Below are positions 1 through 64,000 of a stretch of 64,000 bases of DNA, one piece after another (position 1 is the stretch's first letter; the number at the start of each line of letters is the position of its first letter). The stretch spans positions 186,001 through 250,000 of the forward strand of contig NZ_QBKQ01000001.1 of NCBI RefSeq assembly GCF_003054225.1, written 5' to 3'. Below the pieces are notes generated by a model. The model was not told the origin of the DNA and ran no database searches. It was given only the letters and a program-made list of their open reading frames with translations. The stretch comes from Christiangramia gaetbulicola. GTDB lineage: Bacteria > Bacteroidota > Bacteroidia > Flavobacteriales > Flavobacteriaceae. Made by a program: the position numbers and the translations under genes.

Positions 1-686
1 ATGACATGAAGAAATTAGCGCTGTACTATGTAACAATGACCAAGTATGACGACAGGTTCGAAAATATAAATGTGATATTCAAAAAATCTAATATCAAAGC
101 CACCCTTGGCGAGGTATTGGAATATGAAGGAAAAAAACAAATCAGGATCGCTGAGACCGAAAAGTATCCTCATGTTACCTTTTTCTTTTCAGGAGGCCGT
201 GAAGAACCTTTTGATGGAGAGAAAAGGATCATGTGCAATTCCCCTAAAGTTGCCACTTATGACCTTCAGCCCGAAATGAGTGCTTTTGAAATAAAGGATA
301 AGATCGTTCATGAAATCGATAAGGAATCTGCAGATTTCATCTGTTTGAATTTCGCAAATCCAGACATGGTTGGTCATACCGGAGATTTTGATGCGGCGGT
401 TAAGGCATGCGAGACCGTAGACACCTGCGCCAAAGCAGTAGCTGAAAAAGCTTATGACCATGGATACTCCGTCATAATTATTGCCGACCATGGTAATAGT
501 GAAGTCATGAAAAATCCTGATGGCAGCCCGAATACAGCACATACAACCAATCCGGTACCATTGATCCTTATGGATAAGGATGTAAAAAGTATTAAAGATG
601 GTAAGTTAGGAAACATTGCTCCGACAGTTTTAAAACTTATGGGTATTACCCAACCAGATTTAATGACCGAAGACCCATTAATCTAA
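1..686 (+). CDS. gpmI: 2,3-bisphosphoglycerate-independent phosphoglycerate mutase (3' part)
   Basis: Cytosolic glycolytic enzyme interconverting 3- and 2-phosphoglycerate with bound metal ions. Only the C-terminal ~228 residues are present. The frame is open through the left edge, so the ATG at 6 is an internal Met rather than the start; the full family protein is about 510 aa. Visible are the YYVTMTKYD segment, the FFFSGGREEPF segment, NFANPDMVGHTGD and the metal-binding IIIADHGNSE of the alkaline-phosphatase-like fold, then AHTTNPVPLIL near the end. It is followed after 5 nt by a small lipoprotein gene on the same strand, so co-transcription is likely. Family assignment is secure. Confidence 0.95.
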   Translation, partial: DMKKLALYYVTMTKYDDRFENINVIFKKSNIKATLGEVLEYEGKKQIRIAETEKYPHVTFFFSGGREEPFDGEKRIMCNSPKVATYDLQPEMSAFEIKDKIVHEIDKESADFICLNFANPDMVGHTGDFDAAVKACETVDTCAKAVAEKAYDHGYSVIIIADHGNSEVMKNPDGSPNTAHTTNPVPLILMDKDVKSIKDGKLGNIAPTVLKLMGITQPDLMTEDPLI

Positions 687-691
687 ATGCT

Positions 692-1249
692 ATGAATAAA
701 TTTTTGATCGTACTGGCAGCTTTAACCATAAGCTGCGGAAATACTGTAAGAAAAACGAACATCGAAAAATCTTCAACAGACCAGATTGAAGAAGCAGATC
801 TTCAAAAAGATATACTCTTAGGGAATTTTGAAAAGAAAGATCTACAGCAGAAACCATTTTCACAATGGTTTGAACCGAGATATGACAAATTTTCTCCACA
901 AACTGCAGAGATGGAAACCATCAAAGAGAACATTGGGGATTATGAAATAAAAGTTCTTATGGGTACCTGGTGTGGAGATAGCAAAAGAGAAGTACCAAAA
1001 TTGATCAAAATACTGGACCAGGCAGATTATAATTACAACAATGTAGAGATGGTTGCGGTAGACTATGATAAAAAGACTCCTTCTAAGATCGAAGAAGAAT
1101 TGAATGTCCACAGGGTGCCAACCATTATTTTCTATAAAGATGGTAAGGAAGTGAACAGATTTGTAGAGTATTCTCAAGGGGAGAGTATAGAAGAGGATAT
1201 CGCTAAAATAGTTAGTGGGAAAAAGTACAAAGATTCCTACACAGACTAA
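692..1249 (+). CDS. thioredoxin-like lipoprotein with a single active-site Cys
   Basis: 185 aa. The N terminus MNKFLIVLAALTISC is a lipoprotein signal with the lipidated Cys at about residue 15, so the protein is probably anchored to a membrane facing the periplasm. Residues about 75-180 form a thioredoxin fold: GTWCGDSKREVP at 91-102 sits where CxxC would be and RVPTIIFYKDG carries the cis-Pro near 143. The second active-site Cys is Ser (WCGDS), so a standard disulfide-exchange cycle is unlikely; a monothiol or non-redox role is possible. It starts 5 nt after gpmI. Exact partner and function are unknown. Confidence 0.8.
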   Translation: MNKFLIVLAALTISCGNTVRKTNIEKSSTDQIEEADLQKDILLGNFEKKDLQQKPFSQWFEPRYDKFSPQTAEMETIKENIGDYEIKVLMGTWCGDSKREVPKLIKILDQADYNYNNVEMVAVDYDKKTPSKIEEELNVHRVPTIIFYKDGKEVNRFVEYSQGESIEEDIAKIVSGKKYKDSYTD

Positions 1250-1300
1250 CTTATAGCCGAGCTTAATACATAAATTAGAAAATATTAACTAATTTCGCAT

Positions 1301-1705
1301 ATGCCCAATTCTCTAACCTTAGCAGTTGATTTTGACGGGACTATAGTAGAGAACAGATTTCCTGAAATAGGAAAACCTATACTTTTTGCTTTTGAGTCCC
1401 TTAAAAAATTACAGGATGAAGGTCACCGAATTATTTTATGGACCTATCGTCATGGTGAACGACTTGAAGAAGCTATAAAATTCTGTGAAAAGAACGGATT
1501 ACATTTTTACGCTGTAAATAAAAGCTACCCAGAAGAAGAGTTCGATGGGACAATTAGTAGAAAGATTCTCGCAGATATTTTTATTGATGACCGTAATCTT
1601 GGAGGAATGAAAGGCTGGGGAGAAATTTTCCAGAGCCTGAGCAACGAGAGACCAGGCAGAGAAAAAAAGAAAAAAAGATCCGGTTTATTCGGAAGATTGA
1701 AATAA
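1301..1705 (+). CDS. small HAD-superfamily hydrolase
   Basis: 134 aa, a capless HAD phosphatase-like protein. Motif I is AVDFDGTIVENRFP near the N terminus (nucleophile Asp and acid/base Asp), motif II is the Thr in IILWTYRHGE, and motif IV is IFIDDRNLGG. The C terminus is a Lys/Arg-rich tail (REKKKKRSGLFGRLK). No cap insertion is present, so a small or macromolecular phosphorylated substrate is possible; the substrate cannot be told from sequence. It lies 3 nt upstream of map and probably shares its transcript. Confidence 0.8.
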   Translation: MPNSLTLAVDFDGTIVENRFPEIGKPILFAFESLKKLQDEGHRIILWTYRHGERLEEAIKFCEKNGLHFYAVNKSYPEEEFDGTISRKILADIFIDDRNLGGMKGWGEIFQSLSNERPGREKKKKRSGLFGRLK

Positions 1706-1708
1706 AAT

Positions 1709-2524
1709 ATGATAATACCTAAATCCAGAGAAGAGATAGAATTAATGCGTGAAAGCGCACTGATAGTTTCAAAAACTTTAGGCATGCTTGCTCCTGAGAT
1801 CAAACCGGGAGTAACCACTTTGCAACTGGATAAATTAGCCGAAGAGTTTATTAGAGATCACGACGCTGTACCAGGATTCCTGGGACTGTATGATTTCCCT
1901 AATTCTCTTTGTATGAGCCCAAATGCCCAGGTAGTTCATGGAATACCTAATGACACCCCTTTAAAGGAAGGTGATATTATTTCTATAGACTGCGGGGCCA
2001 TAAAAAATGGTTTCTATGGTGACCACGCGTACACCTTTGAGGTTGGAGAGGTCGCGCCAGAAGTTAAAAAGCTTCTGGATGTTACTAAAGAATCACTTTA
2101 TGTGGGTATCAGAGAATTTAAGGCAGGTAACCGTGTGGGTGATGTTGGCTATGCCATACAGAAATACACCGAAGATCATGGTTATGGTGTGGTAAGAGAG
2201 CTTGTAGGCCATGGCCTTGGCAGAACCATGCATGAAGATCCTGAAATGCCTAATTATGGTAAAAGAGGTCGGGGAAAGAAATTTGTTGAAGGGATGGTCG
2301 TTGCTATAGAACCCATGATCAATATGGGAACTAAAAGAATCAAGCAATTACCTGACGGATGGACAATACTTACTGCCGATAATAAGCCAAGTGCACATTT
2401 TGAACATAATGTAGCCCTTGTTGACGGCAAACCCGAATTACTATCTACGTTTAAATACATTTATGAATCCTTAAATATTAAATCCAAAGAAGAAGACGAA
2501 TTTAGAGCAAAAGTTTATGATTAA
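1709..2524 (+). CDS. map: methionine aminopeptidase, type I
   Basis: 271 aa, typical length for a type I enzyme. It removes the initiator Met from nascent cytosolic proteins. All five metal ligands are visible: D94 in ISIDCGA, D105 in YGDHAYTF, H168 in ELVGHGLGRTMHEDP, E201 in VAIEPM and E232 in HFEHNVAL; H78 in VVHGIP is the expected substrate-binding His. The N terminus begins directly with the catalytic domain, with no zinc-finger extension. The 3' end overlaps the next gene by 8 nt, implying translational coupling to the HNH-like protein. Confidence 0.97.
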   Translation: MIIPKSREEIELMRESALIVSKTLGMLAPEIKPGVTTLQLDKLAEEFIRDHDAVPGFLGLYDFPNSLCMSPNAQVVHGIPNDTPLKEGDIISIDCGAIKNGFYGDHAYTFEVGEVAPEVKKLLDVTKESLYVGIREFKAGNRVGDVGYAIQKYTEDHGYGVVRELVGHGLGRTMHEDPEMPNYGKRGRGKKFVEGMVVAIEPMINMGTKRIKQLPDGWTILTADNKPSAHFEHNVALVDGKPELLSTFKYIYESLNIKSKEEDEFRAKVYD

Positions 2525-3080
2525 AAGTTACAGACAGGAAACATGGAAAACCCTACACTATGATTCCTGGGAAGACCGCTTTGTCTACAAGGTCTCAAAT
2601 TTCGGAAGAATGATCAGTTATCTGAAAAATCCCGAAGGAGACTTAATGAAAGGCGGAAAAGTAGGTGGATATTTAAACTTCGCGGTAAAATTGAAGAATG
2701 GAAAACATAAGACGTATTACATTCATCGCATTATTGCTGAAATGTTTTTAGAGAAAAAAGAAGGCGATCAGTACGTGATCCACAAAAACTTTGTGAAGAA
2801 CGACAACCGCGTTTCTAATTTGGCATGGGCCACCAAAGACGAATGGGTCCAACATCAATACGACAGTCCTAAGGTAAAGGAGAACAAAAAGAAGAGGAAG
2901 CTTAGAAAAGTCACTTCTTACTCCAAGTTAACTTACGCACAGGCTGTTATTCTTAAGAAAAAACTTTTAGATCCTGAAAGAAAAACCCGTATCAGGGTAC
3001 TTGCAAAGCAGTTCGGAGTTTCCGAAATGCAATTGTACCGTATCAAATCGGGTGAGAACTGGGGAGATATCGAAGTATAG
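2517..3080 (+). CDS. NUMOD4/HNH-like DNA-binding protein, degenerate nuclease motif
   Basis: 187 aa. Residues about 10-60 resemble the NUMOD4 module of homing-type endonucleases (EDRFVYKVSNFGRMISYLK). Residues about 68-106 follow the HNH layout: YYIHRIIAEMF supplies the first His (H70), and VIHKNFVKNDNRVSNLAWAT is the second part (H89, N97, N101). The usual NHxDGxxxNN core reads IHKNFVKNDN, so the Asn-His-x-Asp-Gly signature is not intact and cleavage may be lost. Residues about 138-187 look like a helix-turn-helix (RVLAKQFGVSEMQLYRIKSG). It overlaps map by 8 nt and precedes a methyltransferase by 3 nt, which looks like a resident operon gene rather than an intron-borne element. Confidence 0.7.
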   Translation: MIKSYRQETWKTLHYDSWEDRFVYKVSNFGRMISYLKNPEGDLMKGGKVGGYLNFAVKLKNGKHKTYYIHRIIAEMFLEKKEGDQYVIHKNFVKNDNRVSNLAWATKDEWVQHQYDSPKVKENKKKRKLRKVTSYSKLTYAQAVILKKKLLDPERKTRIRVLAKQFGVSEMQLYRIKSGENWGDIEV

Positions 3081-3083
3081 AGA

Positions 3084-3848
3084 ATGAGTAATCTTTTTAA
3101 ACTGGCCTTAAATTCAATTCCCAGGCCTGTTCTTATTAGAATGAGTTACCTGGTAAGGCCGTTTTTAAAGATTTATCTTAAAGGCTCAAGATATACCGAT
3201 CCTATTGATGGGAGCGGTTTCAGGAAGTTTTTACCTTATGGTTACGAAAATCAGCGGGAAAATGTTCTTTCCCCCTCTACCCTTTCGTTAGAAAGGCATA
3301 GACTTCTATGGCTTTATCTGAAAAATGAAACCGAATTCTTCAATAAGAAATTAAAGGTTCTACACTTTGCCCCGGAACAGGCTTTCTATAAGCGTTTCAG
3401 GAAACTTTCAAATCTTGATTATACAACTACAGATCTCAATTCTCCCTTAGCAGATGTTAAGGCTGATATTTGTGATCTGCCCTTTGAAAGTGAAAGTTTC
3501 GATTTTATTTTATGCAATCACGTGCTGGAACATATTCCTGATGACAAAAAGGCCATGCAGGAATTATACAGGATCTTAAAGCCGGGTGGGACGGCTATCC
3601 TGCAAATACCACAGGAATTAGACAGAGCCGAGACTTTCCAGGACGATTCTATTACAGATCCTAAAGAGCGGGCTAAGATTTTTGGGCAGTATGATCACGT
3701 GCGGGTTTACGGAAGGGACTACTTCGATAAATTACGCACTATAGGGTTTGAAGTTGAAGAAGTAGATTACACTTCAAATTTACCCCAGACCGAAATTGAT
3801 AAATACAGGCTCGCTAAGGGAGAGATCATCCCGGTTTGCCATAAGTAG
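3084..3848 (+). CDS. SAM-dependent class I methyltransferase
   Basis: 254 aa. The core methyltransferase fold lies at about 85-190: VLHFAPEQAFYKRF replaces the usual Gly-rich motif I region, DYTTTDLNS supplies the acidic motif II, ADICDLPFESESFDFILCNHVLEHI is the typical post-motif segment, and LYRILKPGGTAILQIP is the conserved strand. A basic N-terminal region with a hydrophobic stretch (residues 1-40) could touch the membrane. Substrate unknown. Its stop codon directly abuts the convergent apbE stop, with no room for a separate terminator. Confidence 0.8.
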   Translation: MSNLFKLALNSIPRPVLIRMSYLVRPFLKIYLKGSRYTDPIDGSGFRKFLPYGYENQRENVLSPSTLSLERHRLLWLYLKNETEFFNKKLKVLHFAPEQAFYKRFRKLSNLDYTTTDLNSPLADVKADICDLPFESESFDFILCNHVLEHIPDDKKAMQELYRILKPGGTAILQIPQELDRAETFQDDSITDPKERAKIFGQYDHVRVYGRDYFDKLRTIGFEVEEVDYTSNLPQTEIDKYRLAKGEIIPVCHK

Positions 3849-4862
3849 TTATTCGAGGATATTCTTTTTAAAACCTGTTGACTGGAAAACTTCCATTTCA
3901 CCATCTTCAGAAGAATACATGATATAAACCTCTACGCCCTTAAGTTCGTTAAGAACCTCCTGAGTTCTTTCCAGACCTAAGGCCATAAATGCAGTGGCAT
4001 AACCATCAGCCAGCATACAATTCTCTGCTATAACCGAGGCGCTTAACAAATTACTTCTTTCAGCCTTTCCTGTTTTAGGGTTAATGGTATGAACGTATTT
4101 CTGTCCCGTAATGGAATCTACCCGGAATTTCCTATAATTCCCAGAAGTGGCCATCGCGGCATTGGACAATTTCACCTTAGCCTGAAGTTTCCTATTTCCC
4201 TCCTGCTGGTTTGGATCGTCGATACCTACCACCCATTCAGCATCATTTTCCAGATTTTTACCCCTGGCTCTTAATTCACCACCAAGTTCTATGAGGTAAT
4301 TTTCAATATTATTGGATTCCAGATATTCACCAATTACGTCTATAGTATAACCCTTGGCAATGGCATTAAAATCAAGATAAACTGCAGGATCTTCTTTCCT
4401 TATCTTATTATCATCGGTTAATCTTACTTTATCGAAACCCACCAGGTTTCTTAAAGAATCAAGTGTTTCCGGCTCAAGCTTATTAAGCGGTTTTCCAGGA
4501 CCAAATCCATAAGCATTCACAAGAACACCCACGGTAGGATCGAAAAAGCCATCGGTCTCCTTATAGATCTTGTTAGAGGCATTGAACACCGCCTCAAAGT
4601 TCTCATCAACCTTTACCGTAGTATCCCCGCGGTTTATTCGTGAAATATCAGACTTGGTGATATAAGTACTCATGGAAGAATTGATCTCATCCATGATGCT
4701 ATCCAATGATTTTTCAAACTGGAGTTCGTTATTAGAAAAGTAACGAACCATGTATGTTGTACCTAAGGCTTCCCCGGTATATTCATGACTGCTCACCTCT
4801 GTAGATTGGGTGCATGAAATTAAAGTAAGGGTAAATAAAAGTAATAGGGAGATCTTTTTCAT
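3849..4862 (-). CDS. apbE: FAD:protein FMN transferase, lipoprotein (ApbE)
   Basis: 337 aa. The N terminus MKKISLLLLFTLTLISC is a lipoprotein signal (Cys17). The ApbE fold follows: GTTYMVRYF near residue 35, GFFDPTVGVLVNAYGFGPG near 110, LDFNAIAKGYTIDVIGEYL and ELGGELRARGKN near 175-205, and TSGNYRKF, YVHTINPKTG and LADGYATAFMALG toward the C terminus. ApbE proteins transfer FMN from FAD to Thr in flavinylation motifs of NqrB, NqrC and related proteins outside the cytoplasm. Being the last gene of the nqr run (3 nt after the small gene upstream) makes NqrB and NqrC of this window the obvious targets. A terminator and 143 nt separate nqrF from this gene pair, so the pair may be partly independent. 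Confidence 0.95.
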   Translation of the reverse strand: MKKISLLLLFTLTLISCTQSTEVSSHEYTGEALGTTYMVRYFSNNELQFEKSLDSIMDEINSSMSTYITKSDISRINRGDTTVKVDENFEAVFNASNKIYKETDGFFDPTVGVLVNAYGFGPGKPLNKLEPETLDSLRNLVGFDKVRLTDDNKIRKEDPAVYLDFNAIAKGYTIDVIGEYLESNNIENYLIELGGELRARGKNLENDAEWVVGIDDPNQQEGNRKLQAKVKLSNAAMATSGNYRKFRVDSITGQKYVHTINPKTGKAERSNLLSASVIAENCMLADGYATAFMALGLERTQEVLNELKGVEVYIMYSSEDGEMEVFQSTGFKKNILE

Positions 4863-4865
4863 TAT

Positions 4866-5222
4866 CTAAAATTCTTTCCAACCAGAGTAATTCACAATAT
4901 AATCTTCATCACTCGTGATAGGTTTTTCATAATCGCTTGAATTGGCAAGGCCAACCCCGGCATAAAAGGTTCTGGCGTTGAACTTTTGAGCATGCTCTTT
5001 TATTTCCTTCATAAAGGCCGGATCAAAGGCAGCGGGATCATCTGGATACTCAATTGCCCGCACGATCACGAAATGAAGCTTAGACTCCTTTAAAGCGACG
5101 AATTGTGGGTTTCTTTTGAGTTTACTATTAACTCCTAGAAACTCATAACCATTATCCTCAAGGTCCTTCCCCACGATATTCATGGCGAGATTATGCAATT
5201 CCTGTTTATTTAATTTCGGCAT
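4866..5222 (-). CDS. small conserved protein between nqrF and apbE
   Basis: 118 aa, no signal peptide or membrane segment, so probably cytoplasmic. It has no motif I can assign; features are a mixed alpha/beta composition, KLHFVIVRAIEYPDD, FMKEIKEHAQKFNARTFYAGVGLANSSD and a C-terminal DEDYIVNYSGWKEF. Homologues in flavobacteria are, from memory, sometimes labelled as NqrF, but it has neither the ferredoxin cysteines nor the FAD/NAD motifs of NqrF (which is complete at 5401-6687). It ends 3 nt before apbE. A role linked to NQR assembly or flavinylation is only an inference from position. Confidence 0.75.
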   Translation of the reverse strand: MPKLNKQELHNLAMNIVGKDLEDNGYEFLGVNSKLKRNPQFVALKESKLHFVIVRAIEYPDDPAAFDPAFMKEIKEHAQKFNARTFYAGVGLANSSDYEKPITSDEDYIVNYSGWKEF

Positions 5223-5265
5223 GAGATAAAGATAAAAATAAGATGTCTAAAATAGATTATCGTTA

Positions 5266-5339
5266 GGCTGAATCTGTTTCAGCCATTCAAATTAAAACGA
5301 TTGAGATCCTGAAATACTCCCGAATCCTCGGGCCAGGAT
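5266..5339. repeat. REP-like tandem hairpins upstream of the small nqr-linked gene
   Basis: Two palindromes sit between the nqrF terminator and the 118-aa gene. The first (5266-5284) is GGCTGAA / TTCAGCC with a 5-nt loop. The second is nested: outer ATCCTG / CAGGAT (5306-5339) around CCCGA / TCGGG (5319-5332). The TGAA...TTCA design is the same as in the palindrome cluster at 62280-62395, suggesting a dispersed family. Effect on expression unknown. Confidence 0.55.
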
Positions 5340-5365
5340 GCCTTATTTTATATTTTAAGATTAAA

Positions 5366-5393
5366 GCAAAAAAAATCCCGCCGAAGCGGGATT
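5366..5393 (-). terminator. intrinsic terminator after nqrF
   Basis: Read on the minus strand, an 8-bp stem AATCCCGC / GCGGGATT (5374-5393) with a TTCG tetraloop is followed by a run of T. It lies 8 nt past the nqrF stop and would end most nqr transcripts before the small gene and apbE. Confidence 0.9.
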
Positions 5394-5400
5394 GTTATTA

Positions 5401-6687
5401 TTATCCTCCAAAGTCATCAAATCTGATATTCTCTGGCGGAATTCCGAAGTCCTCGCCCATTTTCTGAACGGCTTTGTTCATCAATGGAGGTCCACAGAAG
5501 TATAATTCAATTTCTTCCGGTTCTTCGTGATGTGATAAATAGTTATCTATTACCACCTGGTGAATGAATCCTACGAATCCATCCCCTTCATCATCAAGAC
5601 TGGATTTCACTTTCCAGTTATCTTCTTCCATCGGCTCAGAAAGTGCCAGATAGAATTTGAAGTTAGGGAAATCTCTTTCTAATGCTCTAAAGTGTTCTGT
5701 ATAGAAAAGCTCACGCTTAGATCTACCACCATACCAGTAAGTTACTTTTCTACCGGTTTTTAATGTTCTGAACAGATGATATAGGTGAGATCTCATTGGT
5801 GCCATTCCGGCTCCACCTCCAACGTAAAGCATTTCTGCATCACTTTCGTTGATAAAGAATTCACCATAAGGTCCTGAAATCACTACTTTATCTCCTTTTT
5901 TCAGACTGAAGATGTAAGAAGAAGCAACCCCTGGGTTTACGTCCATCCATCCGTCTTTAGCTCTATCCCATGGCGGAGTAGCGATACGTACGTTCAGCAT
6001 GATCTCTCGCCCTTCTGCAGGGTAAGAAGCCATAGAGTAAGCTCTTTCTACAGTCTCCGGGTTTTTCATAACCAAAGGCCATAATTTGAACTTATCCCAC
6101 TCTGCCTGGAACTTATCTGGAGTTTCATGTTCTTCCGGGTGAGCAGTGATATCCATATCTTCGAATTTCACCTCACACTTAGGAACTTCAATCTGAATAT
6201 AACCTCCAGCTTTATAGTCCATATCTTCAGGAATCTCAACTACGAATTCCTTAATAAAAGAAGCTACGTTGTAATTTCTAACAACCGTGGCATCCCATTT
6301 TTTAATTCCGAAGACTTCTTCAGGAATGGTGATCTTCATATCCTGCTTAACCTTCACCTGGCAACCAAGTCTCCATCCGTCTGCGATCTCTTTTCTGGTA
6401 AAGTGAGGCTCTTCTGTTGGAAGAATCGCTCCACCACCTTCCTGGACGATACACTTACACTGGATACAGGTTCCACCTCCACCACAGGCAGAAGGAAGGA
6501 AAAGTTTATTGTCTCCTAGAGTTGAAAGTAAAGTTCCACCAGAACCTACTTCGATATCTTTTTCATTATTAACATTAATAGTCACTGGTCCTGATGGGGA
6601 CAATTTCGCCTTGGCTCCTAAAAGGATAGAAACCAATAACAAAATAAGAACTAAGAATACTACTACACTCGCTATTATAACTGTCAT
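5401..6687 (-). CDS. nqrF: Na+-translocating NADH:quinone reductase subunit F
   Basis: 428 aa, full length. An N-terminal transmembrane helix (residues 2-24) anchors it in the inner membrane. A ferredoxin domain carries the 2Fe-2S ligands C68, C74, C77 ([11 protein letters not shown]) and C109 (RLGCQVKV). The FAD-binding motif RAYSMASYP and the NADH-binding motif [17 protein letters not shown] follow, and the C terminus has [13 protein letters not shown]. NqrF oxidises NADH and feeds electrons through FAD and 2Fe-2S into the complex. Last of six nqr genes; 15 nt after nqrE. Confidence 0.98.
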
Positions 6688-6702
6688 AATCTTTTTTTTC
6701 GA

Positions 6703-7317
6703 TTATAATTTAATTCCCATGAAACTCATAAATCCTAGTGCCATTAAGCCGGTAATGATAAAGGTAATACCAAGACCTTTTAATGGAGCCGGAACGTTTG
6801 AGTATGCAATTTTTTCTCTAATGGCCGCAATTGCAAGAATTGCAAGGAACCATCCTACTCCACTTCCTAAACCGTAGGTAATAGCTTCAGTTATTCCACC
6901 AAAATCCTTTTGCTGCATAAACAGTGAACCACCAAGGATGGCACAGTTTACCGCGATAAGAGGAAGGAAGATACCCAAAGCACCATAAAGTGCAGGAGCG
7001 AATTTCTCAACGATCATTTCAACAAGCTGAACCATAGAAGCAATAACAGCGATGAACATGATAAAACTTAGGAAACTAAGGTCTATCTCTGCATACTCTG
7101 CTCCTAACCAACTAAGAGCTCCCGGTTTCAACAGGTAATTATCAAGTAAAAAGTTAATTGGTACAGTGATCGCCAATACAAAGATCACGGCAGCACCTAA
7201 ACCAACAGCTGTTTTTACAGTTTTTGATACCGCCAGGTAGGAACACATTCCCAAAAAGTAGGCGAATATCATATTTTCAATGAAAATACTTCTTACAAAT
7301 AGATTAACTAATTCCAT
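6703..7317 (-). CDS. nqrE: Na+-translocating NADH:quinone reductase subunit E
   Basis: 204 aa, hydrophobic throughout with about six transmembrane segments. It opens with [34 protein letters not shown], typical of NqrE, and the membrane segment containing [11 protein letters not shown] carries the conserved Cys expected for the intramembrane Fe centre shared with NqrD. Lies between nqrD (27 nt) and nqrF (15 nt) in the same operon. Confidence 0.97.
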
Positions 7318-7344
7318 TTTTTATACTTTTTTGCTGTTCAGCTA

Positions 7345-8091
7345 TTAGTTTTCTTCGATTAGTTTACGATTTCTTGCGCGTTGTACCCAGATAATAACTC
7401 CTACCACGATAAGAGCCATAGGGGATAACAACATAAGACCGTTGTTTTCATAACCAAACGCATATAGTCCGGTTGATTCTGCAAGCGTAGCACCTTTATG
7501 ACCAAGAACTTCAAATCCGAATAATTTACCCGAACCTAAAAGCTCTCTAAAGAAAGCAACGATGATAAGGATCAAACCATATCCTGCCGCGTTCCCGATA
7601 CCATCAAGGAAAGATTTGTAAACTCCGTTACCTAAGGCAAAAGCTTCCAGACGTCCCATCACGATACAGTTGGTAATAATAAGACCAACGAATACCGATA
7701 ATTGTTTACTAACATCAAAAGCATAAGCTTTTAGAACCTCACTTACCAGAATTACAAGTGAAGCTACTACCACTAACTGCACGATAATACGAATACGGCT
7801 AGGGATAAGGTTACGCAACATAGAAATGATCATGTTACTAAAAGCCATTACCACCATTACCGCGATCGCCATTACGATTGCCGGTTCTAGCTGAACTGTA
7901 ATCGCCAATGCAGAACAGATACCTAGTACCTGTACCGTAATCGGGTTGTTATCATCTAAAGGATCTGATAATAATTTTCTATTCCCTTTGGAAAGAAAAT
8001 GCTCTTTTTCTTCAGAATCTGAAAGAAAAAGGATCATTTCCTGTTTCTTCTCTTCCTCTTTTGCAGAGTTGAATTTTTTCTCTTTAGCCAT
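7345..8091 (-). CDS. nqrD: Na+-translocating NADH:quinone reductase subunit D
   Basis: 248 aa; the NqrD core begins near residue 40 ([24 protein letters not shown]) and includes [16 protein letters not shown], where the conserved Cys for the NqrD/E Fe centre sits. Family members are usually about 210 aa; the extra ~40 residues are a charged N-terminal extension rich in Lys and Glu. Starting at the internal Met ([14 protein letters not shown]) would remove part of it, but the chosen start lies 2 nt from the nqrC stop, which favours translational coupling. About six membrane helices; inner membrane. Confidence 0.95.
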
Positions 8092-8093
8092 AA

Positions 8094-8837
8094 TTATTTT
8101 ATTGCTACTTTAAAATCTTTTTGCTGCTCGAAATAAGGCAGGTAACGCTTCAGTCTTTCTGAGATCATATCTGAAACACCGTCACCGGTGATCGTCGCTC
8201 CCGAAATCGCATCCACTTTATTATCATCCTTATCTGACACGTCTATGTTTCCTTTTACAACTGAAACACCTACAAGGTTCCCGTTCTCATCGAAGATCTT
8301 TTCATCTTCAAACTTCTTTCTGAACCATTCTTTAGTGATCTCTGCTCCAAGACCAGGAGTTTCACCAAGGTGGTCAAAAGTTGCACCTTTAATAGTATTC
8401 ACGTCGTCTTTAAGGGAAATATATCCGAAGATCGCATTCCAAAGTCCGTTACCTCTTAAAGGAACGATATAATATTTAGAACCTTCAACTTCTGCAACGT
8501 AAAGTGGAAATACCTGCTCTTCTACAGGCTTCTTTAACTCTTTAGCAAGGTCTACCTTAAATGCATCTACAGATTCATCTATAGTACCATCTTCTCTAAT
8601 AGCAACCTCTTCAACGATATATTGATCGTAAAGCTCTTTTGCGCCATCTCTATCGGTAGTAATACCAACCGTAGAAAGGATATTTTGCATTTTCTCCTTA
8701 CGGATGTTCTCTTGCTGAGTTGGTTGAAGCGAAGTAGCAGCAAATGCCAGCACCGCAGCAACTACAACTACCATGATCACGGCAAACATAAATGTATAAC
8801 CGTTGCTATTTGTTTTATTTACTGATTTCTCTTCCAT
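8094..8837 (-). CDS. nqrC: Na+-translocating NADH:quinone reductase subunit C
   Basis: 247 aa. One N-terminal transmembrane helix (about 14-35) and a periplasmic FMN-binding domain. The covalent flavinylation site is the canonical DAISGATIT, with acceptor Thr at about residue 215. [14 protein letters not shown] is also typical. ApbE, encoded downstream, is expected to attach FMN here. It is 2 nt from the nqrB stop. Confidence 0.97.
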
Positions 8838-8839
8838 AT

Positions 8840-10027
8840 CTATGCTGTTTCTACCTGAGGATTAGCATTCTTAAGTCTTTTCTTTCTTCTATTGATGTTA
8901 GATTGAACCACATAATGATCAATAGTTGGAGCAAAAACGTTCATCAATAGAATTCCTAGCATCACACCTTCTGGATATGCCGGGTTGAATACACGGATCA
9001 TTACTGACAGGAATCCAACAAGGAATCCATAGATCCACTTACCTTTCATGGTTTGAGCCGCAGATACCGGATCTGTTGCCATAAACACAATACCAAAGGC
9101 AAGTCCACCAACGATCAAGTGTAAGTACCATGGGAAGTTCGTTAGATCATTCCCTTCCAGCCCCATTGAAGGAAGCGCGTTAAAGATCATTCCCATAACG
9201 GCGGCACCAATAAATGCACTCAGGATAATTCTCCAGCTACCTACTTTGGTTAGTACTAGTATCAAGGCTCCGGCAAGGATACAGATCGCAGAAGTTTCTG
9301 CAATAGATCCCGGGATCATCCCGCTAAACATATTCATTGCTGAATAGCCTACTTCATTTCCTGAAGCCAGGGTTCCAAGAATTGTTTCTCCTGAAACTGC
9401 ATCCACTTCAGCTGCGTTACTTACCCATACTGTATTACCAGACATGTAAGTAGGATACGCGAAGAAAGCAAATGCACGAGCCGTTAGTGCAGGATTCAGA
9501 ATATTCATTCCTGTACCACCAAAAGCTTCTTTCCCGATAAGAACCGCAAATACTACAGATAATGCCACCATCCATAAAGGAATATCTATTGGCATGATCA
9601 TAGGAATAAGCAATCCTGTAACCAGGTAACCTTCGTTCACTTCGTGACCTCTAAAGATCGCGAAAGCAAATTCGATCCCAAGACCTACTGCATAAGATAC
9701 AGCGATCATTGGCACTATCTTAAGAGCACCATGAATAAAGGCATCCAGAAACGGCACACCGTTCGCATATTCGGGCAACTGGTGAAGATACTGGTACCCA
9801 CCATTCCACATTCCAAAGATAAGCGCTGGTACAAGTGCAAGAACCACGGTGATCATGGTTCTTTTAAGGTCCACCGCATCACGAATGTGAGCTCCTTTTT
9901 GAGTTGTATGATTAGGAGTAAAAAGGAAAGTATCCAAGGCATTGATCGCCGGAGCATACTTTTCTAATTTTTGACCCTTATTAAAAGGCTCCCTTATTTT
10001 ATCTAATCTTTGTCTAATCCATTCCAT
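8840..10027 (-). CDS. nqrB: Na+-translocating NADH:quinone reductase subunit B
   Basis: 395 aa, about ten membrane helices, the main ion-conducting subunit. Conserved stretches include GKEAFGGTGMNILNPALTARAF and FMATDPVSAAQT. The expected covalent FMN site reads DAVSGETILG (Thr about residue 215), i.e. SGET instead of the usual SGAT; the acceptor Thr is kept but the residue before it is Glu. A bound riboflavin is also expected in this subunit from family knowledge. It lies 14 nt after nqrA. Confidence 0.97.
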   Translation of the reverse strand: MEWIRQRLDKIREPFNKGQKLEKYAPAINALDTFLFTPNHTTQKGAHIRDAVDLKRTMITVVLALVPALIFGMWNGGYQYLHQLPEYANGVPFLDAFIHGALKIVPMIAVSYAVGLGIEFAFAIFRGHEVNEGYLVTGLLIPMIMPIDIPLWMVALSVVFAVLIGKEAFGGTGMNILNPALTARAFAFFAYPTYMSGNTVWVSNAAEVDAVSGETILGTLASGNEVGYSAMNMFSGMIPGSIAETSAICILAGALILVLTKVGSWRIILSAFIGAAVMGMIFNALPSMGLEGNDLTNFPWYLHLIVGGLAFGIVFMATDPVSAAQTMKGKWIYGFLVGFLSVMIRVFNPAYPEGVMLGILLMNVFAPTIDHYVVQSNINRRKKRLKNANPQVETA

Positions 10028-10041
10028 AGTTCTTCAGCTTT

Positions 10042-11385
10042 TTAACCTACTTCAGTGATCATTAAATCCAGACCTAATCTAATTACTTCCTGAATCTCTA
10101 TTTTAGAAGTATTCACGTATTCTACCAGGGCAAAATCTTCAGGTGCTACTTCATAGATCCCAAGATTTTCCATTTTTTCGATATCACCGGCCATACATGC
10201 TTTTATAAGCTGCATAGGGTAAATATCCATTGGCAGAACCTCTTCCATTTCTCCGGTAACAACTAAAGCACGCTCTTCACCATTTAAATTGGTAGTTGGC
10301 TTATACTTTCTATTAGGGAATAACCAGGATAAAGAAGTATGTGAATTTGAATGAATGTTATTGTAGGTAAAAGGCAACCAACCAAACATTCTGTAATTAT
10401 TACCTTCAGGAATAAGGGTCACTTCATTTTCGAAGAAACCTACATATTGATTATTAGAAAGTTTAGTACCAGTAAGAACGTCACCAGAGATAATTCTAAC
10501 GTCATCTGAAGCCAGACCAATTAAGTCCGCCACATTTAAACCAATAGTTCCCTGATAGTACTTTCTATCTTTAGCTTCACTACCAGCTACTGCGATGGTG
10601 CGATCTGCATGATACTCTCCGGTTAAGAACACATTCCCAATAATGGCAACATCTTCCACTCCAACGGTCCAAACTTTCTCTCCTCTGTTAATAGGATCGA
10701 TCTTATGAATTTGAACTCCAACATTACCTGCCGGGTGAGCTCCATTTACGTGATGCAATTCAACTCCTTTAATATTCTTTAAATATTGAGCTGAACTATC
10801 ATCTACAGAAAGGTGAACTTTTCCAGGAGTTAATTTCTTAAGGGCGTTGATCCCTTCCTGAAACGCTTCAACCTTATCCTTTATAATGAAACCTTTATCG
10901 GCTGCAAGAGGCGCAGTAGTAACCGCTGAAATAAAGATAGCTTTTGGAGTGTCTTTAGGATCTGCAACAATATCATAAGGTCGCTGATAAATAAAAGCAC
11001 CACAACCGCTTTCAAGAATTCTTTCCTTCACATCTTTAGCGTCTGCTTTAGATGCATCCATTTTACCGAATTCACGGTAAGCATCTTGAGAGTCTGCCTC
11101 AATGATCACTTCAAGGATTCTTCTTTTATCCCCTCTTTTAATTTCTTTAAGAACACCGCTTACAGGTGTAGTAAAGCGAATTTCGTCTGTATATTTTGAA
11201 TAGAAAATCTCATCACCGGCAAGAAGCTTCGCTCCTTCTTTTACAACCATTTTAGGTACAACAGTGTGAAAATCTGGCGGTTTGATCGCGTAAGTCTTGG
11301 ATCTCGGAGCCTTTACAAGCTCTTTTTCCGCCTCCCCTTCTAATCGCAGAGATAATCCTCTTTTAATTCGAATGTCTTTTGACAT
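10042..11385 (-). CDS. nqrA: Na+-translocating NADH:quinone reductase subunit A
   Basis: 447 aa, soluble subunit on the cytoplasmic face contributing to the quinone site. Typical start MSKDIRIKRGLSLRLEG and the conserved TYAIKPPDFHTVVPKMVVKEG, GDEIFYSK, HVNGAHPAGNVGVQIHKIDPIN and GVEDVAIIGNVFLTGEY. First gene of the nqr operon; a matching promoter lies 41-74 nt upstream. Confidence 0.98.
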   Translation of the reverse strand: MSKDIRIKRGLSLRLEGEAEKELVKAPRSKTYAIKPPDFHTVVPKMVVKEGAKLLAGDEIFYSKYTDEIRFTTPVSGVLKEIKRGDKRRILEVIIEADSQDAYREFGKMDASKADAKDVKERILESGCGAFIYQRPYDIVADPKDTPKAIFISAVTTAPLAADKGFIIKDKVEAFQEGINALKKLTPGKVHLSVDDSSAQYLKNIKGVELHHVNGAHPAGNVGVQIHKIDPINRGEKVWTVGVEDVAIIGNVFLTGEYHADRTIAVAGSEAKDRKYYQGTIGLNVADLIGLASDDVRIISGDVLTGTKLSNNQYVGFFENEVTLIPEGNNYRMFGWLPFTYNNIHSNSHTSLSWLFPNRKYKPTTNLNGEERALVVTGEMEEVLPMDIYPMQLIKACMAGDIEKMENLGIYEVAPEDFALVEYVNTSKIEIQEVIRLGLDLMITEVG

Positions 11386-11425
11386 AGGATGGAGTGTATG
11401 TTAAAATTTTTAGTTTAAAGTCGTG

Positions 11426-11458
11426 CAAATTTATGAATTTTCAGTCCATTTATCCCAA
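11426..11458 (-). promoter_or_regulatory. Bacteroidetes-type promoter of the nqr operon
   Basis: On the minus strand a perfect -7 box TAAATTTG (11426-11433) is preceded, after a 22-nt spacer, by TTG (11456-11458). This fits the TTG-N17-23-TANNTTTG pattern. It lies about 40 nt upstream of the nqrA ATG. Confidence 0.65.
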
Positions 11459-11522
11459 CAATTATTAGAATTTTACTTTGGTCAACTGTTAAAATAAATT
11501 CCCGCAAAATGCTTATTTCTAT

Positions 11523-11530
11523 TAACTTTG
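11523..11530 (+). promoter_or_regulatory. -7 box TAACTTTG before the T9SS plug gene
   Basis: Perfect TANNTTTG match 15 nt before the ATG at 11546. No clear -33 TTG lies at the expected distance, so this is half of a promoter at best. It also argues that the upstream TTG at 11528 is promoter sequence and not the start codon. Confidence 0.45.
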
Positions 11531-11545
11531 TCTATTATAATTTAT

Positions 11546-12799
11546 ATGAGAGCCTTTCTATTTTTTCTAATTCTTGGAGGAATTACTTTCTCAGCCTATT
11601 CTCAGCAACAGGAAGAAACCTCCCCACCATCGTTCATAAGAACCATTATTTTCCAGGGCGGAACTCAGGAAAATGAAGGCAATCCCGCCATAAGATTAGG
11701 CAGTAGTCTCAGGCTAAGTTTCGACGATATCATTGGAGATGAAGCAGATTATTACTATACCATAGAACATTTTAATTTCGACTGGACTCCAAGCCAGCTT
11801 AGCAAAAATGAATACCTGGAGGGCTTTGATAACGTGAGGATCATGAATTTCACTAATGCCCTGAACACCTTACAGCCATATACCCATTACGAGCTTAGTA
11901 TTCCAAATAATAATGTAAAGCAATTAAAGGTTTCCGGTAATTATATTTTAAGCATTTATAATAGTAACCGTGAACTTGTATTTTCCAGAAAGTTCATGGT
12001 TTATGAACCACTAGCGCAGGTTAGCGCTGAGATCAAAAGATCCCGGGACCTTAATTTCATAGACGAGAAGCAGGTGGTCAATTTCAGTATCAATTCACCA
12101 GACCTGCTGCTTAAAAATCCGGAACAGAATGTAATGGTAACTGTTGTTCAAAACAACAATTTAAAACTGGCTATTAAAGATCTTAAACCCCAGTATACCA
12201 TAGCCAACGAGCTAATTTACAGGTATGATTCTGAATCTTCTTTCTGGGGAGGTAACGAATTTCTTCAGTTCGATAATAAGGAATTAAGGGTAACCACTTC
12301 AGATATTTCTAGTGTTGAACTTGAGGATCTTTACCATCATTATTTATTCCTGGATTTCACCAGGAAGAATGAACCTTACACCTATAACCCCGATATCAAT
12401 GGTGGTTTTGTGATAAGAAATATGCAGGCACAGAATTCTGATATCGAAGCCGAATATGTCTGGGTGCATTTTCGATTGAAGAATTATGATTTCGTAGAAA
12501 ATTCTGAGATCCATCTGTATGGTGGATTCAATAATTTTGAACTGGACAAAAGTACTTTGCTCAACTATAATGAAGTTACGGGCTATTATGAAGGAGCCCG
12601 TTTATTTAAGCAGGGTTATTATAATTACAAATATGTTTTGCTCACAGATGACGGTGCTATCGACGACGGATTCATAAGTGGAAATTTTGATGAGACAGAG
12701 AATCTATATAGCATTTTTGTCTATTATCGTACGCCCGGAGCCAGGTATGATAGAATGATTGGTGTTGGATATGCAAATTCTCAAAATATTCGAAACTAA
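11546..12799 (+). CDS. type IX secretion system plug-family protein (DUF5103)
   Basis: 417 aa from the ATG at 11546; a TTG 18 nt upstream also opens the frame but coincides with the -7 box. The N terminus MRAFLFFLILGGITFSAYSQ is a Sec signal peptide. The mature protein is beta-rich: IRTIIFQGGTQENEGNPAIR, FNFDWTPSQLSKNEYLEGF and the C-terminal YYRTPGARYDRMIGVGYANS are typical of this family. In flavobacteria the Plug protein closes the SprA translocon on its periplasmic side, so this probably serves the two large T9SS substrates further on. Naming rests on remembered family features. Confidence 0.8.
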   Translation: MRAFLFFLILGGITFSAYSQQQEETSPPSFIRTIIFQGGTQENEGNPAIRLGSSLRLSFDDIIGDEADYYYTIEHFNFDWTPSQLSKNEYLEGFDNVRIMNFTNALNTLQPYTHYELSIPNNNVKQLKVSGNYILSIYNSNRELVFSRKFMVYEPLAQVSAEIKRSRDLNFIDEKQVVNFSINSPDLLLKNPEQNVMVTVVQNNNLKLAIKDLKPQYTIANELIYRYDSESSFWGGNEFLQFDNKELRVTTSDISSVELEDLYHHYLFLDFTRKNEPYTYNPDINGGFVIRNMQAQNSDIEAEYVWVHFRLKNYDFVENSEIHLYGGFNNFELDKSTLLNYNEVTGYYEGARLFKQGYYNYKYVLLTDDGAIDDGFISGNFDETENLYSIFVYYRTPGARYDRMIGVGYANSQNIRN

Positions 12800-12811
12800 T
12801 ACCTTTTCCCA

Positions 12812-13924
12812 ATGCTGGAAAAATACAACAAAAACGATGTCATTTATAAATATCGCGGTGAGCATTGCCTTAACTGTAACCTTCCTTTAGATAAGACCGA
12901 TCGCTACTGCCCTAATTGTGGACAGCAAAATTCTACCCGGAAGTTAAATTTTAGCGACCTCATCACCGAGTTCTTCTCTGGAATGTTTTCTTACGATTCA
13001 AGGTTTCAAAGGACTTTAAGGGTAATGCTTTTTAAACCCGGAAAGATCTCTAAAGATTATATAAACGGAAAAAGAGTAAGGTATGCCAACCCTTTCCGAT
13101 TTTATTTAAGCGCATCGATCATCTTCTTTCTTATTGCAGGAATTTCAGACCGGTTTGAAGGTGTTAACCTGGCTGAAAGAGATGAAGGTTTCCGGGAAGA
13201 AATGGCCGAGATCCAGAAAGATAGCCTGGTAAAGGCCGAATTAGAAGAGATCCCGATCCTAAAAGAAAGGAATATTGAAGTAGATTCTATAATTGGAAAA
13301 ATATCGGGAGAGAAAAAAGCTGAAACATACAAAGACTTCTATGTCCCTGAAAAGGAAATGGACACGATGGACTTCTTTTCCAAGAACGCACGCAAGCTGG
13401 AAATCTTCTATAAATACTATAAAGAAAAAAAGGTCGCCAATTCAGAAGAAGCATTGCAGGAACTGGAATACGAAAATACAGGATGGAACACCTGGCTTTA
13501 CCATAAGGCCATGAGGTTTGATCTTTTCTACAATAACCCCAAGTTATTTGCAGATTACTTTATTAATAAGCTGCCCTTTATCATCTTTTTCTACCTGCCG
13601 GTATTTGCCCTTTTCATCTGGCTTATCTACCTGAGGCGCCCGTTCAACTATATGGAGCATCTAATTTTTGCGTTTCATGTACAAACCACTTTGTTCGTGC
13701 TTTACATTATAGGCTATTCTATAGATTATATTATAAAGTCTGACTGGGGGTTCACTTTAGCGAATACCATCTTTGTTTTTTACCTGTATAAATCCATGCG
13801 TAATTTTTATGGTCAGGGCCGTGTTAAAACGATTTTAAAGTTTATCATACTGAACATAATATTTTTTATTTTAGCTGCAATCGCGACAATTATCGCTGTA
13901 ATTGTTTCGTTCTCAATTTTTTAA
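12812..13924 (+). CDS. DUF3667-like zinc-ribbon membrane protein
   Basis: 370 aa. An N-terminal zinc ribbon has two CxxC pairs (HCLNCNLPL and RYCPNCGQQ, residues about 19-38). It is followed by FSDLITEFFSGMFSYDSRFQRTLRVMLFKPGKISKDYINGKRVRYANPFRFYL, characteristic of DUF3667, and about five hydrophobic helices (near 95-112, 250-272, 283-308, 313-330 and 341-370). The loop between helices 1 and 2 is acidic and possibly coiled-coil. Function unknown. Ends 1 nt before apaG. Confidence 0.75.
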   Translation: MLEKYNKNDVIYKYRGEHCLNCNLPLDKTDRYCPNCGQQNSTRKLNFSDLITEFFSGMFSYDSRFQRTLRVMLFKPGKISKDYINGKRVRYANPFRFYLSASIIFFLIAGISDRFEGVNLAERDEGFREEMAEIQKDSLVKAELEEIPILKERNIEVDSIIGKISGEKKAETYKDFYVPEKEMDTMDFFSKNARKLEIFYKYYKEKKVANSEEALQELEYENTGWNTWLYHKAMRFDLFYNNPKLFADYFINKLPFIIFFYLPVFALFIWLIYLRRPFNYMEHLIFAFHVQTTLFVLYIIGYSIDYIIKSDWGFTLANTIFVFYLYKSMRNFYGQGRVKTILKFIILNIIFFILAAIATIIAVIVSFSIF

Positions 13925-13925
13925 A

Positions 13926-14312
13926 ATGACCCAGCAGATAACAAAAGGCATCAAAATTTCTGTCGAAACCCATTTCGAAGGAATGTTTTATAAGAACTAT
14001 AAGATGCATTATGCTTTTGGGTACCAGATAACCATAGAGAACCAAAGCAATGATTCTGTTCAGTTGAAATCACGATTCTGGGAGATCAAAGATGCGCTTA
14101 ACGATACCGAAATAGTAAAAGGTAAAGGTGTAATTGGCCAGCAACCCGTTCTAAAACCTGGCGAAAGCCATACTTATCAAAGTGGCTGTCTTTTAACCGG
14201 TCCCTTTGGAGCCATGACAGGCTATTATAACATGATCAATTTTTCCAATTCCAGAAGCTTTAAGGTAAGAATACCATCGTTTAAACTTAGTGCTCCTTAC
14301 GCGCTAAACTGA
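13926..14312 (+). CDS. apaG: ApaG domain protein
   Basis: 128 aa from the ATG at 13926 (MTQQITKGIKISVETHFEG); an in-frame ATG 24 nt upstream lies inside the previous gene and gives an atypical N terminus, so it was not used. The fibronectin-III-like ApaG fold is shown by YAFGYQITIENQSNDSVQLKSRFWEIKDA, GVIGQQPVLKPGESHTYQSGC and MTGYYNMIN. ApaG is named for cobalt/magnesium resistance; its biochemical role is unclear. The 3' end overlaps the convergent NRDE gene by 16 nt. Confidence 0.93.
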   Translation: MTQQITKGIKISVETHFEGMFYKNYKMHYAFGYQITIENQSNDSVQLKSRFWEIKDALNDTEIVKGKGVIGQQPVLKPGESHTYQSGCLLTGPFGAMTGYYNMINFSNSRSFKVRIPSFKLSAPYALN

Positions 14313-15016
14313 AAATACTCTTCGGTAAGATCCCTGGTTCTAAGATTTTCATAAGTAAACTTTAATTCATTCGAGTTATTGAAAACCTGGCTTATACTTT
14401 GAGTTCTCAAAAATCCACGATCAATGATCAAATCATATTCTTTGCTTCCTTCTCCTGCATTATGATGAAAATCTAAAAGTGCTTCAGATGAAAGTCCTTT
14501 GGTTTCTTTCAATTCATTGAACCATTTTTTCCTCATTCCCTTCATAGATTCAGTATACAAAGGAGAAGATGACCAGATATGCTCTTGCATCGGCAATTTT
14601 TTTATCCTTCGCTCTTCTCCATCCCATAACAATTCATAGAAAATGAGCCCGTTGTGCCAGTCGACTATGATCATAGTGAACGGCTCTATTCCATCCAGCT
14701 TATAATCTTTCAAAACCTTTTTCAGCTTTTTTCGGCTTAGGAAATCTTTTACGACCACTCCCCTGCTTTTTCTGTATTCCGGTTTTCTTACGTGCGGTTT
14801 ATCGGCGCCATTCATCAGGCAGATACAGCGAAGATGTTCACTTACCCCCAGCCAAGTACCACCGGCCTCTTTATCTTTGGGAAAATAGAGCTTTGTCTCC
14901 TTATAAACTTCCGTCTGTGGAGCGAGTGTATCCCTGCTTACAGCTTCATCTCGGTTTGAGGTAAGAATAAAACCATTCATCGAATCTGGATGCGGAACTA
15001 AAGTGACGGTACACAT
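14297..15016 (-). CDS. NRDE (TANGO2-like) family protein
   Basis: 239 aa. Starts MCTVTLVPHP with Cys2, then FILTSNRDEAVSRDT containing the Asn-Arg-Asp-Glu signature, GGTWLGVSEHLRCICLMNG, GVVVKDFLSR and HIWSSSPLYT. No signal peptide. Family members are cytosolic, possibly Ntn-hydrolase-like, with a proposed link to haem or lipid handling; the activity is not established. Tail-to-tail overlap with apaG. Confidence 0.85.
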   Translation of the reverse strand: MCTVTLVPHPDSMNGFILTSNRDEAVSRDTLAPQTEVYKETKLYFPKDKEAGGTWLGVSEHLRCICLMNGADKPHVRKPEYRKSRGVVVKDFLSRKKLKKVLKDYKLDGIEPFTMIIVDWHNGLIFYELLWDGEERRIKKLPMQEHIWSSSPLYTESMKGMRKKWFNELKETKGLSSEALLDFHHNAGEGSKEYDLIIDRGFLRTQSISQVFNNSNELKFTYENLRTRDLTEEYFQFSA

Positions 15017-15155
15017 AAGTGAATTTCAAAATTTTAAGGAAAATTACAAAAAAAGTTAAGCTTTCGTGAACGGTGCTTACTTGTTCTTCTAAACCGCTTT
15101 ATTTTTTTACCTTTAGCCGAATTAAAATTACAATCGAAAAAAGCAAAATAATATT

Positions 15156-16799
15156 ATGGGAAAAGGATTTTTTCACGTTCCTGTGGCTGTAAATGAGCCA
15201 GTTAAGAGCTACGCACCAGGAACTCCCGAAAGAGAGGAAGTTTTACTTACTTACAAGGATCTATGGAACGCTAATACCGAGGTTCCGCTTTATATAGGAT
15301 CTGAAGAAATAAAAACAGGTGATACTAAAACCATAAACCCTCCACACGACCACAAACACGTAGTTGGAACCTATCATCTGGCTAAGAAAAAACATGTAGA
15401 AAAAGCGATCGCTGAATCTTTGGAAGCCAGAAAAAAATGGTCTAAACTAGAGTGGGAACAACGTGCTGCTATTTTCCTTAAAGCTGCAGATCTTATTTCT
15501 GGTCCTTACAGACAGAGAATAAATGCTGCTACAATGATAGGACAGTCAAAAAATATCTACCAGGCTGAAATAGATTCTGCCGCAGAGATCTGTGACTTCC
15601 TTAGATTTAATGTAGAGTTCATGGCTGAACTTTATAATGAGCAACCAATTTCTTCTGACGGAAACTGGAACCGTGTAGAGTACAGACCTCTTGAAGGATT
15701 TGTTTACGCGATCACTCCATTTAATTTTACGGCAATTGCAGGTAACCTTCCGTCAAGTGCAGCCCTTATGGGTAATGTTGCTGTATGGAAGCCAAGTGAT
15801 AGCCAGATGCTATCTGCTCAGGTGCTTATGGAAGTATTCAAAGAAGCCGGAGTTCCAGATGGTGTGATCAATATGATCAACGGTGATCCAGAAATGATCA
15901 CCGATACAGTACTTGCAAGTCCAGATTTTGCCGGAATCCACTTTACCGGAAGTACAGATGTATTTAAGGGAATCTGGGAGAAAATTGGTAAGAACATCCG
16001 TAAATACAAATCATACCCAAGAATCGTTGGGGAAACTGGAGGAAAAGATTTTATTCTTGCACATCCTACGGCAAAAGCAAAACAGGTTGCCACCGCAATC
16101 TCAAGAGGAGCTTTTGAATACCAGGGTCAGAAATGTAGTGCTGCTTCCAGAGTTTACCTTCCAAAAAGCCTTTGGCCAGAGATCAAGGATTTTGTTGTAG
16201 AAGATGTGAAATCTTTTAAAATGGGATCTCCGGAAGATATGACCAACTTTATCAATGCCGTAATTCACGAAGCTTCCTTCGATAAACTGGCAAGCTATAT
16301 TGATAAAGCCAAGAAAGATAAAAATGCAGAGATCGTAGTTGGTGGTAATTATGATAAATCTAAAGGTTACTTTATTGAACCAACCGTTATCCTAACCACC
16401 GATCCTCATTATACTACTATGGAAACCGAATTATTTGGTCCGGTTGTTACCATTTACCTGTATGATGATAAAAACTTCAATGAGAAGAAATGGGCAGATA
16501 TCTGCGAAGTTGTAGACAACACCAGTATTTATGCCTTAACAGGAGCTATTTTATCTGGAGACCGTTATGCGGCTGCTCAAGCGACAGATCTGCTACAGAA
16601 TGCGGCTGGTAATTTCTATATCAATGACAAGCCAACAGGAGCTGTCGTAGGTCAGCAGCCATTTGGTGGTGCTAGATCCAGTGGTACTAACGACAAGGCA
16701 GGTTCCAAGATGAACCTGATGAGATGGATCTCGGTGAGATTGATCAAGGAAACATTTGTACCAGCTACAGATTACAGATATCCATTTATGGGAGAATAA
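15156..16799 (+). CDS. pruA: L-glutamate gamma-semialdehyde (1-pyrroline-5-carboxylate) dehydrogenase
   Basis: 547 aa, the expected length for the stand-alone enzyme. It oxidises glutamate semialdehyde to glutamate with NAD+, the second step of proline breakdown, in the cytosol. Aldehyde dehydrogenase motifs: FNFTAIAGNLPSSAALMGN and VWKPSDSQ for NAD binding, HFTGSTDVF, the catalytic Glu293 in IVGETGGKD and the catalytic Cys327 in EYQGQKCSAASR, then ELFGPVVTIY. No proline dehydrogenase domain is fused, and putA/prodh is not adjacent. Single-gene unit with its own terminator. Confidence 0.97.
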   Translation: MGKGFFHVPVAVNEPVKSYAPGTPEREEVLLTYKDLWNANTEVPLYIGSEEIKTGDTKTINPPHDHKHVVGTYHLAKKKHVEKAIAESLEARKKWSKLEWEQRAAIFLKAADLISGPYRQRINAATMIGQSKNIYQAEIDSAAEICDFLRFNVEFMAELYNEQPISSDGNWNRVEYRPLEGFVYAITPFNFTAIAGNLPSSAALMGNVAVWKPSDSQMLSAQVLMEVFKEAGVPDGVINMINGDPEMITDTVLASPDFAGIHFTGSTDVFKGIWEKIGKNIRKYKSYPRIVGETGGKDFILAHPTAKAKQVATAISRGAFEYQGQKCSAASRVYLPKSLWPEIKDFVVEDVKSFKMGSPEDMTNFINAVIHEASFDKLASYIDKAKKDKNAEIVVGGNYDKSKGYFIEPTVILTTDPHYTTMETELFGPVVTIYLYDDKNFNEKKWADICEVVDNTSIYALTGAILSGDRYAAAQATDLLQNAAGNFYINDKPTGAVVGQQPFGGARSSGTNDKAGSKMNLMRWISVRLIKETFVPATDYRYPFMGE

Positions 16800-16825
16800 T
16801 TCCTGGGAACATATCAATTATATTT

Positions 16826-16855
16826 AAAGGCCGCTTCTTAGAGCGGCCTTTTTTA
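16826..16855 (+). terminator. intrinsic terminator of pruA
   Basis: 10-bp stem AAAGGCCGCT (16826-16835) / AGCGGCCTTT (16842-16851) with a 6-nt loop and a following T run, 27 nt after the pruA stop. Confidence 0.92.
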
Positions 16856-17093
16856 TTTGTAATTGACTATCAGTTACTTATAATTTTATTCAGAAAAAAT
16901 TACTAATTTCATCGACAATCAACGTTTTTTAGCGAAAATTTATGATTATTTAATAAATTTCGTTTACATTTATCTGCTATTTCACTTGCCCTCAACAAAT
17001 TATGTGATGTAGCGAACTAATGCTGCCCCGCATTATTTTACCCCATTTTATTATACCCTACGTAACTGATTATTGTAATAAAACCTTGTACTT
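16856..17093. other. AT-rich leader of the first giant gene
   Basis: About 240 nt between the pruA terminator and the ATG at 17094. It is very AT-rich with short T-runs. I find no exact TANNTTTG box and no stable hairpin, so the promoter of the giant gene is not located. Confidence 0.4.
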
Positions 17094-20000
17094 ATGGGTA
17101 AAAAATTACACGGGAATTTCTTATTATTCTTACTTTTCCTCCCAATTCTAACCTGGGGGCAATGTCCTTCATCTGTAACTATTTCGGCAGATCCAAGCAA
17201 TACTATTTGTGAGGGGACTACCGTGGAGTTTACGGCGAATCATTCTGACGGAGAAAATCTTCAGTACCAATGGCAGGTAAACGGAGTAAATGTTTCAGGA
17301 AAAACAGATAAAACCTCTCCATTAAGTAATTTAAAAAATGGCGACCAGATAAGAGTTGTTATTAAAAGCAGTTCCGATACTGATTGCACTTTCACCAGTG
17401 ATTTCTATACTATCAATGTAAACGCCTTATCTACGGTAGATGCTGGAGGAGCAATCACAGCTATTTGCCAGGGTGCGACAACTGTTGCACTTGGCGGCAG
17501 TTTTGGCGGAGGTGCTACAGCAGCTGTTTGGTCAGATGGCGGTGCAGGTGGAACTTTTATAAATAATTCAGGAAGCAATCCAGGCAATACAACTTACACT
17601 GCTTCAGCTGCTGCAAATGGAAATATTACGCTAACACTCACAACTTCTGGTGGATCATGTGGAAGTGTTACCGCTTCGAAAACTTTGACCGTAAATCCAA
17701 ATCCTACGGTTAATGCAGGTGGAGCCCTTACAGCCATTTGCCAGGGGGCGACAACCATAGCACTTGGAGGATCTTTTGGAGGAGGAGCAACAGGAGCTGT
17801 TTGGTCTGATGGCGGTGCAGGTGGTACCTTTACAAACAATTCAGGAAATAATCCTGGCAGTACAACTTATACAGCTGCCGCAAATGCACCCGCGACGGTA
17901 ACTCTAACTCTTACGACCTCGGGAGGATCTTGTGGAACTTTAAGCGCTTCTAAAACTTTAACTGTAAATCCAAATCCAACTGTTAATGCAGGTGGTGCCG
18001 TACCAGCCATATGCCAGGGTGGAACAACCGCAGCCCTTGGTGGATCTTTTGGCGGAGGAGCAACCTCTGCAATTTGGACTGATGGTGGTGCCGGTGGTAC
18101 ATTTAGTAATCCCAATAACCCAAATTCAACATATACAGCAGCTGCTAACGCACCTTCAACTGTAACTTTAACACTTACAACTTCTGGTGGATCATGTGGA
18201 AGTGTTAGCGCTTCGAAAACTTTGACCGTAAATCCTAATCCTACGGTTAATGCAGGTGGAGCCCTTACAGCCATTTGCCAGGGGGGGACAACCGCCTCTC
18301 TTGGTGGATCTTTTGGAGGAGGAGCAACTTCAGCAATTTGGTCTGATGGTGGTGCAGGTGGAACATTTACTAATAATTCCGGAAACAACCCTGGAAATAC
18401 AACCTATACGGCTGCGGCCAACGCACCCGCAACGGTTACCCTTACCCTTACCACTTCGGGAGGATCCTGTGGAAATGTAAGCGCTTCTAAAACTTTAACT
18501 GTAAATCAAAATCCAACTGTTAATGCAGGTGGTTCCGTACCAGCCATTTGCCAGGGTGGAACTACCATTGCACTTGGAGGAAGTTTTGGCGGAGGTGCTA
18601 CTTCCGCAACCTGGTCTGATGGCAGTGCAGGTGGTACTTTTAGTAATCCCAATAACCCAAATTCAACATATACAGCAGCTGCTAACGCACCCGCAACGAT
18701 TACCCTTACCCTTACCACTTCAGGAGGATTTTGTGGAACTTTAAGCGCTTCTAAAACTATAAATGTCACCCCTACAGTAATTCCTTCTGTATCCATAAGC
18801 GCATCTAACGATAATATCTGTTCCAGTAATGGCCAGCCGGTTACCTTTACTGCTACGCCTGTAAATGGAGGATCCAATCCAACCTATCAATGGTTTAGAA
18901 ACAGTACACCTATATCCGGTGCTACGGGATCAACCTATACTGCTACTTCGGCTCAGACGGGCAATACTATTAGTGTAAGAATGACTTCGAATGCCCCTTG
19001 CGCAGCTCCGAATCCAGTTAATAGTAATGGAATTCAATTAAAAGTTTTTCCACAGGCCCCTGAGAACTGGACCGGGAATAATGGAAAAATTACTCTCCCA
19101 GCGTCTGTTTGTCCGCCAGCTAACGAAATAGATATTTCGATACCCGCTGTAGCCAATGCTGAATATTATCAATGGACCTTACCCCCGGGCTTTAGTATTG
19201 TTCCGGGCTATGAAGGTAAAAATGTTATTAAAGTTAAAGTTGATGCAACGGCTAACGTTGGAAAAAACCAGACGGTCACGGTACAGGCATTTAATCCTTG
19301 CGGGAGCAATGGAAGCAAATCTGCTAGTCTAAATATTGACAATTTCACAGGTGTTACGGTTCCTTCTCCTACTGCAACAGTATGTGCCGGTAACTCTATC
19401 ACGGTGGTTGGAACCCTAAGAGGGAATGCAGCCTTCGGAACCTGGACTGCATCTACGGGAAATTTCACTAATGTGGTGACCTCCGGAACTAATCCTACAA
19501 CCGTAACAGCTACATACACCCCATCAATCACCGAGGGAACTGTTGATCTTACTATCACCACGAATGCGCCTACCGGGAATGGCTGCTCTAATAGTCCAGG
19601 TACTGCAAAGATTACCTTAACGGTTAATGCACCACCAAGCATAACTACCCAACCAATAGCCTCACAAACTCTATGTTCAGGTAACACAGCTACTTTTAAT
19701 GTTGCCGCCACCGGTACAGGGCTAACCTATCAATGGCAGAAAAATGGGACTAATATTTCAGGAGCAAACGGAGCCAGTTTTAACTTAAACAATATCACAA
19801 CGGCAGATGCCGGAAACTATCAGGTGGTTATTACAGGAAAAAACCCTTGCACTTCAGTAACTTCGAATGTTTCTGAATTAATAGTCAATGAGGCCGTGGC
19901 TATAACAAATCAACCTGTTGAGCAAACTATCTGTTCTGGGAATACTGCAGAATTCAGTGTATCTGCCACAGGCACGGGATTAACCTATCAGTGGCAAAAG

Positions 20001-23000
20001 GATGGCATTGATATTACGAATGCAACGAATGCCACTTTCTCAATACCCAATGCAACCCCGGGTAACAACGGAAAATATAAGGTGATCGTTTCGGGTGCTA
20101 ATCCTTGCCAAGCGGTTACTTCCAACGAGGTAGATTTGGTTGTCAATGAAATTGTCGCAATTACCACACAGCCCGTTCCATCTCAGACTTTATGCTCAGG
20201 AAGTACAGCGGAATTCAGTGTGGAAGCCACCGGAACCGGATTGGCCTATCAATGGCAATTAGATGGAGAGGATATTGAGAATGCTACAGGTGCTTCACTT
20301 TCAATTTCAGAAATAGCAGCAAATGATGCGGGCACCTATACTGTGATCATATCAGGAACTGACCCGTGCGAAACCCTTACATCAGAAGAATCAGTCCTAA
20401 CAGTTAATGAAATTGTAGAAATTAATACTCAACCTGCCTCACAGGTTTTATGTTCAGGAAGTACAGCGGAATTCAGTGTGGAGGCTACCGGAACCGGATT
20501 GGCCTATCAATGGCAATTAGACGGGGAGGATATTGAGAATGCTACAGAGTCAACTCTTTCAATCGCTAATATCACTGATGCTAATGCAGGAGATTATACG
20601 GTGATCGTTTCAGGAACAGACCCCTGTGAAGCGGTTACTTCAGAAACGGCAAATCTTACTGTTAATGATATAGTTGTAATTGACACCCAACCAGTATCTC
20701 AGGAAATATGCTCTGGAAGCGATGTAATATTCGGCATGGAAGCTAGCGGAACCGGATTAACTTATCAATGGCAAAAGAACGGCAACGACATTAGTGGAGC
20801 TCAAGACGCTTCCCTTTCAATTACTGGCGCAACACCTGCTGATGCGGGTGAATACACCGTAGTGGTGACAGGCACAGATCCCTGTGAACCAGTAACCTCG
20901 GAAATAGCAAATCTCATTGTTAACGAGCCAGTTTTGATTACTTCTGAACCTGAACCCAGCCAGAGCGTATGTGCAGGTTTCCCGGTAAGTCTTAGCGTAG
21001 AAGCTACCGGCACGGGGTTAACTTATGAATGGTTGAAAGATGGAACTTCTACCGGTATTACAACTTCAACTCTCACCATCGATCAGGCATCCATTGAAGA
21101 CAATGGGATTTATACAGTTAAAGTCTACGGAACTGATCCATGTTCTTCTCAGACCTCTACTTCGGCCGAAATCATAGTAAACCAGGATATCATTATTGAC
21201 AGCCAGCCACAGCCAGAAGTGATCACTTGCGAAGGAGAAAGCTCTATTGTCCTAAGTGTTTCTGTAACAGGAGATATATCCAACTATTTGTGGAGAAAAG
21301 ATGGAATTCCAATTTCAGATCCTGCAAAATATGCAGGTGAGGAAACCGCTCAATTAACAATCTCTAATATAAGTACCGAAGATGCGGGAAATTATGATGT
21401 GGTGATTAGCAGTCCGGATGGATCATGTTCGCAGATCATTTCAAATCCAGGTGTATTAATCGTAAGCGAACTACCTGAAATAGAAGCTATAGGAGCTTAT
21501 TACGAGGCATGTTTCGACGGTTCTACTCCTATAAATATAACTACAGGAGCCCTAGTGGATGAAAGCAAGGCCATCATAGAATGGTCTGTTCCTTCAGGCA
21601 CTGGAACAATCTCAAACCCTAATTCTCTTACCGGAGCCACCTTTACACCAGATGAAAACTTTGATGAATCTAACCCGGTAATTATTACTCTCAAAGCATT
21701 CGGCATCAATGGATGTTCTGCTGAAGAAGTTTCAGCAACCAAAGAGCTTACTTTTTCCAGACAACCAGTACTCAATAGCTTTAGTTATACAGCTTCAGAA
21801 TTTTGTGCATCCATTAATAGTGGTCAGAACCCAAACCTTACTGGGGAGAATAATTTCCAGGGAGGAACTTTTTCGGCGGTATATAATGATGGAGGATCAG
21901 GAACATTAAATATTGACAGTAATACAGGAGTTATTACACCTGCAGGTAGTACGGTGGGATCGTACACGGTCACTTATACAACTCCTGATGACGGAATATG
22001 TAACCCCGTTTCATCAAGTTTTGATGTTACAATTGGTCCATTACCAATTGCTGACTTTTCCTATCCAGATTCCCCTTTTTGTAGTAACTCAGAAAATCCT
22101 TTACCAACTATGGCAACTGGAGCTGAAAAAGGTGTTTTCAGCTCTACAACAGGTTTAGCCTTTGTAGATACAAGCACAGGTGAAATCGATCTGGCATCCA
22201 GTGAACCGGGCACATACACCATAACTAATACCATTGCTCCAGCAGGTGGGTGTGAAGAAGTGACCGCTACCACAGATATAACGATCACCAAACTTCCTGT
22301 TGCCATTTTTTCCTACCAGGATACTCCTTATTGCTCGAATGATCCTAACCCAATAGTAACATTAGGCAGCGATGCCCAACATGGTGAATATACTTCCACC
22401 GAAGGTCTCGTTTTTGCTAATAGTAATACAGGGGAGATAGATATGGCTGCAAGCACGCCGGGCGCCTATACTGTAACCAATACTATCGTTGCAGCGAATG
22501 GCTGTGAAGAGGTGACTGCTACAGCAAACATTACGATAACCAAATTACCAGTAGCGGATTTCAGTTACGCCAATCTTAATGAGGAAAATGCAGTTTGTAT
22601 TTCTGAAATGGTTTTAAGTATAGGTGAAGAGCCTGATCCAAATGGAACTTATTCAAGTACTACTCTGGATTCATTTTTAGATGTAAACACAGGAGAAATT
22701 AATTGGGGGGTAATTTCACAAATTCCTGTGGGAGAGCATACCATAACTTATACAATACCAGAGTCAGAGGGATGCCCCGAAGTAAGTCATTCTGAAACTA
22801 TTAGGGTGGACGCTTTACCCGAGGGAGGCGCTCTGGCATGGGATAATGATGAGAGAATCTTCTTAACCTGTGAAGTTCAAACCAACACCTTAAATGAAGT
22901 TCTATCCCTTTCAGGCCAATCAGGACAGATTATGGAATGGCAGTACCGAACAGTATCTAGTGGGGTGTGGCAAACCTACGACTCTCAGAATCCAAGCATA

Positions 23001-26000
23001 AACAGAGATGATTTTGAATCCATTCTGGGAAATTCAGTTGAAAGTACAGTTTTTAGAGTCCGGATTGCTAATGGGGCTTGTGATGATCCTGATAATCCAG
23101 TTTATAGTCAAACAGCCATATTAAGCGTTATTCCAGATGACATAAAACCATCACCAGTAGAATCTGATCCGGATGTACTCTGCTATAATGAACTGGTTAC
23201 ACTTAGTTCTGAAACTGGGTACGGAAGCGAAGCCGGTAAGTTTGAAGGAGGTGCATTCGATCAGGCTGGTTTAGACAATAATGGTTCTGGTTGGAATTTC
23301 ACGAATCCAGATGGCTCTCCTTTTAATTTTGAAGGTAGTGTAAATAACGGAAGATCGAGCACATGGGGAAGAATGAATCCACATGGAAGCGATCCGGCGA
23401 ATGAAAAAGTTTATAATGCAAACATTCCAAACCCCGAGTTAGAGGGAACCATGGTAAATTATAGAACTTACAGTGGGAATGCAGGAAATAAAGGTTTTGC
23501 CCTGGTTACAGGAGATAATGATTCTCATATGGAAACGCCTGTATTTTCGCTCACCGGACTAGATGAAGCTATTTTAACCTGGGACCAAGCATATAATCTT
23601 ACTGAAAATGCAGTCATAATGGTAGAAATTTCTAGAAACGGTGGTAATAGTTATCCTTTAGGATATCCGATTCCAGAACTAGAAGACATCAATTTCAGTC
23701 ATCAGGATATTATTTATTTTAAGGTAGGAGATGGAACTATAAGCACCGGTAGCAGTGGAAATTTCGATCATTTTGGGGAGGGAGATCCTGGTATAAACCA
23801 GATGTCCATTGATCTTGGTGATTATTTAGGGGAAACAAATTTAAGAGTTAGATTTACTTTTATTGGAACTATAGATGGAGATGTTTGGGCGGTTGACAAC
23901 ATTAAAGTTCCAGATGGCCCTCAAAAAGTTCAGCTTATCTGGTATTATGACCATAGCCCTGAAACTGGTTCTTTTGATCCTAATGATCCAGACCTGGAAC
24001 AAATAGGAGAGGTAAATCAAACCACTGTTAGTTATCCACAAAACGGCAATGACTGGCCTACTTTGGGTTGGAATGACTTTGAGGTAAGAACAGCCTTAAT
24101 TCTTGACAGTAATGGTGATCCTTGTGAAAGCATCAACAATTTTGAAACCATTCAGGTTTTTGTATTTGACAAATATACTTCTACCGTAACTGCGGAAGCT
24201 GGAGAATGTGGAAATACTCGTGTACAACTTAGTGCAACGGTAACCGGAGATTTCCAGGGAGATGTTACATCAGAATTGATTCCTTTGTCTGAAAATGAAG
24301 ATCCGCCAACTACCGTAGATGGATATAAAGGAGTTTGGGTAATAACAGGAGAAGGAGAATATACCTTGATAAATCCTGATGGGACTACCACTCCAGATCC
24401 TATCAATAATCCAAATGCAATTCTGGAAGCAGAGGGACTTGGGGACTTTTCTTTTTCCTATGAATTAATCCCAACTGCAGTTTATCCGGACAATTATAAG
24501 GATGAAACTTTGAGAGGCCAACTTGTAGAGAATTTAGGTTGTCCTCCAGAATCCAATATAGTAGAAGTTCAAATACCAGAATGTACCACGCTCGATTTTG
24601 ACGGGGTAGATGATTACGTATCCATTGAAGACATATTTGCAGATGCCAGAACCTTCGAAATGTGGATATATCCTGAAGCTTCAACTGGTACCATCATCTC
24701 GGGTCCTGGTATAGAAATTCAAATGTCTGACCTGCCAGCTGCTGTAACTCCTAATTCACGCTGGTATCACATATCTTTAATTGGAAGCAAATTATATATA
24801 GACGGAATAGATTCTGGCGTAACAATTACTGGGGGAACGGGTACTGGTAACAAGACCTACATTGGAGCCAAATGGAATACTTCTGAAAAGAAAATGGATG
24901 AGTTTTTCTCTGGATGGATCGAAGAAGTACGTATCTGGAAAACTCTTTTGGATATAAAGGAAATCAGATTCATGATGAATCAAAGATTAGATCTATCTAG
25001 CAAAGGAGAAGGTGAAATTGTCCAAGGAGAAGTTGTTCCGAATCTTTCAATTAATGGAAGCTATTTAACTCAAAATATTAACGGTGAAAATCAAAACCTC
25101 CATTTTGATGGCTCAAAAACCGAACCGTTTTATAACGTGAATTGGGATGACTTAATTTCTTATTACAGATTGATATCGGCAGAGCCAGATCCAGATTTAG
25201 GTATTATACCAGATACCTATAAGCCTGTGGCTGGGTTCTCACCAAACCTTGCTTTAACCGGAGTAAATGCGAGGTTACATAATATGACCACCCACCAACA
25301 GAACACCTCGCCTACTCCTTATTTCTCATTTAGGGATAATCAAACTTGGGAAACAGATAACACCTGGGCGAGACCTAACGTCTGGGATACACCTAATAGC
25401 AATGGTATTAAAAACACTCCAATTGAATGGAATATCGCACGTATAAATCATAATATTTTCTCGGGAAATAAGAATATTACAATGCTGGGGCTACTTTCAG
25501 AAACTCCAGGAAAAGAATTGAGCGTAGAATCAATTCCAAATGATCATTTCATTAGAATCTCACACTACCTGTTACTTGACGGGAATATGGATTTGGAAGG
25601 TGAATCGCAATTATTACAGGATCACGGAAGTATTTTAGACAATAAAAGTTCCGGATGGCTAGAAGCTAATCAGGAAGGAAGAATGAGTTCATTTAACTAT
25701 AACTACTGGACCAGCCCTGTTAGTAACCAGGGGACTGCTAATAATTCCGGTTTTTCTTTAGATACAGTTCTACTTAATGGGGATAAAGAAAATGATCCAG
25801 ATGACATTAAATTTTTAGATGGTTATTTTTCTGCAGATGGTCCAAAATCAAATCCTATGATCATAAGTAATGAATGGATTTGGGATTTTAGAGGTGGAGA
25901 TGCAGATGTCTATGGTAAATGGTTACATCTGGGATCTGATTATTTAGAAATTGTTGGAGCAGGCTACTCTATGAAAGGAACAACGGGATCGGCGGGCCTT

Positions 26001-27269
26001 AATGACAAACAAAAGTACACTTTTAGAGGTAAACCTAATAATGGTAATATTCCATATGATTCTTTAAAATTAGGAAATAATCAGAACTATCTAGTAGGAA
26101 ATCCATATCCATCTGCTATCGATGCTCATGAGTTCCTAAAAGATAATCTTAATGATCTACCAGGAAACGATGGAACAAATGCAAAAAACGAAAACGTATT
26201 TAACGGAACACTTTATTACTGGGATCATTTTGATGGTTATACTCACATTTTAGAAGAGTATATTGGAGGATATGCTGTTTACAGCTTGGCTGGGAATATT
26301 GAAGCTGCTTCTTCAATTGATTCTAGAATAAATGATAACCAGCAAGATAGTCCTAATGGAAAACCTCAGAGGTATATTCCTGTAGCTCAAGGATTTTTTC
26401 TAAACAGTACTTCATTGACCGTATTTGGTCAAACGTATAATTTCTCAGGCAATATAATTTTCAAGAATACTCAAAGAGTTTTCGAAACTATTTCAGGAGG
26501 AAACACAACTTTCAAAAACCAAGAAGGTCAAAATATCAAAGGCCAGCGAAATAAAACTAATGAAGACAATAGAACGAAGATTAGAGTGAAATTTGAATCA
26601 CCTAAAGGTTTTCATCGTCAAATTCTAGTAACCAAGGATGAAAAAACTTCAAATGGTTTTGATATTGGTTACGACGCGCCACTCATTGAAAATAATATCG
26701 AGGATATGTACTGGTGGTTGGGGGGACATGGTTTTGTAATACAAGGAGTTCCAGATTTTGAGAAAGAACAGATATTACCTTTGGCTATAAAAACCAAGGA
26801 AGGTGGTGAATTTAAAATAAAGATCGATGCTACCGAAAACTGGCCTGAAGGAAAAGAACTTTATTTGAAAGATAAAACGATAGATACTATCCATGACATC
26901 CTAAAAGAAGATTATATTGGAAAAATTGAAGATGCCGGAGAGATCACAGACCGTTTCGAACTTATTTTCTTTAAAGAGAAGGCCTTGGATCCAGACGATA
27001 TTATAAATCCCGATCTTCCAATTTTAGACGGTATCGTGGGTATAAGTTATAGCCGTTTCGACAAACAGGTTAAGATTAGTAATTTCGATCTTCTAGAAGT
27101 AGATAAAGTCATGATATTTGATCTGGGTGGAAAATTGATCCAACAATTCGATGAATTGCCTACTGAAAAAGAGATCCGTTTAGGTATGAGGCCCGTTAGA
27201 TCTGGAGTTTATATAGTGAAAGTATACTGTGAAAATGGTATTTGCAACAAAAAGATCATTATAGAATAA
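17094..27269 (+). CDS. giant T9SS-secreted multi-Ig repeat adhesin-like protein
   Basis: 3391 aa. Residues 1-22 are a signal peptide (MGKKLHGNFLLFLLFLPILT...). Order seen: an Ig-like domain (23-115); five near-identical ~88-91 aa Gly/Thr-rich repeats (about 116-558, each with AICQG and TLTTSGG); two or three PKD/Ig-like domains (560-847); seven Ig-like repeats of ~85 aa (848-1460, each with xxTQPxxSQxLCSG and LTYQWQKNG); about four PKD-like repeats (1556-1905, ADFSY...PFCSN); a LamG/concanavalin-like domain starting near 2497 (LDFDGVDDYV); a long conserved module with NYWTSPVS and LVGNPYPSAID; and a T9SS type A sorting tail (last ~78 residues, ending GVYIVKVYCENGICNKKIIIE). The protein should cross the outer membrane by T9SS and be surface-attached or released. 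No enzymatic domain is recognised apart from possible glycan binding by LamG. Confidence 0.9.
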   Translation: MGKKLHGNFLLFLLFLPILTWGQCPSSVTISADPSNTICEGTTVEFTANHSDGENLQYQWQVNGVNVSGKTDKTSPLSNLKNGDQIRVVIKSSSDTDCTFTSDFYTINVNALSTVDAGGAITAICQGATTVALGGSFGGGATAAVWSDGGAGGTFINNSGSNPGNTTYTASAAANGNITLTLTTSGGSCGSVTASKTLTVNPNPTVNAGGALTAICQGATTIALGGSFGGGATGAVWSDGGAGGTFTNNSGNNPGSTTYTAAANAPATVTLTLTTSGGSCGTLSASKTLTVNPNPTVNAGGAVPAICQGGTTAALGGSFGGGATSAIWTDGGAGGTFSNPNNPNSTYTAAANAPSTVTLTLTTSGGSCGSVSASKTLTVNPNPTVNAGGALTAICQGGTTASLGGSFGGGATSAIWSDGGAGGTFTNNSGNNPGNTTYTAAANAPATVTLTLTTSGGSCGNVSASKTLTVNQNPTVNAGGSVPAICQGGTTIALGGSFGGGATSATWSDGSAGGTFSNPNNPNSTYTAAANAPATITLTLTTSGGFCGTLSASKTINVTPTVIPSVSISASNDNICSSNGQPVTFTATPVNGGSNPTYQWFRNSTPISGATGSTYTATSAQTGNTISVRMTSNAPCAAPNPVNSNGIQLKVFPQAPENWTGNNGKITLPASVCPPANEIDISIPAVANAEYYQWTLPPGFSIVPGYEGKNVIKVKVDATANVGKNQTVTVQAFNPCGSNGSKSASLNIDNFTGVTVPSPTATVCAGNSITVVGTLRGNAAFGTWTASTGNFTNVVTSGTNPTTVTATYTPSITEGTVDLTITTNAPTGNGCSNSPGTAKITLTVNAPPSITTQPIASQTLCSGNTATFNVAATGTGLTYQWQKNGTNISGANGASFNLNNITTADAGNYQVVITGKNPCTSVTSNVSELIVNEAVAITNQPVEQTICSGNTAEFSVSATGTGLTYQWQKDGIDITNATNATFSIPNATPGNNGKYKVIVSGANPCQAVTSNEVDLVVNEIVAITTQPVPSQTLCSGSTAEFSVEATGTGLAYQWQLDGEDIENATGASLSISEIAANDAGTYTVIISGTDPCETLTSEESVLTVNEIVEINTQPASQVLCSGSTAEFSVEATGTGLAYQWQLDGEDIENATESTLSIANITDANAGDYTVIVSGTDPCEAVTSETANLTVNDIVVIDTQPVSQEICSGSDVIFGMEASGTGLTYQWQKNGNDISGAQDASLSITGATPADAGEYTVVVTGTDPCEPVTSEIANLIVNEPVLITSEPEPSQSVCAGFPVSLSVEATGTGLTYEWLKDGTSTGITTSTLTIDQASIEDNGIYTVKVYGTDPCSSQTSTSAEIIVNQDIIIDSQPQPEVITCEGESSIVLSVSVTGDISNYLWRKDGIPISDPAKYAGEETAQLTISNISTEDAGNYDVVISSPDGSCSQIISNPGVLIVSELPEIEAIGAYYEACFDGSTPINITTGALVDESKAIIEWSVPSGTGTISNPNSLTGATFTPDENFDESNPVIITLKAFGINGCSAEEVSATKELTFSRQPVLNSFSYTASEFCASINSGQNPNLTGENNFQGGTFSAVYNDGGSGTLNIDSNTGVITPAGSTVGSYTVTYTTPDDGICNPVSSSFDVTIGPLPIADFSYPDSPFCSNSENPLPTMATGAEKGVFSSTTGLAFVDTSTGEIDLASSEPGTYTITNTIAPAGGCEEVTATTDITITKLPVAIFSYQDTPYCSNDPNPIVTLGSDAQHGEYTSTEGLVFANSNTGEIDMAASTPGAYTVTNTIVAANGCEEVTATANITITKLPVADFSYANLNEENAVCISEMVLSIGEEPDPNGTYSSTTLDSFLDVNTGEINWGVISQIPVGEHTITYTIPESEGCPEVSHSETIRVDALPEGGALAWDNDERIFLTCEVQTNTLNEVLSLSGQSGQIMEWQYRTVSSGVWQTYDSQNPSINRDDFESILGNSVESTVFRVRIANGACDDPDNPVYSQTAILSVIPDDIKPSPVESDPDVLCYNELVTLSSETGYGSEAGKFEGGAFDQAGLDNNGSGWNFTNPDGSPFNFEGSVNNGRSSTWGRMNPHGSDPANEKVYNANIPNPELEGTMVNYRTYSGNAGNKGFALVTGDNDSHMETPVFSLTGLDEAILTWDQAYNLTENAVIMVEISRNGGNSYPLGYPIPELEDINFSHQDIIYFKVGDGTISTGSSGNFDHFGEGDPGINQMSIDLGDYLGETNLRVRFTFIGTIDGDVWAVDNIKVPDGPQKVQLIWYYDHSPETGSFDPNDPDLEQIGEVNQTTVSYPQNGNDWPTLGWNDFEVRTALILDSNGDPCESINNFETIQVFVFDKYTSTVTAEAGECGNTRVQLSATVTGDFQGDVTSELIPLSENEDPPTTVDGYKGVWVITGEGEYTLINPDGTTTPDPINNPNAILEAEGLGDFSFSYELIPTAVYPDNYKDETLRGQLVENLGCPPESNIVEVQIPECTTLDFDGVDDYVSIEDIFADARTFEMWIYPEASTGTIISGPGIEIQMSDLPAAVTPNSRWYHISLIGSKLYIDGIDSGVTITGGTGTGNKTYIGAKWNTSEKKMDEFFSGWIEEVRIWKTLLDIKEIRFMMNQRLDLSSKGEGEIVQGEVVPNLSINGSYLTQNINGENQNLHFDGSKTEPFYNVNWDDLISYYRLISAEPDPDLGIIPDTYKPVAGFSPNLALTGVNARLHNMTTHQQNTSPTPYFSFRDNQTWETDNTWARPNVWDTPNSNGIKNTPIEWNIARINHNIFSGNKNITMLGLLSETPGKELSVESIPNDHFIRISHYLLLDGNMDLEGESQLLQDHGSILDNKSSGWLEANQEGRMSSFNYNYWTSPVSNQGTANNSGFSLDTVLLNGDKENDPDDIKFLDGYFSADGPKSNPMIISNEWIWDFRGGDADVYGKWLHLGSDYLEIVGAGYSMKGTTGSAGLNDKQKYTFRGKPNNGNIPYDSLKLGNNQNYLVGNPYPSAIDAHEFLKDNLNDLPGNDGTNAKNENVFNGTLYYWDHFDGYTHILEEYIGGYAVYSLAGNIEAASSIDSRINDNQQDSPNGKPQRYIPVAQGFFLNSTSLTVFGQTYNFSGNIIFKNTQRVFETISGGNTTFKNQEGQNIKGQRNKTNEDNRTKIRVKFESPKGFHRQILVTKDEKTSNGFDIGYDAPLIENNIEDMYWWLGGHGFVIQGVPDFEKEQILPLAIKTKEGGEFKIKIDATENWPEGKELYLKDKTIDTIHDILKEDYIGKIEDAGEITDRFELIFFKEKALDPDDIINPDLPILDGIVGISYSRFDKQVKISNFDLLEVDKVMIFDLGGKLIQQFDELPTEKEIRLGMRPVRSGVYIVKVYCENGICNKKIIIE
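17439..18768 (+). repeat. five tandem 264/273-bp coding repeats, paired as a 537-bp unit
   Basis: Repeat starts at 17439, 17712, 17985, 18249 and 18522 (spacings 273, 273, 264, 273). Copies 2 and 4 share the GCCCTTACAGCCATTTGCC version, and copies 3 and 5 share the CCGTACCAGCCAT version plus the shorter SNPNNPNSTYT segment, so a two-copy block of 537 bp (273+264) was duplicated. Confidence 0.9.
19640..21465 (+). repeat. seven diverged Ig-like coding repeats (~255 bp each)
   Basis: Seven Ig-like units beginning ITTQP, ITNQP, ITTQP, INTQP, IDTQP, ITSEP and IDSQP, each with one Cys near the start and one in the DPC/NPC motif. The third and fourth are nearly identical in DNA over about 95 bp (20190-20287 versus 20448-20547), while the rest are well diverged. 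Confidence 0.8.
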
Positions 27270-27382
27270 ATAATCATTTAGTAAATAGTTCATAAGAAAG
27301 GATCTATTTAATTGATTCAAAGCGGCTTATTATAATATTTTTTTAACAAAAATATGCCGTTTATCCAATTTATATGTATTTT

Positions 27383-27406
27383 TACCGATGAAAATCTAGA
27401 TCGGTA
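27383..27406. promoter_or_regulatory. inverted repeat just before the second giant gene
   Basis: TACCGAT (27383-27389) and ATCGGTA (27400-27406) form perfect 7-bp arms separated by 10 nt, ending 4 nt before the ATG at 27411. It may be an operator or an mRNA hairpin covering the translation start. No such repeat precedes the first giant gene. Confidence 0.5.
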
Positions 27407-27410
27407 GCCT

Positions 27411-30400
27411 ATGTATAAAACTACTTTTGGACCCCGAATCCAATATGTACTGACCTTTGCGCTCGTTTTTCTTACACTTTCCTCTTGGACAAGTGGGAAT
27501 TTATTTGCGCAGGAAATTTCTATTACCGCAAATACAGTTTTTCCAAGTTGCTCTAATAATTCTGATGGCTCGATAGATATTAGCGTATCTGGAGGGACCA
27601 CCCCATACTCCTATTCCTGGAGTGGACCGGGAGTAAATAGTTCAACAAGCCAGGACCTGAATAATTTAGGCGAAGGTGATTATACAGTAACTGTAACCGA
27701 TGCTAATTCTAACTCCTCCAATAAAACCATTATCCTTAATTTTGTAGATAATATTGATCCACAGGTCGTAACAAAAAATATTACAGTTCAGTTAGATGCC
27801 ACAGGTAATGCAACAATCGCTGAAGACGCTGTAAACAATGGATCATCAGACGCCTGCGGCGGACTTACCTACGATACAGACATCACAAGTTTTGATTGTT
27901 CTGACGTAGGAGCCAATTCCGTGCAATTAACCGTAACAGATGGGAATGGAAACTCAGCAACTGCAAGTGCCACGGTAACTGTAGAGGATAAGGTTGCTCC
28001 AGAAGTAATTACAAAAAATATAACGGTTCAGTTAGACGCCTCCGGAAATGCAACAATTGCTGAGGATGCTGTAAATAACGGCTCTTCAGATGCCTGTAAT
28101 GGTTTAACCTACGATACAGACATCACAAGTTTTGATTGTTCTGACGTAGGAGCCAATTCCGTGCAATTAACCGTTACAGATGGGAATGGAAATTCAACAA
28201 CTGCAAGTGCTACGGTTACTGTAGAGGATAAGGTTGCTCCAGAAGTAATTACAAAAAATATAACGGTTCAGTTAGATGCCACCGGAAATGTAACAATTGC
28301 TGAGGATGCTGTAAATAATGGCTCTTCAGATGCCTGTAACGGACTAACCTACGATACAGACAAGACAAGTTTTGACTGTTCCGATGTGGGAGCTAATACC
28401 GTACAGTTAACCGTAACAGATGGGAATGGAAATTCAGCAACTGTAAGTGCCACGGTTACAGTTGAAGATAAGTTTGCACCTGAAGTAATCACAAGAAATA
28501 TAACGGTTCAGTTAGATGCAACCGGTAATGCAAGCATTGCTGAAGATGCTGTGAACGATGGTTCTTCAGATGCCTGCGACGGACTTACTTTCGATACAGA
28601 CATCACAAGTTTTGACTGTTCCAATGTGGGAGCTAATACCGTGCAGTTGACCGTAACAGATGGGAATGGAAATTCAGCAACTGCAAGTGCTACGGTTACT
28701 GTAGAGGATAAGGTTGCTCCAGAAGTAATTACAAAAAATATAACGGTTCAGTTAGATGCCACCGGAAATGTAACAATTGCTGAGAATGCTGTAAATAATG
28801 GCTCTTCAGATGCCTGTAACGGACTAACCTACGATACAGACAAGACAAGTTTTGACTGTTCCGATGTGGGAGCTAATACCGTACAGTTAACCGTAACAGA
28901 TGGGAATGGAAATTCAGCAACTGCAAGTGCTACGGTTACTGTGGAGGATAATTTAATTCCAGTTTTAACCGCAGGCGATAATATTAACACGACCAACGAC
29001 ACTGGAATTTGTGAGGCAGGTTTAAGTATAGCCCCGGCAACAGCAACAGATAATTGTAATGTAGGCTCTCCAATTGGAACAAGAGATGATGGTCTTGGCC
29101 TGGATGAACCATATCCGGTTGGTGTTACCACAATATCGTGGTCAGTTACAGATGCTAACGGTAACGCGGCAGATGAGGTTATTCAAACAGTAACTGTCCA
29201 AGATAATGAGGCTCCGGCACCTCCGGTTATTGAAGATATAACATGGGGTTGTGAATATACGGTTGAAGCCCCGGTTGCGATCGATAATTGCTCTGGTCAA
29301 ATTACAGGAACTACTTCAGATCCAACTACCTACTCTACGGCAGGAACCTACTCCATAACCTGGACATTCACTGATGGTGCAGGGAACTCTTCTATAGCCT
29401 CTCAAGAAATTACCATTGATCCGGTAATTGTTAATACAACAAAAGTTGATGTTCTATGTAATGGTTTTGCTACAGGAGAAGTTGAAGCTACCGCTACCGG
29501 AGGTATCGCTCCACTTACTTATGACTGGGGGTCGCTGGGTACTGGCGCTAAAAAAACCGACCTGCCGGCTGGAACCTATACGGTTACCGTAACCGATTCC
29601 AATGGATGCGAATCTGATCCTGTTTCTGTTACCGTGGAAGAGCCGGATACCTTCATTGAAATTACAAATGTTCAAACTACTTCGGGTTGCTTTGGTGAGA
29701 ATAATGGAACTGCCACTATAACTGCAGAGGGAGGAACTGGAGCATATACTTATCTTTGGGATAATGGTCAAACCACACAAACCGCTACCGGTCTTGCTCC
29801 CGGCAATCATTTGGTAATAATAACTGATGAAAACGGATGTTCTAAAGAAAGAACAGTAACCGTTTCTCAACCAACTGAATTAAAGATAACTGGTTTCTTA
29901 ACAACAGAAACTACCTCCTTCGGCTCTGCAACCGGTACCGCTACCGCTCAGGTTTCCGGTGGAACTCCAAGTTATTCTTTTGCCTGGACAGGAGGCCCTA
30001 CCAGCATTAACAAAACTGGTCAAACAGCCAGGGACCTTCCAGCAGGAACTTATACTGTTACAGTTACAGATTCCAATGGGTGTACCGCAACAGAACAGGT
30101 AGTAATTGTCGATGCACTTTCCGCGAATATTGTACCTATTTCTCTCTGCAAGGAAGGTGATTTAATAAGAACTTCAACTTTTTCAGTAGAAAATGGAACT
30201 GCTATTGGAGGTACCGCTCCATATACCTATTCATGGGATTTTGGGGAAAGGGCTAATCCAGCCACTGGTTCTGGTGTAGGACCAACAGATGTCACTTATG
30301 ACAATATTGGAGATAAATTGATCATTTTAACCGTAACAGATTCTGAAGGAAGAGAATTTGAACAGCGAATTATCCAATATGTTGGCGGCTGTTTTGCCGA

Positions 30401-33400
30401 TGATTGTGGTTCTAATGATTTAGGATTAGATAACTATTTCATTGGTGATAGCTCCAAAAATGAGATCACTTCAGCTAATTGTGATACGGTCGATGAAAAG
30501 TTTATATATATCAATTTTCCTACTGAAGCTACTAGATATTCGCTACAGATAGAGTTAATATATTCTGTAGAAGATATTGAAACTGGGGAAATCAATAATT
30601 ATAAAGTGACTGATTGTTTCTTCAACAAACAGGACATACCTAAGGTAGCTCAAACTTTTTCTATAGATTATGACTGTGGCGATATCGTAAAAGTTGAAGG
30701 TATTTATTTAACTTTTCAGAATAATGATAATAGAGCTTGTGGTACAACACAAGGGAACGGAAATAACCCAAAATGTTTTTCTACGAACAATGAGGCGACA
30801 GTTAGCTCTCCTCTATTTGCTGTGGCATTTGCTAACGAACTACTTTGTAACGGAGCTTCCAACGGGACGGTGACTTATAGAGCATCAGGTGGTTCTGGAA
30901 ATTATTCTTTTGACCTAATCGATTCTTCAGGAAATAGTGTAGAGGCAACTGCTTTAGATGGTGTTTTTACCGAAGTATCTGCAGGAAAATACAGGGTGAA
31001 AGTAACAGATTCAGATACTGGTGAAGTCTACACTACTAAAGAGGTGGAAATAACAGAACCAAGCAATCCCTTAGAAGTTTTGTCTTCTTCACAATCAGAT
31101 GTGACTTGCTTTGGAGGTTCTGATGGTAGTGCAACTGTTGAAGCTACCGGTGGTACTCCAGACTATATCTATGTATGGGAGGACGGTCAAACTGGTCAAA
31201 CTGCGACTAATTTAGCAGCTGGAACATACGAAGTCAGGATTATTGATGCTAATGGATGTGAAATAGCAACCAGCTTTACAATAGAACAGCCAGAAGAATT
31301 AATAGCCAATGCCGGTCCAGATCAAGTTCTCGGCTGTGGTTTTAGTTCAACCCCTTTAAATGCATCAGAAAACCTGGATGAAAACGGAGATGCAATATCT
31401 GGACAATGGGCCATAGTAAATGGACCTTCCGGTGGAAGTTTTGCCGATGACACCGATCCAAAAACTACATTCACTGGCGGTCAAGGTACATACACCCTAA
31501 GGTGGAGTGTGGATTGTGGAAAATCTGACGATGTTAAAGTAAGCTTTACCAGCTGTAGCACTCTTGATTTTGACGGAGTGGATGACCACGTGAATTTTGC
31601 AGACAATTATGGTTTCGATAGCGGTTCTTTTACTTTCGAAGCCTGGATAAAACCAAAATCTACTGATGGCATAAGAACCATTTTATCCAAAAGAGATTAT
31701 TCAAATCCTGGTACTGGATATGAATTGATCCTTGAAAATGGAGTTCCTAAAATTAATGGTATTGGAGCAACTTCTTTCACAGACAAAAATGTGAGCACCA
31801 ACAGATGGTATCATGTCGCTATTTCATTTGATGGCACCACAGCCAATCTTTATGTTGATGGAATCTTACTTGGAACAAAATCTGGTGCAAGCAGCCCTCA
31901 ATTAACTACTGCTCCGTTTTTATTAGGTGCAGTTTACGATTCCAGTTCTCCAAATAATCCTAAAAATCTATTTCACGGCTGGATGGAAGAAGTCCGTTTA
32001 TGGGGTAAATCCCTTGAAAAGGAACAAATAAGACTTCTAATGAATCAGAGGATTACTGAGAATGCTGGAAAAGTGCGAGGAGAAATTATTCCAATAGATG
32101 CTACAGGTATTACCTGGACAGATCTTAAGGGATATTACAGATTACAACCTGGAGAAATTACCGGAGGTTATACCGCAGACAGAGCGACAAACAAGGTAAA
32201 TGGTAGAATGATAAATATTACCACTACCCAGGAAACTACGGCCCCGTTACCATACATATCAGCGAAGAATGGATTATGGTTTGATAAGACAAGTTGGAAA
32301 AGACCACAGGTTTGGGATGCTCCAAATTCAGTCGGAATTAATGATGAAAAAATAAACTGGAATATCGCAGTAACCTCTCACACCTTAAAATCAGATTATA
32401 AGGATATCACTCTCTTAGGTTTGCTTTCAGAGTCAAATTCAGCGAGTAAATTAGATATGCAGGGATCGGTGAACAATGAAACGGGAAATTCACTATTCAT
32501 TAGTCATTACTTGAAATTGAATGGCGTAATCGACCTGAATGGGGAATCTCAGTTGGTACAACCTGAAAACAGCACTCTAGAGGAATCCAGTTCAGGATAC
32601 CTAGATCGCGATCAACAAGGAACTGCCAATAGTTTTAATTATAATTACTGGACCTCTCCTGTATCTCTTAAGGGAACTTCAAATAATTCTGGTTTCAAAA
32701 TTAAAGAAGTCCTATTGGACGGGACAGATCCAACGACCCCTAAAGAAATTATTTTTAATTACTTTTTTCGTTGGGCCGATGGTTTTTATTCCGGCGCTAA
32801 AAGAATTAGTACCTATTGGCTATATACCTTCGGTACACCTGAAGATGGTTTTAATGGTACTGCCGATGATTATTCTGAATGGCATCAATTTGGAGAAACT
32901 GATTTACTTCCACCGGGTATAGGATATTCCATGAAGGGAACGCAAGGCTATTTGCCATTATATTATCGCCAAAATTACACTTTTAGAGGCAAACCGAACA
33001 ATGGAAACATTACAGTAAATGTGGGAGCTGGACAGAATCTGTTGATAGGTAATCCTTATCCTTCTGCAATAGACAGTCATCTGCTAATTCAGGATAACCT
33101 GAATGATTTCAATGGCAGTATATACTATTGGGATCATTTTGGTGAAGAAAACACTCATTTTCTTTCAGAATACATAGGAGGCTATGCGGTATACAATTTA
33201 TCAGGAGGAGTTGCTTCAGCCTCTTCAGTAGATTCACGAATCAACTCCAATGGAGATAAAAGTGATCAATATCCACCTGGAAAATATATCCCTGTAGGAC
33301 AGGCTTTCTTTATTAGTACTATTGGAGTTTCCAATCCGAGCTCTATAACTTTTAAAAACAAGCACAGAGCATTTGTTCTAGAGTCAACTTCAGATTCACA

Positions 33401-34169
33401 TTTCCATGCGCAGGAAGATTTAAAATCGAAAAAAGAACAGGAGCAAAATACTTATAAAAAAGACAGCAGATATAAGATAAGACTCAAGTTTGAATCCCCT
33501 AAAGGTTATCACAGGCAAATACTGGCTACTGCAGATGCCAACACGACAGATGGATTTGATCTTGGATATGACGCTCCACTTATTGAGAATAATGTAGAAG
33601 ATATGTACTGGATCGTTGATGAAACCGAATTTGTGATACAAGCAGTTCCAGATTTCAATCTCGATCAGGTTTTAAAATTAGGGATCAAAATAGCAGAGCC
33701 CGGAGAGTACACCATAAAAATAGATGAACTAGAAAACATCTATCCAGGTTTCAATATTTATCTGAAAGATCTTTCTACTGAAGAATACTACAATTTATCC
33801 AAAGAGGATTTTACTACAAATGCTGAAGAATCCGGATATTTTGATGATCTTTATGAAATAGTTTTCAGAAAACCCCACGCTGAAGAACCAGAAAAAGAAA
33901 CACCTGGAATTGATCTGGAGGATTCTTTACTTGACTTGCAATACCTGAAAAAAACAGATGAAATTTCGCTACTTAACCCAGAACTGATGCAGGTAGATTT
34001 TGTAGAACTTTACAGCCTGTCAGGTCAAAAGATCAAAACCTATGGGGAAATACCTACCGAACAACTAGTTTTATTAAGCATAGACCAGAACCTAAGTTCT
34101 GCTGTATACATATTTAAAGTATATTCTGACGAGAGAATCTATTCAAAAAAGGTGATTATTACAAAATAG
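27411..34169 (+). CDS. giant T9SS-secreted HYR/SprB-repeat adhesin-like protein
   Basis: 2252 aa. Signal peptide 1-34. Order seen: a SprB-like repeat (35-110, SCSNNSDGSIDISVSGGTTP); five 80-aa HYR-like repeats (about 111-512, each with ITVQLDATGN, NNGSSDAC and VQLTVTDGNGNS); two more HYR-like domains (513-675); three SprB-like repeats (675-900); a PKD domain (905-985); an unassigned Cys-containing segment (990-1135); two SprB-like repeats (1137-1300); a LamG domain from about 1382 (LDFDGVDDHV); then the same C-terminal module as the upstream protein and a T9SS sorting tail (last ~75 residues, ending AVYIFKVYSDERIYSKKVIITK). SprB-type repeats are known from the gliding adhesin of flavobacteria. 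Surface adhesion is the likely role. It ends 1 nt from the convergent rsmG stop. Confidence 0.9.
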   Translation: MYKTTFGPRIQYVLTFALVFLTLSSWTSGNLFAQEISITANTVFPSCSNNSDGSIDISVSGGTTPYSYSWSGPGVNSSTSQDLNNLGEGDYTVTVTDANSNSSNKTIILNFVDNIDPQVVTKNITVQLDATGNATIAEDAVNNGSSDACGGLTYDTDITSFDCSDVGANSVQLTVTDGNGNSATASATVTVEDKVAPEVITKNITVQLDASGNATIAEDAVNNGSSDACNGLTYDTDITSFDCSDVGANSVQLTVTDGNGNSTTASATVTVEDKVAPEVITKNITVQLDATGNVTIAEDAVNNGSSDACNGLTYDTDKTSFDCSDVGANTVQLTVTDGNGNSATVSATVTVEDKFAPEVITRNITVQLDATGNASIAEDAVNDGSSDACDGLTFDTDITSFDCSNVGANTVQLTVTDGNGNSATASATVTVEDKVAPEVITKNITVQLDATGNVTIAENAVNNGSSDACNGLTYDTDKTSFDCSDVGANTVQLTVTDGNGNSATASATVTVEDNLIPVLTAGDNINTTNDTGICEAGLSIAPATATDNCNVGSPIGTRDDGLGLDEPYPVGVTTISWSVTDANGNAADEVIQTVTVQDNEAPAPPVIEDITWGCEYTVEAPVAIDNCSGQITGTTSDPTTYSTAGTYSITWTFTDGAGNSSIASQEITIDPVIVNTTKVDVLCNGFATGEVEATATGGIAPLTYDWGSLGTGAKKTDLPAGTYTVTVTDSNGCESDPVSVTVEEPDTFIEITNVQTTSGCFGENNGTATITAEGGTGAYTYLWDNGQTTQTATGLAPGNHLVIITDENGCSKERTVTVSQPTELKITGFLTTETTSFGSATGTATAQVSGGTPSYSFAWTGGPTSINKTGQTARDLPAGTYTVTVTDSNGCTATEQVVIVDALSANIVPISLCKEGDLIRTSTFSVENGTAIGGTAPYTYSWDFGERANPATGSGVGPTDVTYDNIGDKLIILTVTDSEGREFEQRIIQYVGGCFADDCGSNDLGLDNYFIGDSSKNEITSANCDTVDEKFIYINFPTEATRYSLQIELIYSVEDIETGEINNYKVTDCFFNKQDIPKVAQTFSIDYDCGDIVKVEGIYLTFQNNDNRACGTTQGNGNNPKCFSTNNEATVSSPLFAVAFANELLCNGASNGTVTYRASGGSGNYSFDLIDSSGNSVEATALDGVFTEVSAGKYRVKVTDSDTGEVYTTKEVEITEPSNPLEVLSSSQSDVTCFGGSDGSATVEATGGTPDYIYVWEDGQTGQTATNLAAGTYEVRIIDANGCEIATSFTIEQPEELIANAGPDQVLGCGFSSTPLNASENLDENGDAISGQWAIVNGPSGGSFADDTDPKTTFTGGQGTYTLRWSVDCGKSDDVKVSFTSCSTLDFDGVDDHVNFADNYGFDSGSFTFEAWIKPKSTDGIRTILSKRDYSNPGTGYELILENGVPKINGIGATSFTDKNVSTNRWYHVAISFDGTTANLYVDGILLGTKSGASSPQLTTAPFLLGAVYDSSSPNNPKNLFHGWMEEVRLWGKSLEKEQIRLLMNQRITENAGKVRGEIIPIDATGITWTDLKGYYRLQPGEITGGYTADRATNKVNGRMINITTTQETTAPLPYISAKNGLWFDKTSWKRPQVWDAPNSVGINDEKINWNIAVTSHTLKSDYKDITLLGLLSESNSASKLDMQGSVNNETGNSLFISHYLKLNGVIDLNGESQLVQPENSTLEESSSGYLDRDQQGTANSFNYNYWTSPVSLKGTSNNSGFKIKEVLLDGTDPTTPKEIIFNYFFRWADGFYSGAKRISTYWLYTFGTPEDGFNGTADDYSEWHQFGETDLLPPGIGYSMKGTQGYLPLYYRQNYTFRGKPNNGNITVNVGAGQNLLIGNPYPSAIDSHLLIQDNLNDFNGSIYYWDHFGEENTHFLSEYIGGYAVYNLSGGVASASSVDSRINSNGDKSDQYPPGKYIPVGQAFFISTIGVSNPSSITFKNKHRAFVLESTSDSHFHAQEDLKSKKEQEQNTYKKDSRYKIRLKFESPKGYHRQILATADANTTDGFDLGYDAPLIENNVEDMYWIVDETEFVIQAVPDFNLDQVLKLGIKIAEPGEYTIKIDELENIYPGFNIYLKDLSTEEYYNLSKEDFTTNAEESGYFDDLYEIVFRKPHAEEPEKETPGIDLEDSLLDLQYLKKTDEISLLNPELMQVDFVELYSLSGQKIKTYGEIPTEQLVLLSIDQNLSSAVYIFKVYSDERIYSKKVIITK
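27742..28948 (+). repeat. five tandem 240-bp coding repeats
   Basis: Exactly 240-bp (80-codon) period: the segment ending ACAAAAAATA (once ACAAGAAATA) falls at 27780, 28020, 28260, 28500 and 28740. Copies 3 and 5 are almost identical: 28261-28443 and 28741-28923 differ at one base (28305 G versus 28785 A), and the preceding 60 bp are identical too. Confidence 0.95.
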
Positions 34170-34170
34170 A

Positions 34171-34800
34171 TCAACCTTTGTATTTCATTGGAAGGTAAAC
34201 CACCTTCTTGGTATCGAAAAAATCTTCTTCAAAGAAATTAGAAAGCTCAAAGATTTCCGCAGTCCGGTAATCTTTGAGTTCTTCAGATAGGTCTCCTCCT
34301 TTTAAATACAGAATTCCATTCCTTCTGTCATGCTGGCTATCCTTCGCTATCTTACCCTTTACCCATCTTACGAATGTTGGCATTATCGCTACTGCTCTGC
34401 TAACAATAAAATCATAGTTCCCTGATAGTTCTTCGACTCTCTGATTAAAGGTTTTTATATTTTCCAATCCTAAACCTTCGCTTACTTCTTCAACCACCTT
34501 AATCTTTTTTCCAATAGAATCTACCAGATGAAAAGTAGTTTCAGGAAACAAAATAGCCAACGGAATACCAGGAAAACCTCCACCGGTACCAACATCCAAA
34601 ATCTTCGAACCTGGTTTGAATTCCTGAACCTTAGCAATCCCCAGGGAATGAAGGACGTGTCTCAAATAAATCTCATCGATATCTTTTCTAGAGACTACAT
34701 TAATTTTCAGGTTCCAATCTTTATAAAGTTCCTCCAGTTTCTCAAATTTCGAAATTTGATCATCAGATAAATCGGGAAAGTATTTTCTAATTAATTCCAA
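34171..34800 (-). CDS. rsmG: 16S rRNA (guanine-527-N7)-methyltransferase
   Basis: 209 aa. Methylates G527 of 16S rRNA using SAM. Signature motifs: YLRHVLHSLGI, ILDVGTGGGFPGIPLAILFP (SAM site), FHLVDSIGKKIKVVEEV and YDFIVSRAVA. Typical GidB/RsmG length, start MELIRKYFPDLSDDQ. Isolated on the minus strand between two plus-strand genes. Confidence 0.97.
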   Translation of the reverse strand: MELIRKYFPDLSDDQISKFEKLEELYKDWNLKINVVSRKDIDEIYLRHVLHSLGIAKVQEFKPGSKILDVGTGGGFPGIPLAILFPETTFHLVDSIGKKIKVVEEVSEGLGLENIKTFNQRVEELSGNYDFIVSRAVAIMPTFVRWVKGKIAKDSQHDRRNGILYLKGGDLSEELKDYRTAEIFELSNFFEEDFFDTKKVVYLPMKYKG

Positions 34801-34880
34801 AGCCTAATATTTTGTGCAAAAGTAGTTATTTTTTATTGCTAATTTTCCACCAATTCTGAACAGCACAAATTATAAAATTT

Positions 34881-34888
34881 TAACTTTG
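34881..34888 (+). promoter_or_regulatory. -7 box TAACTTTG before the aminotransferase
   Basis: Perfect TANNTTTG, 71 nt upstream of the ATG at 34960. A -33 TTG at the right distance is not evident. Confidence 0.45.
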
Positions 34889-34959
34889 AAGCTGTCTCCT
34901 TTGAAATTTAAGGACACGCGAAAAAAATCAGTAGCCTAAGACATTAAAAAAATCATATT

Positions 34960-36147
34960 ATGCAGGAAAAATTATCGAATCGCATTAACTCAATGGCAAC
35001 TTCTCAAACGCTCGCTATGGCAGCGAAGGCGCGTGAATTAAAGGCTGAAGGAAAAGACATTATTGGCCTTAGTTTGGGAGAGCCCGATTTTAATACTCCA
35101 GACTTCATTAAGGAAGCAGCGATTACGGCGATCAATGAAAATTATAATTCTTACACTCCTGTAGACGGCTACGTAGAATTGAAGGATGCTATCATCAACA
35201 AATTCAAAAGAGACAACAATCTTACCTATGATAGATCTCAGATAGTGGTTTCTACCGGTGCCAAGCAATCTTTGGCCAACGTTGCTATGGTTATACTTAA
35301 TCCGGGAGATGAAGTACTTCTACCCTGCCCTTACTGGGTTAGTTATGCTGAAATTGTAAAGCTAGCTGAAGGTGTTCCTGTAGAAGTCCCTACCTCTGTA
35401 GAAACAGATTTCAAGATCACACCAGAACAACTGGAAGCTGCAATTACTCCTAAGACCAAAATGATCTGGTACAGCTCTCCGTGTAACCCTAGCGGAATGG
35501 TCTACAGCAAAAAGGAGCTTAGGGCACTAGCAGATGTTCTAAAAAAATATCCTGATATTATTATTGTAAGTGACGAGATATACGAACATATAAATTTTGT
35601 AGGTGATCATGCCTCCATGGCCGAATTTGAAGACATGTATGATCGTACCGTAACTGTAAATGGCGTCTCTAAAGCTTTTGCCATGACCGGTTGGAGAATT
35701 GGATATATTGGCGCTCCTACTTATATCGCCAGGGCCTGTAATAAAATGCAGGGACAAATTACCAGTGGTGCTAATTGTATAGCCCAGAGAGCGGTTATAA
35801 CTGCCCTGGAAGCACCAGTTAGTAAGATCAGTCATATGATCGACACCTTCAAGAATAGAAGAAAGTTGATCATTGATCTTATGAATGAAATAGATGGTTT
35901 TGTGACTACAGAGCCTGAAGGTGCATTCTATGTGTTCCCTAATGTTTCTTCCTTCTTCGGAAAAACTATCAAAGGGCATAAAATACTGAATGCAACAGAT
36001 TTTAGTTTATTCTTATTGGAAGAAGCAAATGTGGCTACCGTTACAGGAGATGCATTCGGAAACCCAGAATGTATAAGAATTTCTTACGCTGCTAGCGAAG
36101 ACCAGATCACAGAAGCGATGAAGAGAATTAAGAAAGCTCTATCCTAA
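34960..36147 (+). CDS. class I PLP-dependent aminotransferase (aspartate aminotransferase type)
   Basis: 395 aa. Cytosolic fold-type I aminotransferase; the closest match in memory is the Thermus/Bacillus-type aspartate aminotransferase (subgroup I-gamma), which exchanges amino groups between aspartate and 2-oxoglutarate. Motifs: GLSLGEPDFNTPDFI, YTPVDGYVELKDAI, VVSTGAKQSLANV, YSSPCNPSGMVYSKKEL, VSDEIYEHI and the PLP lysine K238 in VSKAFAMTGWRIGYIG. Substrate range (aspartate or prephenate) cannot be separated by sequence alone. Single gene with a shared terminator downstream. Confidence 0.92.
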   Translation: MQEKLSNRINSMATSQTLAMAAKARELKAEGKDIIGLSLGEPDFNTPDFIKEAAITAINENYNSYTPVDGYVELKDAIINKFKRDNNLTYDRSQIVVSTGAKQSLANVAMVILNPGDEVLLPCPYWVSYAEIVKLAEGVPVEVPTSVETDFKITPEQLEAAITPKTKMIWYSSPCNPSGMVYSKKELRALADVLKKYPDIIIVSDEIYEHINFVGDHASMAEFEDMYDRTVTVNGVSKAFAMTGWRIGYIGAPTYIARACNKMQGQITSGANCIAQRAVITALEAPVSKISHMIDTFKNRRKLIIDLMNEIDGFVTTEPEGAFYVFPNVSSFFGKTIKGHKILNATDFSLFLLEEANVATVTGDAFGNPECIRISYAASEDQITEAMKRIKKALS

Positions 36148-36171
36148 GTTATATTTTCAAAAAGATTGAAA

Positions 36172-36203
36172 TAAAAAAACCGGCTCATCGCCGGTTTTTT
36201 TAT
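36172..36203. terminator. bidirectional terminator between the aminotransferase and trkH
   Basis: 8-bp stem AAACCGGC (36177-36184) / GCCGGTTT (36190-36197), 5-nt loop, with A-run before and T-run after, so it works for both converging transcripts. Confidence 0.92.
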
Positions 36204-37700
36204 TTATCTGTTTCTCCAGAAGAAAGGAGTTAATATTATTAATACCGTAAATAGTTCAAGTCTCCCTATTAGCATTAAGAATGTTGTCCACCATTTCCCG
36301 AAATCTGGAAGCATATCAAAGTTATTTACCGGGCTCAAGCCACCAAAAGCAGGACCTATATTCCCTAAAGATGAAGCAGCGCCACCAATGGCAGTTTCAA
36401 AATCAAGTCCAAGAGACGCTAATACCACGGCTCCAATTATAAAAGAAAGCATGTATAGTATGAAGAAGCCTAGAATATTAAAAACGATCTCTTTACTAAT
36501 AGATTTTCCATTGAATCTAACCGGTAGGATCGCATTTGGATGAAGGGTTCTTTTAAATTCTATAATACCATTCTTGATCATAATAATATGACGCATTACC
36601 TTAACACCACCCGCAGTTGAGCCTGCAGAACCACCAAGGAAAAAGAGTCCAAAATACAAAATGGTTAGGAATGGAGTCCACATCGTATAGTCAGCAGAAA
36701 CGAATCCTGTAGTCGTTATCACGGTTAGCACCTGGAATAAGGAATGCCTGAAAGCGCTCTCTCCTTCTCCCCAAACCATAGGATGGTCTATGGAAGAGAT
36801 ACTTACATCTGCCTGCAAATAAACTATTAGGGAGGAGATCGCCGTGAATCCAGCGATAAAAATGATATACCATTTGAATTCATCATCATGAAGAATCTTA
36901 CTGATCTTACCTTTAAAGGCGAAATAACTTAATACGAAGTTACTTCCCGCCAATAACATAAAGATGATGACGATATATTGGATTATGGGATTATCATTCC
37001 AGTAGGCCAGACTGGCATTTTTAGTCGAAAATCCGCCAGTTGACAAGGTACTGAAAGCATGATTTATAGCATCAAAAAAAGTCATTCCGGCTACCCAAAG
37101 CAAAATTGTTTCGGCAAGAGTATATGATACATAAATAAGCCAAAGCCTCTTGGCTGTATCCCTGATTCTGGGCTTCAACTTGTCTGCACTCGGCCCTGGT
37201 GATTCCGCCGAAAACAACTGCATCCCCCCAATTCCCAATAATGGCAGAATGGCTATGGCAAGTACGATAATCCCCATTCCCCCTATCCAGTGGGTAAGGC
37301 TCCTCCAGAATAAAATCCCTTTTGGAATTGATTCAATATCATTTAAAATGGAAGCACCAGTCGTGGTATACCCAGACATGGTTTCAAAAAAAGCATTTGT
37401 AAAACCGGGAATAGACTCACTTATCACATAAGGCAGGGACCCACTCAAGGCCATAAATATCCATCCAAAAGTCACAATGATATAACCTTCCCGTACTTTT
37501 ACTTCTTTACTATGTCCCCTAGTTGTGAACATGAAAAGGGTACCAATAAATAAGGTAATTAGTGCCGCAGTTGATATTTCTAGGGTTACACCATCCTGAT
37601 AAAACCAGCTTACCAAGGTTGCAAGTAACATAAAGCCTCCGTTGCAAAGCAACAGCAAGCCCATTACATGTAGAATTATTTGATAATTCAGTTTGGGCAT
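36204..37700 (-). CDS. trkH: Trk-type potassium uptake membrane subunit
   Basis: 498 aa, about ten membrane helices. The four pore-loop regions of TrkH/KtrB are visible, with selectivity-filter glycines in YTTTGASIL, LSTGGFST, ITTTGFVSADY and the fourth near ASSLGNIGPAFGG. GGSAGSTAGGVKVMRHIIM is typical. K+ (or Na+-coupled) uptake through the inner membrane, gated by the TrkA ring. Stop of trkA and start of trkH share one base (TAATG), so they are translationally coupled. Confidence 0.96.
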   Translation of the reverse strand: MPKLNYQIILHVMGLLLLCNGGFMLLATLVSWFYQDGVTLEISTAALITLFIGTLFMFTTRGHSKEVKVREGYIIVTFGWIFMALSGSLPYVISESIPGFTNAFFETMSGYTTTGASILNDIESIPKGILFWRSLTHWIGGMGIIVLAIAILPLLGIGGMQLFSAESPGPSADKLKPRIRDTAKRLWLIYVSYTLAETILLWVAGMTFFDAINHAFSTLSTGGFSTKNASLAYWNDNPIIQYIVIIFMLLAGSNFVLSYFAFKGKISKILHDDEFKWYIIFIAGFTAISSLIVYLQADVSISSIDHPMVWGEGESAFRHSLFQVLTVITTTGFVSADYTMWTPFLTILYFGLFFLGGSAGSTAGGVKVMRHIIMIKNGIIEFKRTLHPNAILPVRFNGKSISKEIVFNILGFFILYMLSFIIGAVVLASLGLDFETAIGGAASSLGNIGPAFGGLSPVNNFDMLPDFGKWWTTFLMLIGRLELFTVLIILTPFFWRNR

Positions 37701-39049
37701 TACAAGAAAAGTTTTTCTACTTTATTGATAGATCGAGGCAAACAACAAACAACTATCCTGTCTCCCGGCTTAATGAGAAAATCCCCGAGAGCGATTAAAC
37801 CTTTGCCATTTCTTATAATCCCACCAATGATCGCTGATCTTGGAAAATCGAGGTCTTTGATCTTTTTATTGCTTACCTGTGATTTGGGTTTTACAATAAA
37901 TTCTAGTAATTCGGCATTCATATTATTCAGCTTGGTCATTGCTACAACCTCGCCTTTTCTCACATACCGGAAAATATTATTAGCGGCAAGTAATTTTTTG
38001 TTGATAAGTGTATCAATTCCTATGGAATGGCTTAACTGAAAATAATCCATATTTTCCACCAGGGAAATAGTCTTCTTTACGCTTTTAGATTTAGCAACCA
38101 GACAGGACATGATATTTGTTTCCGAGTTTCCTGTCACCGCAATGAAAGCATCCATATCGTGGATATTTTCTTCCTCGAGCAGTTCAACATTGCGTCCATC
38201 TCCATTTATGATAAGGGTTTCGGGCAATTCATCGGCTAACTCATAAGCCTTTTCACGATCTTTTTCGACTAGCTTTACATTAAAGTTATTTCTACAAAGG
38301 TCCTGCGCCGTTTTTCTTCCAATCTTACTTCCGCCCAGGATCATTACATTCTTGATATCCTGTTTGATCTTTCCGGTAAGCTTATATAGTTCCTCTACAC
38401 CATTTTTCAAGGTCACAAAATAAACCTGGTCTCCATCTTTAAATTGAGTATCTCCTCTCGGAATCAAAGTATATTGGGTTCCAAAACGCTGAATTGCAAT
38501 TGGAACAAAATTGAGCTCCGGGAATATTTTCGCCGCTTCCTTAACTGTTTTGCCAACAAAAGTCGCCGTTCTGGAAAGACTAACTCCTATCATTGTAAGA
38601 GCTCCTTCTTCGAATTCATAACTATCGTTGAACGCTGACTGATTTAGCAACAATTCGATCTCCCTGGACGCCAAAGCCTCAGGTGAGATCAGCTCATCTA
38701 TACCGAAACGAGTAAAGCCAAGTTCTCCCTGATTCTCAAGAAATTCTGTATTGGAAATCCTGGCAATGGTCCTTTTGGCCCCCAATTGCTTAGCTAAAAC
38801 ACAAACGGTAATATTTGTAGCCTCGCTTGAGGTTACACTAATAACCATATCGGTATATTTTACCTGAGCTTCTTTAAGAATTTTTATAGAACTTGCATCA
38901 CCCTTAATAGTTCTTATGTCCAAGTGAGTATCTGCATATGCAAGATTATCTCTATTGGGGTCAATTAGCGTGATATCCTGAGATTCGAAGGAAAGTAATT
39001 TAGCTAAATGAAATCCTACTTCACCTGCACCGGCGATAATTATTTTCAT
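37700..39049 (-). CDS. trkA: Trk potassium uptake regulatory subunit
   Basis: 449 aa with two RCK units in tandem: Rossmann motif MKIIIAGAGEVGFHLAKLL at the N terminus and NVMILGGSKIGRKTAQDL near residue 230, each followed by a TrkA-C domain (IPRGDTQFKDGDQVYFVTL and LIKPGDRIVVCCLP). It binds NAD(H)/ATP and gates TrkH. First gene of the trkAH pair. Confidence 0.96.
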   Translation of the reverse strand: MKIIIAGAGEVGFHLAKLLSFESQDITLIDPNRDNLAYADTHLDIRTIKGDASSIKILKEAQVKYTDMVISVTSSEATNITVCVLAKQLGAKRTIARISNTEFLENQGELGFTRFGIDELISPEALASREIELLLNQSAFNDSYEFEEGALTMIGVSLSRTATFVGKTVKEAAKIFPELNFVPIAIQRFGTQYTLIPRGDTQFKDGDQVYFVTLKNGVEELYKLTGKIKQDIKNVMILGGSKIGRKTAQDLCRNNFNVKLVEKDREKAYELADELPETLIINGDGRNVELLEEENIHDMDAFIAVTGNSETNIMSCLVAKSKSVKKTISLVENMDYFQLSHSIGIDTLINKKLLAANNIFRYVRKGEVVAMTKLNNMNAELLEFIVKPKSQVSNKKIKDLDFPRSAIIGGIIRNGKGLIALGDFLIKPGDRIVVCCLPRSINKVEKLFL

Positions 39050-39072
39050 ATATAAGCTTCAAATTGAGAGAG

Positions 39073-39080
39073 CAAAGTTA
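39073..39080 (-). promoter_or_regulatory. -7 box TAACTTTG of trkAH
   Basis: On the minus strand, TAACTTTG lies 23 nt before the trkA ATG. No good -33 TTG was found. Confidence 0.45.
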
Positions 39081-39159
39081 AGTTATTTTACAGAAACGAA
39101 AAATCACTGCCACAAAGATAAATATTTATTGAATGTCAATGATTTTTAAGCATATCGGT

Positions 39160-39167
39160 TATCTTTG
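39160..39167 (+). promoter_or_regulatory. -7 box TATCTTTG of ubiE
   Basis: Perfect TANNTTTG, 15 nt before the ATG at 39183. The TTG at 39165 opens the frame but is part of this box, so it is not the likely start. Confidence 0.5.
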
Positions 39168-39182
39168 ACCCAAATTTTCACT

Positions 39183-39911
39183 ATGAGTAAGAAGGTAAAC
39201 CCTTATAAGGATTCCAAACTCACTAAAAAGGAACAAGTTGAGCAAATGTTTGATAATATTTCAGGCAATTACGACGGCTTGAACCGTGTGATCTCTTTGG
39301 GTACTGATGTAAAATGGAGAAAAAAAGTGGTTGCTGCAGTTGAGGCAACTAATCCGAAAAGTATTCTTGACATTGCTACCGGGACCGGCGATCTGGCGAT
39401 CCAAATGGTAAATACAAGTGCAACCCGCATTGTTGGCCTTGATCTTTCAGAAGGAATGCTGAATGTTGGTAGAAAAAAAATCGCAAAGAAGAACCTAGAT
39501 ACTCGCATCGAAATGGTACAGGGAGACTCTGAAAATCTTCCTTTTGAAGCAAATTCATTTGATGCGATCACTGTCGCATTTGGAGTAAGAAATTTTGAAA
39601 ATCTTGAAAAAGGTCTTGCAGAAATATATCGGGTTTTGAAACCCGGAGGTATTTTCGTAGTATTGGAAACTTCGGTACCTACAAAATTTCCCTACAAGCA
39701 AGGCTACCGTTTATACTCAAATTTAATTTTACCCGCAGTTGGAAAAATATTTTCAAAGGACAAGGATGCTTATTCTTATTTAAGTGAGAGCGCAGCTAAT
39801 TTCCCTTATGGAAAAACCTTCAACAATATTTTAGACAAAATCGGGTTTATAGATGTAGTAGATTTACCACAAACATTTGGCGTATCAACGATATATACTG
39901 CCTCAAAGTAG
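39183..39911 (+). CDS. ubiE: demethylmenaquinone methyltransferase
   Basis: 242 aa from the ATG at 39183 ([18 protein letters not shown]). Converts demethylmenaquinone to menaquinone using SAM at the membrane surface. UbiE/MenG signatures: [80 protein letters not shown] and RVLKPGG. Menaquinone is the likely electron acceptor of the NQR complex encoded earlier in the window. Followed closely by porT. Confidence 0.95.
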
Positions 39912-39915
39912 TAAT

Positions 39916-40623
39916 ATGAAGAAACTTCTTGTATTTGCCCTTTTTTCTCTATGTATAAATACAGCCCAGGCTCAAATTTTTTCAGGAGAGAGGGTTTTAA
40001 ATCAACAGAATTTTGATCAGCAGCGTTGGTCCTGGGGATATTTTCTCGGACTAAACAGTTATGATTTTAATTTCGACTATAAAAATTACAATCCAAGTCC
40101 CTTGACTGGGCAAGACTTCGCAGTGGAGACACGTACCGGTTTCAATGTTGGATTGGTAGGAAACTTAAGATTAAATAATAATTTCGACCTTCGCCTTGAA
40201 CCAGGTGTAAACTTTAACACCAGAGGATTCCAGGCTCTAAGAGCTGACGCAAATACCTATAGAGAAATCAGTTCCACCTACGTCCATATTCCACTTCTGG
40301 TAAAATTTAATGCCAATAGACTAAATAACTTCAGACCATTTGTAGTCGGTGGAGTTTCTACATCTATAAATTTAAGTAGTAATGAGAATAATCCAGACGA
40401 TAACAGTGCAGGCCAATTCAGAATGACCACGAATTCTTATTATTACGAAATTGGTTTTGGTCTTGATCTCTATCTATACTACTTCAAGCTTTCTCCATCG
40501 ATAAGGGGAGTTTTCGCGATCAATGATGAATTAGTTAGAGATGCAGACCCAAATAGTCTTTACACTGGAAATGTAGAAAAAATGTCTTCCAGAGCTATTT
40601 TCATCAATTTCACTTTTCAGTAG
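39916..40623 (+). CDS. porT: PorT/SprT-like T9SS outer membrane protein
   Basis: 235 aa from the ATG at 39916; an in-frame ATG 39 nt upstream lies inside ubiE and would spoil the signal peptide (MKKLLVFALFSLCINTAQAQ). The mature part is an eight-strand-like beta barrel of the outer-membrane-beta-barrel family, with FNFDYKNYNPSPL, VETRTGFNVGLVGNLRLN and STYVHIPLLVKF, ending in FINFTFQ with the C-terminal Phe-x aromatic signature. PorT/SprT is needed for T9SS and is typically next to ubiE in flavobacteria. Its 3' end overlaps the convergent methyltransferase gene by 14 nt. Confidence 0.85.
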   Translation: MKKLLVFALFSLCINTAQAQIFSGERVLNQQNFDQQRWSWGYFLGLNSYDFNFDYKNYNPSPLTGQDFAVETRTGFNVGLVGNLRLNNNFDLRLEPGVNFNTRGFQALRADANTYREISSTYVHIPLLVKFNANRLNNFRPFVVGGVSTSINLSSNENNPDDNSAGQFRMTTNSYYYEIGFGLDLYLYYFKLSPSIRGVFAINDELVRDADPNSLYTGNVEKMSSRAIFINFTFQ

Positions 40624-41350
40624 TGGAATTTCTTCGGAATTCACTTAAAATAATAGCTGTTGCCGTGGCTACATTTAAGCTTTCAGTTTCCTGAACTTTT
40701 CCAAATTGCGGAATGGTAATTTTTCCATCCAGAAGTGAACCTATTTCTTCTGAAATCCCATTTGCCTCATTCCCCAGAACAACAATGGCTGGATTTGGTA
40801 AAATTGAGTTATAAACATTCTCACCCTCTAGCCTAGTTCCCAATACCGGAATCTCAGTTTGTCCTACCAGAAACTCCTTAAGATCTAAATATTTAATATT
40901 GACTCGAGTAAGGGATCCCATGCTCGCCTGGACTACTTTAGGATTATAACAGTCTGCGGTATCCTTTGAACAAATTAAAGTTTCTATCCCGAACCAGTCA
41001 CATAACCTGATGATAGTACCCAGATTTCCGGGATCGCGTACACCGTCCAAAGCAACTATTATACCCCCAAGTTCTATTTCTTTACTCTCTGGAATTTTAA
41101 ATACCGCAAGAGCTTTTTGAGGGGTTTTTAAAGAACTTATCTTTTTAAGTTCCCGTTCATCGATCAGGTTTAAAAGATCTTTCTGTACTTTGAATCTCTC
41201 ACCGGTAGAATAAATTGAAAACAATTCAAAATCAGAATTTAAGAACTCCCTAACCCCTTTGATCCCTTCGACCACAAAGAGTCCGTGAGTATTTCTGAAC
41301 TTTTTTTGAGAAAGACTTTTTATTAACTTGATCTGGCTTTTGCTAAGCAT
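40610..41350 (-). CDS. TrmH/SpoU-family RNA 2'-O-methyltransferase
   Basis: 246 aa. An N-terminal substrate-binding domain (KFRNTHGLFVVEGIKGVREF) and a C-terminal SPOUT knot domain: IVALDGVRDPGNLGTIIRLCDWFGI (motif 1), VVLGNEANGISEEI (motif 2) and IPQFGKVQETESLNVATATAIIL (motif 3). It methylates a ribose in rRNA or tRNA; the exact site is not clear. Confidence 0.93.
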   Translation of the reverse strand: MLSKSQIKLIKSLSQKKFRNTHGLFVVEGIKGVREFLNSDFELFSIYSTGERFKVQKDLLNLIDERELKKISSLKTPQKALAVFKIPESKEIELGGIIVALDGVRDPGNLGTIIRLCDWFGIETLICSKDTADCYNPKVVQASMGSLTRVNIKYLDLKEFLVGQTEIPVLGTRLEGENVYNSILPNPAIVVLGNEANGISEEIGSLLDGKITIPQFGKVQETESLNVATATAIILSEFRRNSTTEK

Positions 41351-41368
41351 TAAAAAAATGTATTTTTG
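41339..41368 (+). promoter_or_regulatory. Bacteroidetes promoter of tamL
   Basis: TTTG (41339-41342), an 18-nt spacer and a perfect -7 box TATTTTTG (41361-41368), 19 nt before the TTG start codon. This is the best two-box promoter in the window; it overlaps the 5' end of the divergent methyltransferase gene. Confidence 0.75.
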
Positions 41369-41387
41369 AGCCTATAAACGCTACTGT

Positions 41388-43955
41388 TTGAAACGGCTTT
41401 TCGCAAAAATATTATTATTTTTTTTAACCCTTGTCTTAATAATTAGCTGTAACGCCGTAAAAAGACTCGAACCAGATCAAAATCTATTGGTGAAAAATGA
41501 GATTTTCAGCAATGGAGAAAAAGTGAAGGATCCCAGGATTTATAGCCGCCTGTACCAGGAACCCAATACCAGGATCCTGGGTTTTCCATTGCGCCTGCAT
41601 GTTTATAATCTCGCCCGCCCCAACATAGATAGCATTCTAAGCGTAAAATATCTGCAAGACGAAAAAAAGAAAAATAAGCTAATCGATATTCTTTCTAAAA
41701 AGCAGTTTGAAAAATATTTGAATTCAAGGGTAGAATTCAATCAATGGATTAAGCGAACTGGTGAAGCCCCTGTCTTGGTTAGTTCAGAGGAAACAAAAAA
41801 GTCTGAAAACAGATTACAGTCATGGTATTGGAATAATGGATGGTTTAATGTTGAAACCGACTATAAAATTATTCCGCTTGAAGATAAAGAAAAACGTGCG
41901 AAAGTTGAATACTACGTTACCCCACACGAACCATATATAGTAGATTCTATAAAAACAGAGATCTCATCCAAAGCTTTAGATTCTCTTTATGAATTGAATA
42001 AATCTGAAAGTGAAATAAAATCGGGCATACAGTATAACACGTTAGATTTTAATGAAGAAAGGGATAGGCTATCTCAGCTTTTCCGGAATAACGGAGTTTA
42101 TAATTTCGATCAGGAATATATAAGTTTTGATGCTGATACAGTGAACACTAACCACAAGGTTAATACTACCTTGATCATTAAGAATCAAAGAAATAATGTA
42201 GGTGACAGTATTTCCAGAGTTCCTTTCAAAATTCATAAGATAAGCAAGGTTAATATTTTTACAGATTATGCATATTCGCAAAGAAATATGCCTATTGCGG
42301 ACAGTGCTCAGCATGAAGGCTATACTTTATATAGCTTCGAAAAGAGCCGCTACAAGCCGGAAGCAATTAGTGATGCTATCTTTATAAAACCCGGAACAAT
42401 TTACAAGGATACCGACAGAACCCGTACTTATAACCGGTTGAATTCACTAAGAGTTTTTAAATATCCAGATATTCAGTACACCCTGGATGCAGCTGACACT
42501 ACCAGAACAGACCTGGTAACCAATATTTTTCTAACTCCTCTTCCCAAATATTCCTTAGGTTTTGATTTTGATGTTTCTCAAAGTAACATTCAGAAGTTTG
42601 GAATTGGATTTGGTGGATCTTTTCTTATAAGGAACATTTTTGGTGGGCTGGAAAACCTCGAGTTTTCCGGAAGGGGAAGTATCGCTTCTTCTACAGATGC
42701 CGCGGCGAGCCGAGATGAAAATCGCTTTTTTGACATAACCGAAGTTGGTGCAGACATGAAATTAAGTCTACCAAGAATTTTTCTGCCTATAAATACTGAA
42801 AAGATAATTCCGAAATACATGTCCCCCTTCACAAATATGAGTTTAGGGTTTAGCACTCAACGGAATATTGGCCTGGATAAACAAACTTTTTCAGGAATCT
42901 TAAATTACGCCTGGAAACCTTCCAAGAGACTCTCAAACAGTCTGGATTTTCTAAACATTCAATATGTTAGAAACTTAAATACCGAAAACTATTTTAATGT
43001 ATATAGAAATTCATTTGAAGAACTTAACAACATAGCACAGGACAGTAATTTTGAGTTTGCAGATCCTACTGAGGATCCTCCTGTTCTGGGAATACCAGAC
43101 GAGGCAGATCAATTCATAGATTATGTGATCTCAGATGAATTCCCGAATACCGGTCTCGATGAAGAGGATTTTTTTAATGTTCTTGATATATATGAAAGAA
43201 AACTGAGGTTAACGGAGAACAACCTCATATTTGCCACTAATTACACCTATCTCTGGAACACCCGGGAAAGCCTATACGATAAAGAATTCTCACGATTCAG
43301 GTTTAAAATTGAAACTGCTGGCAATGTTCTTTCTCTTTTATCCGGTGTCTTTAATTATGAGCAAAACGAACAGGGTAATGATAAGGTGATTGGCGTAGCT
43401 TATTCTCAATATGCTAAAACAGAGATCGACTTCATTAAACACTGGGATATTGGGCAAGATCAGATTATTGCAGCCAGAGCCTTTGGAGGGATCGCTATTC
43501 CCTATGGGAATTCTAATAGTATCCCAATCACCAAAACCTTTTTCGCTGGTGGACCAAACGACAACAGGGCTTGGCAGGCATATGATCTAGGTCCCGGGAG
43601 TAGCGGAAGTCTTTTAGAATTCAATGAAGCTAATTTAAAACTAGCTTTTAATGCTGAATACCGATTTGGCATTATTGATGAATTTAAAGGCGCGCTATTC
43701 GTTGATGTGGGGAACATCTGGAATGTTTTAGATTCGAATACCAATGAAGCCTTTGTTTTCGAAGGCCTTGAGGACCTCAAAGAATTGGCGGTAGGTAGCG
43801 GCTTCGGATTAAGATATGATTTTAACTTTTTCGTTCTGAGATTCGATATTGGCTTCAAAACCCATGATCCTGCCCAGCCTATAGGAAATCGTTGGTTCAG
43901 GGACTACAATTTCTCCAATGCCGTATTTAATGTAGGAATCAATTATCCTTTTTAA
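41388..43955 (+). CDS. tamL: TamL-type Omp85 outer membrane lipoprotein
   Basis: 855 aa starting at TTG (41388); no ATG or GTG start in frame is possible because the frame upstream is closed. Residues 1-21 are a lipoprotein signal (...TLVLIISC). Three POTRA-like domains follow (about 60-400; e.g. KPGTIYKDTDRTRTYNRLNSLRVFKYPDIQYT), then a 16-strand Omp85 barrel (about 410-855) with LGFDFDVSQSNIQKFGIGFGGSF, the FFAGGPNDNRAWQAYDLGPGS motif resembling the VRGF/Y loop, and a C-terminal FNVGINYPF strand. TamL replaces TamA in Bacteroidetes and acts with TamB in outer-membrane assembly; TamB is not in the window. Symbol by family similarity. Confidence 0.85.
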   Translation: MKRLFAKILLFFLTLVLIISCNAVKRLEPDQNLLVKNEIFSNGEKVKDPRIYSRLYQEPNTRILGFPLRLHVYNLARPNIDSILSVKYLQDEKKKNKLIDILSKKQFEKYLNSRVEFNQWIKRTGEAPVLVSSEETKKSENRLQSWYWNNGWFNVETDYKIIPLEDKEKRAKVEYYVTPHEPYIVDSIKTEISSKALDSLYELNKSESEIKSGIQYNTLDFNEERDRLSQLFRNNGVYNFDQEYISFDADTVNTNHKVNTTLIIKNQRNNVGDSISRVPFKIHKISKVNIFTDYAYSQRNMPIADSAQHEGYTLYSFEKSRYKPEAISDAIFIKPGTIYKDTDRTRTYNRLNSLRVFKYPDIQYTLDAADTTRTDLVTNIFLTPLPKYSLGFDFDVSQSNIQKFGIGFGGSFLIRNIFGGLENLEFSGRGSIASSTDAAASRDENRFFDITEVGADMKLSLPRIFLPINTEKIIPKYMSPFTNMSLGFSTQRNIGLDKQTFSGILNYAWKPSKRLSNSLDFLNIQYVRNLNTENYFNVYRNSFEELNNIAQDSNFEFADPTEDPPVLGIPDEADQFIDYVISDEFPNTGLDEEDFFNVLDIYERKLRLTENNLIFATNYTYLWNTRESLYDKEFSRFRFKIETAGNVLSLLSGVFNYEQNEQGNDKVIGVAYSQYAKTEIDFIKHWDIGQDQIIAARAFGGIAIPYGNSNSIPITKTFFAGGPNDNRAWQAYDLGPGSSGSLLEFNEANLKLAFNAEYRFGIIDEFKGALFVDVGNIWNVLDSNTNEAFVFEGLEDLKELAVGSGFGLRYDFNFFVLRFDIGFKTHDPAQPIGNRWFRDYNFSNAVFNVGINYPF

Positions 43956-43970
43956 GCCAGTTTATTTTCT

Positions 43971-43978
43971 TATTTTTG
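43971..43978 (+). promoter_or_regulatory. -7 box TATTTTTG of fbaA
   Basis: Perfect TANNTTTG 21 nt before the ATG at 44000; no clear -33 TTG. Confidence 0.5.
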
Positions 43979-43999
43979 TAAGCCTAATCAACAAAAGTT

Positions 44000-45067
44000 A
44001 TGAGTCACAATATTAAACCAGGCGTTGCCACAGGAAAAGAAGTTCAGGAAATATTTAATTATGCCAAGGAAAAGGGATTTGCTCTTCCTGCAGTGAACGT
44101 GATAGGTTCAAGTAGCGTGAATGCTGTATTAGAAACAGCGGCAGAATTAAATTCCCCTGTTATCATTCAGTTTTCGAATGGTGGAGCGCAGTTTAATGCC
44201 GGAAAAGGACTTTCCAATGAAAATGAAAAGGCTGCTATCGCAGGTGGCGTTGCCGGTGCGAAGCACGTACATGAAATGGCTAAGTTATATGGAGTTCCGG
44301 TAATCATGCATACAGACCACTGTGCTAAGAAATTATTACCGTGGATCGACGGATTATTAGATGCAAGTGAAAAGCATTATGAGCAATTTGGAAAGCCATT
44401 ATATAGTTCACACATGATCGATCTTTCAGAAGAACCACTGGAAGAGAACATGGAGATCTGCAAAAAATACCTTGAGCGTATGTCTAAAATGGGGATGACC
44501 CTGGAGATCGAACTTGGTATTACCGGAGGTGAAGAAGATGGAGTTGACAATACAGATGTTGATTCTTCAAAATTATATACTCAACCAGAAGAAGTAGCTT
44601 ACGCCTATGAAGAACTTAGCAAAGTAAGCGACCAGTTTACAATTGCAGCTGCATTTGGTAACGTACACGGTGTTTATAAGCCTGGAAACGTAAAACTAAC
44701 TCCAACGATCCTGAAAGATTCTCAGGAATATATTACCAAAAAATACAACGTAGAAAAAAATCATATTGATTTCGTATTTCACGGAGGAAGTGGTTCTACG
44801 GTTGAAGAAATTCGTGAAGCAATTGGATACGGAGTTATAAAAATGAATATTGACACAGACCTTCAATATGCATATATGGAAGGTGTTCGTGATTATATGG
44901 CCAAGAACAAAGATTTTCTGGCTACTCAAATTGGAAATCCTGAAGGGGATGATGTTCCAAATAAAAAATATTATGATCCTAGAAAATGGGTTCGCGAAGG
45001 AGAGTTAACCTTTAAAGCAAGGTTAAAAAAGGCATTTGAAGATTTAAATAACGTAAATACATTATAA
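44000..45067 (+). CDS. fbaA: class II fructose-bisphosphate aldolase
   Basis: 355 aa. Splits fructose-1,6-bisphosphate into two triose phosphates in glycolysis and works in reverse in gluconeogenesis. Class II (zinc) signatures: FALPAVNVIGSSSVNAVLE, VIMHTDHCAKKLLPW with the metal His and catalytic Asp, EIELGITGGEEDGVDN, AAAFGNVHGVYKPGNVKL and VFHGGSGSTVEEI with further metal His residues, then IKMNIDTDLQ. Length fits the class IIA (FbaA) subgroup. Monocistronic with its own promoter box and terminator. Confidence 0.98.
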   Translation: MSHNIKPGVATGKEVQEIFNYAKEKGFALPAVNVIGSSSVNAVLETAAELNSPVIIQFSNGGAQFNAGKGLSNENEKAAIAGGVAGAKHVHEMAKLYGVPVIMHTDHCAKKLLPWIDGLLDASEKHYEQFGKPLYSSHMIDLSEEPLEENMEICKKYLERMSKMGMTLEIELGITGGEEDGVDNTDVDSSKLYTQPEEVAYAYEELSKVSDQFTIAAAFGNVHGVYKPGNVKLTPTILKDSQEYITKKYNVEKNHIDFVFHGGSGSTVEEIREAIGYGVIKMNIDTDLQYAYMEGVRDYMAKNKDFLATQIGNPEGDDVPNKKYYDPRKWVREGELTFKARLKKAFEDLNNVNTL

Positions 45068-45074
45068 TAAAACG

Positions 45075-45104
45075 ACAGTCTTTCTTCTGGAAAGGCTGTT
45101 TTTT
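45075..45104 (+). terminator. intrinsic terminator of fbaA
   Basis: 10-bp stem ACAGTCTTTC (45075-45084) / GAAAGGCTGT (45090-45099) with one G-T pair and 5-nt loop, then TTTTT. 7 nt after the stop. Confidence 0.88.
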
Positions 45105-45147
45105 ATTGCCATAAAGTTGATCATCGAAAGATAAAAATTGGAAGTAA

Positions 45148-46005
45148 ATGGCTTGGTTTAAAAGAACACAAAAAGGAATACAGACACCTACAGAAGAGAA
45201 AAAAGATGTTCCAAAGGGTTTATGGTATAAATCCCCTACCGGAAAAATAGTTGATGCCGAACAGCTGGAAAGCAATTTTTATGTGAGCCCGGAAGATGGT
45301 TATCATGTTAGAATAGGTAGTAACGAATATTTCAAGATTCTTTTTGATGATAACAAGTATAAGGAACTTGATAAAGGTATGACCTCTAAAGATCCTTTGA
45401 ACTTTGAGGACACTAAGAAATATACCGATAGACTGAAAGCTGCACAGGACAAAACCGGATTAAAAGATGCGGTTCGTTGTGCGGTAGGCAAATCTAAAGG
45501 TAAAGACCTCGTGATCGCATGTATGGATTTTAAATTCATTGGTGGAAGTATGGGTTCTGTAGTTGGTGAAAAAATCTCCCGCGCTGCAGATTATGCTTTG
45601 CAGAATAGAATACCATTCATGATCATTTCTAAATCTGGAGGTGCCAGAATGCAGGAAGCTGCACTTTCTCTAATGCAGCTTGCCAAAACATCGGTTAGAT
45701 TAGCACAGCTTGCAGATGCAAGAATACCTTACATTTCTTTGGCTACAGATCCAACCACCGGAGGAACTACTGCTTCTTTTGCTATGTTAGGAGATATCAA
45801 TATCTCTGAGCCAGGAGCCTTGATAGGATTTGCGGGACCACGTGTGGTAAAAGACACGACCGGAAAGGATCTTCCAAAAGACTTTCAAACTTCAGAATTC
45901 TTAAAAGAAAAAGGCTTTTTAGATTTTATTACCAAGAGGTCTGAATTGAAGAATAAAGTAAACCTTTACCTGGATCTTATTCAGAATCAACCGGTAAGAG
46001 CTTAA
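45148..46005 (+). CDS. accD: acetyl-CoA carboxylase carboxyltransferase beta subunit without zinc ribbon
   Basis: 285 aa. Transfers the carboxyl group from biotin to acetyl-CoA with AccA, the first step of fatty-acid synthesis. The start [26 protein letters not shown] is typical of bacterial AccD, and the crotonase-like core has [33 protein letters not shown] and [13 protein letters not shown]. The four Cys of the usual N-terminal zinc ribbon are replaced (S29, G32, S47, D50 in KSPTG and VSPED), so this copy cannot bind zinc there. accA is not in the window. Confidence 0.96.
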
Positions 46006-46056
46006 TAATCATAGAATAAAAAATACGGTTTAGATAGGTAATTTTTAAATTAATAG

Positions 46057-46064
46057 TATCTTTG
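46057..46064 (+). promoter_or_regulatory. -7 box TATCTTTG of rpsO
   Basis: Perfect TANNTTTG 52 nt before the rpsO ATG; the intervening leader is AT-rich. No clear -33 TTG. Confidence 0.5.
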
Positions 46065-46116
46065 CCGCCTGACAGAAAAACTGTCAATACATAAAAATCA
46101 TTTAAATAATATTGGA

Positions 46117-46386
46117 ATGTATTTAGCAAAAGAGAAAAAAGAAGAGATCTTCGAAAAGCACGGTAAAGGAAAGAATGATACCGGTTCAGCTGAAGGACAG
46201 ATCGCATTGTTCACTTACAGAATTGCTCACCTTTCTGAGCACCTGAAGAAAAACCGTAAGGATTTTAACTCAGAGCGTTCACTAGTAAGACTGGTTGGTA
46301 AAAGAAGAAGTCTTCTAGACTACTTGATGAAGAAGGATATCATGAGGTATCGTGCCATCGTTAAGGAACTAGGATTAAGAAAATAA
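46117..46386 (+). CDS. rpsO: 30S ribosomal protein S15
   Basis: 89 aa, standard length. Conserved KNDTGSAEGQIALFTYRI, HLKKNRKDFNSERSL and GKRRSLLDYLMKKD. Binds 16S rRNA helices near the platform. Followed by a terminator and then pnp, the same gene order as in many bacteria. Confidence 0.98.
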   Translation: MYLAKEKKEEIFEKHGKGKNDTGSAEGQIALFTYRIAHLSEHLKKNRKDFNSERSLVRLVGKRRSLLDYLMKKDIMRYRAIVKELGLRK

Positions 46387-46391
46387 TTTTC

Positions 46392-46418
46392 AGGGGCGCA
46401 TTAGCGCCCCTTTTTTTA
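46392..46418 (+). terminator. intrinsic terminator of rpsO
   Basis: 8-bp GC-rich stem AGGGGCGC (46392-46399) / GCGCCCCT (46404-46411), ATTA loop, T7 tail, 5 nt after the stop. Confidence 0.95.
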
Positions 46419-46557
46419 TATATTAGATTGTCCTGGAACAATTTCCAGGTTTTCAAAAATTGTCGCCCAGAGGGGTAGTTTTTCATTGGTCAGCTTACAA
46501 CTACACACAACACACAACCCGGCCGTCCGGATGGCGGAGACCTTTGTTTAACAAAAT

Positions 46558-46581
46558 GATCTGGTTGAAGTTATTCAGATC
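46558..46581 (+). promoter_or_regulatory. hairpin in the pnp leader
   Basis: GATCTG (46558-46563) / CAGATC (46576-46581) with a 12-nt loop, ending 17 nt before the pnp ATG. A leader hairpin would fit pnp self-control as known in enterobacteria, but similarity of mechanism is only a guess. Confidence 0.35.
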
Positions 46582-46598
46582 AAGAATTCGAAATTATT

Positions 46599-48836
46599 AT
46601 GATTCCAAAAACATTTAAGGAGGTTATCGATCTAGGAGATGGCAGAACCATTTCTCTCGAAACCGGTAAATTGGCAAAGCAGGCTCACGGGTCGGTTGTT
46701 GTTCAAATGGGTAATGCCATGTTACTTTGTACGGTAGTGTCATCTTACACTCCAACTACAATGGATTTCTTTCCATTAACATTGGATTACCGCGAAAAAT
46801 TTGCTGCGGCAGGTCTTTTCCCTGGAGGTTACTTCAAGCGAGAAGCAAGACCAAGCAGTGAAGAAATTTTAGTAATGCGTTTAGTAGACCGTGTTTTGCG
46901 TCCACTATTCCCTAAAGATTACAAATTCGAAACTCAGGTAATGATCCAGTTAATGTCTCATGACGATGAAGTTATGCCAGACGCATTAGCAGGATTAGCA
47001 GCATCTGCAGCTATACAGTTATCTGATATTCCTTTTGAAACTCCTATTTCTGAAGCTCGTGTAGCCAGAATTAATGGAGAGTTCGTGCTTAACCCAAGCA
47101 GAGAAAAACTAGCTGAAGCAGACATGGATATCATGGTTGGTGCATCTGCAGATTCTGTAATGATGGTTGAAGGACAATTTGACGAATGTTCTGAAGAAGA
47201 AATGGCCGAGGCTATTAAATTCGCTCATGAAGCGATCAAAGTTCAGTGTGAAGCACAGGTAAGACTTGCTGAAGCATTCGGAAAAAAAGAACCTCGTGAG
47301 TATGAAGTAGCTGCAACAGATGAGGAGATCGAAAAGAAGATCCTTGATGCTACTTATCAGAAAGCATATGACATCGCGAAAAGCGGTACTAGCAAAAAAG
47401 AAAGAAGCCAGGCTTTTTCTGATCTAAAAGAAGAAGTAAAGGCCATGTTCTCTGAAGAGGAACTTGAAGAAAAAGGGAAAATGATCTCTGGATACTTCAA
47501 TGATGCTCAAAAGAAAGCGGTTCGTGATCTAACCCTTAAGGAAGGAATTAGACTTGACGGTAGAAAGACAGACGAAATTCGTCCTATCTGGTGTGAAGTA
47601 GATTACTTACCGTCAACTCACGGTTCAGCAATCTTTACCAGAGGGGAAACTCAGGCACTGGCAACAGTTACTTTAGGTACTTCCAGAGAAGCAAACCAGG
47701 TAGACCTTCCAACCCAACAAGGAGAAGAAACCTTCTACCTGCATTATAACTTCCCTCCTTTCTCTACCGGAGAAGCTTACCCAATTAGAGGTACTTCCAG
47801 AAGAGAGATAGGACACGGAAACCTGGCACAACGCGCTTTAAAAGGTATGATCCCAGCTGATTGTCCTTATACAGTACGTGTAGTATCTGAAGTTTTAGAA
47901 TCTAATGGTTCTTCTTCTATGGCTACTGTTTGTGCAGGAACCATGTCTTTAATGGATGCCGGAGTTCAGCTTAAAAAACCAGTTTCTGGTATCGCTATGG
48001 GATTAATTTCTGATGGAGAGAACTACGCTGTACTTTCTGATATTCTTGGAGACGAAGATCACCTTGGTGATATGGACTTTAAAGTTACAGGAACTGAAGA
48101 TGGTATTACTGCCTGCCAGATGGATATCAAGATCAAAGGTCTTTCTTATGAGATCCTTGTGAATGCATTAAAACAAGCTAGAGCAGGAAGACTTCACATT
48201 CTTGAGAAGTTAACTGAAACCATTCCAGCTCCAAACCAGAATGTGAAAGCTCATTCTCCTAAGATCATTACCAGAAGAATTCCTAACGAATTCATTGGTG
48301 CATTGATTGGACCTGGAGGAAAAGTTATTCAGGAACTTCAGAAAGAAACTAAAACAGAGATCGTGATAAATGAAGATCCGGTAACTGAAGAAGGTATCGT
48401 TGAAATTCTTGGAACTCAACAGGAAGGAATTGACAAAGTATTAGCTAAGATAGATTCTATCACTTTCAAACCAGAAAAAGGTAGCGTTTACGAAGTTAAG
48501 GTGGTTAAGATCCTTGATTTTGGTGCAGTTGTAGAATATGTAGATGCTCCGGGTAACGAGGTATTACTTCATATTTCTGAACTTGCTTGGGAACGCACTA
48601 ACGATGTGAACGATGTTCTTAAGTTAGGTGATGTGATCGATGTGAAATACTTTGGTCTTGATCCTAAAACAAGAAAAGATAAAGTTTCCAGGAAGGCATT
48701 ACTTGAAAAACCTGAAGGTTACAAGGAAAGAGCTCCTAGAGACGACAAAAGAGACAATAGAGGCTCTAGAGATAATCGCGGTTCTCGTGACAACCGAGGT
48801 CGTGATGACAGAAAGCCAAGAGAAAAAAGAGATTAA
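46599..48836 (+). CDS. pnp: polyribonucleotide nucleotidyltransferase (PNPase)
   Basis: 745 aa. Phosphorolytic 3'-5' exoribonuclease of the cytosol. Two RNase PH-like cores (about 1-220 and 310-545, the second with [26 protein letters not shown] and [17 protein letters not shown]), a helical linker, a KH domain ([23 protein letters not shown]) and an S1 domain ([20 protein letters not shown]). It ends with an Arg/Asp/Gly-rich disordered tail built on RGSRDN repeats (about 710-745). The leader contains a small hairpin; an intrinsic terminator follows. Confidence 0.98.
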
Positions 48837-48855
48837 TTTTTTCTCCTTATTATCT

Positions 48856-48887
48856 AAAAGCCCGTGCTACAGCGCGGGCTTTTTTTA
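48856..48887 (+). terminator. intrinsic terminator of pnp
   Basis: Stem AAAAGCCCGTGCT / AGCGCGGGCTTTT (48856-48883, one G-T pair), short loop and T-rich tail, about 20 nt after the pnp stop. Confidence 0.9.
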
Positions 48888-48990
48888 TTTCATTTTTTTT
48901 TTAAGATCACCTGAAATTTTAGGAACTATCTACCGACTACCTGCATGCTGAACAAAAAATTTGATCTTTTTTTGGTGCGGAATTGCAGCG

Positions 48991-49075
48991 TTAGGGATTG
49001 CAGCGGAAAGCCCGCAGCGACTGCAAGGAGCGAGGACTTGGAGCGAAAAGCTCGGCACGAAGTGCAATGCCCTAA
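48991..49075. repeat. cloverleaf-like palindromic element upstream of rpoD
   Basis: An 85-nt GC-richer island in an AT-rich gap. TTAGGGATTGCA (48991-49002) pairs with TGCAAT-G-CCCTAA (49063-49075) as a 12-bp closing stem with one bulge. Inside are hairpins GCGG/CCGC (near 49004-49015), GAGC/GCTC with a GAAAA loop (49041-49053) and GCAC/GTGC with a GAA loop (49055-49065, overlapping the closing stem). I recall similar sequences in flavobacterial intergenic gaps, so a dispersed repeat or structured RNA is possible; it lies after the pnp terminator and 95 nt before rpoD. Confidence 0.55.
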
Positions 49076-49170
49076 AAAAAATTAAATTCAAATTTTGTAA
49101 CATTAAGAGTACTTCTTACGTATAAACATATACAAGAGCTATGCACAATTAAAATCCAAGTAGAAGATAG

Positions 49171-50034
49171 ATGAGACAACTTAAAATTACGAAGCAGGTA
49201 ACTAATCGTGAAACCGCTTCGTTAGACAAGTATTTGCAAGAAATTGGAAAAGTAGACCTGATCACCGCTGATGAAGAGGTAGAACTGGCACAAAGAATTA
49301 AAGCAGGTGATAACCGTGCCTTAGAGAAACTAACCAAAGCGAACCTTCGTTTTGTGGTTTCGGTAGCAAAACAGTACCAAAACCAGGGATTAACCCTTCC
49401 CGACCTTATTAATGAAGGAAATTTAGGGCTTATTAAAGCTGCGAAACGTTTCGATGAAACTCGTGGTTTTAAATTTATATCATATGCTGTATGGTGGATT
49501 AGACAGTCTATCCTGCAGGCATTAGCAGAACAATCGAGAATTGTTCGTTTACCATTGAACAAAATTGGTTCAATTAATAAAATAAACAAGACTTTTGCTT
49601 TCCTAGAGCAGTCACATGAGCGTCCGCCAAGTGCCGAGGAGATTGCGAAAGAGCTTGATATGACAATTAATGACGTTAAGGAATCTATGAAGAATTCCGG
49701 GCGTCACGTATCTATGGATGCTCCTTTAGTGGAAGGTGAAGATTCTAACCTTTATGACGTATTACGTTCTGGTGAATCTCCAAACCCAGATAAGGAACTA
49801 TTGCATGAATCTCTAAGAACTGAGATAGAACGTGCTTTAGAGACTCTTACTCCTCGTGAGGCTGATGTGATCAGACTTTATTTTGGACTGGGAGATCAAC
49901 ATCCTATGACATTAGAAGAGATTGGCGAGACTTTTGATCTAACCAGAGAAAGAGTACGTCAAATTAAAGAAAAAGCTATTAGAAGACTTAAGCATACGTC
50001 TAGAAGTAAAATTTTAAAAACGTATCTTGGTTAA
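49171..50034 (+). CDS. rpoD: primary RNA polymerase sigma factor
   Basis: 287 aa, the short form usual for Bacteroidetes, lacking region 1.1 and the large non-conserved insert. Region 1.2 [29 protein letters not shown]; region 2 [57 protein letters not shown]; region 3 [14 protein letters not shown]; region 4 [48 protein letters not shown]. This sigma should read the TANNTTTG promoters noted in this window. No upstream -7 box is evident; the cloverleaf-like element lies in its leader region. Confidence 0.97.
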
Positions 50035-50049
50035 AATATTTAAAGTGAC

Positions 50050-50142
50050 AACAGTTTAGTGACGGGAGTGATGACCCGTTATGAAAATAACTGTTCGTTT
50101 TTTGATTGATGAATGACCCCGGAGTGATGACCGGGGTTTTTT
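50050..50142 (+). terminator. double hairpin ending in the rpoD terminator
   Basis: Two hairpins in a row carry the identical 8-nt loop AGTGATGA. The first is ACGGG/CCCGT (50062-50079) enclosed by AACAGTT/AACTGTT (50050-50095). The second is ACCCCGG/CCGGGGT (50116-50137) followed by T6 and is the real intrinsic terminator. Confidence 0.85.
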
Positions 50143-50234
50143 CTTGCCCTATTTTTAGCATCTCTATCAATACTAATAATAAAGGCATACTTCCCATTTA
50201 TAGAGAAAGGAACAGGTAAACCTTTTTTTCTTCA

Positions 50235-50242
50235 TATTTTTG
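50235..50242 (+). promoter_or_regulatory. -7 box TATTTTTG of rpe
   Basis: Perfect TANNTTTG 21 nt before the rpe ATG at 50264. The TTG at 50240 lies inside the box and is therefore not taken as the start. Confidence 0.5.
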
Positions 50243-50263
50243 CGATATAACAACAATACAACA

Positions 50264-50926
50264 ATGAATAAAACACTTATTGCCCCTTCAGTGCTTGCAT
50301 CAGATTTCGGAAACCTTCAACGTGATGTTGAAATGATAAACAACAGCGAAGCAGACTGGTTTCATATAGATATTATGGATGGTGTATTTGTACCGAATAT
50401 TTCTTTTGGTATGCCCGTGCTAAAAGCTATCTCTGAGCATGCGAAAAAAACAATCGATGTTCATTTAATGATCATAGATCCCGACCGTTATATTAAAGAA
50501 TTCGCAAAATTGGGCGCTAATATCCTTACCGTACATTACGAGGCCTGTACCCATTTACACAGAACCTTGCAGGCCATCAAAGCTGAAGGTATGAAAGCAG
50601 GTGTGGCTATAAATCCTCATACAAGCGTAGATCTTTTAAAAGATGTGATCAAAGATATCGACCTGGTTTGCATCATGAGCGTTAACCCAGGTTTTGGCGG
50701 ACAGAGTTTTATTGAAAACACCTATCATAAAGTTCAGCGATTAAAAGAGATCATCTCTATGAACAATGCTGAAACTTTAATAGAGATTGACGGTGGGGTT
50801 ACCGATAAAAATGCGGCAGAATTATCTAAAGCCGGTGCAGATGTGCTGGTAGCGGGAAGTTTTGTTTTTAAAGCTGACGACCAGCCTCAAACTATCAAAA
50901 ACCTTAAGCAAATTGCAAACTCCTAA
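50264..50926 (+). CDS. rpe: ribulose-phosphate 3-epimerase
   Basis: 220 aa from the ATG at 50264. Interconverts ribulose-5-phosphate and xylulose-5-phosphate in the pentose phosphate pathway. TIM-barrel motifs: LIAPSVLASDFGNLQ, WFHIDIMDGVFVPNISFG, IDVHLMI, LTVHYEA, CIMSVNPGFGGQSFI and LIEIDGGVTDKNA with the metal-binding His and Asp residues. Overlaps the next gene by about 14 nt. Confidence 0.97.
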   Translation: MNKTLIAPSVLASDFGNLQRDVEMINNSEADWFHIDIMDGVFVPNISFGMPVLKAISEHAKKTIDVHLMIIDPDRYIKEFAKLGANILTVHYEACTHLHRTLQAIKAEGMKAGVAINPHTSVDLLKDVIKDIDLVCIMSVNPGFGGQSFIENTYHKVQRLKEIISMNNAETLIEIDGGVTDKNAAELSKAGADVLVAGSFVFKADDQPQTIKNLKQIANS

Positions 50927-51899
50927 TAATAAATATGAAGTCGTAATAATTGGCGGTGGACCTATTGGTATTGCCTGTGCTCTGGAAGCAGAGAAAAAGG
51001 GACTTTCTTATGTTATCCTGGAAAAAGGCTGCCTGGTAAATTCGCTTTACCACTACCCTACCAATATGACCTTCTTTTCTACTTCAGAAAAGCTGGAACT
51101 GGATAATATTCCTTTTATCAGCAATAATCCCAAGCCAGGGAAAAGAGAAGCGCTGGAATATTACCGCAGGATTGCCACTATCAATAAAGTGAATATTCAT
51201 TTATTTGAAAAAGTTACTTCGGTTGAAACTAATCCAGACCAAACCCACAGTGTAAAAACAACTTCTGCGGAATATTTAGCAGAAAATGTGATCGTCGCTA
51301 CCGGGTTCTACGATATCCCTAATTACCTGGGTATTCCTGGCGAAGATCTACCTAAAGTTTCTCACTATTATAACGACCCACATTATTATGCCACTCAGAA
51401 AACAGTGGTGGTAGGAGCTAGTAACTCGGCCGTAGATGCTGCTTTGGAGATTTACAGAAAAGGTGGTGAAGTAACCATGGTAGTAAGAAAACCTGAAATT
51501 GGCGAAAGAGTAAAATATTGGGTTAGACCAGATATCATTAATAGGATCGAAGAAGGAAGCATAAAGGTATATTTTGAATCTTCACTTAAAGAGATAAAAA
51601 ATAAAGAAGTAATTATTGAAACACCCGAGGGAGAAGTAACTATAGAGAACGACTTCGCTCTTTTACTTACGGGATACAGACCTAACTTTGGATTTCTACA
51701 GAACATGGGAATTAAACTATCTGATGATGGTAAAAAGATCCCACAGTATAACGAGGAGACCATGGAAACCAATGTTCCTGGTATTTTCCTTGCTGGCGTA
51801 ATTTGCGGCGGTGTGGAAACCCATAAATGGTTCATCGAAAATTCCAGGGTACATGCCAAGATGATCATGGAGCATATAGGTAGTAAGACCAGGGTTTAA
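50913..51899 (+). CDS. ypdA: YpdA-like bacillithiol-disulfide reductase candidate
   Basis: About 328 aa if translation begins at TTG 50913 (residues QTPNNKYEVVIIGGGPIG follow); another TTG further up at 50862 lies deep in rpe and gives an unlikely leader. No ATG start is available. FAD motif VVIIGGGPIGIACALEAEKKG, NADPH motif TVVVGASNSAVDAALEIYRKG and a C-terminal FAD motif NVPGIFLAGVICGG. No CxxC redox pair is present, as in the YpdA family, which reduces bacillithiol disulfide with NADPH. Bacillithiol genes are not in the window, so the substrate is inferred from family. Confidence 0.85.
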   Translation: MQTPNNKYEVVIIGGGPIGIACALEAEKKGLSYVILEKGCLVNSLYHYPTNMTFFSTSEKLELDNIPFISNNPKPGKREALEYYRRIATINKVNIHLFEKVTSVETNPDQTHSVKTTSAEYLAENVIVATGFYDIPNYLGIPGEDLPKVSHYYNDPHYYATQKTVVVGASNSAVDAALEIYRKGGEVTMVVRKPEIGERVKYWVRPDIINRIEEGSIKVYFESSLKEIKNKEVIIETPEGEVTIENDFALLLTGYRPNFGFLQNMGIKLSDDGKKIPQYNEETMETNVPGIFLAGVICGGVETHKWFIENSRVHAKMIMEHIGSKTRV

Positions 51900-51920
51900 A
51901 ATTTTAGATATAATTAAAAG

Positions 51921-51955
51921 AAGCAGCTTCTGATTTTTAGAAGCTGCTTTTTTAT
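51921..51955 (+). terminator. intrinsic terminator of ypdA
   Basis: 11-bp stem AAGCAGCTTCT (51921-51931) / AGAAGCTGCTT (51939-51949), 7-nt loop and T run. Confidence 0.92.
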
Positions 51956-52071
51956 TATAAGCTTTCCTGAGATTTCAATTTGACATATTAAAAATTTCGA
52001 TCGAACTTCTATATTTAGAATTGTAGTATATTGATAATGAATTAATCATCAGTATTCTACTTATAAAATAT

Positions 52072-52761
52072 ATGGATATGAAGAGTATTTTAAGGCTTTT
52101 ATTATTAGCCATTATTGCATTAGGCTTTCAAAATTGTTCCAGTGTAAAAGTTCTTAATTCATGGAAAGCAGATCAGGAAGCTTTAGATGATTTTAAAGAC
52201 AATAAGATCCTTGTGATATCAAGAACTGCTGATAAATCTTCGCGTATTGCTTTCGAACAGGCCATTGCAGATAAATTACGAGAAAAAGGACTTAATGCGA
52301 CAGAGAGTTTTTCAAGAGTCCCCGTAATGCATATGGAAAAAGAAATGACCGAAGAAAGAAGGAATTTGATTCGCTCTCTAATGGAAAGCGAAGGTTATAA
52401 TGGAGTTATAATTACTGCTATAAAACAAAATGAAAAGCATACAAAAACGACTCATAGTGGAGTTTATGCTACTGGAGGATATTCAAATTATTATCCAGGA
52501 TATTATGGTAATTTCTTTGATTATTATAATTATCCATATGCTGTAGGTCCTTACTATTCAGCATTTGGAGGTTATGTGCCAATGTCTACCTCCACAAGAA
52601 GCTACTCGAACTATATTTTAGAGACAGTAGCTTTCGATCTGGATTCTAAAGATGAAGATCAACTGATTTCGGTTGTTAAGACCCAAATAAATGATCCAAA
52701 AGATGCCTATAAAACTGCTGAAAAATTTATGGATGCTATTTCTAAAAGTCTGAACCTTTAA
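52072..52761 (+). CDS. Tyr/Gly-rich putative lipoprotein, unknown function
   Basis: 229 aa (ATG at 52072; a second ATG at 52078 is equally possible). N terminus KSILRLLLLAIIALGFQNCSS looks like a lipoprotein signal with Cys at about 22, though the lipobox is weak. A Tyr/Gly/Pro-rich stretch (about 143-180, YYPGYYGNFFDYYNYPYAVGPYY) sits between two alpha/beta segments; ETVAFDLDSKDEDQLISVV and DAYKTAEKFMDAISKSLNL near the end recall DUF4136-type envelope lipoproteins. Envelope role likely, function unknown. Stands alone. Confidence 0.7.
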   Translation: MDMKSILRLLLLAIIALGFQNCSSVKVLNSWKADQEALDDFKDNKILVISRTADKSSRIAFEQAIADKLREKGLNATESFSRVPVMHMEKEMTEERRNLIRSLMESEGYNGVIITAIKQNEKHTKTTHSGVYATGGYSNYYPGYYGNFFDYYNYPYAVGPYYSAFGGYVPMSTSTRSYSNYILETVAFDLDSKDEDQLISVVKTQINDPKDAYKTAEKFMDAISKSLNL

Positions 52762-52877
52762 AATTTTTAAACAGCTTCCTATATTTCAGCTACAAAAACT
52801 TTGTTTTACCGGAGTAAGAATAACAATATTCCAAGTATCACCATAGAACATTATCTATTGCGATTATGGAAATGTGA

Positions 52878-53240
52878 CTAATCCATTAGAATAACAGAGT
52901 TCGATCCAATTCCTTTTCTTCTCCCTATAAGTTTACCATAGAACTCAAGGTCCTCATGGTTATTTTTGAAGGAGTGATCTACTTTTTTCCCTATATCTTC
53001 CAGGGGAAATTTATAAACTTCGATTTCTGGATAGCCCTGAAATTTATCTGAAGAACTAATTCCAATTTCAATGCAATCTTCAGCCTTATTGTAGACTACA
53101 AAATCTGCAAGAAAATTGTGCTTTAAAAGATCCATACAATCCTGAGATAATACTTCGCATTCTTTACATTCAGTTATATACATTTTTGCTAATTCCTGTA
53201 AAGAGGATCTCAATTGGTTAGAGTTGAAATAAGCTGCCAT
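52878..53240 (-). CDS. hypothetical protein with a Cys cluster
   Basis: 120 aa, no signal peptide. Contains ITECKECEVLSQDCMDLL (C-x2-C-x6-C, residues about 23-35), a possible metal-binding or redox patch, then a beta-rich middle (IEIGISSSDKFQGYPEIEVYKFP) and a basic end (YGKLIGRRKGIGSNSVILMD). Not recognised. Convergent with the preceding lipoprotein gene. Codon use looks like its neighbours. Confidence 0.6.
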   Translation of the reverse strand: MAAYFNSNQLRSSLQELAKMYITECKECEVLSQDCMDLLKHNFLADFVVYNKAEDCIEIGISSSDKFQGYPEIEVYKFPLEDIGKKVDHSFKNNHEDLEFYGKLIGRRKGIGSNSVILMD

Positions 53241-54107
53241 AGGTGTAATATTTTATTCTTTAAAAAAACGAATTTACCCGATACCCATGCTATACAAAAC
53301 TATTTATACAACATTTAACGCTGAGGCTTAAAAAATTCAAAAAAACACAATACTGAATTTCCGGTCTCAAAAATTTGATTCCAACAAAAATAAAATTGTA
53401 CTATCTGTAGGGAAGATAGATCAAGTTAAATACTTGAAAACTATAAACACTGCTAGGACCACACTGAGTGCTAGAATAATATTCCGATAAATATTATTAT
53501 AATCCTGAATCATTATAAGTTGATTTTATTGGTGAGATTAAATTAAAGAGGAAAGGAGCATCAAAACATAAGGGAATTCCCCTATTATGCCCCATATTCT
53601 TATTTTCGGCAAAACTAATATTATTTCCACGGCAGCCATAGAAATAACGATGAATTTCAAATTTTAGATCAAATCTGAAGATCGTAAAATCATGTGCCCC
53701 TCTACACTATTATGAACGAAATCAATGTCAGGGTTCCTAAAAATTATATCGGAGGATTACGGAATTCCGTAATTGGTATTGAATAAGATGCTTAGTTTTG
53801 ATTAAAGAATAAGACATTGATTTAATGATCAATGATCTCAAAATAAATGTCAGGCCAATGAGGGAAAGTAAATTGAGTAGGGTCGGTTTGCTTTAACTGG
53901 TCTGGCATTTTATTTTTACCCAAGCGCATCCTGTAAAGCTCTGCTTTGAAAATAGTTATAAAAGAAAAAACACTCAAGCGAGCTTGGCGTTTTTCTTTCT
54001 TGTTCAGGATTCGCGCTGCGCATCCAATAAAGCTCCGCTTTGAAAATCAAAAAGTCACAAAATCAAAAAAGCAAGCTTTATGATTTCGATTGCTTTTTGA
54101 TTTATTC
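53241..54107. other. 867-nt gene-poor, repeat-bearing stretch
   Basis: No credible gene. It is AT-rich up to 53920. Then a 30-bp imperfect direct repeat GCGCATCC...AAAGCTC(T/C)GCTTTGAAAAT occurs at 53924-53953 and 54018-54047. Between them an imperfect palindrome runs from AAAGAAAAA (53961) to TTTTTCTTT (53998) around CAAGC/GCTTG. Past the second copy, an inverted repeat AATCAAAAAAGCAA (54061-54074) / TTGCTTTTTGATT (54090-54102), flanked by GTCAC and GTGAC, closes the region. I recall similar blocks in related intergenic DNA; possibly remnants of mobile elements. Confidence 0.5.
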
Positions 54108-54323
54108 GTGACCCAGACAGAACAAAAACAATTTAAATTATTCTCAGAGGAAAACCCCAAGCATAAAGAATTGATGAAAGTGGTAGATCAACTAAACTTT
54201 CGGGAAAATGGGAAGGTAAAATTCGGTGTTCAGGATCTAGGTCGTATCTGGAAGATAAAACAAGAAAGGTTATCTAAAAGGTATAGTACTAGATTAAATG
54301 AAATAATAACAGTAAAAACTTAA
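54108..54323 (+). CDS. short orphan ORF, possible gene remnant
   Basis: 71 aa from GTG 54108 (VTQTEQKQFKLFSEE...); a TTG at 54090 also opens it but lies inside an inverted repeat. Charged, helical-looking, with no recognised motif (KFGVQDLGRIWKIKQERLSKRY). Its 5' end coincides with the right arm of the palindrome, so it may be a remnant rather than a working gene. Confidence 0.3.
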   Translation: MTQTEQKQFKLFSEENPKHKELMKVVDQLNFRENGKVKFGVQDLGRIWKIKQERLSKRYSTRLNEIITVKT

Positions 54324-54340
54324 ATCAAGACCGTACAATA

Positions 54341-54450
54341 AGCGTTGGGTAAAAAGGAAAATGATTAACTAGGCTAACAAACCAAAACTAAGCCGACAAA
54401 TCCGCGTCCCTTACTCCGCCAACTGGCGATAACCGAGACCGTTGGCAGTC
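54341..54450 (+). repeat. dispersed element copy A (~110 bp)
   Basis: Begins AGCGTTGGGT and ends GACCGTTGGCAGTC. It shares an aligned block with copy B at 56501-56610: GAAAAT-ATTAACT, AACCAA-ACTAAGCCGA, CGTCCC/CGTGTCCCC, TACT-CG-CAACT and GCG-TA-CCGA. Its right end also matches, in opposite orientation, a third copy split by the IS110 element. GCCAAC and GTTGGC in its right part can pair as a stem. Confidence 0.65.
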
Positions 54451-54540
54451 ATTAAAAAAACTGGAATGCAACAATAAAAACTATGGTTTGATTTAACTCA
54501 CCATAGTTTTCATAGAAAGGAAAATAAATTTTCTAAAAAC

Positions 54541-55092
54541 CTAATAGATTATTGTACCCCATCCATCATTCGAAAAGGTTCCAGAGACGGGTTGTCCTGT
54601 CGTCTCATCCAATTCTTCAACTATAAGGGTCTCATTACTTCTAAAAGAACCAGTTGCATCAGAAAATCTTCCTGTACCACCTACAAAATCGAAAACTCCA
54701 CCAGCAAATAGTCCGAATTCATCGAAGAAAACTTCAACAGATTCCCAATAAAGTTCATCTCCATTTGCTGCGATGTATTTGCCAGAAAGATAAAATTGTT
54801 CATTTGGTATGGTACATATTACACCTTCAACATCAATTATTCCCAAATGAATCGCCTTTCCATTTCCTTTTATAGAAAATTGTAGTAATCCATTACAGTT
54901 TGTGGATTCTGTGAAAAACCAATTCCCAGAAGCTTTAGATTTAAAGGGACGATTAACAACCTTAGCCTTTAATTCAACTTCGCTAGTTTTAATACCAGAG
55001 GAATCTTTCAAAAAATCCTCTTGCTCATCAATACTGCACCCAATAAAAAGGAGAGTACAAAATGCCAATTGAAAAATAAATTTTAGTTTCAT
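54541..55092 (-). CDS. putative lipoprotein with a beta-barrel (allene-oxide-cyclase-like) domain
   Basis: 183 aa. Lipoprotein signal MKLKFIFQLAFCTLLFIGC (Cys19), then an acidic stretch SIDEQEDF. The rest is beta-rich and ends with FVGGTGRFSDATGSF, a motif seen in allene-oxide-cyclase-barrel and DUF3224-like proteins, followed by VSGTFSNDGWGTIIY. Function unknown; extracytoplasmic. It lies between inward-facing copies of the dispersed element (ends at 54450 and 55268), so it may be a mobile cargo gene. Confidence 0.6.
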   Translation of the reverse strand: MKLKFIFQLAFCTLLFIGCSIDEQEDFLKDSSGIKTSEVELKAKVVNRPFKSKASGNWFFTESTNCNGLLQFSIKGNGKAIHLGIIDVEGVICTIPNEQFYLSGKYIAANGDELYWESVEVFFDEFGLFAGGVFDFVGGTGRFSDATGSFRSNETLIVEELDETTGQPVSGTFSNDGWGTIIY

Positions 55093-55305
55093 ATCATATA
55101 GTTTTTAATTTATATTCAATAACATGTAAGGAGTTAACTATAAATTTATAATGCTCTATCTAGCGAAACAATGATATATATCAAATTTATATATTATAAT
55201 ACCCGAATTATCCTTAACTAACTTAATTATGGTGATACTTATTTAAAACTATTTTAATTGAAATAACGACTGCCAACAAAGAACTAAGGTAAAATCCAAG
55301 TACTT

Positions 55306-56271
55306 CTAAGCTAATTTCGATATATAATTTTCCTGGTAAGAAGTTCCTGATTTAGCTATGGCAAATGCCTGTTTCAGGAGCTTATTGCACACAGCTATGA
55401 GTGCCAGTTTCTTACTCTTCCCCTTCTCAACTATTCGCTCATAAATTTCCCTGCAAGCTTTATTAGTTTTGCAATCAGTGAAACTACACATGAATAGTAA
55501 ATTCCGAAGCTTTCGATTGCCTACTTTACTAATTCGACTGCGTCCTCTTACACTGGTTCCGGATTGCCTGATCGTTGGAGTGATCCCAGTAAAACAGCAA
55601 AGCTGCCTGGCATTCTCAAAACTGGTAAATCCGTCTGTAAGCACAATTAATAACATCGCTGTCTTCTTACCCATCCCTGGAATACTTGTTAATTGCTCCA
55701 GTTGATCTTCCTGGGTTTGCCTGACTAAGGATTCCAGCTTGGTTTCAATCTGATCTAATTCCTTCTCTAATTGCTTTAGCGTTCGAACGAGTGATCTACT
55801 AACAGTCTTTGAAGGTGTACCGAGAGCTTTCTCTCCGTGTATCTTATTCTTCACCGCAGTGCGTTGTTTCAAATAAAGATCCTGAAGACTTAGTAGCTGC
55901 AAACACTCTGCCTGCACGGCGTTTCTGGCTGTGTACAAAGGAACTTTTGTAGCCTGTGCATATTCACAGATCGCTTTGGCATCACTCTTATCGGTCTTGA
56001 TCTTGGAGAGTTTCATCTGAATAAAACGCTTCACCGAAAGTGGATTCACAACCGATACCGTTATACCTTTCTCATATAAATACTGAGCTAATCTGTAATG
56101 ATAATAACCAGTAGCTTCCATAACTACCAGGCTGTCATTCTTAATAAACTTCAGCAAGCCTTTAAAGCCTTTTACATCATTAGAGAACTGGTCATGCTTT
56201 CCATTTTGATCAACCACATCAAAGAATGATTTACTAATGTCTACTCCGTAAAAATGTTTAATTTTATCCAT
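55306..56271 (-). CDS. IS110-family transposase (DEDD/serine recombinase)
   Basis: About 321 aa from the ATG at 56271 (MDKIKHFYGVDISK); an ATG 39 nt upstream gives 334 aa but would overlap the predicted bridge RNA. The RuvC-like DEDD domain has HFYGVDISKSFFDVV (first Asp), LVVMEATGYYHY (Glu) and KTDKSDAKAICEYA (two Asp). A coiled-coil segment follows (about 140-190), then the Transposase_20 domain with LTSIPGMGKKTAMLLIV and CCFTGITPTIRQSGTSVRGRSRISKVGN, where the catalytic Ser sits. All key residues appear intact, so the element may still be active. Length close to the ~326 aa of known RNA-guided members. Confidence 0.95.
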   Translation of the reverse strand: MDKIKHFYGVDISKSFFDVVDQNGKHDQFSNDVKGFKGLLKFIKNDSLVVMEATGYYHYRLAQYLYEKGITVSVVNPLSVKRFIQMKLSKIKTDKSDAKAICEYAQATKVPLYTARNAVQAECLQLLSLQDLYLKQRTAVKNKIHGEKALGTPSKTVSRSLVRTLKQLEKELDQIETKLESLVRQTQEDQLEQLTSIPGMGKKTAMLLIVLTDGFTSFENARQLCCFTGITPTIRQSGTSVRGRSRISKVGNRKLRNLLFMCSFTDCKTNKACREIYERIVEKGKSKKLALIAVCNKLLKQAFAIAKSGTSYQENYISKLA

Positions 56272-56289
56272 ATAAGAATGATTGGAAAG

Positions 56290-56435
56290 AACAGCTACTT
56301 TGGTTTTCATCGACTTAAAAACGAGATCCAGGTCTCACAGAACTAAACGAAATTAAAGTAGAAAAGAGAGGGGATTATCATTGTTGACGGAATCTCTAGT
56401 TCCCACGGTTTATATAATCTTATTCCTCTCTTTGG
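56290..56435 (-). ncRNA. predicted bridge RNA of the IS110 element
   Basis: Read on the minus strand. First loop: stem AAAGAGAGG/CCTCTCTTT (56425-56433 with 56363-56371), stem GATTAT/ATAATC, a symmetric 10+10-nt internal loop, then a GGAA/TTCC tip. Its loop strands are ATAAACCGTG, 8/9 identical to the left flank ATTAACCGT, and GTCAACAATG, which pairs with 9 of 10 positions of CTTTGTTGGC at the right junction (one wobble, one mismatch). Second loop: outer stem CTACTTT/AAAGTAG (56355-56361 with 56295-56301) and hairpin GAGA-CCTGGA-TCTC; one side has TTAGTTCT, identical to the right end of the IS, the other TTTAAG, which pairs with CTTAAG at the left end. This is target-loop then donor-loop order as known for IS110 bridge RNAs. 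Not tested experimentally. Confidence 0.65.
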
Positions 56436-56500
56436 TTCTTTCTGATTAACTATCAAAATTTAGAGAAATTAAACTTAAGACGGTTAATCGCCAATAGTCG

Positions 56501-56610
56501 GCACCGTTAGAAAGAAAATAATTAACTTGACCAACTAACCAATACTAAGCCGATCCCCGATGCATCGGGACCGTGTCCCCTACTTCGTCAACTTGCGTTA
56601 TCCGAAAAAT
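56501..56610 (+). repeat. dispersed element copy B (~110 bp)
   Basis: Begins GCACCGTTAG, contains AATTAACTTGACCAACTAAC and ACTAAGCCGAT, and an internal palindrome around CCCGATGCATCGGG, ending near TTGCGTTATCCGA. Same orientation as copy A. It lacks the final GTTGGC of A. Its start lies back to back with the left part of the third copy (minus, about 56480-56510) that carries the IS110. Confidence 0.6.
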
Positions 56611-56762
56611 TCTACTACTAATTCATCGAAGTTATTTTCAACTTTAGCGTCAAATTAGATTAAGTGATAAAGATAAAATAGAAGCCAATCTCTATAAAGT
56701 GAATAAGAAATAATTAAAATACAAAAAACTACGGCCGCACATTGGGCGGTACAAACTAAAAT
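56611..56762. other. AT-rich spacer
   Basis: No gene or clear structure seen between copy B and the tRNA terminator. Confidence 0.4.
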
Positions 56763-56800
56763 AAAAAACCCGCAAAAAGCTTATTTTTAGCTATTTGCGG
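56763..56800 (-). terminator. intrinsic terminator of tRNA-Arg
   Basis: On the minus strand CCGCAAATAGCT pairs with AGCTTTTTGCGG (11 of 12 positions, 7-nt loop), then a T run. It begins 11 nt after the tRNA 3' end. Confidence 0.88.
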
Positions 56801-56810
56801 ATCAACCCTG

Positions 56811-56884
56811 TGACCCCGGCAGGATTCAAACCTGCAACCCTCAGAGCCGAAATCTGATGCGCTATTCAGTTGCGCCACGGGGCC
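56811..56884 (-). tRNA. tRNA-Arg (anticodon TCG)
   Basis: 74 nt on the minus strand. Acceptor stem GGCCCCG / CGGGGTC (one G-T pair), discriminator A, D-arm with GGCGCAACTGAATAGCGC, anticodon stem TCAGA/TCTGA with loop TTTCGGC (anticodon at 56848-56850, reading CGA), and T-arm GCAGGTTTGAATCCTGC. The CCA tail is not encoded. The upstream end is 42 nt from the YqeY gene stop on the same strand. Confidence 0.97.
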
Positions 56885-56926
56885 TTATTTCACACTTTGC
56901 CTTGGCATCAATGTGATACTGACTTT

Positions 56927-57376
56927 TTAAGCCAGTTTCTTTCTTACAATCATAGAAATAGTCTTCCCGTCTGCCTTTCCAGCCAATTCTCCGGTAGCCA
57001 TTCCCATTACTTTCCCCATATCCTGCATACCAGAAGCTCCGGTTTTTGCAATGATCTCATCAACCTTTGCTTCGATCTCTGCTTCGCTCATTTGCTCAGG
57101 AAGGAATTGCTCAATAACTTCAGCCTGCGCCAGTTCTGGTTCGGCAAGATCTTCTCTCCCCTGTTCCTTATATATCTGGGCACTGTCCTTACGTTGCTTT
57201 ACGAGTTTCTGCAAAAGCTTCATTTCTTCTTCCTCGGATAGTCCATCTTTAGAAGAAGATTCAGTATTTGCCAGTAAAATAGCTCCTTTTACAGCTCTTA
57301 AAGCCTCAAGTTTTAAACTGTCTTTAGCTCTCATTGCAGCCTTCATTTCGGCCATTACCTGTTCCTGTAAACTCAT
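56927..57376 (-). CDS. GatB/YqeY domain protein
   Basis: 149 aa, the usual size of stand-alone YqeY proteins. All-helical: MSLQEQVMAEMKAAMRAKDSLKLEALRAVKGAI, LLQKLVKQRKDSAQIYKEQGREDLAEPELAQAEVIEQFLPEQMSE and GKVMGMATGELAGKADGKTISMIVRKKL. The domain resembles the tail of the GatB amidotransferase subunit and may bind tRNA, which suits its position next to tRNA-Arg. Precise role unknown. Confidence 0.93.
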   Translation of the reverse strand: MSLQEQVMAEMKAAMRAKDSLKLEALRAVKGAILLANTESSSKDGLSEEEEMKLLQKLVKQRKDSAQIYKEQGREDLAEPELAQAEVIEQFLPEQMSEAEIEAKVDEIIAKTGASGMQDMGKVMGMATGELAGKADGKTISMIVRKKLA

Positions 57377-57480
57377 AATCTAAAATTATAGGTGCGAAGA
57401 TAAAATTTTCTACCTGAAATTACCACTTATTTATCCCTTCAAAATTAAGTATATTCAAAGTTCTAAATTTTATTGAATCC

Positions 57481-58380
57481 ATGAAACAGCTCATCTTTTT
57501 CATACTTATTCTTTTTTCTCTACAAGTCGTTGAAGCTCAGGAAAAATACCTGGACAGTCTTTATAAGGTAGAACCCGTTAATACTGAAGTTTATGCTGAA
57601 AAAGAAGGTGAAAAACTGGTGATTGACCTATACCGACCTGCCGGAGTTCAAGAAAAAACTCCTCTTATAGTATTTATGCACGGGGGTGGATTCTCTGGTG
57701 GAAGTCCCAAAAATCCTCAGGAAGTAAAATTTGCCAAAATTGCCGCCTCTAAAGGTTACACCGTCGGGCTAATATCTTATCGTCTGAAAAGGAAAGAAAC
57801 CGGTTTTGGTTGTGATTATATTGCTTCTGGTAAGATCGAAACTTTCCAGATGGCCGCCGAAGATTTTATGGATGCTGTAAACTTTATGCATAAGAATGCT
57901 GAAAAATTCAAGATCGATAAAGACAAAATTATTGTTGGAGGAAGCAGTGCTGGTGCAGAAGCTGTCCTGAATGCGGTATATAATCCAGATCTAATGTTCG
58001 ATAATTCCGAAAAATATTCAGATATCGAAATCTCCGCGGTATTCTCACTAGCGGGTGCTATCGTGGATGCCCGGTATCTAGGAAAGGAACAGGCCGTTCC
58101 CGGTATTTTCTTTCACGGGACAGATGACAACCTGGTTCCTTATGCTACCGCACCTCATCATTATTGTGAAAACTCCAAGCCCGGATACCTCATCCTCGAC
58201 GGCTCGAAAACCATAGTTGAAAAGCTTAAGGAGCTGGATAGTTCTTTCCTGTTTTACAGTTTTAAAGACGCAAGGCACGAGATCTCAGGAATGCCATTTG
58301 AGGATTTACCTGAGGTTTTCAGTTTCATGAAAAGGGTGATTTTCGAAAAAAATAAAATCCAATCAGTAGTATACAAATGA
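57481..58380 (+). CDS. secreted alpha/beta hydrolase (esterase-like)
   Basis: 299 aa. Signal peptide MKQLIFFILILFSLQVVEAQ. An esterase/lipase fold: oxyanion-hole FMHGGGFSGG (about 66-74), nucleophile S156 in IVGGSSAGAE, acid in GIFFHGTDDNLVP and His in DARHEISG. Substrate unknown; being in one operon with PHP and GH2 genes (4-nt ATGA overlap with the next) suggests removing acetyl or other ester groups from a glycan or glycoside. Confidence 0.88.
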   Translation: MKQLIFFILILFSLQVVEAQEKYLDSLYKVEPVNTEVYAEKEGEKLVIDLYRPAGVQEKTPLIVFMHGGGFSGGSPKNPQEVKFAKIAASKGYTVGLISYRLKRKETGFGCDYIASGKIETFQMAAEDFMDAVNFMHKNAEKFKIDKDKIIVGGSSAGAEAVLNAVYNPDLMFDNSEKYSDIEISAVFSLAGAIVDARYLGKEQAVPGIFFHGTDDNLVPYATAPHHYCENSKPGYLILDGSKTIVEKLKELDSSFLFYSFKDARHEISGMPFEDLPEVFSFMKRVIFEKNKIQSVVYK

Positions 58381-59564
58381 GAAAGATTTTAATCATTGCA
58401 ATATTGATGTTTTCCCTTTTCTGCGGAAGTACACTTTATGCTCAGGAAAGTAAATGGTATAAAGGAAACCTGCATACTCATTCCTACTGGAGTGATGGTG
58501 ATGAGTTCCCGGAAATGATCATGCAGTGGTATAAGGACCGTGAATACCAGTTCGTGGCCTTATCAGACCATAATATTATCGCAGAGGGTATAAAAGCGAT
58601 AAAAGTGCCTAACGAACCGCTTTACTTGAAAGCATTTGAAGAATACCTCGAAAAATATGGTGAAGACTGGATGAATTACCGCAGGCTCGAAGATGGCGTG
58701 CAGGTTCAGCTTAAAACCCTGGAGGAATTCAGGCCTCTCTTTGAAGAGCAAGAGAAGTTCATGATCTTCAAGGCTGAAGAAGTGACTTCTTATTTAGACA
58801 ATAAGGCCATACATATGGGCGCGATCAATATCGATACCGTCATCAAACCCAGGAAAGGAAATACTGTTGTGGAACTAATCCAGAATAACCTTAATGCTAT
58901 TAGGGAGCATGGAGAAGAAAACGGGAAAACCGTTCTGCAGCATCTTAACCATCCAAATTTCACCTACGCTATTACGGCCAATGATATAAAACAGATCGAT
59001 GGTGAAAGGTTTTTTGAAGTATTTAATGGTCATCCTTATGTCAACAATTATGGCGACAGCATTCACGACAGTACCGAGCAGATGTGGGACCAGGTTAATA
59101 TCGCCTACCACGCCATGAATAAACCATTACTGCTGGGTATTGCCACAGATGACAGCCATCACTATCATAAATTTGGATCTAAATGGAGCAATGCCGGCCG
59201 CGGCTGGGTGGAAGTCCGAGCTAAAGAACTTGAACCAGAAAGTATATTGAAAGCCATGTATGCCGGTGATTTCTATGCCAGTACCGGGGTGGAACTATCT
59301 GAACTGAATTTCAATGGAACCCAACTCAGCATTGCCGTGAAAGATTCGAAAAATGTGAATTACGAGATACAGTTCATAGGGGTTAAGAAAGGCGCTACCG
59401 AAAGTGAGGTCCTGAAATCTGTAAATGGATCCCAGGCCACATTCGAGATCCCTGAAGATGTACTCTTCGTCCGGGCTAAGATCATTTCAGATAAATTGAA
59501 GAAAAACCCTTATCAGGAAGGCGATGTTGAAGTTGCCTGGACCCAACCTGTTACCAGAAAATAA
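58377..59564 (+). CDS. secreted PHP-domain phosphoesterase-like protein
   Basis: 395 aa. Signal peptide MRKILIIAILMFSLFCGSTLYAQ. PHP motifs: KGNLHTHSYWSDGD (HxH), FVALSDHNI, KAEEVTS, VLQHLNHPNFTY, FEVFNGHP and ATDDSHHYH, giving a near-complete set of metal-binding His/Asp. A beta-rich C-terminal part (about 300-395) may be a separate domain. Export of a PHP protein in a carbohydrate cluster suggests a hydrolytic role outside the cytoplasm. Coupled to the hydrolase by ATGA and 10 nt from the GH2 gene. Confidence 0.85.
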   Translation: MRKILIIAILMFSLFCGSTLYAQESKWYKGNLHTHSYWSDGDEFPEMIMQWYKDREYQFVALSDHNIIAEGIKAIKVPNEPLYLKAFEEYLEKYGEDWMNYRRLEDGVQVQLKTLEEFRPLFEEQEKFMIFKAEEVTSYLDNKAIHMGAINIDTVIKPRKGNTVVELIQNNLNAIREHGEENGKTVLQHLNHPNFTYAITANDIKQIDGERFFEVFNGHPYVNNYGDSIHDSTEQMWDQVNIAYHAMNKPLLLGIATDDSHHYHKFGSKWSNAGRGWVEVRAKELEPESILKAMYAGDFYASTGVELSELNFNGTQLSIAVKDSKNVNYEIQFIGVKKGATESEVLKSVNGSQATFEIPEDVLFVRAKIISDKLKKNPYQEGDVEVAWTQPVTRK

Positions 59565-59574
59565 AATAACTTAA

Positions 59575-62142
59575 ATGAAACCTATAAAATACCTCCTGAT
59601 CCTGTTCTTAGCGATCGGTCCCTATTTGCATGCACAGAGACTGGTTAAAACCGTGAATTCTGCATGGGAATTCCAGCTAGGGAATTCGAACTCCAGGAAA
59701 ACTGTAAATATTCCTCATACCTGGAATGCCGAAGATGCTTTTACCGATGGTCAGTACTTCAGAGGCAAAGGAATTTATCATAAAGAAATTTTTATCCCGG
59801 AAAGCTGGAGCGAGCAAGCGGTATTTTTAAAATTTGAAGCAGCAAATCAGCTAACCAAGGTATTCGTAAATGATAAACTGGTTGGTGAACATATTGGAGG
59901 GTATACCGCTTTTGTATTTGAAGTCACTGAAGCCCTGAATTTCGGCTCGGCAAATGAGATCAGGATCGAAGTGGATAATTCACATAGTGCAGATATTCCT
60001 CCCCTGGAAGCAGATTTCAATTTCTACGGCGGAATTTATCGTGATATCGAAATGATCGTTACCGGGAAAAGTCATTTTCAATTGGAAGGCGAAGCAGCCG
60101 GAAACCTGCTCATTAAAACACCCGAGGTTAACGAAAATATGGCCCGAGTTGTTTTTGAAGGAAAGGTTGTAAATCCCAATGAGAATTTAAAACTGCAGCT
60201 TAAGATTTGGGATCCATCAGGTAAAATAGTTTCTGAGCTTAACCAGCCAGTGAACACCGGAGATCTTTCCGTTGATCTCACAATCGATGATCCAAAATTA
60301 TGGTCCCCGGAGAATCCTCAACTTTATTCTCTTCAGGCAGATCTTATTGATATAAGGACAGGAAAAACCATAGATTCTTTCTTTTCGAAATTCGGCTGTC
60401 GCTGGTTTAAAGCAGATCCTGAAAAAGGTTTTTTTCTAAACGGCAAACCTTTAAAGCTCATTGGAGCCAATCGCCATCAGGATTTTCAAAATATGGGTAA
60501 CGCGGTTCCCAATTCCATTCACCGGAAAGATTATGAAATGATCAAGGATATGGGTGCCAATTTTATAAGAACCGCACATTATCCCCAGGATCCGGAGGTT
60601 TATAGAATTTGTGATGAACTTGGACTACTTGTCTGGACCGAAGTTCCCGTGATCAATGATGTGACTGACACTGAAGCTTATCACCAGAATGCCATAAACA
60701 TGCAGCGTGAACAGATCCTTCAGCTTTATAATCATCCCTCTATTGTTTACTGGGGATATATGAACGAGATCTTCATCAGGCTCGTGTTTACCCGGGATAT
60801 GCAAGAGGAAGCGAAAACCGCTAAGATCAAAACAAGTGTAGAACTGGCTAAAAAACTCGAGGCCGAAACCAAAAAACTGGACACCAGCAGGCTTAGTGTA
60901 ATGGCACTTCATGGAAGTGATATTTACAATACTTCGGGCATAGCAGATATTCCAGATGTTATTGGCTGGAACCTGTATTTTGGCTGGTATAGCCCGGGTC
61001 TGGAAAACCTAGGAAAATTTCTTGATGAGCAACATAAAAAATACCCGGAAAGACCGATCTTAATTTCAGAATATGGTCCCGGTAGCGATTCCCGGATACA
61101 GACCAATGATCCAAAACCATGGGATTATAGCGAAGCTTACCAGTTAAAAAGTCATGTAAGTTATCTGAACCAGGTTATTGAAAGAGATTATATGCTGGGA
61201 ATGGCCGCCTGGAACTTTGCCGATTTCGGTTCCTCTGGCCGGCAGGATAGCAGACCCTTCATTAACCAGAAAGGTCTGGTAAATTTTGATCGTGAACCCA
61301 AGGACGTTTATTATTACTACAAAGCAAGACTTACCAAGGAACCTTTTGTATATATCGCCGGCAAAAATCAAGAGACCAGATATATCTCTAAAGACAGCCT
61401 GGTAAAACTGAAAGTATTTTCTAATTCAGACCAGGTACAACTTGAAATAGATGGCAGCGAAAAGAAAGAAGCACAGGTAAAAGATAATATCGCAGAGTTC
61501 AGCTTAGAACTTTCAGAAGGTGAACATAGGGTAACTGCTATTTCAGGAAAAGCAAAATATCACAGAAACATCAAGGTCTTTTTCAAGGAAAATCTTCTGG
61601 AAAATATTGAGAATGGTCCCCTGCTCATCAATATTGGTAGCCACAGCGATTTTATTGACGAGGAAACCGGTGAGATCTGGATCAGTGACCAGGGATTTTC
61701 TGGTGATTTTGGTTATGTAGGTGGCGATACCTATCAAAAATCCAAAGACAAATTCCAGGGTATAGCCGCAAATATTAAGGGGACAGATAGAGAACCGCTA
61801 TTTCAAACCATGAGAGAAGGAATCGATTCCTATAAATTTGAGGTACCAGAAGGAAAATATCGCGTTTCGTTATTGTTCACAGAACCCAATCGCGGAGCTT
61901 CAACGCAAAATATCTATAACCTTACCTCAGATGAAATACAATCTGAAAAGGGTTTAAGAGAATTTGATATTCTAATCAACGGGAATAAAGTTGAGAAAAA
62001 CCTGAATCTCGCACGGGAGTATGGAATCCTTCAGGCAGTGGAGATCAGCTATGAAGTAATTACTGAAGACGGAATAAATATCGAATTCAAACCGGAGAAA
62101 GGCAAGACTATTATTTCGGGAATCAGGTTAGAGAAACTATAA
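59575..62142 (+). CDS. secreted GH2 glycoside hydrolase with C-terminal malectin-like domain
   Basis: 855 aa. Signal peptide MKPIKYLLILFLAIGPYLHAQ. Sugar-binding domain (about 25-165, VNIPHTWNAEDAF and YFRGKGIYHKEIFIP), Ig-like domain (175-270), TIM barrel (280-580) with GANRHQDF, FIRTAHYPQDPEVYRICDELG, acid/base E398 in YWGYMNEIF and nucleophile E499 in ILISEYGPGSD. A malectin-type carbohydrate-binding domain fills about 680-855 (LLINIGSHSDFIDEETGEIW). Beta-galactosidase, mannosidase or glucuronidase activity cannot be told apart. Last gene of the operon. Confidence 0.93.
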   Translation: MKPIKYLLILFLAIGPYLHAQRLVKTVNSAWEFQLGNSNSRKTVNIPHTWNAEDAFTDGQYFRGKGIYHKEIFIPESWSEQAVFLKFEAANQLTKVFVNDKLVGEHIGGYTAFVFEVTEALNFGSANEIRIEVDNSHSADIPPLEADFNFYGGIYRDIEMIVTGKSHFQLEGEAAGNLLIKTPEVNENMARVVFEGKVVNPNENLKLQLKIWDPSGKIVSELNQPVNTGDLSVDLTIDDPKLWSPENPQLYSLQADLIDIRTGKTIDSFFSKFGCRWFKADPEKGFFLNGKPLKLIGANRHQDFQNMGNAVPNSIHRKDYEMIKDMGANFIRTAHYPQDPEVYRICDELGLLVWTEVPVINDVTDTEAYHQNAINMQREQILQLYNHPSIVYWGYMNEIFIRLVFTRDMQEEAKTAKIKTSVELAKKLEAETKKLDTSRLSVMALHGSDIYNTSGIADIPDVIGWNLYFGWYSPGLENLGKFLDEQHKKYPERPILISEYGPGSDSRIQTNDPKPWDYSEAYQLKSHVSYLNQVIERDYMLGMAAWNFADFGSSGRQDSRPFINQKGLVNFDREPKDVYYYYKARLTKEPFVYIAGKNQETRYISKDSLVKLKVFSNSDQVQLEIDGSEKKEAQVKDNIAEFSLELSEGEHRVTAISGKAKYHRNIKVFFKENLLENIENGPLLINIGSHSDFIDEETGEIWISDQGFSGDFGYVGGDTYQKSKDKFQGIAANIKGTDREPLFQTMREGIDSYKFEVPEGKYRVSLLFTEPNRGASTQNIYNLTSDEIQSEKGLREFDILINGNKVEKNLNLAREYGILQAVEISYEVITEDGINIEFKPEKGKTIISGIRLEKL

Positions 62143-62175
62143 AAAAAGCCCCGATGAAAATTTCTCACCGGGGCT
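62140..62175 (-). terminator. intrinsic terminator facing the GH3 gene
   Basis: On the minus strand AGCCCCGGTGA / TCATCGGGGCT (11 bp with one G-T pair, 7-nt loop) is followed by T7. The plus-strand side has no T tail and a weaker (A-C) pair, so it serves the minus-strand GH3 transcript; it begins right at the GH2 stop. Confidence 0.85.
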
Positions 62176-62220
62176 CCACAAACTAAAACTAAAGGGATTT
62201 AATTTTTCAGAGTTATTTGA

Positions 62221-62255
62221 TAGACCTCACAGGTTTTGAAAACCTGTGAGGTCTA
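62221..62255. repeat. perfect 17-bp inverted repeat
   Basis: TAGACCTCACAGGTTTT (62221-62237), one G, and its perfect complement (62239-62255). Such AGACCTCACAGG palindromes are, from memory, common between genes in Flavobacteriia. Confidence 0.85.
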
Positions 62256-62279
62256 TGCGGAATATCCTAATCTAATGAG

Positions 62280-62395
62280 ATGCTGAAACAAGTTCAGCAT
62301 GACGCCATTCCCTTTGAACCAATCGTCACCCTGAATTTATTTCAGGGTCTCAGATTGTTTTAAAATTTTATAAGGTTCTGAAATAAGTTCAGAAT
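62280..62395. repeat. three REP-like hairpins in a row
   Basis: ATGCTGAA/TTCAGCAT (62280-62300), ACCCTGAA/TTCAGGGT (62328-62348) and GTTCTGAA/TTCAGAAT (62375-62395), all with 5-nt loops and the same -CTGAA/TTCAG- core. Related to the hairpin at 5266-5284. Confidence 0.75.
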
Positions 62396-62432
62396 GACAT
62401 TCTTTATCATTTTAAGAAGTATAAACATTAAA

Positions 62433-64000
62433 TTATTTCTTCAGATTGAATGAACCATTAAAGTCAGCATCTGAACTTCCCGCAATGAAAAATTCAAATT
62501 CGCCAGGTTCAAAAACATATTCAAGTTGAGAATTATAGAATTTTAAATCTTCCGCAGTAACTTTAAAATTCACCTTTTTAGATTCTCCTTTTTTCAATGC
62601 GATCTTTTGGAATCCTTTAAGTTCTTTTCCAGGAGGAGTTACGCTTCTCACCTTATCATGAATATAAAGTTGAACAACCTCTTCTCCATCATAATCACCG
62701 GTATTAGTAACAGTTGCGCTCAGCTCGATAGAACCGTTAGCATTAAGACTTCCCGAACTTGCCTTAACATCGGTATATTCAAAAGTGGTGTAACTCAGAC
62801 CATATCCAAATGGCAATAATGGCGAATTCGGAGAATCCAGATAATTAGACTTGAACTTCTGGAACTCTCCAGATTCTGGTCCTGGTCTACCCGTGGTTTT
62901 CATTCTGTAATGAATTGGGATCTGCCCTACATTTCTTGGCCAGCTGTTGGTTAACTTCCCTGAAGGATTATAATCCCCGAAAAGAACATCGGCTACAGCA
63001 TTTCCTGCTTCCACTCCTGGATGCCATACCTGAAGTATATTAACCGGAAGAGACATTTCTTCTGATATATCCAGGGGTCTACCGCTCATTAATACCAGAA
63101 CAACGGGCTTTCCGGTTTTAGCTAGTTCATTGATCAATTTCTTCTGGCTATCTGGGATCGTGATGTCTGTACGGCTGGCTGCCTCACCACTCATTTCTGT
63201 AGCTTCACCAACTACGGCAACAATAACATCAGAATTCTTAGCCAGATCCAGAGCCTCCTTAAGTAGGGCTTCAGGAGACTCATCTGCGATCTGAACTCTT
63301 GGACCAAAAACATTCACTTTTTTAGCGAATGATGTATCATTAGAAATATTAGCTCCCTTAGCATATTGTATATTGGCCTTAGGTGCTACATTTTTAATTC
63401 CTTCTAAAATAGGAACCGATAATTCCGGATTCCCAGTTGGTGCCCAGGTACCCAACATATTATTTTTATTATTAGCTAAAGGTCCCACTAAAGCGATCTT
63501 TGCGCTTTTTGCTAAAGGCAGGGTATTATCATGTTTTTTAAGCAGAACGAAAGACCTGGTCGCTGCTTTTCTGGCTAGTTGACGGTTCTCTGCGGTCAAT
63601 ATATCCTTCTCTGGTCTGCTTTCATCTGAATACAAATACGGATCTTTAAGCAAGCCTAATTTATGCTTCGCCTCCAGGATTCTTCTGGTTGCCTTAGTGA
63701 TCTGCTCTTCTGAAACCTTTCCTTCTTCTACAGATTTTTTCAATGTGGTTAGAAAACCTTCCCCAACCATGTCCATATCCAATCCTGCATTGATAGCCAT
63801 TGCTGAAACAGCCTGAAGATCACCCATACCATGTGCGATCATTTCGTTCACAGAAGTATAGTCTGAAACTACAAATCCACCGAATCCCCATCTCTCACGC
63901 AGAAGGTCTGTAAGCAACCATTTATTACCTGAAGCTGGAATACCATCTATATCGTTAAAAGAGGTCATTACGCTCCCTACACCGGCATCTACGGCCGCTT
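62433..64000 (-). CDS. GH3 beta-glucosidase (partial, 5' end beyond window)
   Basis: C-terminal ~522 residues; the frame is open to the right edge (AVDAGVGSVMTSFND), so the Met at 63968 is internal. The end of the (beta/alpha)8 domain has FGGFVVSDYTSVNEMI with the catalytic Asp nucleophile. The alpha/beta sandwich follows (KIALVGPLANNKNNMLGTWAP, VAVVGEATEMSGEAASRTDI with the probable acid/base Glu), then NSWPRNVGQIPIHY and a C-terminal fibronectin-III-like domain (YGLSYTTFEYTDVK to the end). The BglX-like enzymes are periplasmic; the signal peptide would lie outside the window. Converges on the GH2 operon. Confidence 0.95.
   Translation of the reverse strand, partial: AAVDAGVGSVMTSFNDIDGIPASGNKWLLTDLLRERWGFGGFVVSDYTSVNEMIAHGMGDLQAVSAMAINAGLDMDMVGEGFLTTLKKSVEEGKVSEEQITKATRRILEAKHKLGLLKDPYLYSDESRPEKDILTAENRQLARKAATRSFVLLKKHDNTLPLAKSAKIALVGPLANNKNNMLGTWAPTGNPELSVPILEGIKNVAPKANIQYAKGANISNDTSFAKKVNVFGPRVQIADESPEALLKEALDLAKNSDVIVAVVGEATEMSGEAASRTDITIPDSQKKLINELAKTGKPVVLVLMSGRPLDISEEMSLPVNILQVWHPGVEAGNAVADVLFGDYNPSGKLTNSWPRNVGQIPIHYRMKTTGRPGPESGEFQKFKSNYLDSPNSPLLPFGYGLSYTTFEYTDVKASSGSLNANGSIELSATVTNTGDYDGEEVVQLYIHDKVRSVTPPGKELKGFQKIALKKGESKKVNFKVTAEDLKFYNSQLEYVFEPGEFEFFIAGSSDADFNGSFNLKK

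What the first reader, a model, noticed from the sequence alone, without database searches (positions are those of the whole stretch)
55282..56479. IS110 element with a readable bridge RNA: both loops match its actual insertion site and its own ends
In the noncoding left end, the first internal loop has strands ATAAACCGTG and GTCAACAATG. The first is 8/9 identical to the left flank ATTAACCGT; the second pairs with 9 of 10 positions of the right junction CTTTGTTGGC (one wobble, one mismatch). The second loop carries TTAGTTCT, identical to the right end of the IS, and TTTAAG, complementary to CTTAAG at the left end. Guides pairing to opposite strands with a shared CT core is the known plan of IS110-family bridge RNAs. 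A flavobacterial member with an unusual target would extend the known range of these RNA-guided recombinases.
Basis: partly seen in the sequence, partly recalled or inferred. Interest (0 to 1): 0.9.

Follow-up and report, generated by a model that had tools for sequence, protein, structure and literature searches.

The report
RNA-guided IS110 aimed at integron attC-like sites
A small jumping gene in a marine flavobacterium carries an RNA guide that directs it into the attC-like recombination sites of a gene-cassette array, and related elements in other flavobacteria carry guides matched to their own hosts' versions of that site.

Summary
The element (55279-56479, minus strand) is an IS110-group insertion sequence related to IS621/ISCro4. 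Its left end encodes a bridge RNA whose fold is conserved in 59 aligned left ends (99.2% of cells paired; 12 pairs with compensatory changes). Both genome copies sit in the same repeat, the attC-like site of an integron-type array (36 complete sites, 35 cassettes), headed by an integrase gene and an attI-like site. In 78 relatives plus the two own copies, 67 of 72 readable right junctions begin TGTT, the attC-like R'' edge. The left target guide follows the left flank (7.40 vs 5.67 of 10; 0 of 20,000 shuffles), also within groups of related transposases. The IS1111-attC group is a known parallel; my searches found no IS110-group counterpart. The arrays are headed by a XerA-like recombinase lacking the IntI-specific domain, so they may be an overlooked integron lineage. 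All of this is sequence evidence; nothing was tested at the bench.

The parts
55279..56479 (-). IS110-group insertion sequence, whole element, CTTAAG...GTTCTT, no target duplication
   Evidence: Junctions compared with native sites; second copy 88% identical
55306..56271 (-). transposase (DEDD_Tnp_IS110 + Transposase_20), 321 aa from the probable start M14 of the 334-aa frame; stop included
   Evidence: Pfam; NCBIfam NF033542 'IS110 family RNA-guided transposase' 229 bits, cut-off 140; PDB ISCro4 and IS621; 33 of 53 relatives with a GVD[IV]S motif have a stop within 24 codons upstream of it
56285..56443 (-). bridge RNA (modelled extent): closing stem GAAAGAAC/GTTCTTTC, target-binding hairpin, donor-binding hairpin; runs into the first codons of the 334-aa frame
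   Evidence: transcript itself not tested
56405..56414 (-). left target guide TATAAACCGT
   Evidence: 8 of 10 with its own flank GATTAACCGT; covariation
56379..56388 (-). right target guide GTCAACAATG
   Evidence: pairs 10 of 10 (two wobbles) with CGTTGTTGGC of the site before insertion
56339..56347 (-). left donor guide TTTAGTTCT
   Evidence: matches the right end CTTAGTTCT at 8 of 9; covariation
56314..56320 (-). right donor guide TTTTAAG, pairs with CTTAAG at the left end
   Evidence: sequence; invariant or nearly so in relatives, so untested by covariation
55267..55278 (+). R'' edge of the interrupted attC-like site (CGACTGCCAAC then A)
   Evidence: partner of the cassette start at 54441-54451 with 1 mismatch in 11
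56480..56607 (+). rest of the interrupted attC-like site; 56480-56554 is like the genome's array repeats, the far (R') edge is degenerate
   Evidence: BLAST of 56474-56570 to 40 places
54330..54443 (+). preceding attC-like site, 5' half degenerate, ending CCGAGACCGTT
54441..55278 (+). single gene cassette between the two attC-like sites; its main ORF 54541-55092 lies on the minus strand (no Pfam or NCBIfam match)

Best explanation
An IS110-group insertion sequence that moves by bridge-RNA-guided recombination. The left end is transcribed into a two-loop RNA bound by the DEDD/serine transposase. The first loop pairs with both strands of an integron-type attC-like site just inside its R'' edge; the second loop pairs with the joined ends of the element. 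The transposase cuts between XY and TGTT and inserts CTTAAG...GTTCTT without duplication and in one orientation, splitting the attC-like site. Because cassette arrays hold tens of near-identical sites, one guide gives a safe multi-copy landing ground; as host sites diverge, the guide diverges with them. Shown by sequence: protein family, conserved RNA fold, guide/target and guide/donor covariation, insertion position, attC-like anatomy of the target. Inferred: transcription, RNA binding, strand exchange, loss of site function, the benefit of multi-copy targets.
For: Transposase family. RNA fold: 59 left ends, 34 pairs, 99.2% of cells paired vs 92.9% shuffled (0 of 500), slid versions 49-55%, 12 pairs with compensatory changes. 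Left target guide vs flank: 62 distinct pairs 7.40 vs 5.67 (0 of 20,000); shuffling only within transposase groups at 75, 80 and 85% identity, 0 of 20,000 each; at 90%, 81 of 20,000; 97 pairs of relatives (>=80% identical) with guides differing at >=3 of 10: own flank better 81, worse 2, tied 14 (pairs not independent). Left donor guide vs right end: 72 elements, 8.01 vs 7.66 of 9, 0 of 5,000. Site: 67 of 72 right junctions TGTT; cassette-start partner of the right flank with <=1 mismatch of 11 in 33 of 64 loci vs 1.6% of cross pairs. Own genome: 33 exact ATNAACCGTTGTT, 32 in the C2 cassette arrays. In Salinimicrobium terrae both guides changed and the copies lie about 12 bases further inside, at TATAAAAACA^ATGCTTAAACC, which favours RNA over protein recognition of the site edge.
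Against: No transcript or activity was measured. The window's own left guide has 2 mismatches of 10. The single-sequence fold is unremarkable. Within the AACCG and TAGCC guide classes alone the guide/target test is not significant (1784 and 1581 of 20,000). Some copies sit at poor or odd sites: L060 and L070 match 5 of 10; L062 and L079 have donor-like left flanks; L060 and L061 lack TGTT on the right. The target lacks the CT core of the donor, unlike the published IS621 plan. The donor guide varies in few forms (5 distinct guide/end pairs), so that covariation rests on few changes.
Confidence: 0.85

Rival explanations
1. The transposase protein itself recognises the folded attC-like hairpin or its R'' edge; the RNA plays no part in choosing the site.
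For: Targets are attC-like hairpins (98 sites, mean bottom-strand z -3.39), and the TGTT edge is nearly constant (67 of 72).
Against: The left guide covaries with the flank beyond relatedness; the S. terrae copies moved inside the site together with both guides.
Confidence: 0.06
2. An ordinary IS110 with a bridge RNA; the repeats are not integron sites but some other dispersed repeat.
For: The array integrase lacks the IntI-specific region, and published surveys seen here list almost no complete integrons in Bacteroidetes (PMC9024848, passages).
Against: One ORF per unit (34 of 35 cassettes hold an ORF of >=60 aa, 33 of them on the array strand), cassette-specific R' and R'' boxes pairing (23 of 35 exact vs 1.3% in cross pairs), an integrase gene and a conserved attI-like sequence at the head (13 of 13 regions examined), stable bottom-strand hairpins.
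Confidence: 0.1
3. Guide/flank matching is inherited by descent in related IS in related hosts rather than functional.
For: Hosts and elements are all related; within some classes the test is not significant.
Against: Signal persists when flanks are shuffled only among close relatives, and per-position matching is highest where both sides vary (positions 2, 3, 6, 7).
Confidence: 0.04

Closest known systems
IS621 / ISCro4 (IS110 group bridge recombinases; PMC11208160, sections 6 and 12 and passages seen)
   Same: DEDD plus C-terminal serine-type transposase; bridge RNA in the left end upstream of the transposase; two loops, 5' strand matching the left side and 3' strand the right side of target and donor
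   Different: Target is an integron-type attC-like site; donor guides cover CT but the target has XY (GT, AT, GG...), not CT; element inserts as CTTAAG...GTTCTT with three bases repeated at its own ends
IS1111-attC group (ISKpn4, ISPst6; seen as passages of PMC11187229 and as references to Tetu and Holmes 2008, Post and Hall 2009; those two papers not read)
   Same: DEDD-transposase IS with an RNA guide, dedicated to one end of integron attC sites
   Different: IS1111 group: guide RNA downstream of the transposase gene and subterminal inverted repeats; here IS110 group with the guide upstream, in Flavobacteriaceae, at attC-like sites of arrays headed by a XerA-like recombinase
Chromosomal integrons with IntI (PMC9024848, PMC9668308, passages seen)
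   Same: Integrase gene, attI-like site, array of one-ORF cassettes separated by folded sites with R'/R'' boxes
   Different: Integrase aligns end to end with XerA and scores just under NF040815 (217.6 vs 220) but lacks the IntI-specific region (TIGR02249 201.6 vs 265; IntI4 aligned in two pieces) and has about 95 extra N-terminal residues

Membership tests
IS110 family, IS110 group | DEDD N-terminal domain and Transposase_20 C-terminal domain | tested here: met
IS110 family, IS110 group | long noncoding left end upstream of transposase, short right end | tested here: met
Bridge-RNA IS110 | conserved two-loop RNA structure in the left end | tested here: met
   59 left ends
Bridge-RNA IS110 | first loop covaries with target | tested here: met
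   left guide; right guide nearly constant, so inconclusive except in S. terrae
Bridge-RNA IS110 | second loop covaries with donor ends | tested here: met
   left donor guide, 72 elements but only 5 distinct pairs; right donor guide does not vary enough
Bridge-RNA IS110 (IS621 plan) | core dinucleotide shared by target and donor | tested here: not met
   0 of 69 left junctions have CT before the element; native sites 92 of 96 with two-base spacer, none with CTT
Bridge-RNA IS110 | RNA expressed and bound by the transposase, RNA-programmed recombination | not testable with these tools
   needs bench work
IS1111-attC group | guide RNA in the right end and subterminal inverted repeats | tested here: not met
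   RNA is in the left end; transposase scores as IS110; subterminal inverted repeats not searched for separately
Integron (the target array) | array of cassettes with attC-like sites | tested here: met
Integron (the target array) | IntI with the IntI-specific additional domain | tested here: not met
Integron (the target array) | attI beside the integrase | tested here: met
   conserved TATCCC...GATATAAC..GTT at 13 of 13 Christiangramia regions examined, first cassette starts after GTT; function untested

The most novel reading that the evidence does not exclude
Flavobacteriaceae carry a widespread, largely overlooked integron lineage whose cassettes are moved by a XerA-like recombinase without the IntI-specific domain, and an IS110 clade has made these arrays its home by carrying bridge RNAs that follow each host's attC-like sequence, inserting at a target core that differs from its donor core.
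Probability: 0.55. Interest if true: 0.85.

Novelty: new variant of a known kind. Interest (0 to 1): 0.68.

Why it matters
It gives a natural experiment in RNA-guided retargeting: tens of related bridge RNAs with known native targets, including guide changes between close relatives, usable to read pairing rules and core requirements. The apparent mismatch between target and donor cores would loosen a design constraint for bridge recombinases. The target points to cassette arrays with a non-IntI recombinase in a major marine group; if active, that would show attC-type recombination without the IntI-specific domain and make its requirement directly testable.

Tried and rejected
Rfam: no bridge-RNA family matched; in 55000-57000 only a tRNA reached the gathering score. 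Single-sequence folding was too weak to carry the case. The first automatic extraction mis-anchored some loci (for example L058 and L082); it was redone and only numbers are used. A first joint search could not have seen a single-CT joint because its pattern halves could not overlap; it was repeated with an inclusive pattern and in all 168 held loci: only CTT^CTT joints. One search's relatedness test had 62 of the 69 elements (7 lost to wrong translation starts); one search repeats it with all 69. Dropped rows: L044, L077, L109 (no left-end anchor); L042, L043, L045, L048, L052, L053, L094 (contig end) and L086 (no left end found) from the flank test; L075, L095, L103 (insertions in the left end), L076 kept, and identical left ends from alignment A1. 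Paper searches for flavobacterial integrons or IS110 aimed at attC gave no report of either in their listings; the library lacks most subscription papers. Papers seen: PMC11208160 abstract, sections 6 and 12, passages; PMC11187229, PMC9668308, PMC8618304, PMC9024848, PMC2426708, PMC3414803 passages only. PMC2426708 and PMC8618304 do list Bacteroidetes/Bacteroidota among integron carriers, without naming Flavobacteriaceae in the passages seen. Structure prediction was not used.

Full report
What is there. On the minus strand, 55279-56479 is a 1201-bp element: CTTAAG at the left end, a noncoding left end, a transposase gene, and GTTCTT at the right end. The transposase has the DEDD_Tnp_IS110 and Transposase_20 domains, scores 229 bits against NCBIfam NF033542 'IS110 family RNA-guided transposase' (cut-off 140), and its solved relatives are ISCro4 and IS621. 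The mechanical ORF starts at 56310, but 33 of 53 relatives with a recognisable GVD[IV]S motif have a stop within 24 codons upstream of it, and many relatives match only from residue 14. The real start is probably M14 (56271); the bridge RNA overlaps the miscalled codons.

The RNA. I aligned 59 distinct left ends (window plus 58 relatives). The consensus has a closing stem GAAAGAAC/GTTCTTTC, a target-binding hairpin with a two-sided internal loop, and a donor-binding hairpin. Of 2003 cells 99.2% pair, against 92.9% in column shuffles (0 of 500 as high) and 49-55% in slid versions; 12 of 34 pairs have compensatory changes. The window sequence alone is not striking (z -1.45).

The target. The genome has two copies, 88% identical. 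Both are flanked by the same repeat, which BLAST finds at 40 places, most in C2:651-697 kb. These are units of an integron-type array: one search found 38 repeat starts, 36 with both edges; the 35 cassettes between them have a median length of 811 bp, 34 hold an ORF of at least 60 aa, 33 of these on the array strand. Each cassette starts GTT-N6 and ends N6'-AAC, exactly complementary in 23 of 35 and with at most one mismatch in 31 of 35, against 1.3% and 5.7% of 1,190 cross pairs. Of 33 exact genome matches to ATNAACCGTTGTT, 32 lie in the C2 arrays. The window itself holds one outlying cassette (54441-55278) whose attC-like site the element has split; its far edge is degenerate.

Relatives. 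The search for related loci kept the best 78 loci of 277, with 26 genera named in record titles. 77 of 80 sequences (78 loci plus two own copies) gave a left end, 69 with a 10-base left flank. The left target guide matches its own flank at 7.40 of 10 over 62 distinct pairs, against 5.67 +- 0.16 when shuffled (0 of 20,000). Within the largest guide class (42 pairs) it is 7.12 vs 6.57 (0 of 20,000); within the two smaller classes it is not significant (1581 and 1784 of 20,000). Shuffling only among elements whose transposases cluster at 75, 80 or 85% identity still gives 0 of 20,000; at 90%, 81 of 20,000. Positions 2, 3, 6 and 7 carry most of the signal; position 1 does not match and 9-10 (the XY bases) match weakly. 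The donor guide also changes with the right end (72 elements, five distinct pairs).

Sites in relatives. 67 of 72 right junctions start TGTT. In 33 of 64 loci with enough right flank, the expected partner of the R'' edge, the cassette start, lies within 2.6 kb with at most one mismatch in 11, against 1.6% of cross pairs; with two mismatches 49 of 64 against 20%. Exceptions: L060 and L070 match their guide at 5 of 10; L062 and L079 lie beside a donor-like CAGTTCTT; L060 and L061 have other right flanks. In Salinimicrobium terrae (L041-L043) both guides differ and the copies sit at TATAAAAACA^ATGCTTAAACC, about 12 bases inside the usual position, as comparison with L049 and L043 shows. This is the clearest hint that RNA, not a protein reading the hairpin edge, sets the position.

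Boundaries. Native sites read left target - XY - TGTT in 92 of 96 cases (loci overlap, so some are counted twice), and none has XY-CTT-TGTT. Occupied left junctions keep XY (GT 23, AT 22, GG 10, others 14 of 69; no CT). So the insert is CTTAAG...GTTCTT, and length conservation demands a circle joint GTTCTT^CTTAAG. Four distinct end-to-end joints (L062/L113, L079, L114, L115) read so, L115 with a transposase tail before it; an inclusive pattern over 397 Flavobacteriaceae genomes found 3 joints, all of this form. This departs from the shared-core plan of IS621 and is unexplained: the loops suggest donor core CT and target core XY.

The array's recombinase. The frame at C2:648702-649865 (387 aa) is a tyrosine recombinase scoring 217.6 on NF040815 (cut-off 220) and 201.6 on TIGR02249 (cut-off 265); it aligns end to end with archaeal XerA and in two pieces with IntI4, without the IntI-specific region. 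Homologues at E<=1e-60 occur in 23 of 24 genomes of the genus and 39 of 60 genomes of the family. Downstream, an attI-like sequence is present in 13 of 13 regions examined (L137, a contig end, was not examined). In other genera I fetched 20 of 43 listed places; 16 had over 1.5 kb downstream, and these gave 141 cassette-type pairs against 26 in the reversed control. L149, L167 and L168 barely exceed their control by count (6 vs 5, 3 vs 2, 2 vs 1), and L153 has one pair. Of 98 sites folded as bottom strands, 82 have z below -2 (mean -3.39) against 12 of 80 random stretches, and in 90 of 98 the bottom strand is the more stable. Some family homologues have stop codons inside.

Known or new. Bridge-RNA IS110 elements are known (PMC11208160), and attC-targeting by the sister IS1111 group is known (PMC11187229 passages; original papers not read). 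What I did not find in ten paper searches is an IS110-group clade dedicated to attC-like sites, or cassette arrays in Flavobacteriaceae; IntegronFinder 2.0 reports for Bacteroidetes earlier integrases without cassettes and one complete integron in Salinibacter ruber (PMC9024848, passages). I therefore rate the element a new variant of a known kind and keep the array lineage as the boldest open reading.

Noticed in passing
G000:C2:648702-649865 (L030:8702-9865) and downstream array: XerA-like tyrosine recombinase without the IntI-specific region, with about 95 extra N-terminal residues, heading a cassette array with an attI-like site; homologues with arrays in other Flavobacteriaceae.
   Followed up: partly
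L041-L043 (Salinimicrobium terrae): Copies with both target guides changed, inserted about 12 bases further inside the attC-like site.
   Followed up: partly
L062/L113, L079, L114, L115: End-to-end joints or donor-like CAGTTCTT flanks beside a left end; except in L115 the DNA before the joint is not a recognisable transposase tail.
   Followed up: partly
L060 and L070: Copies at sites that fit the left guide poorly (5 of 10), possibly off-target or rearranged.
   Followed up: no
window 56562-56574; L075 and L103 left ends: A short palindrome of the CCCGA...TCGGG type sits inside the attC-like site of the window and inside the right-guide region of two bridge RNAs.
   Followed up: no
window 54541-55092 (-): Lipoprotein-like ORF in the lone cassette runs opposite to the cassette direction, unlike 33 of 35 cassettes of the main array.
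   Followed up: no
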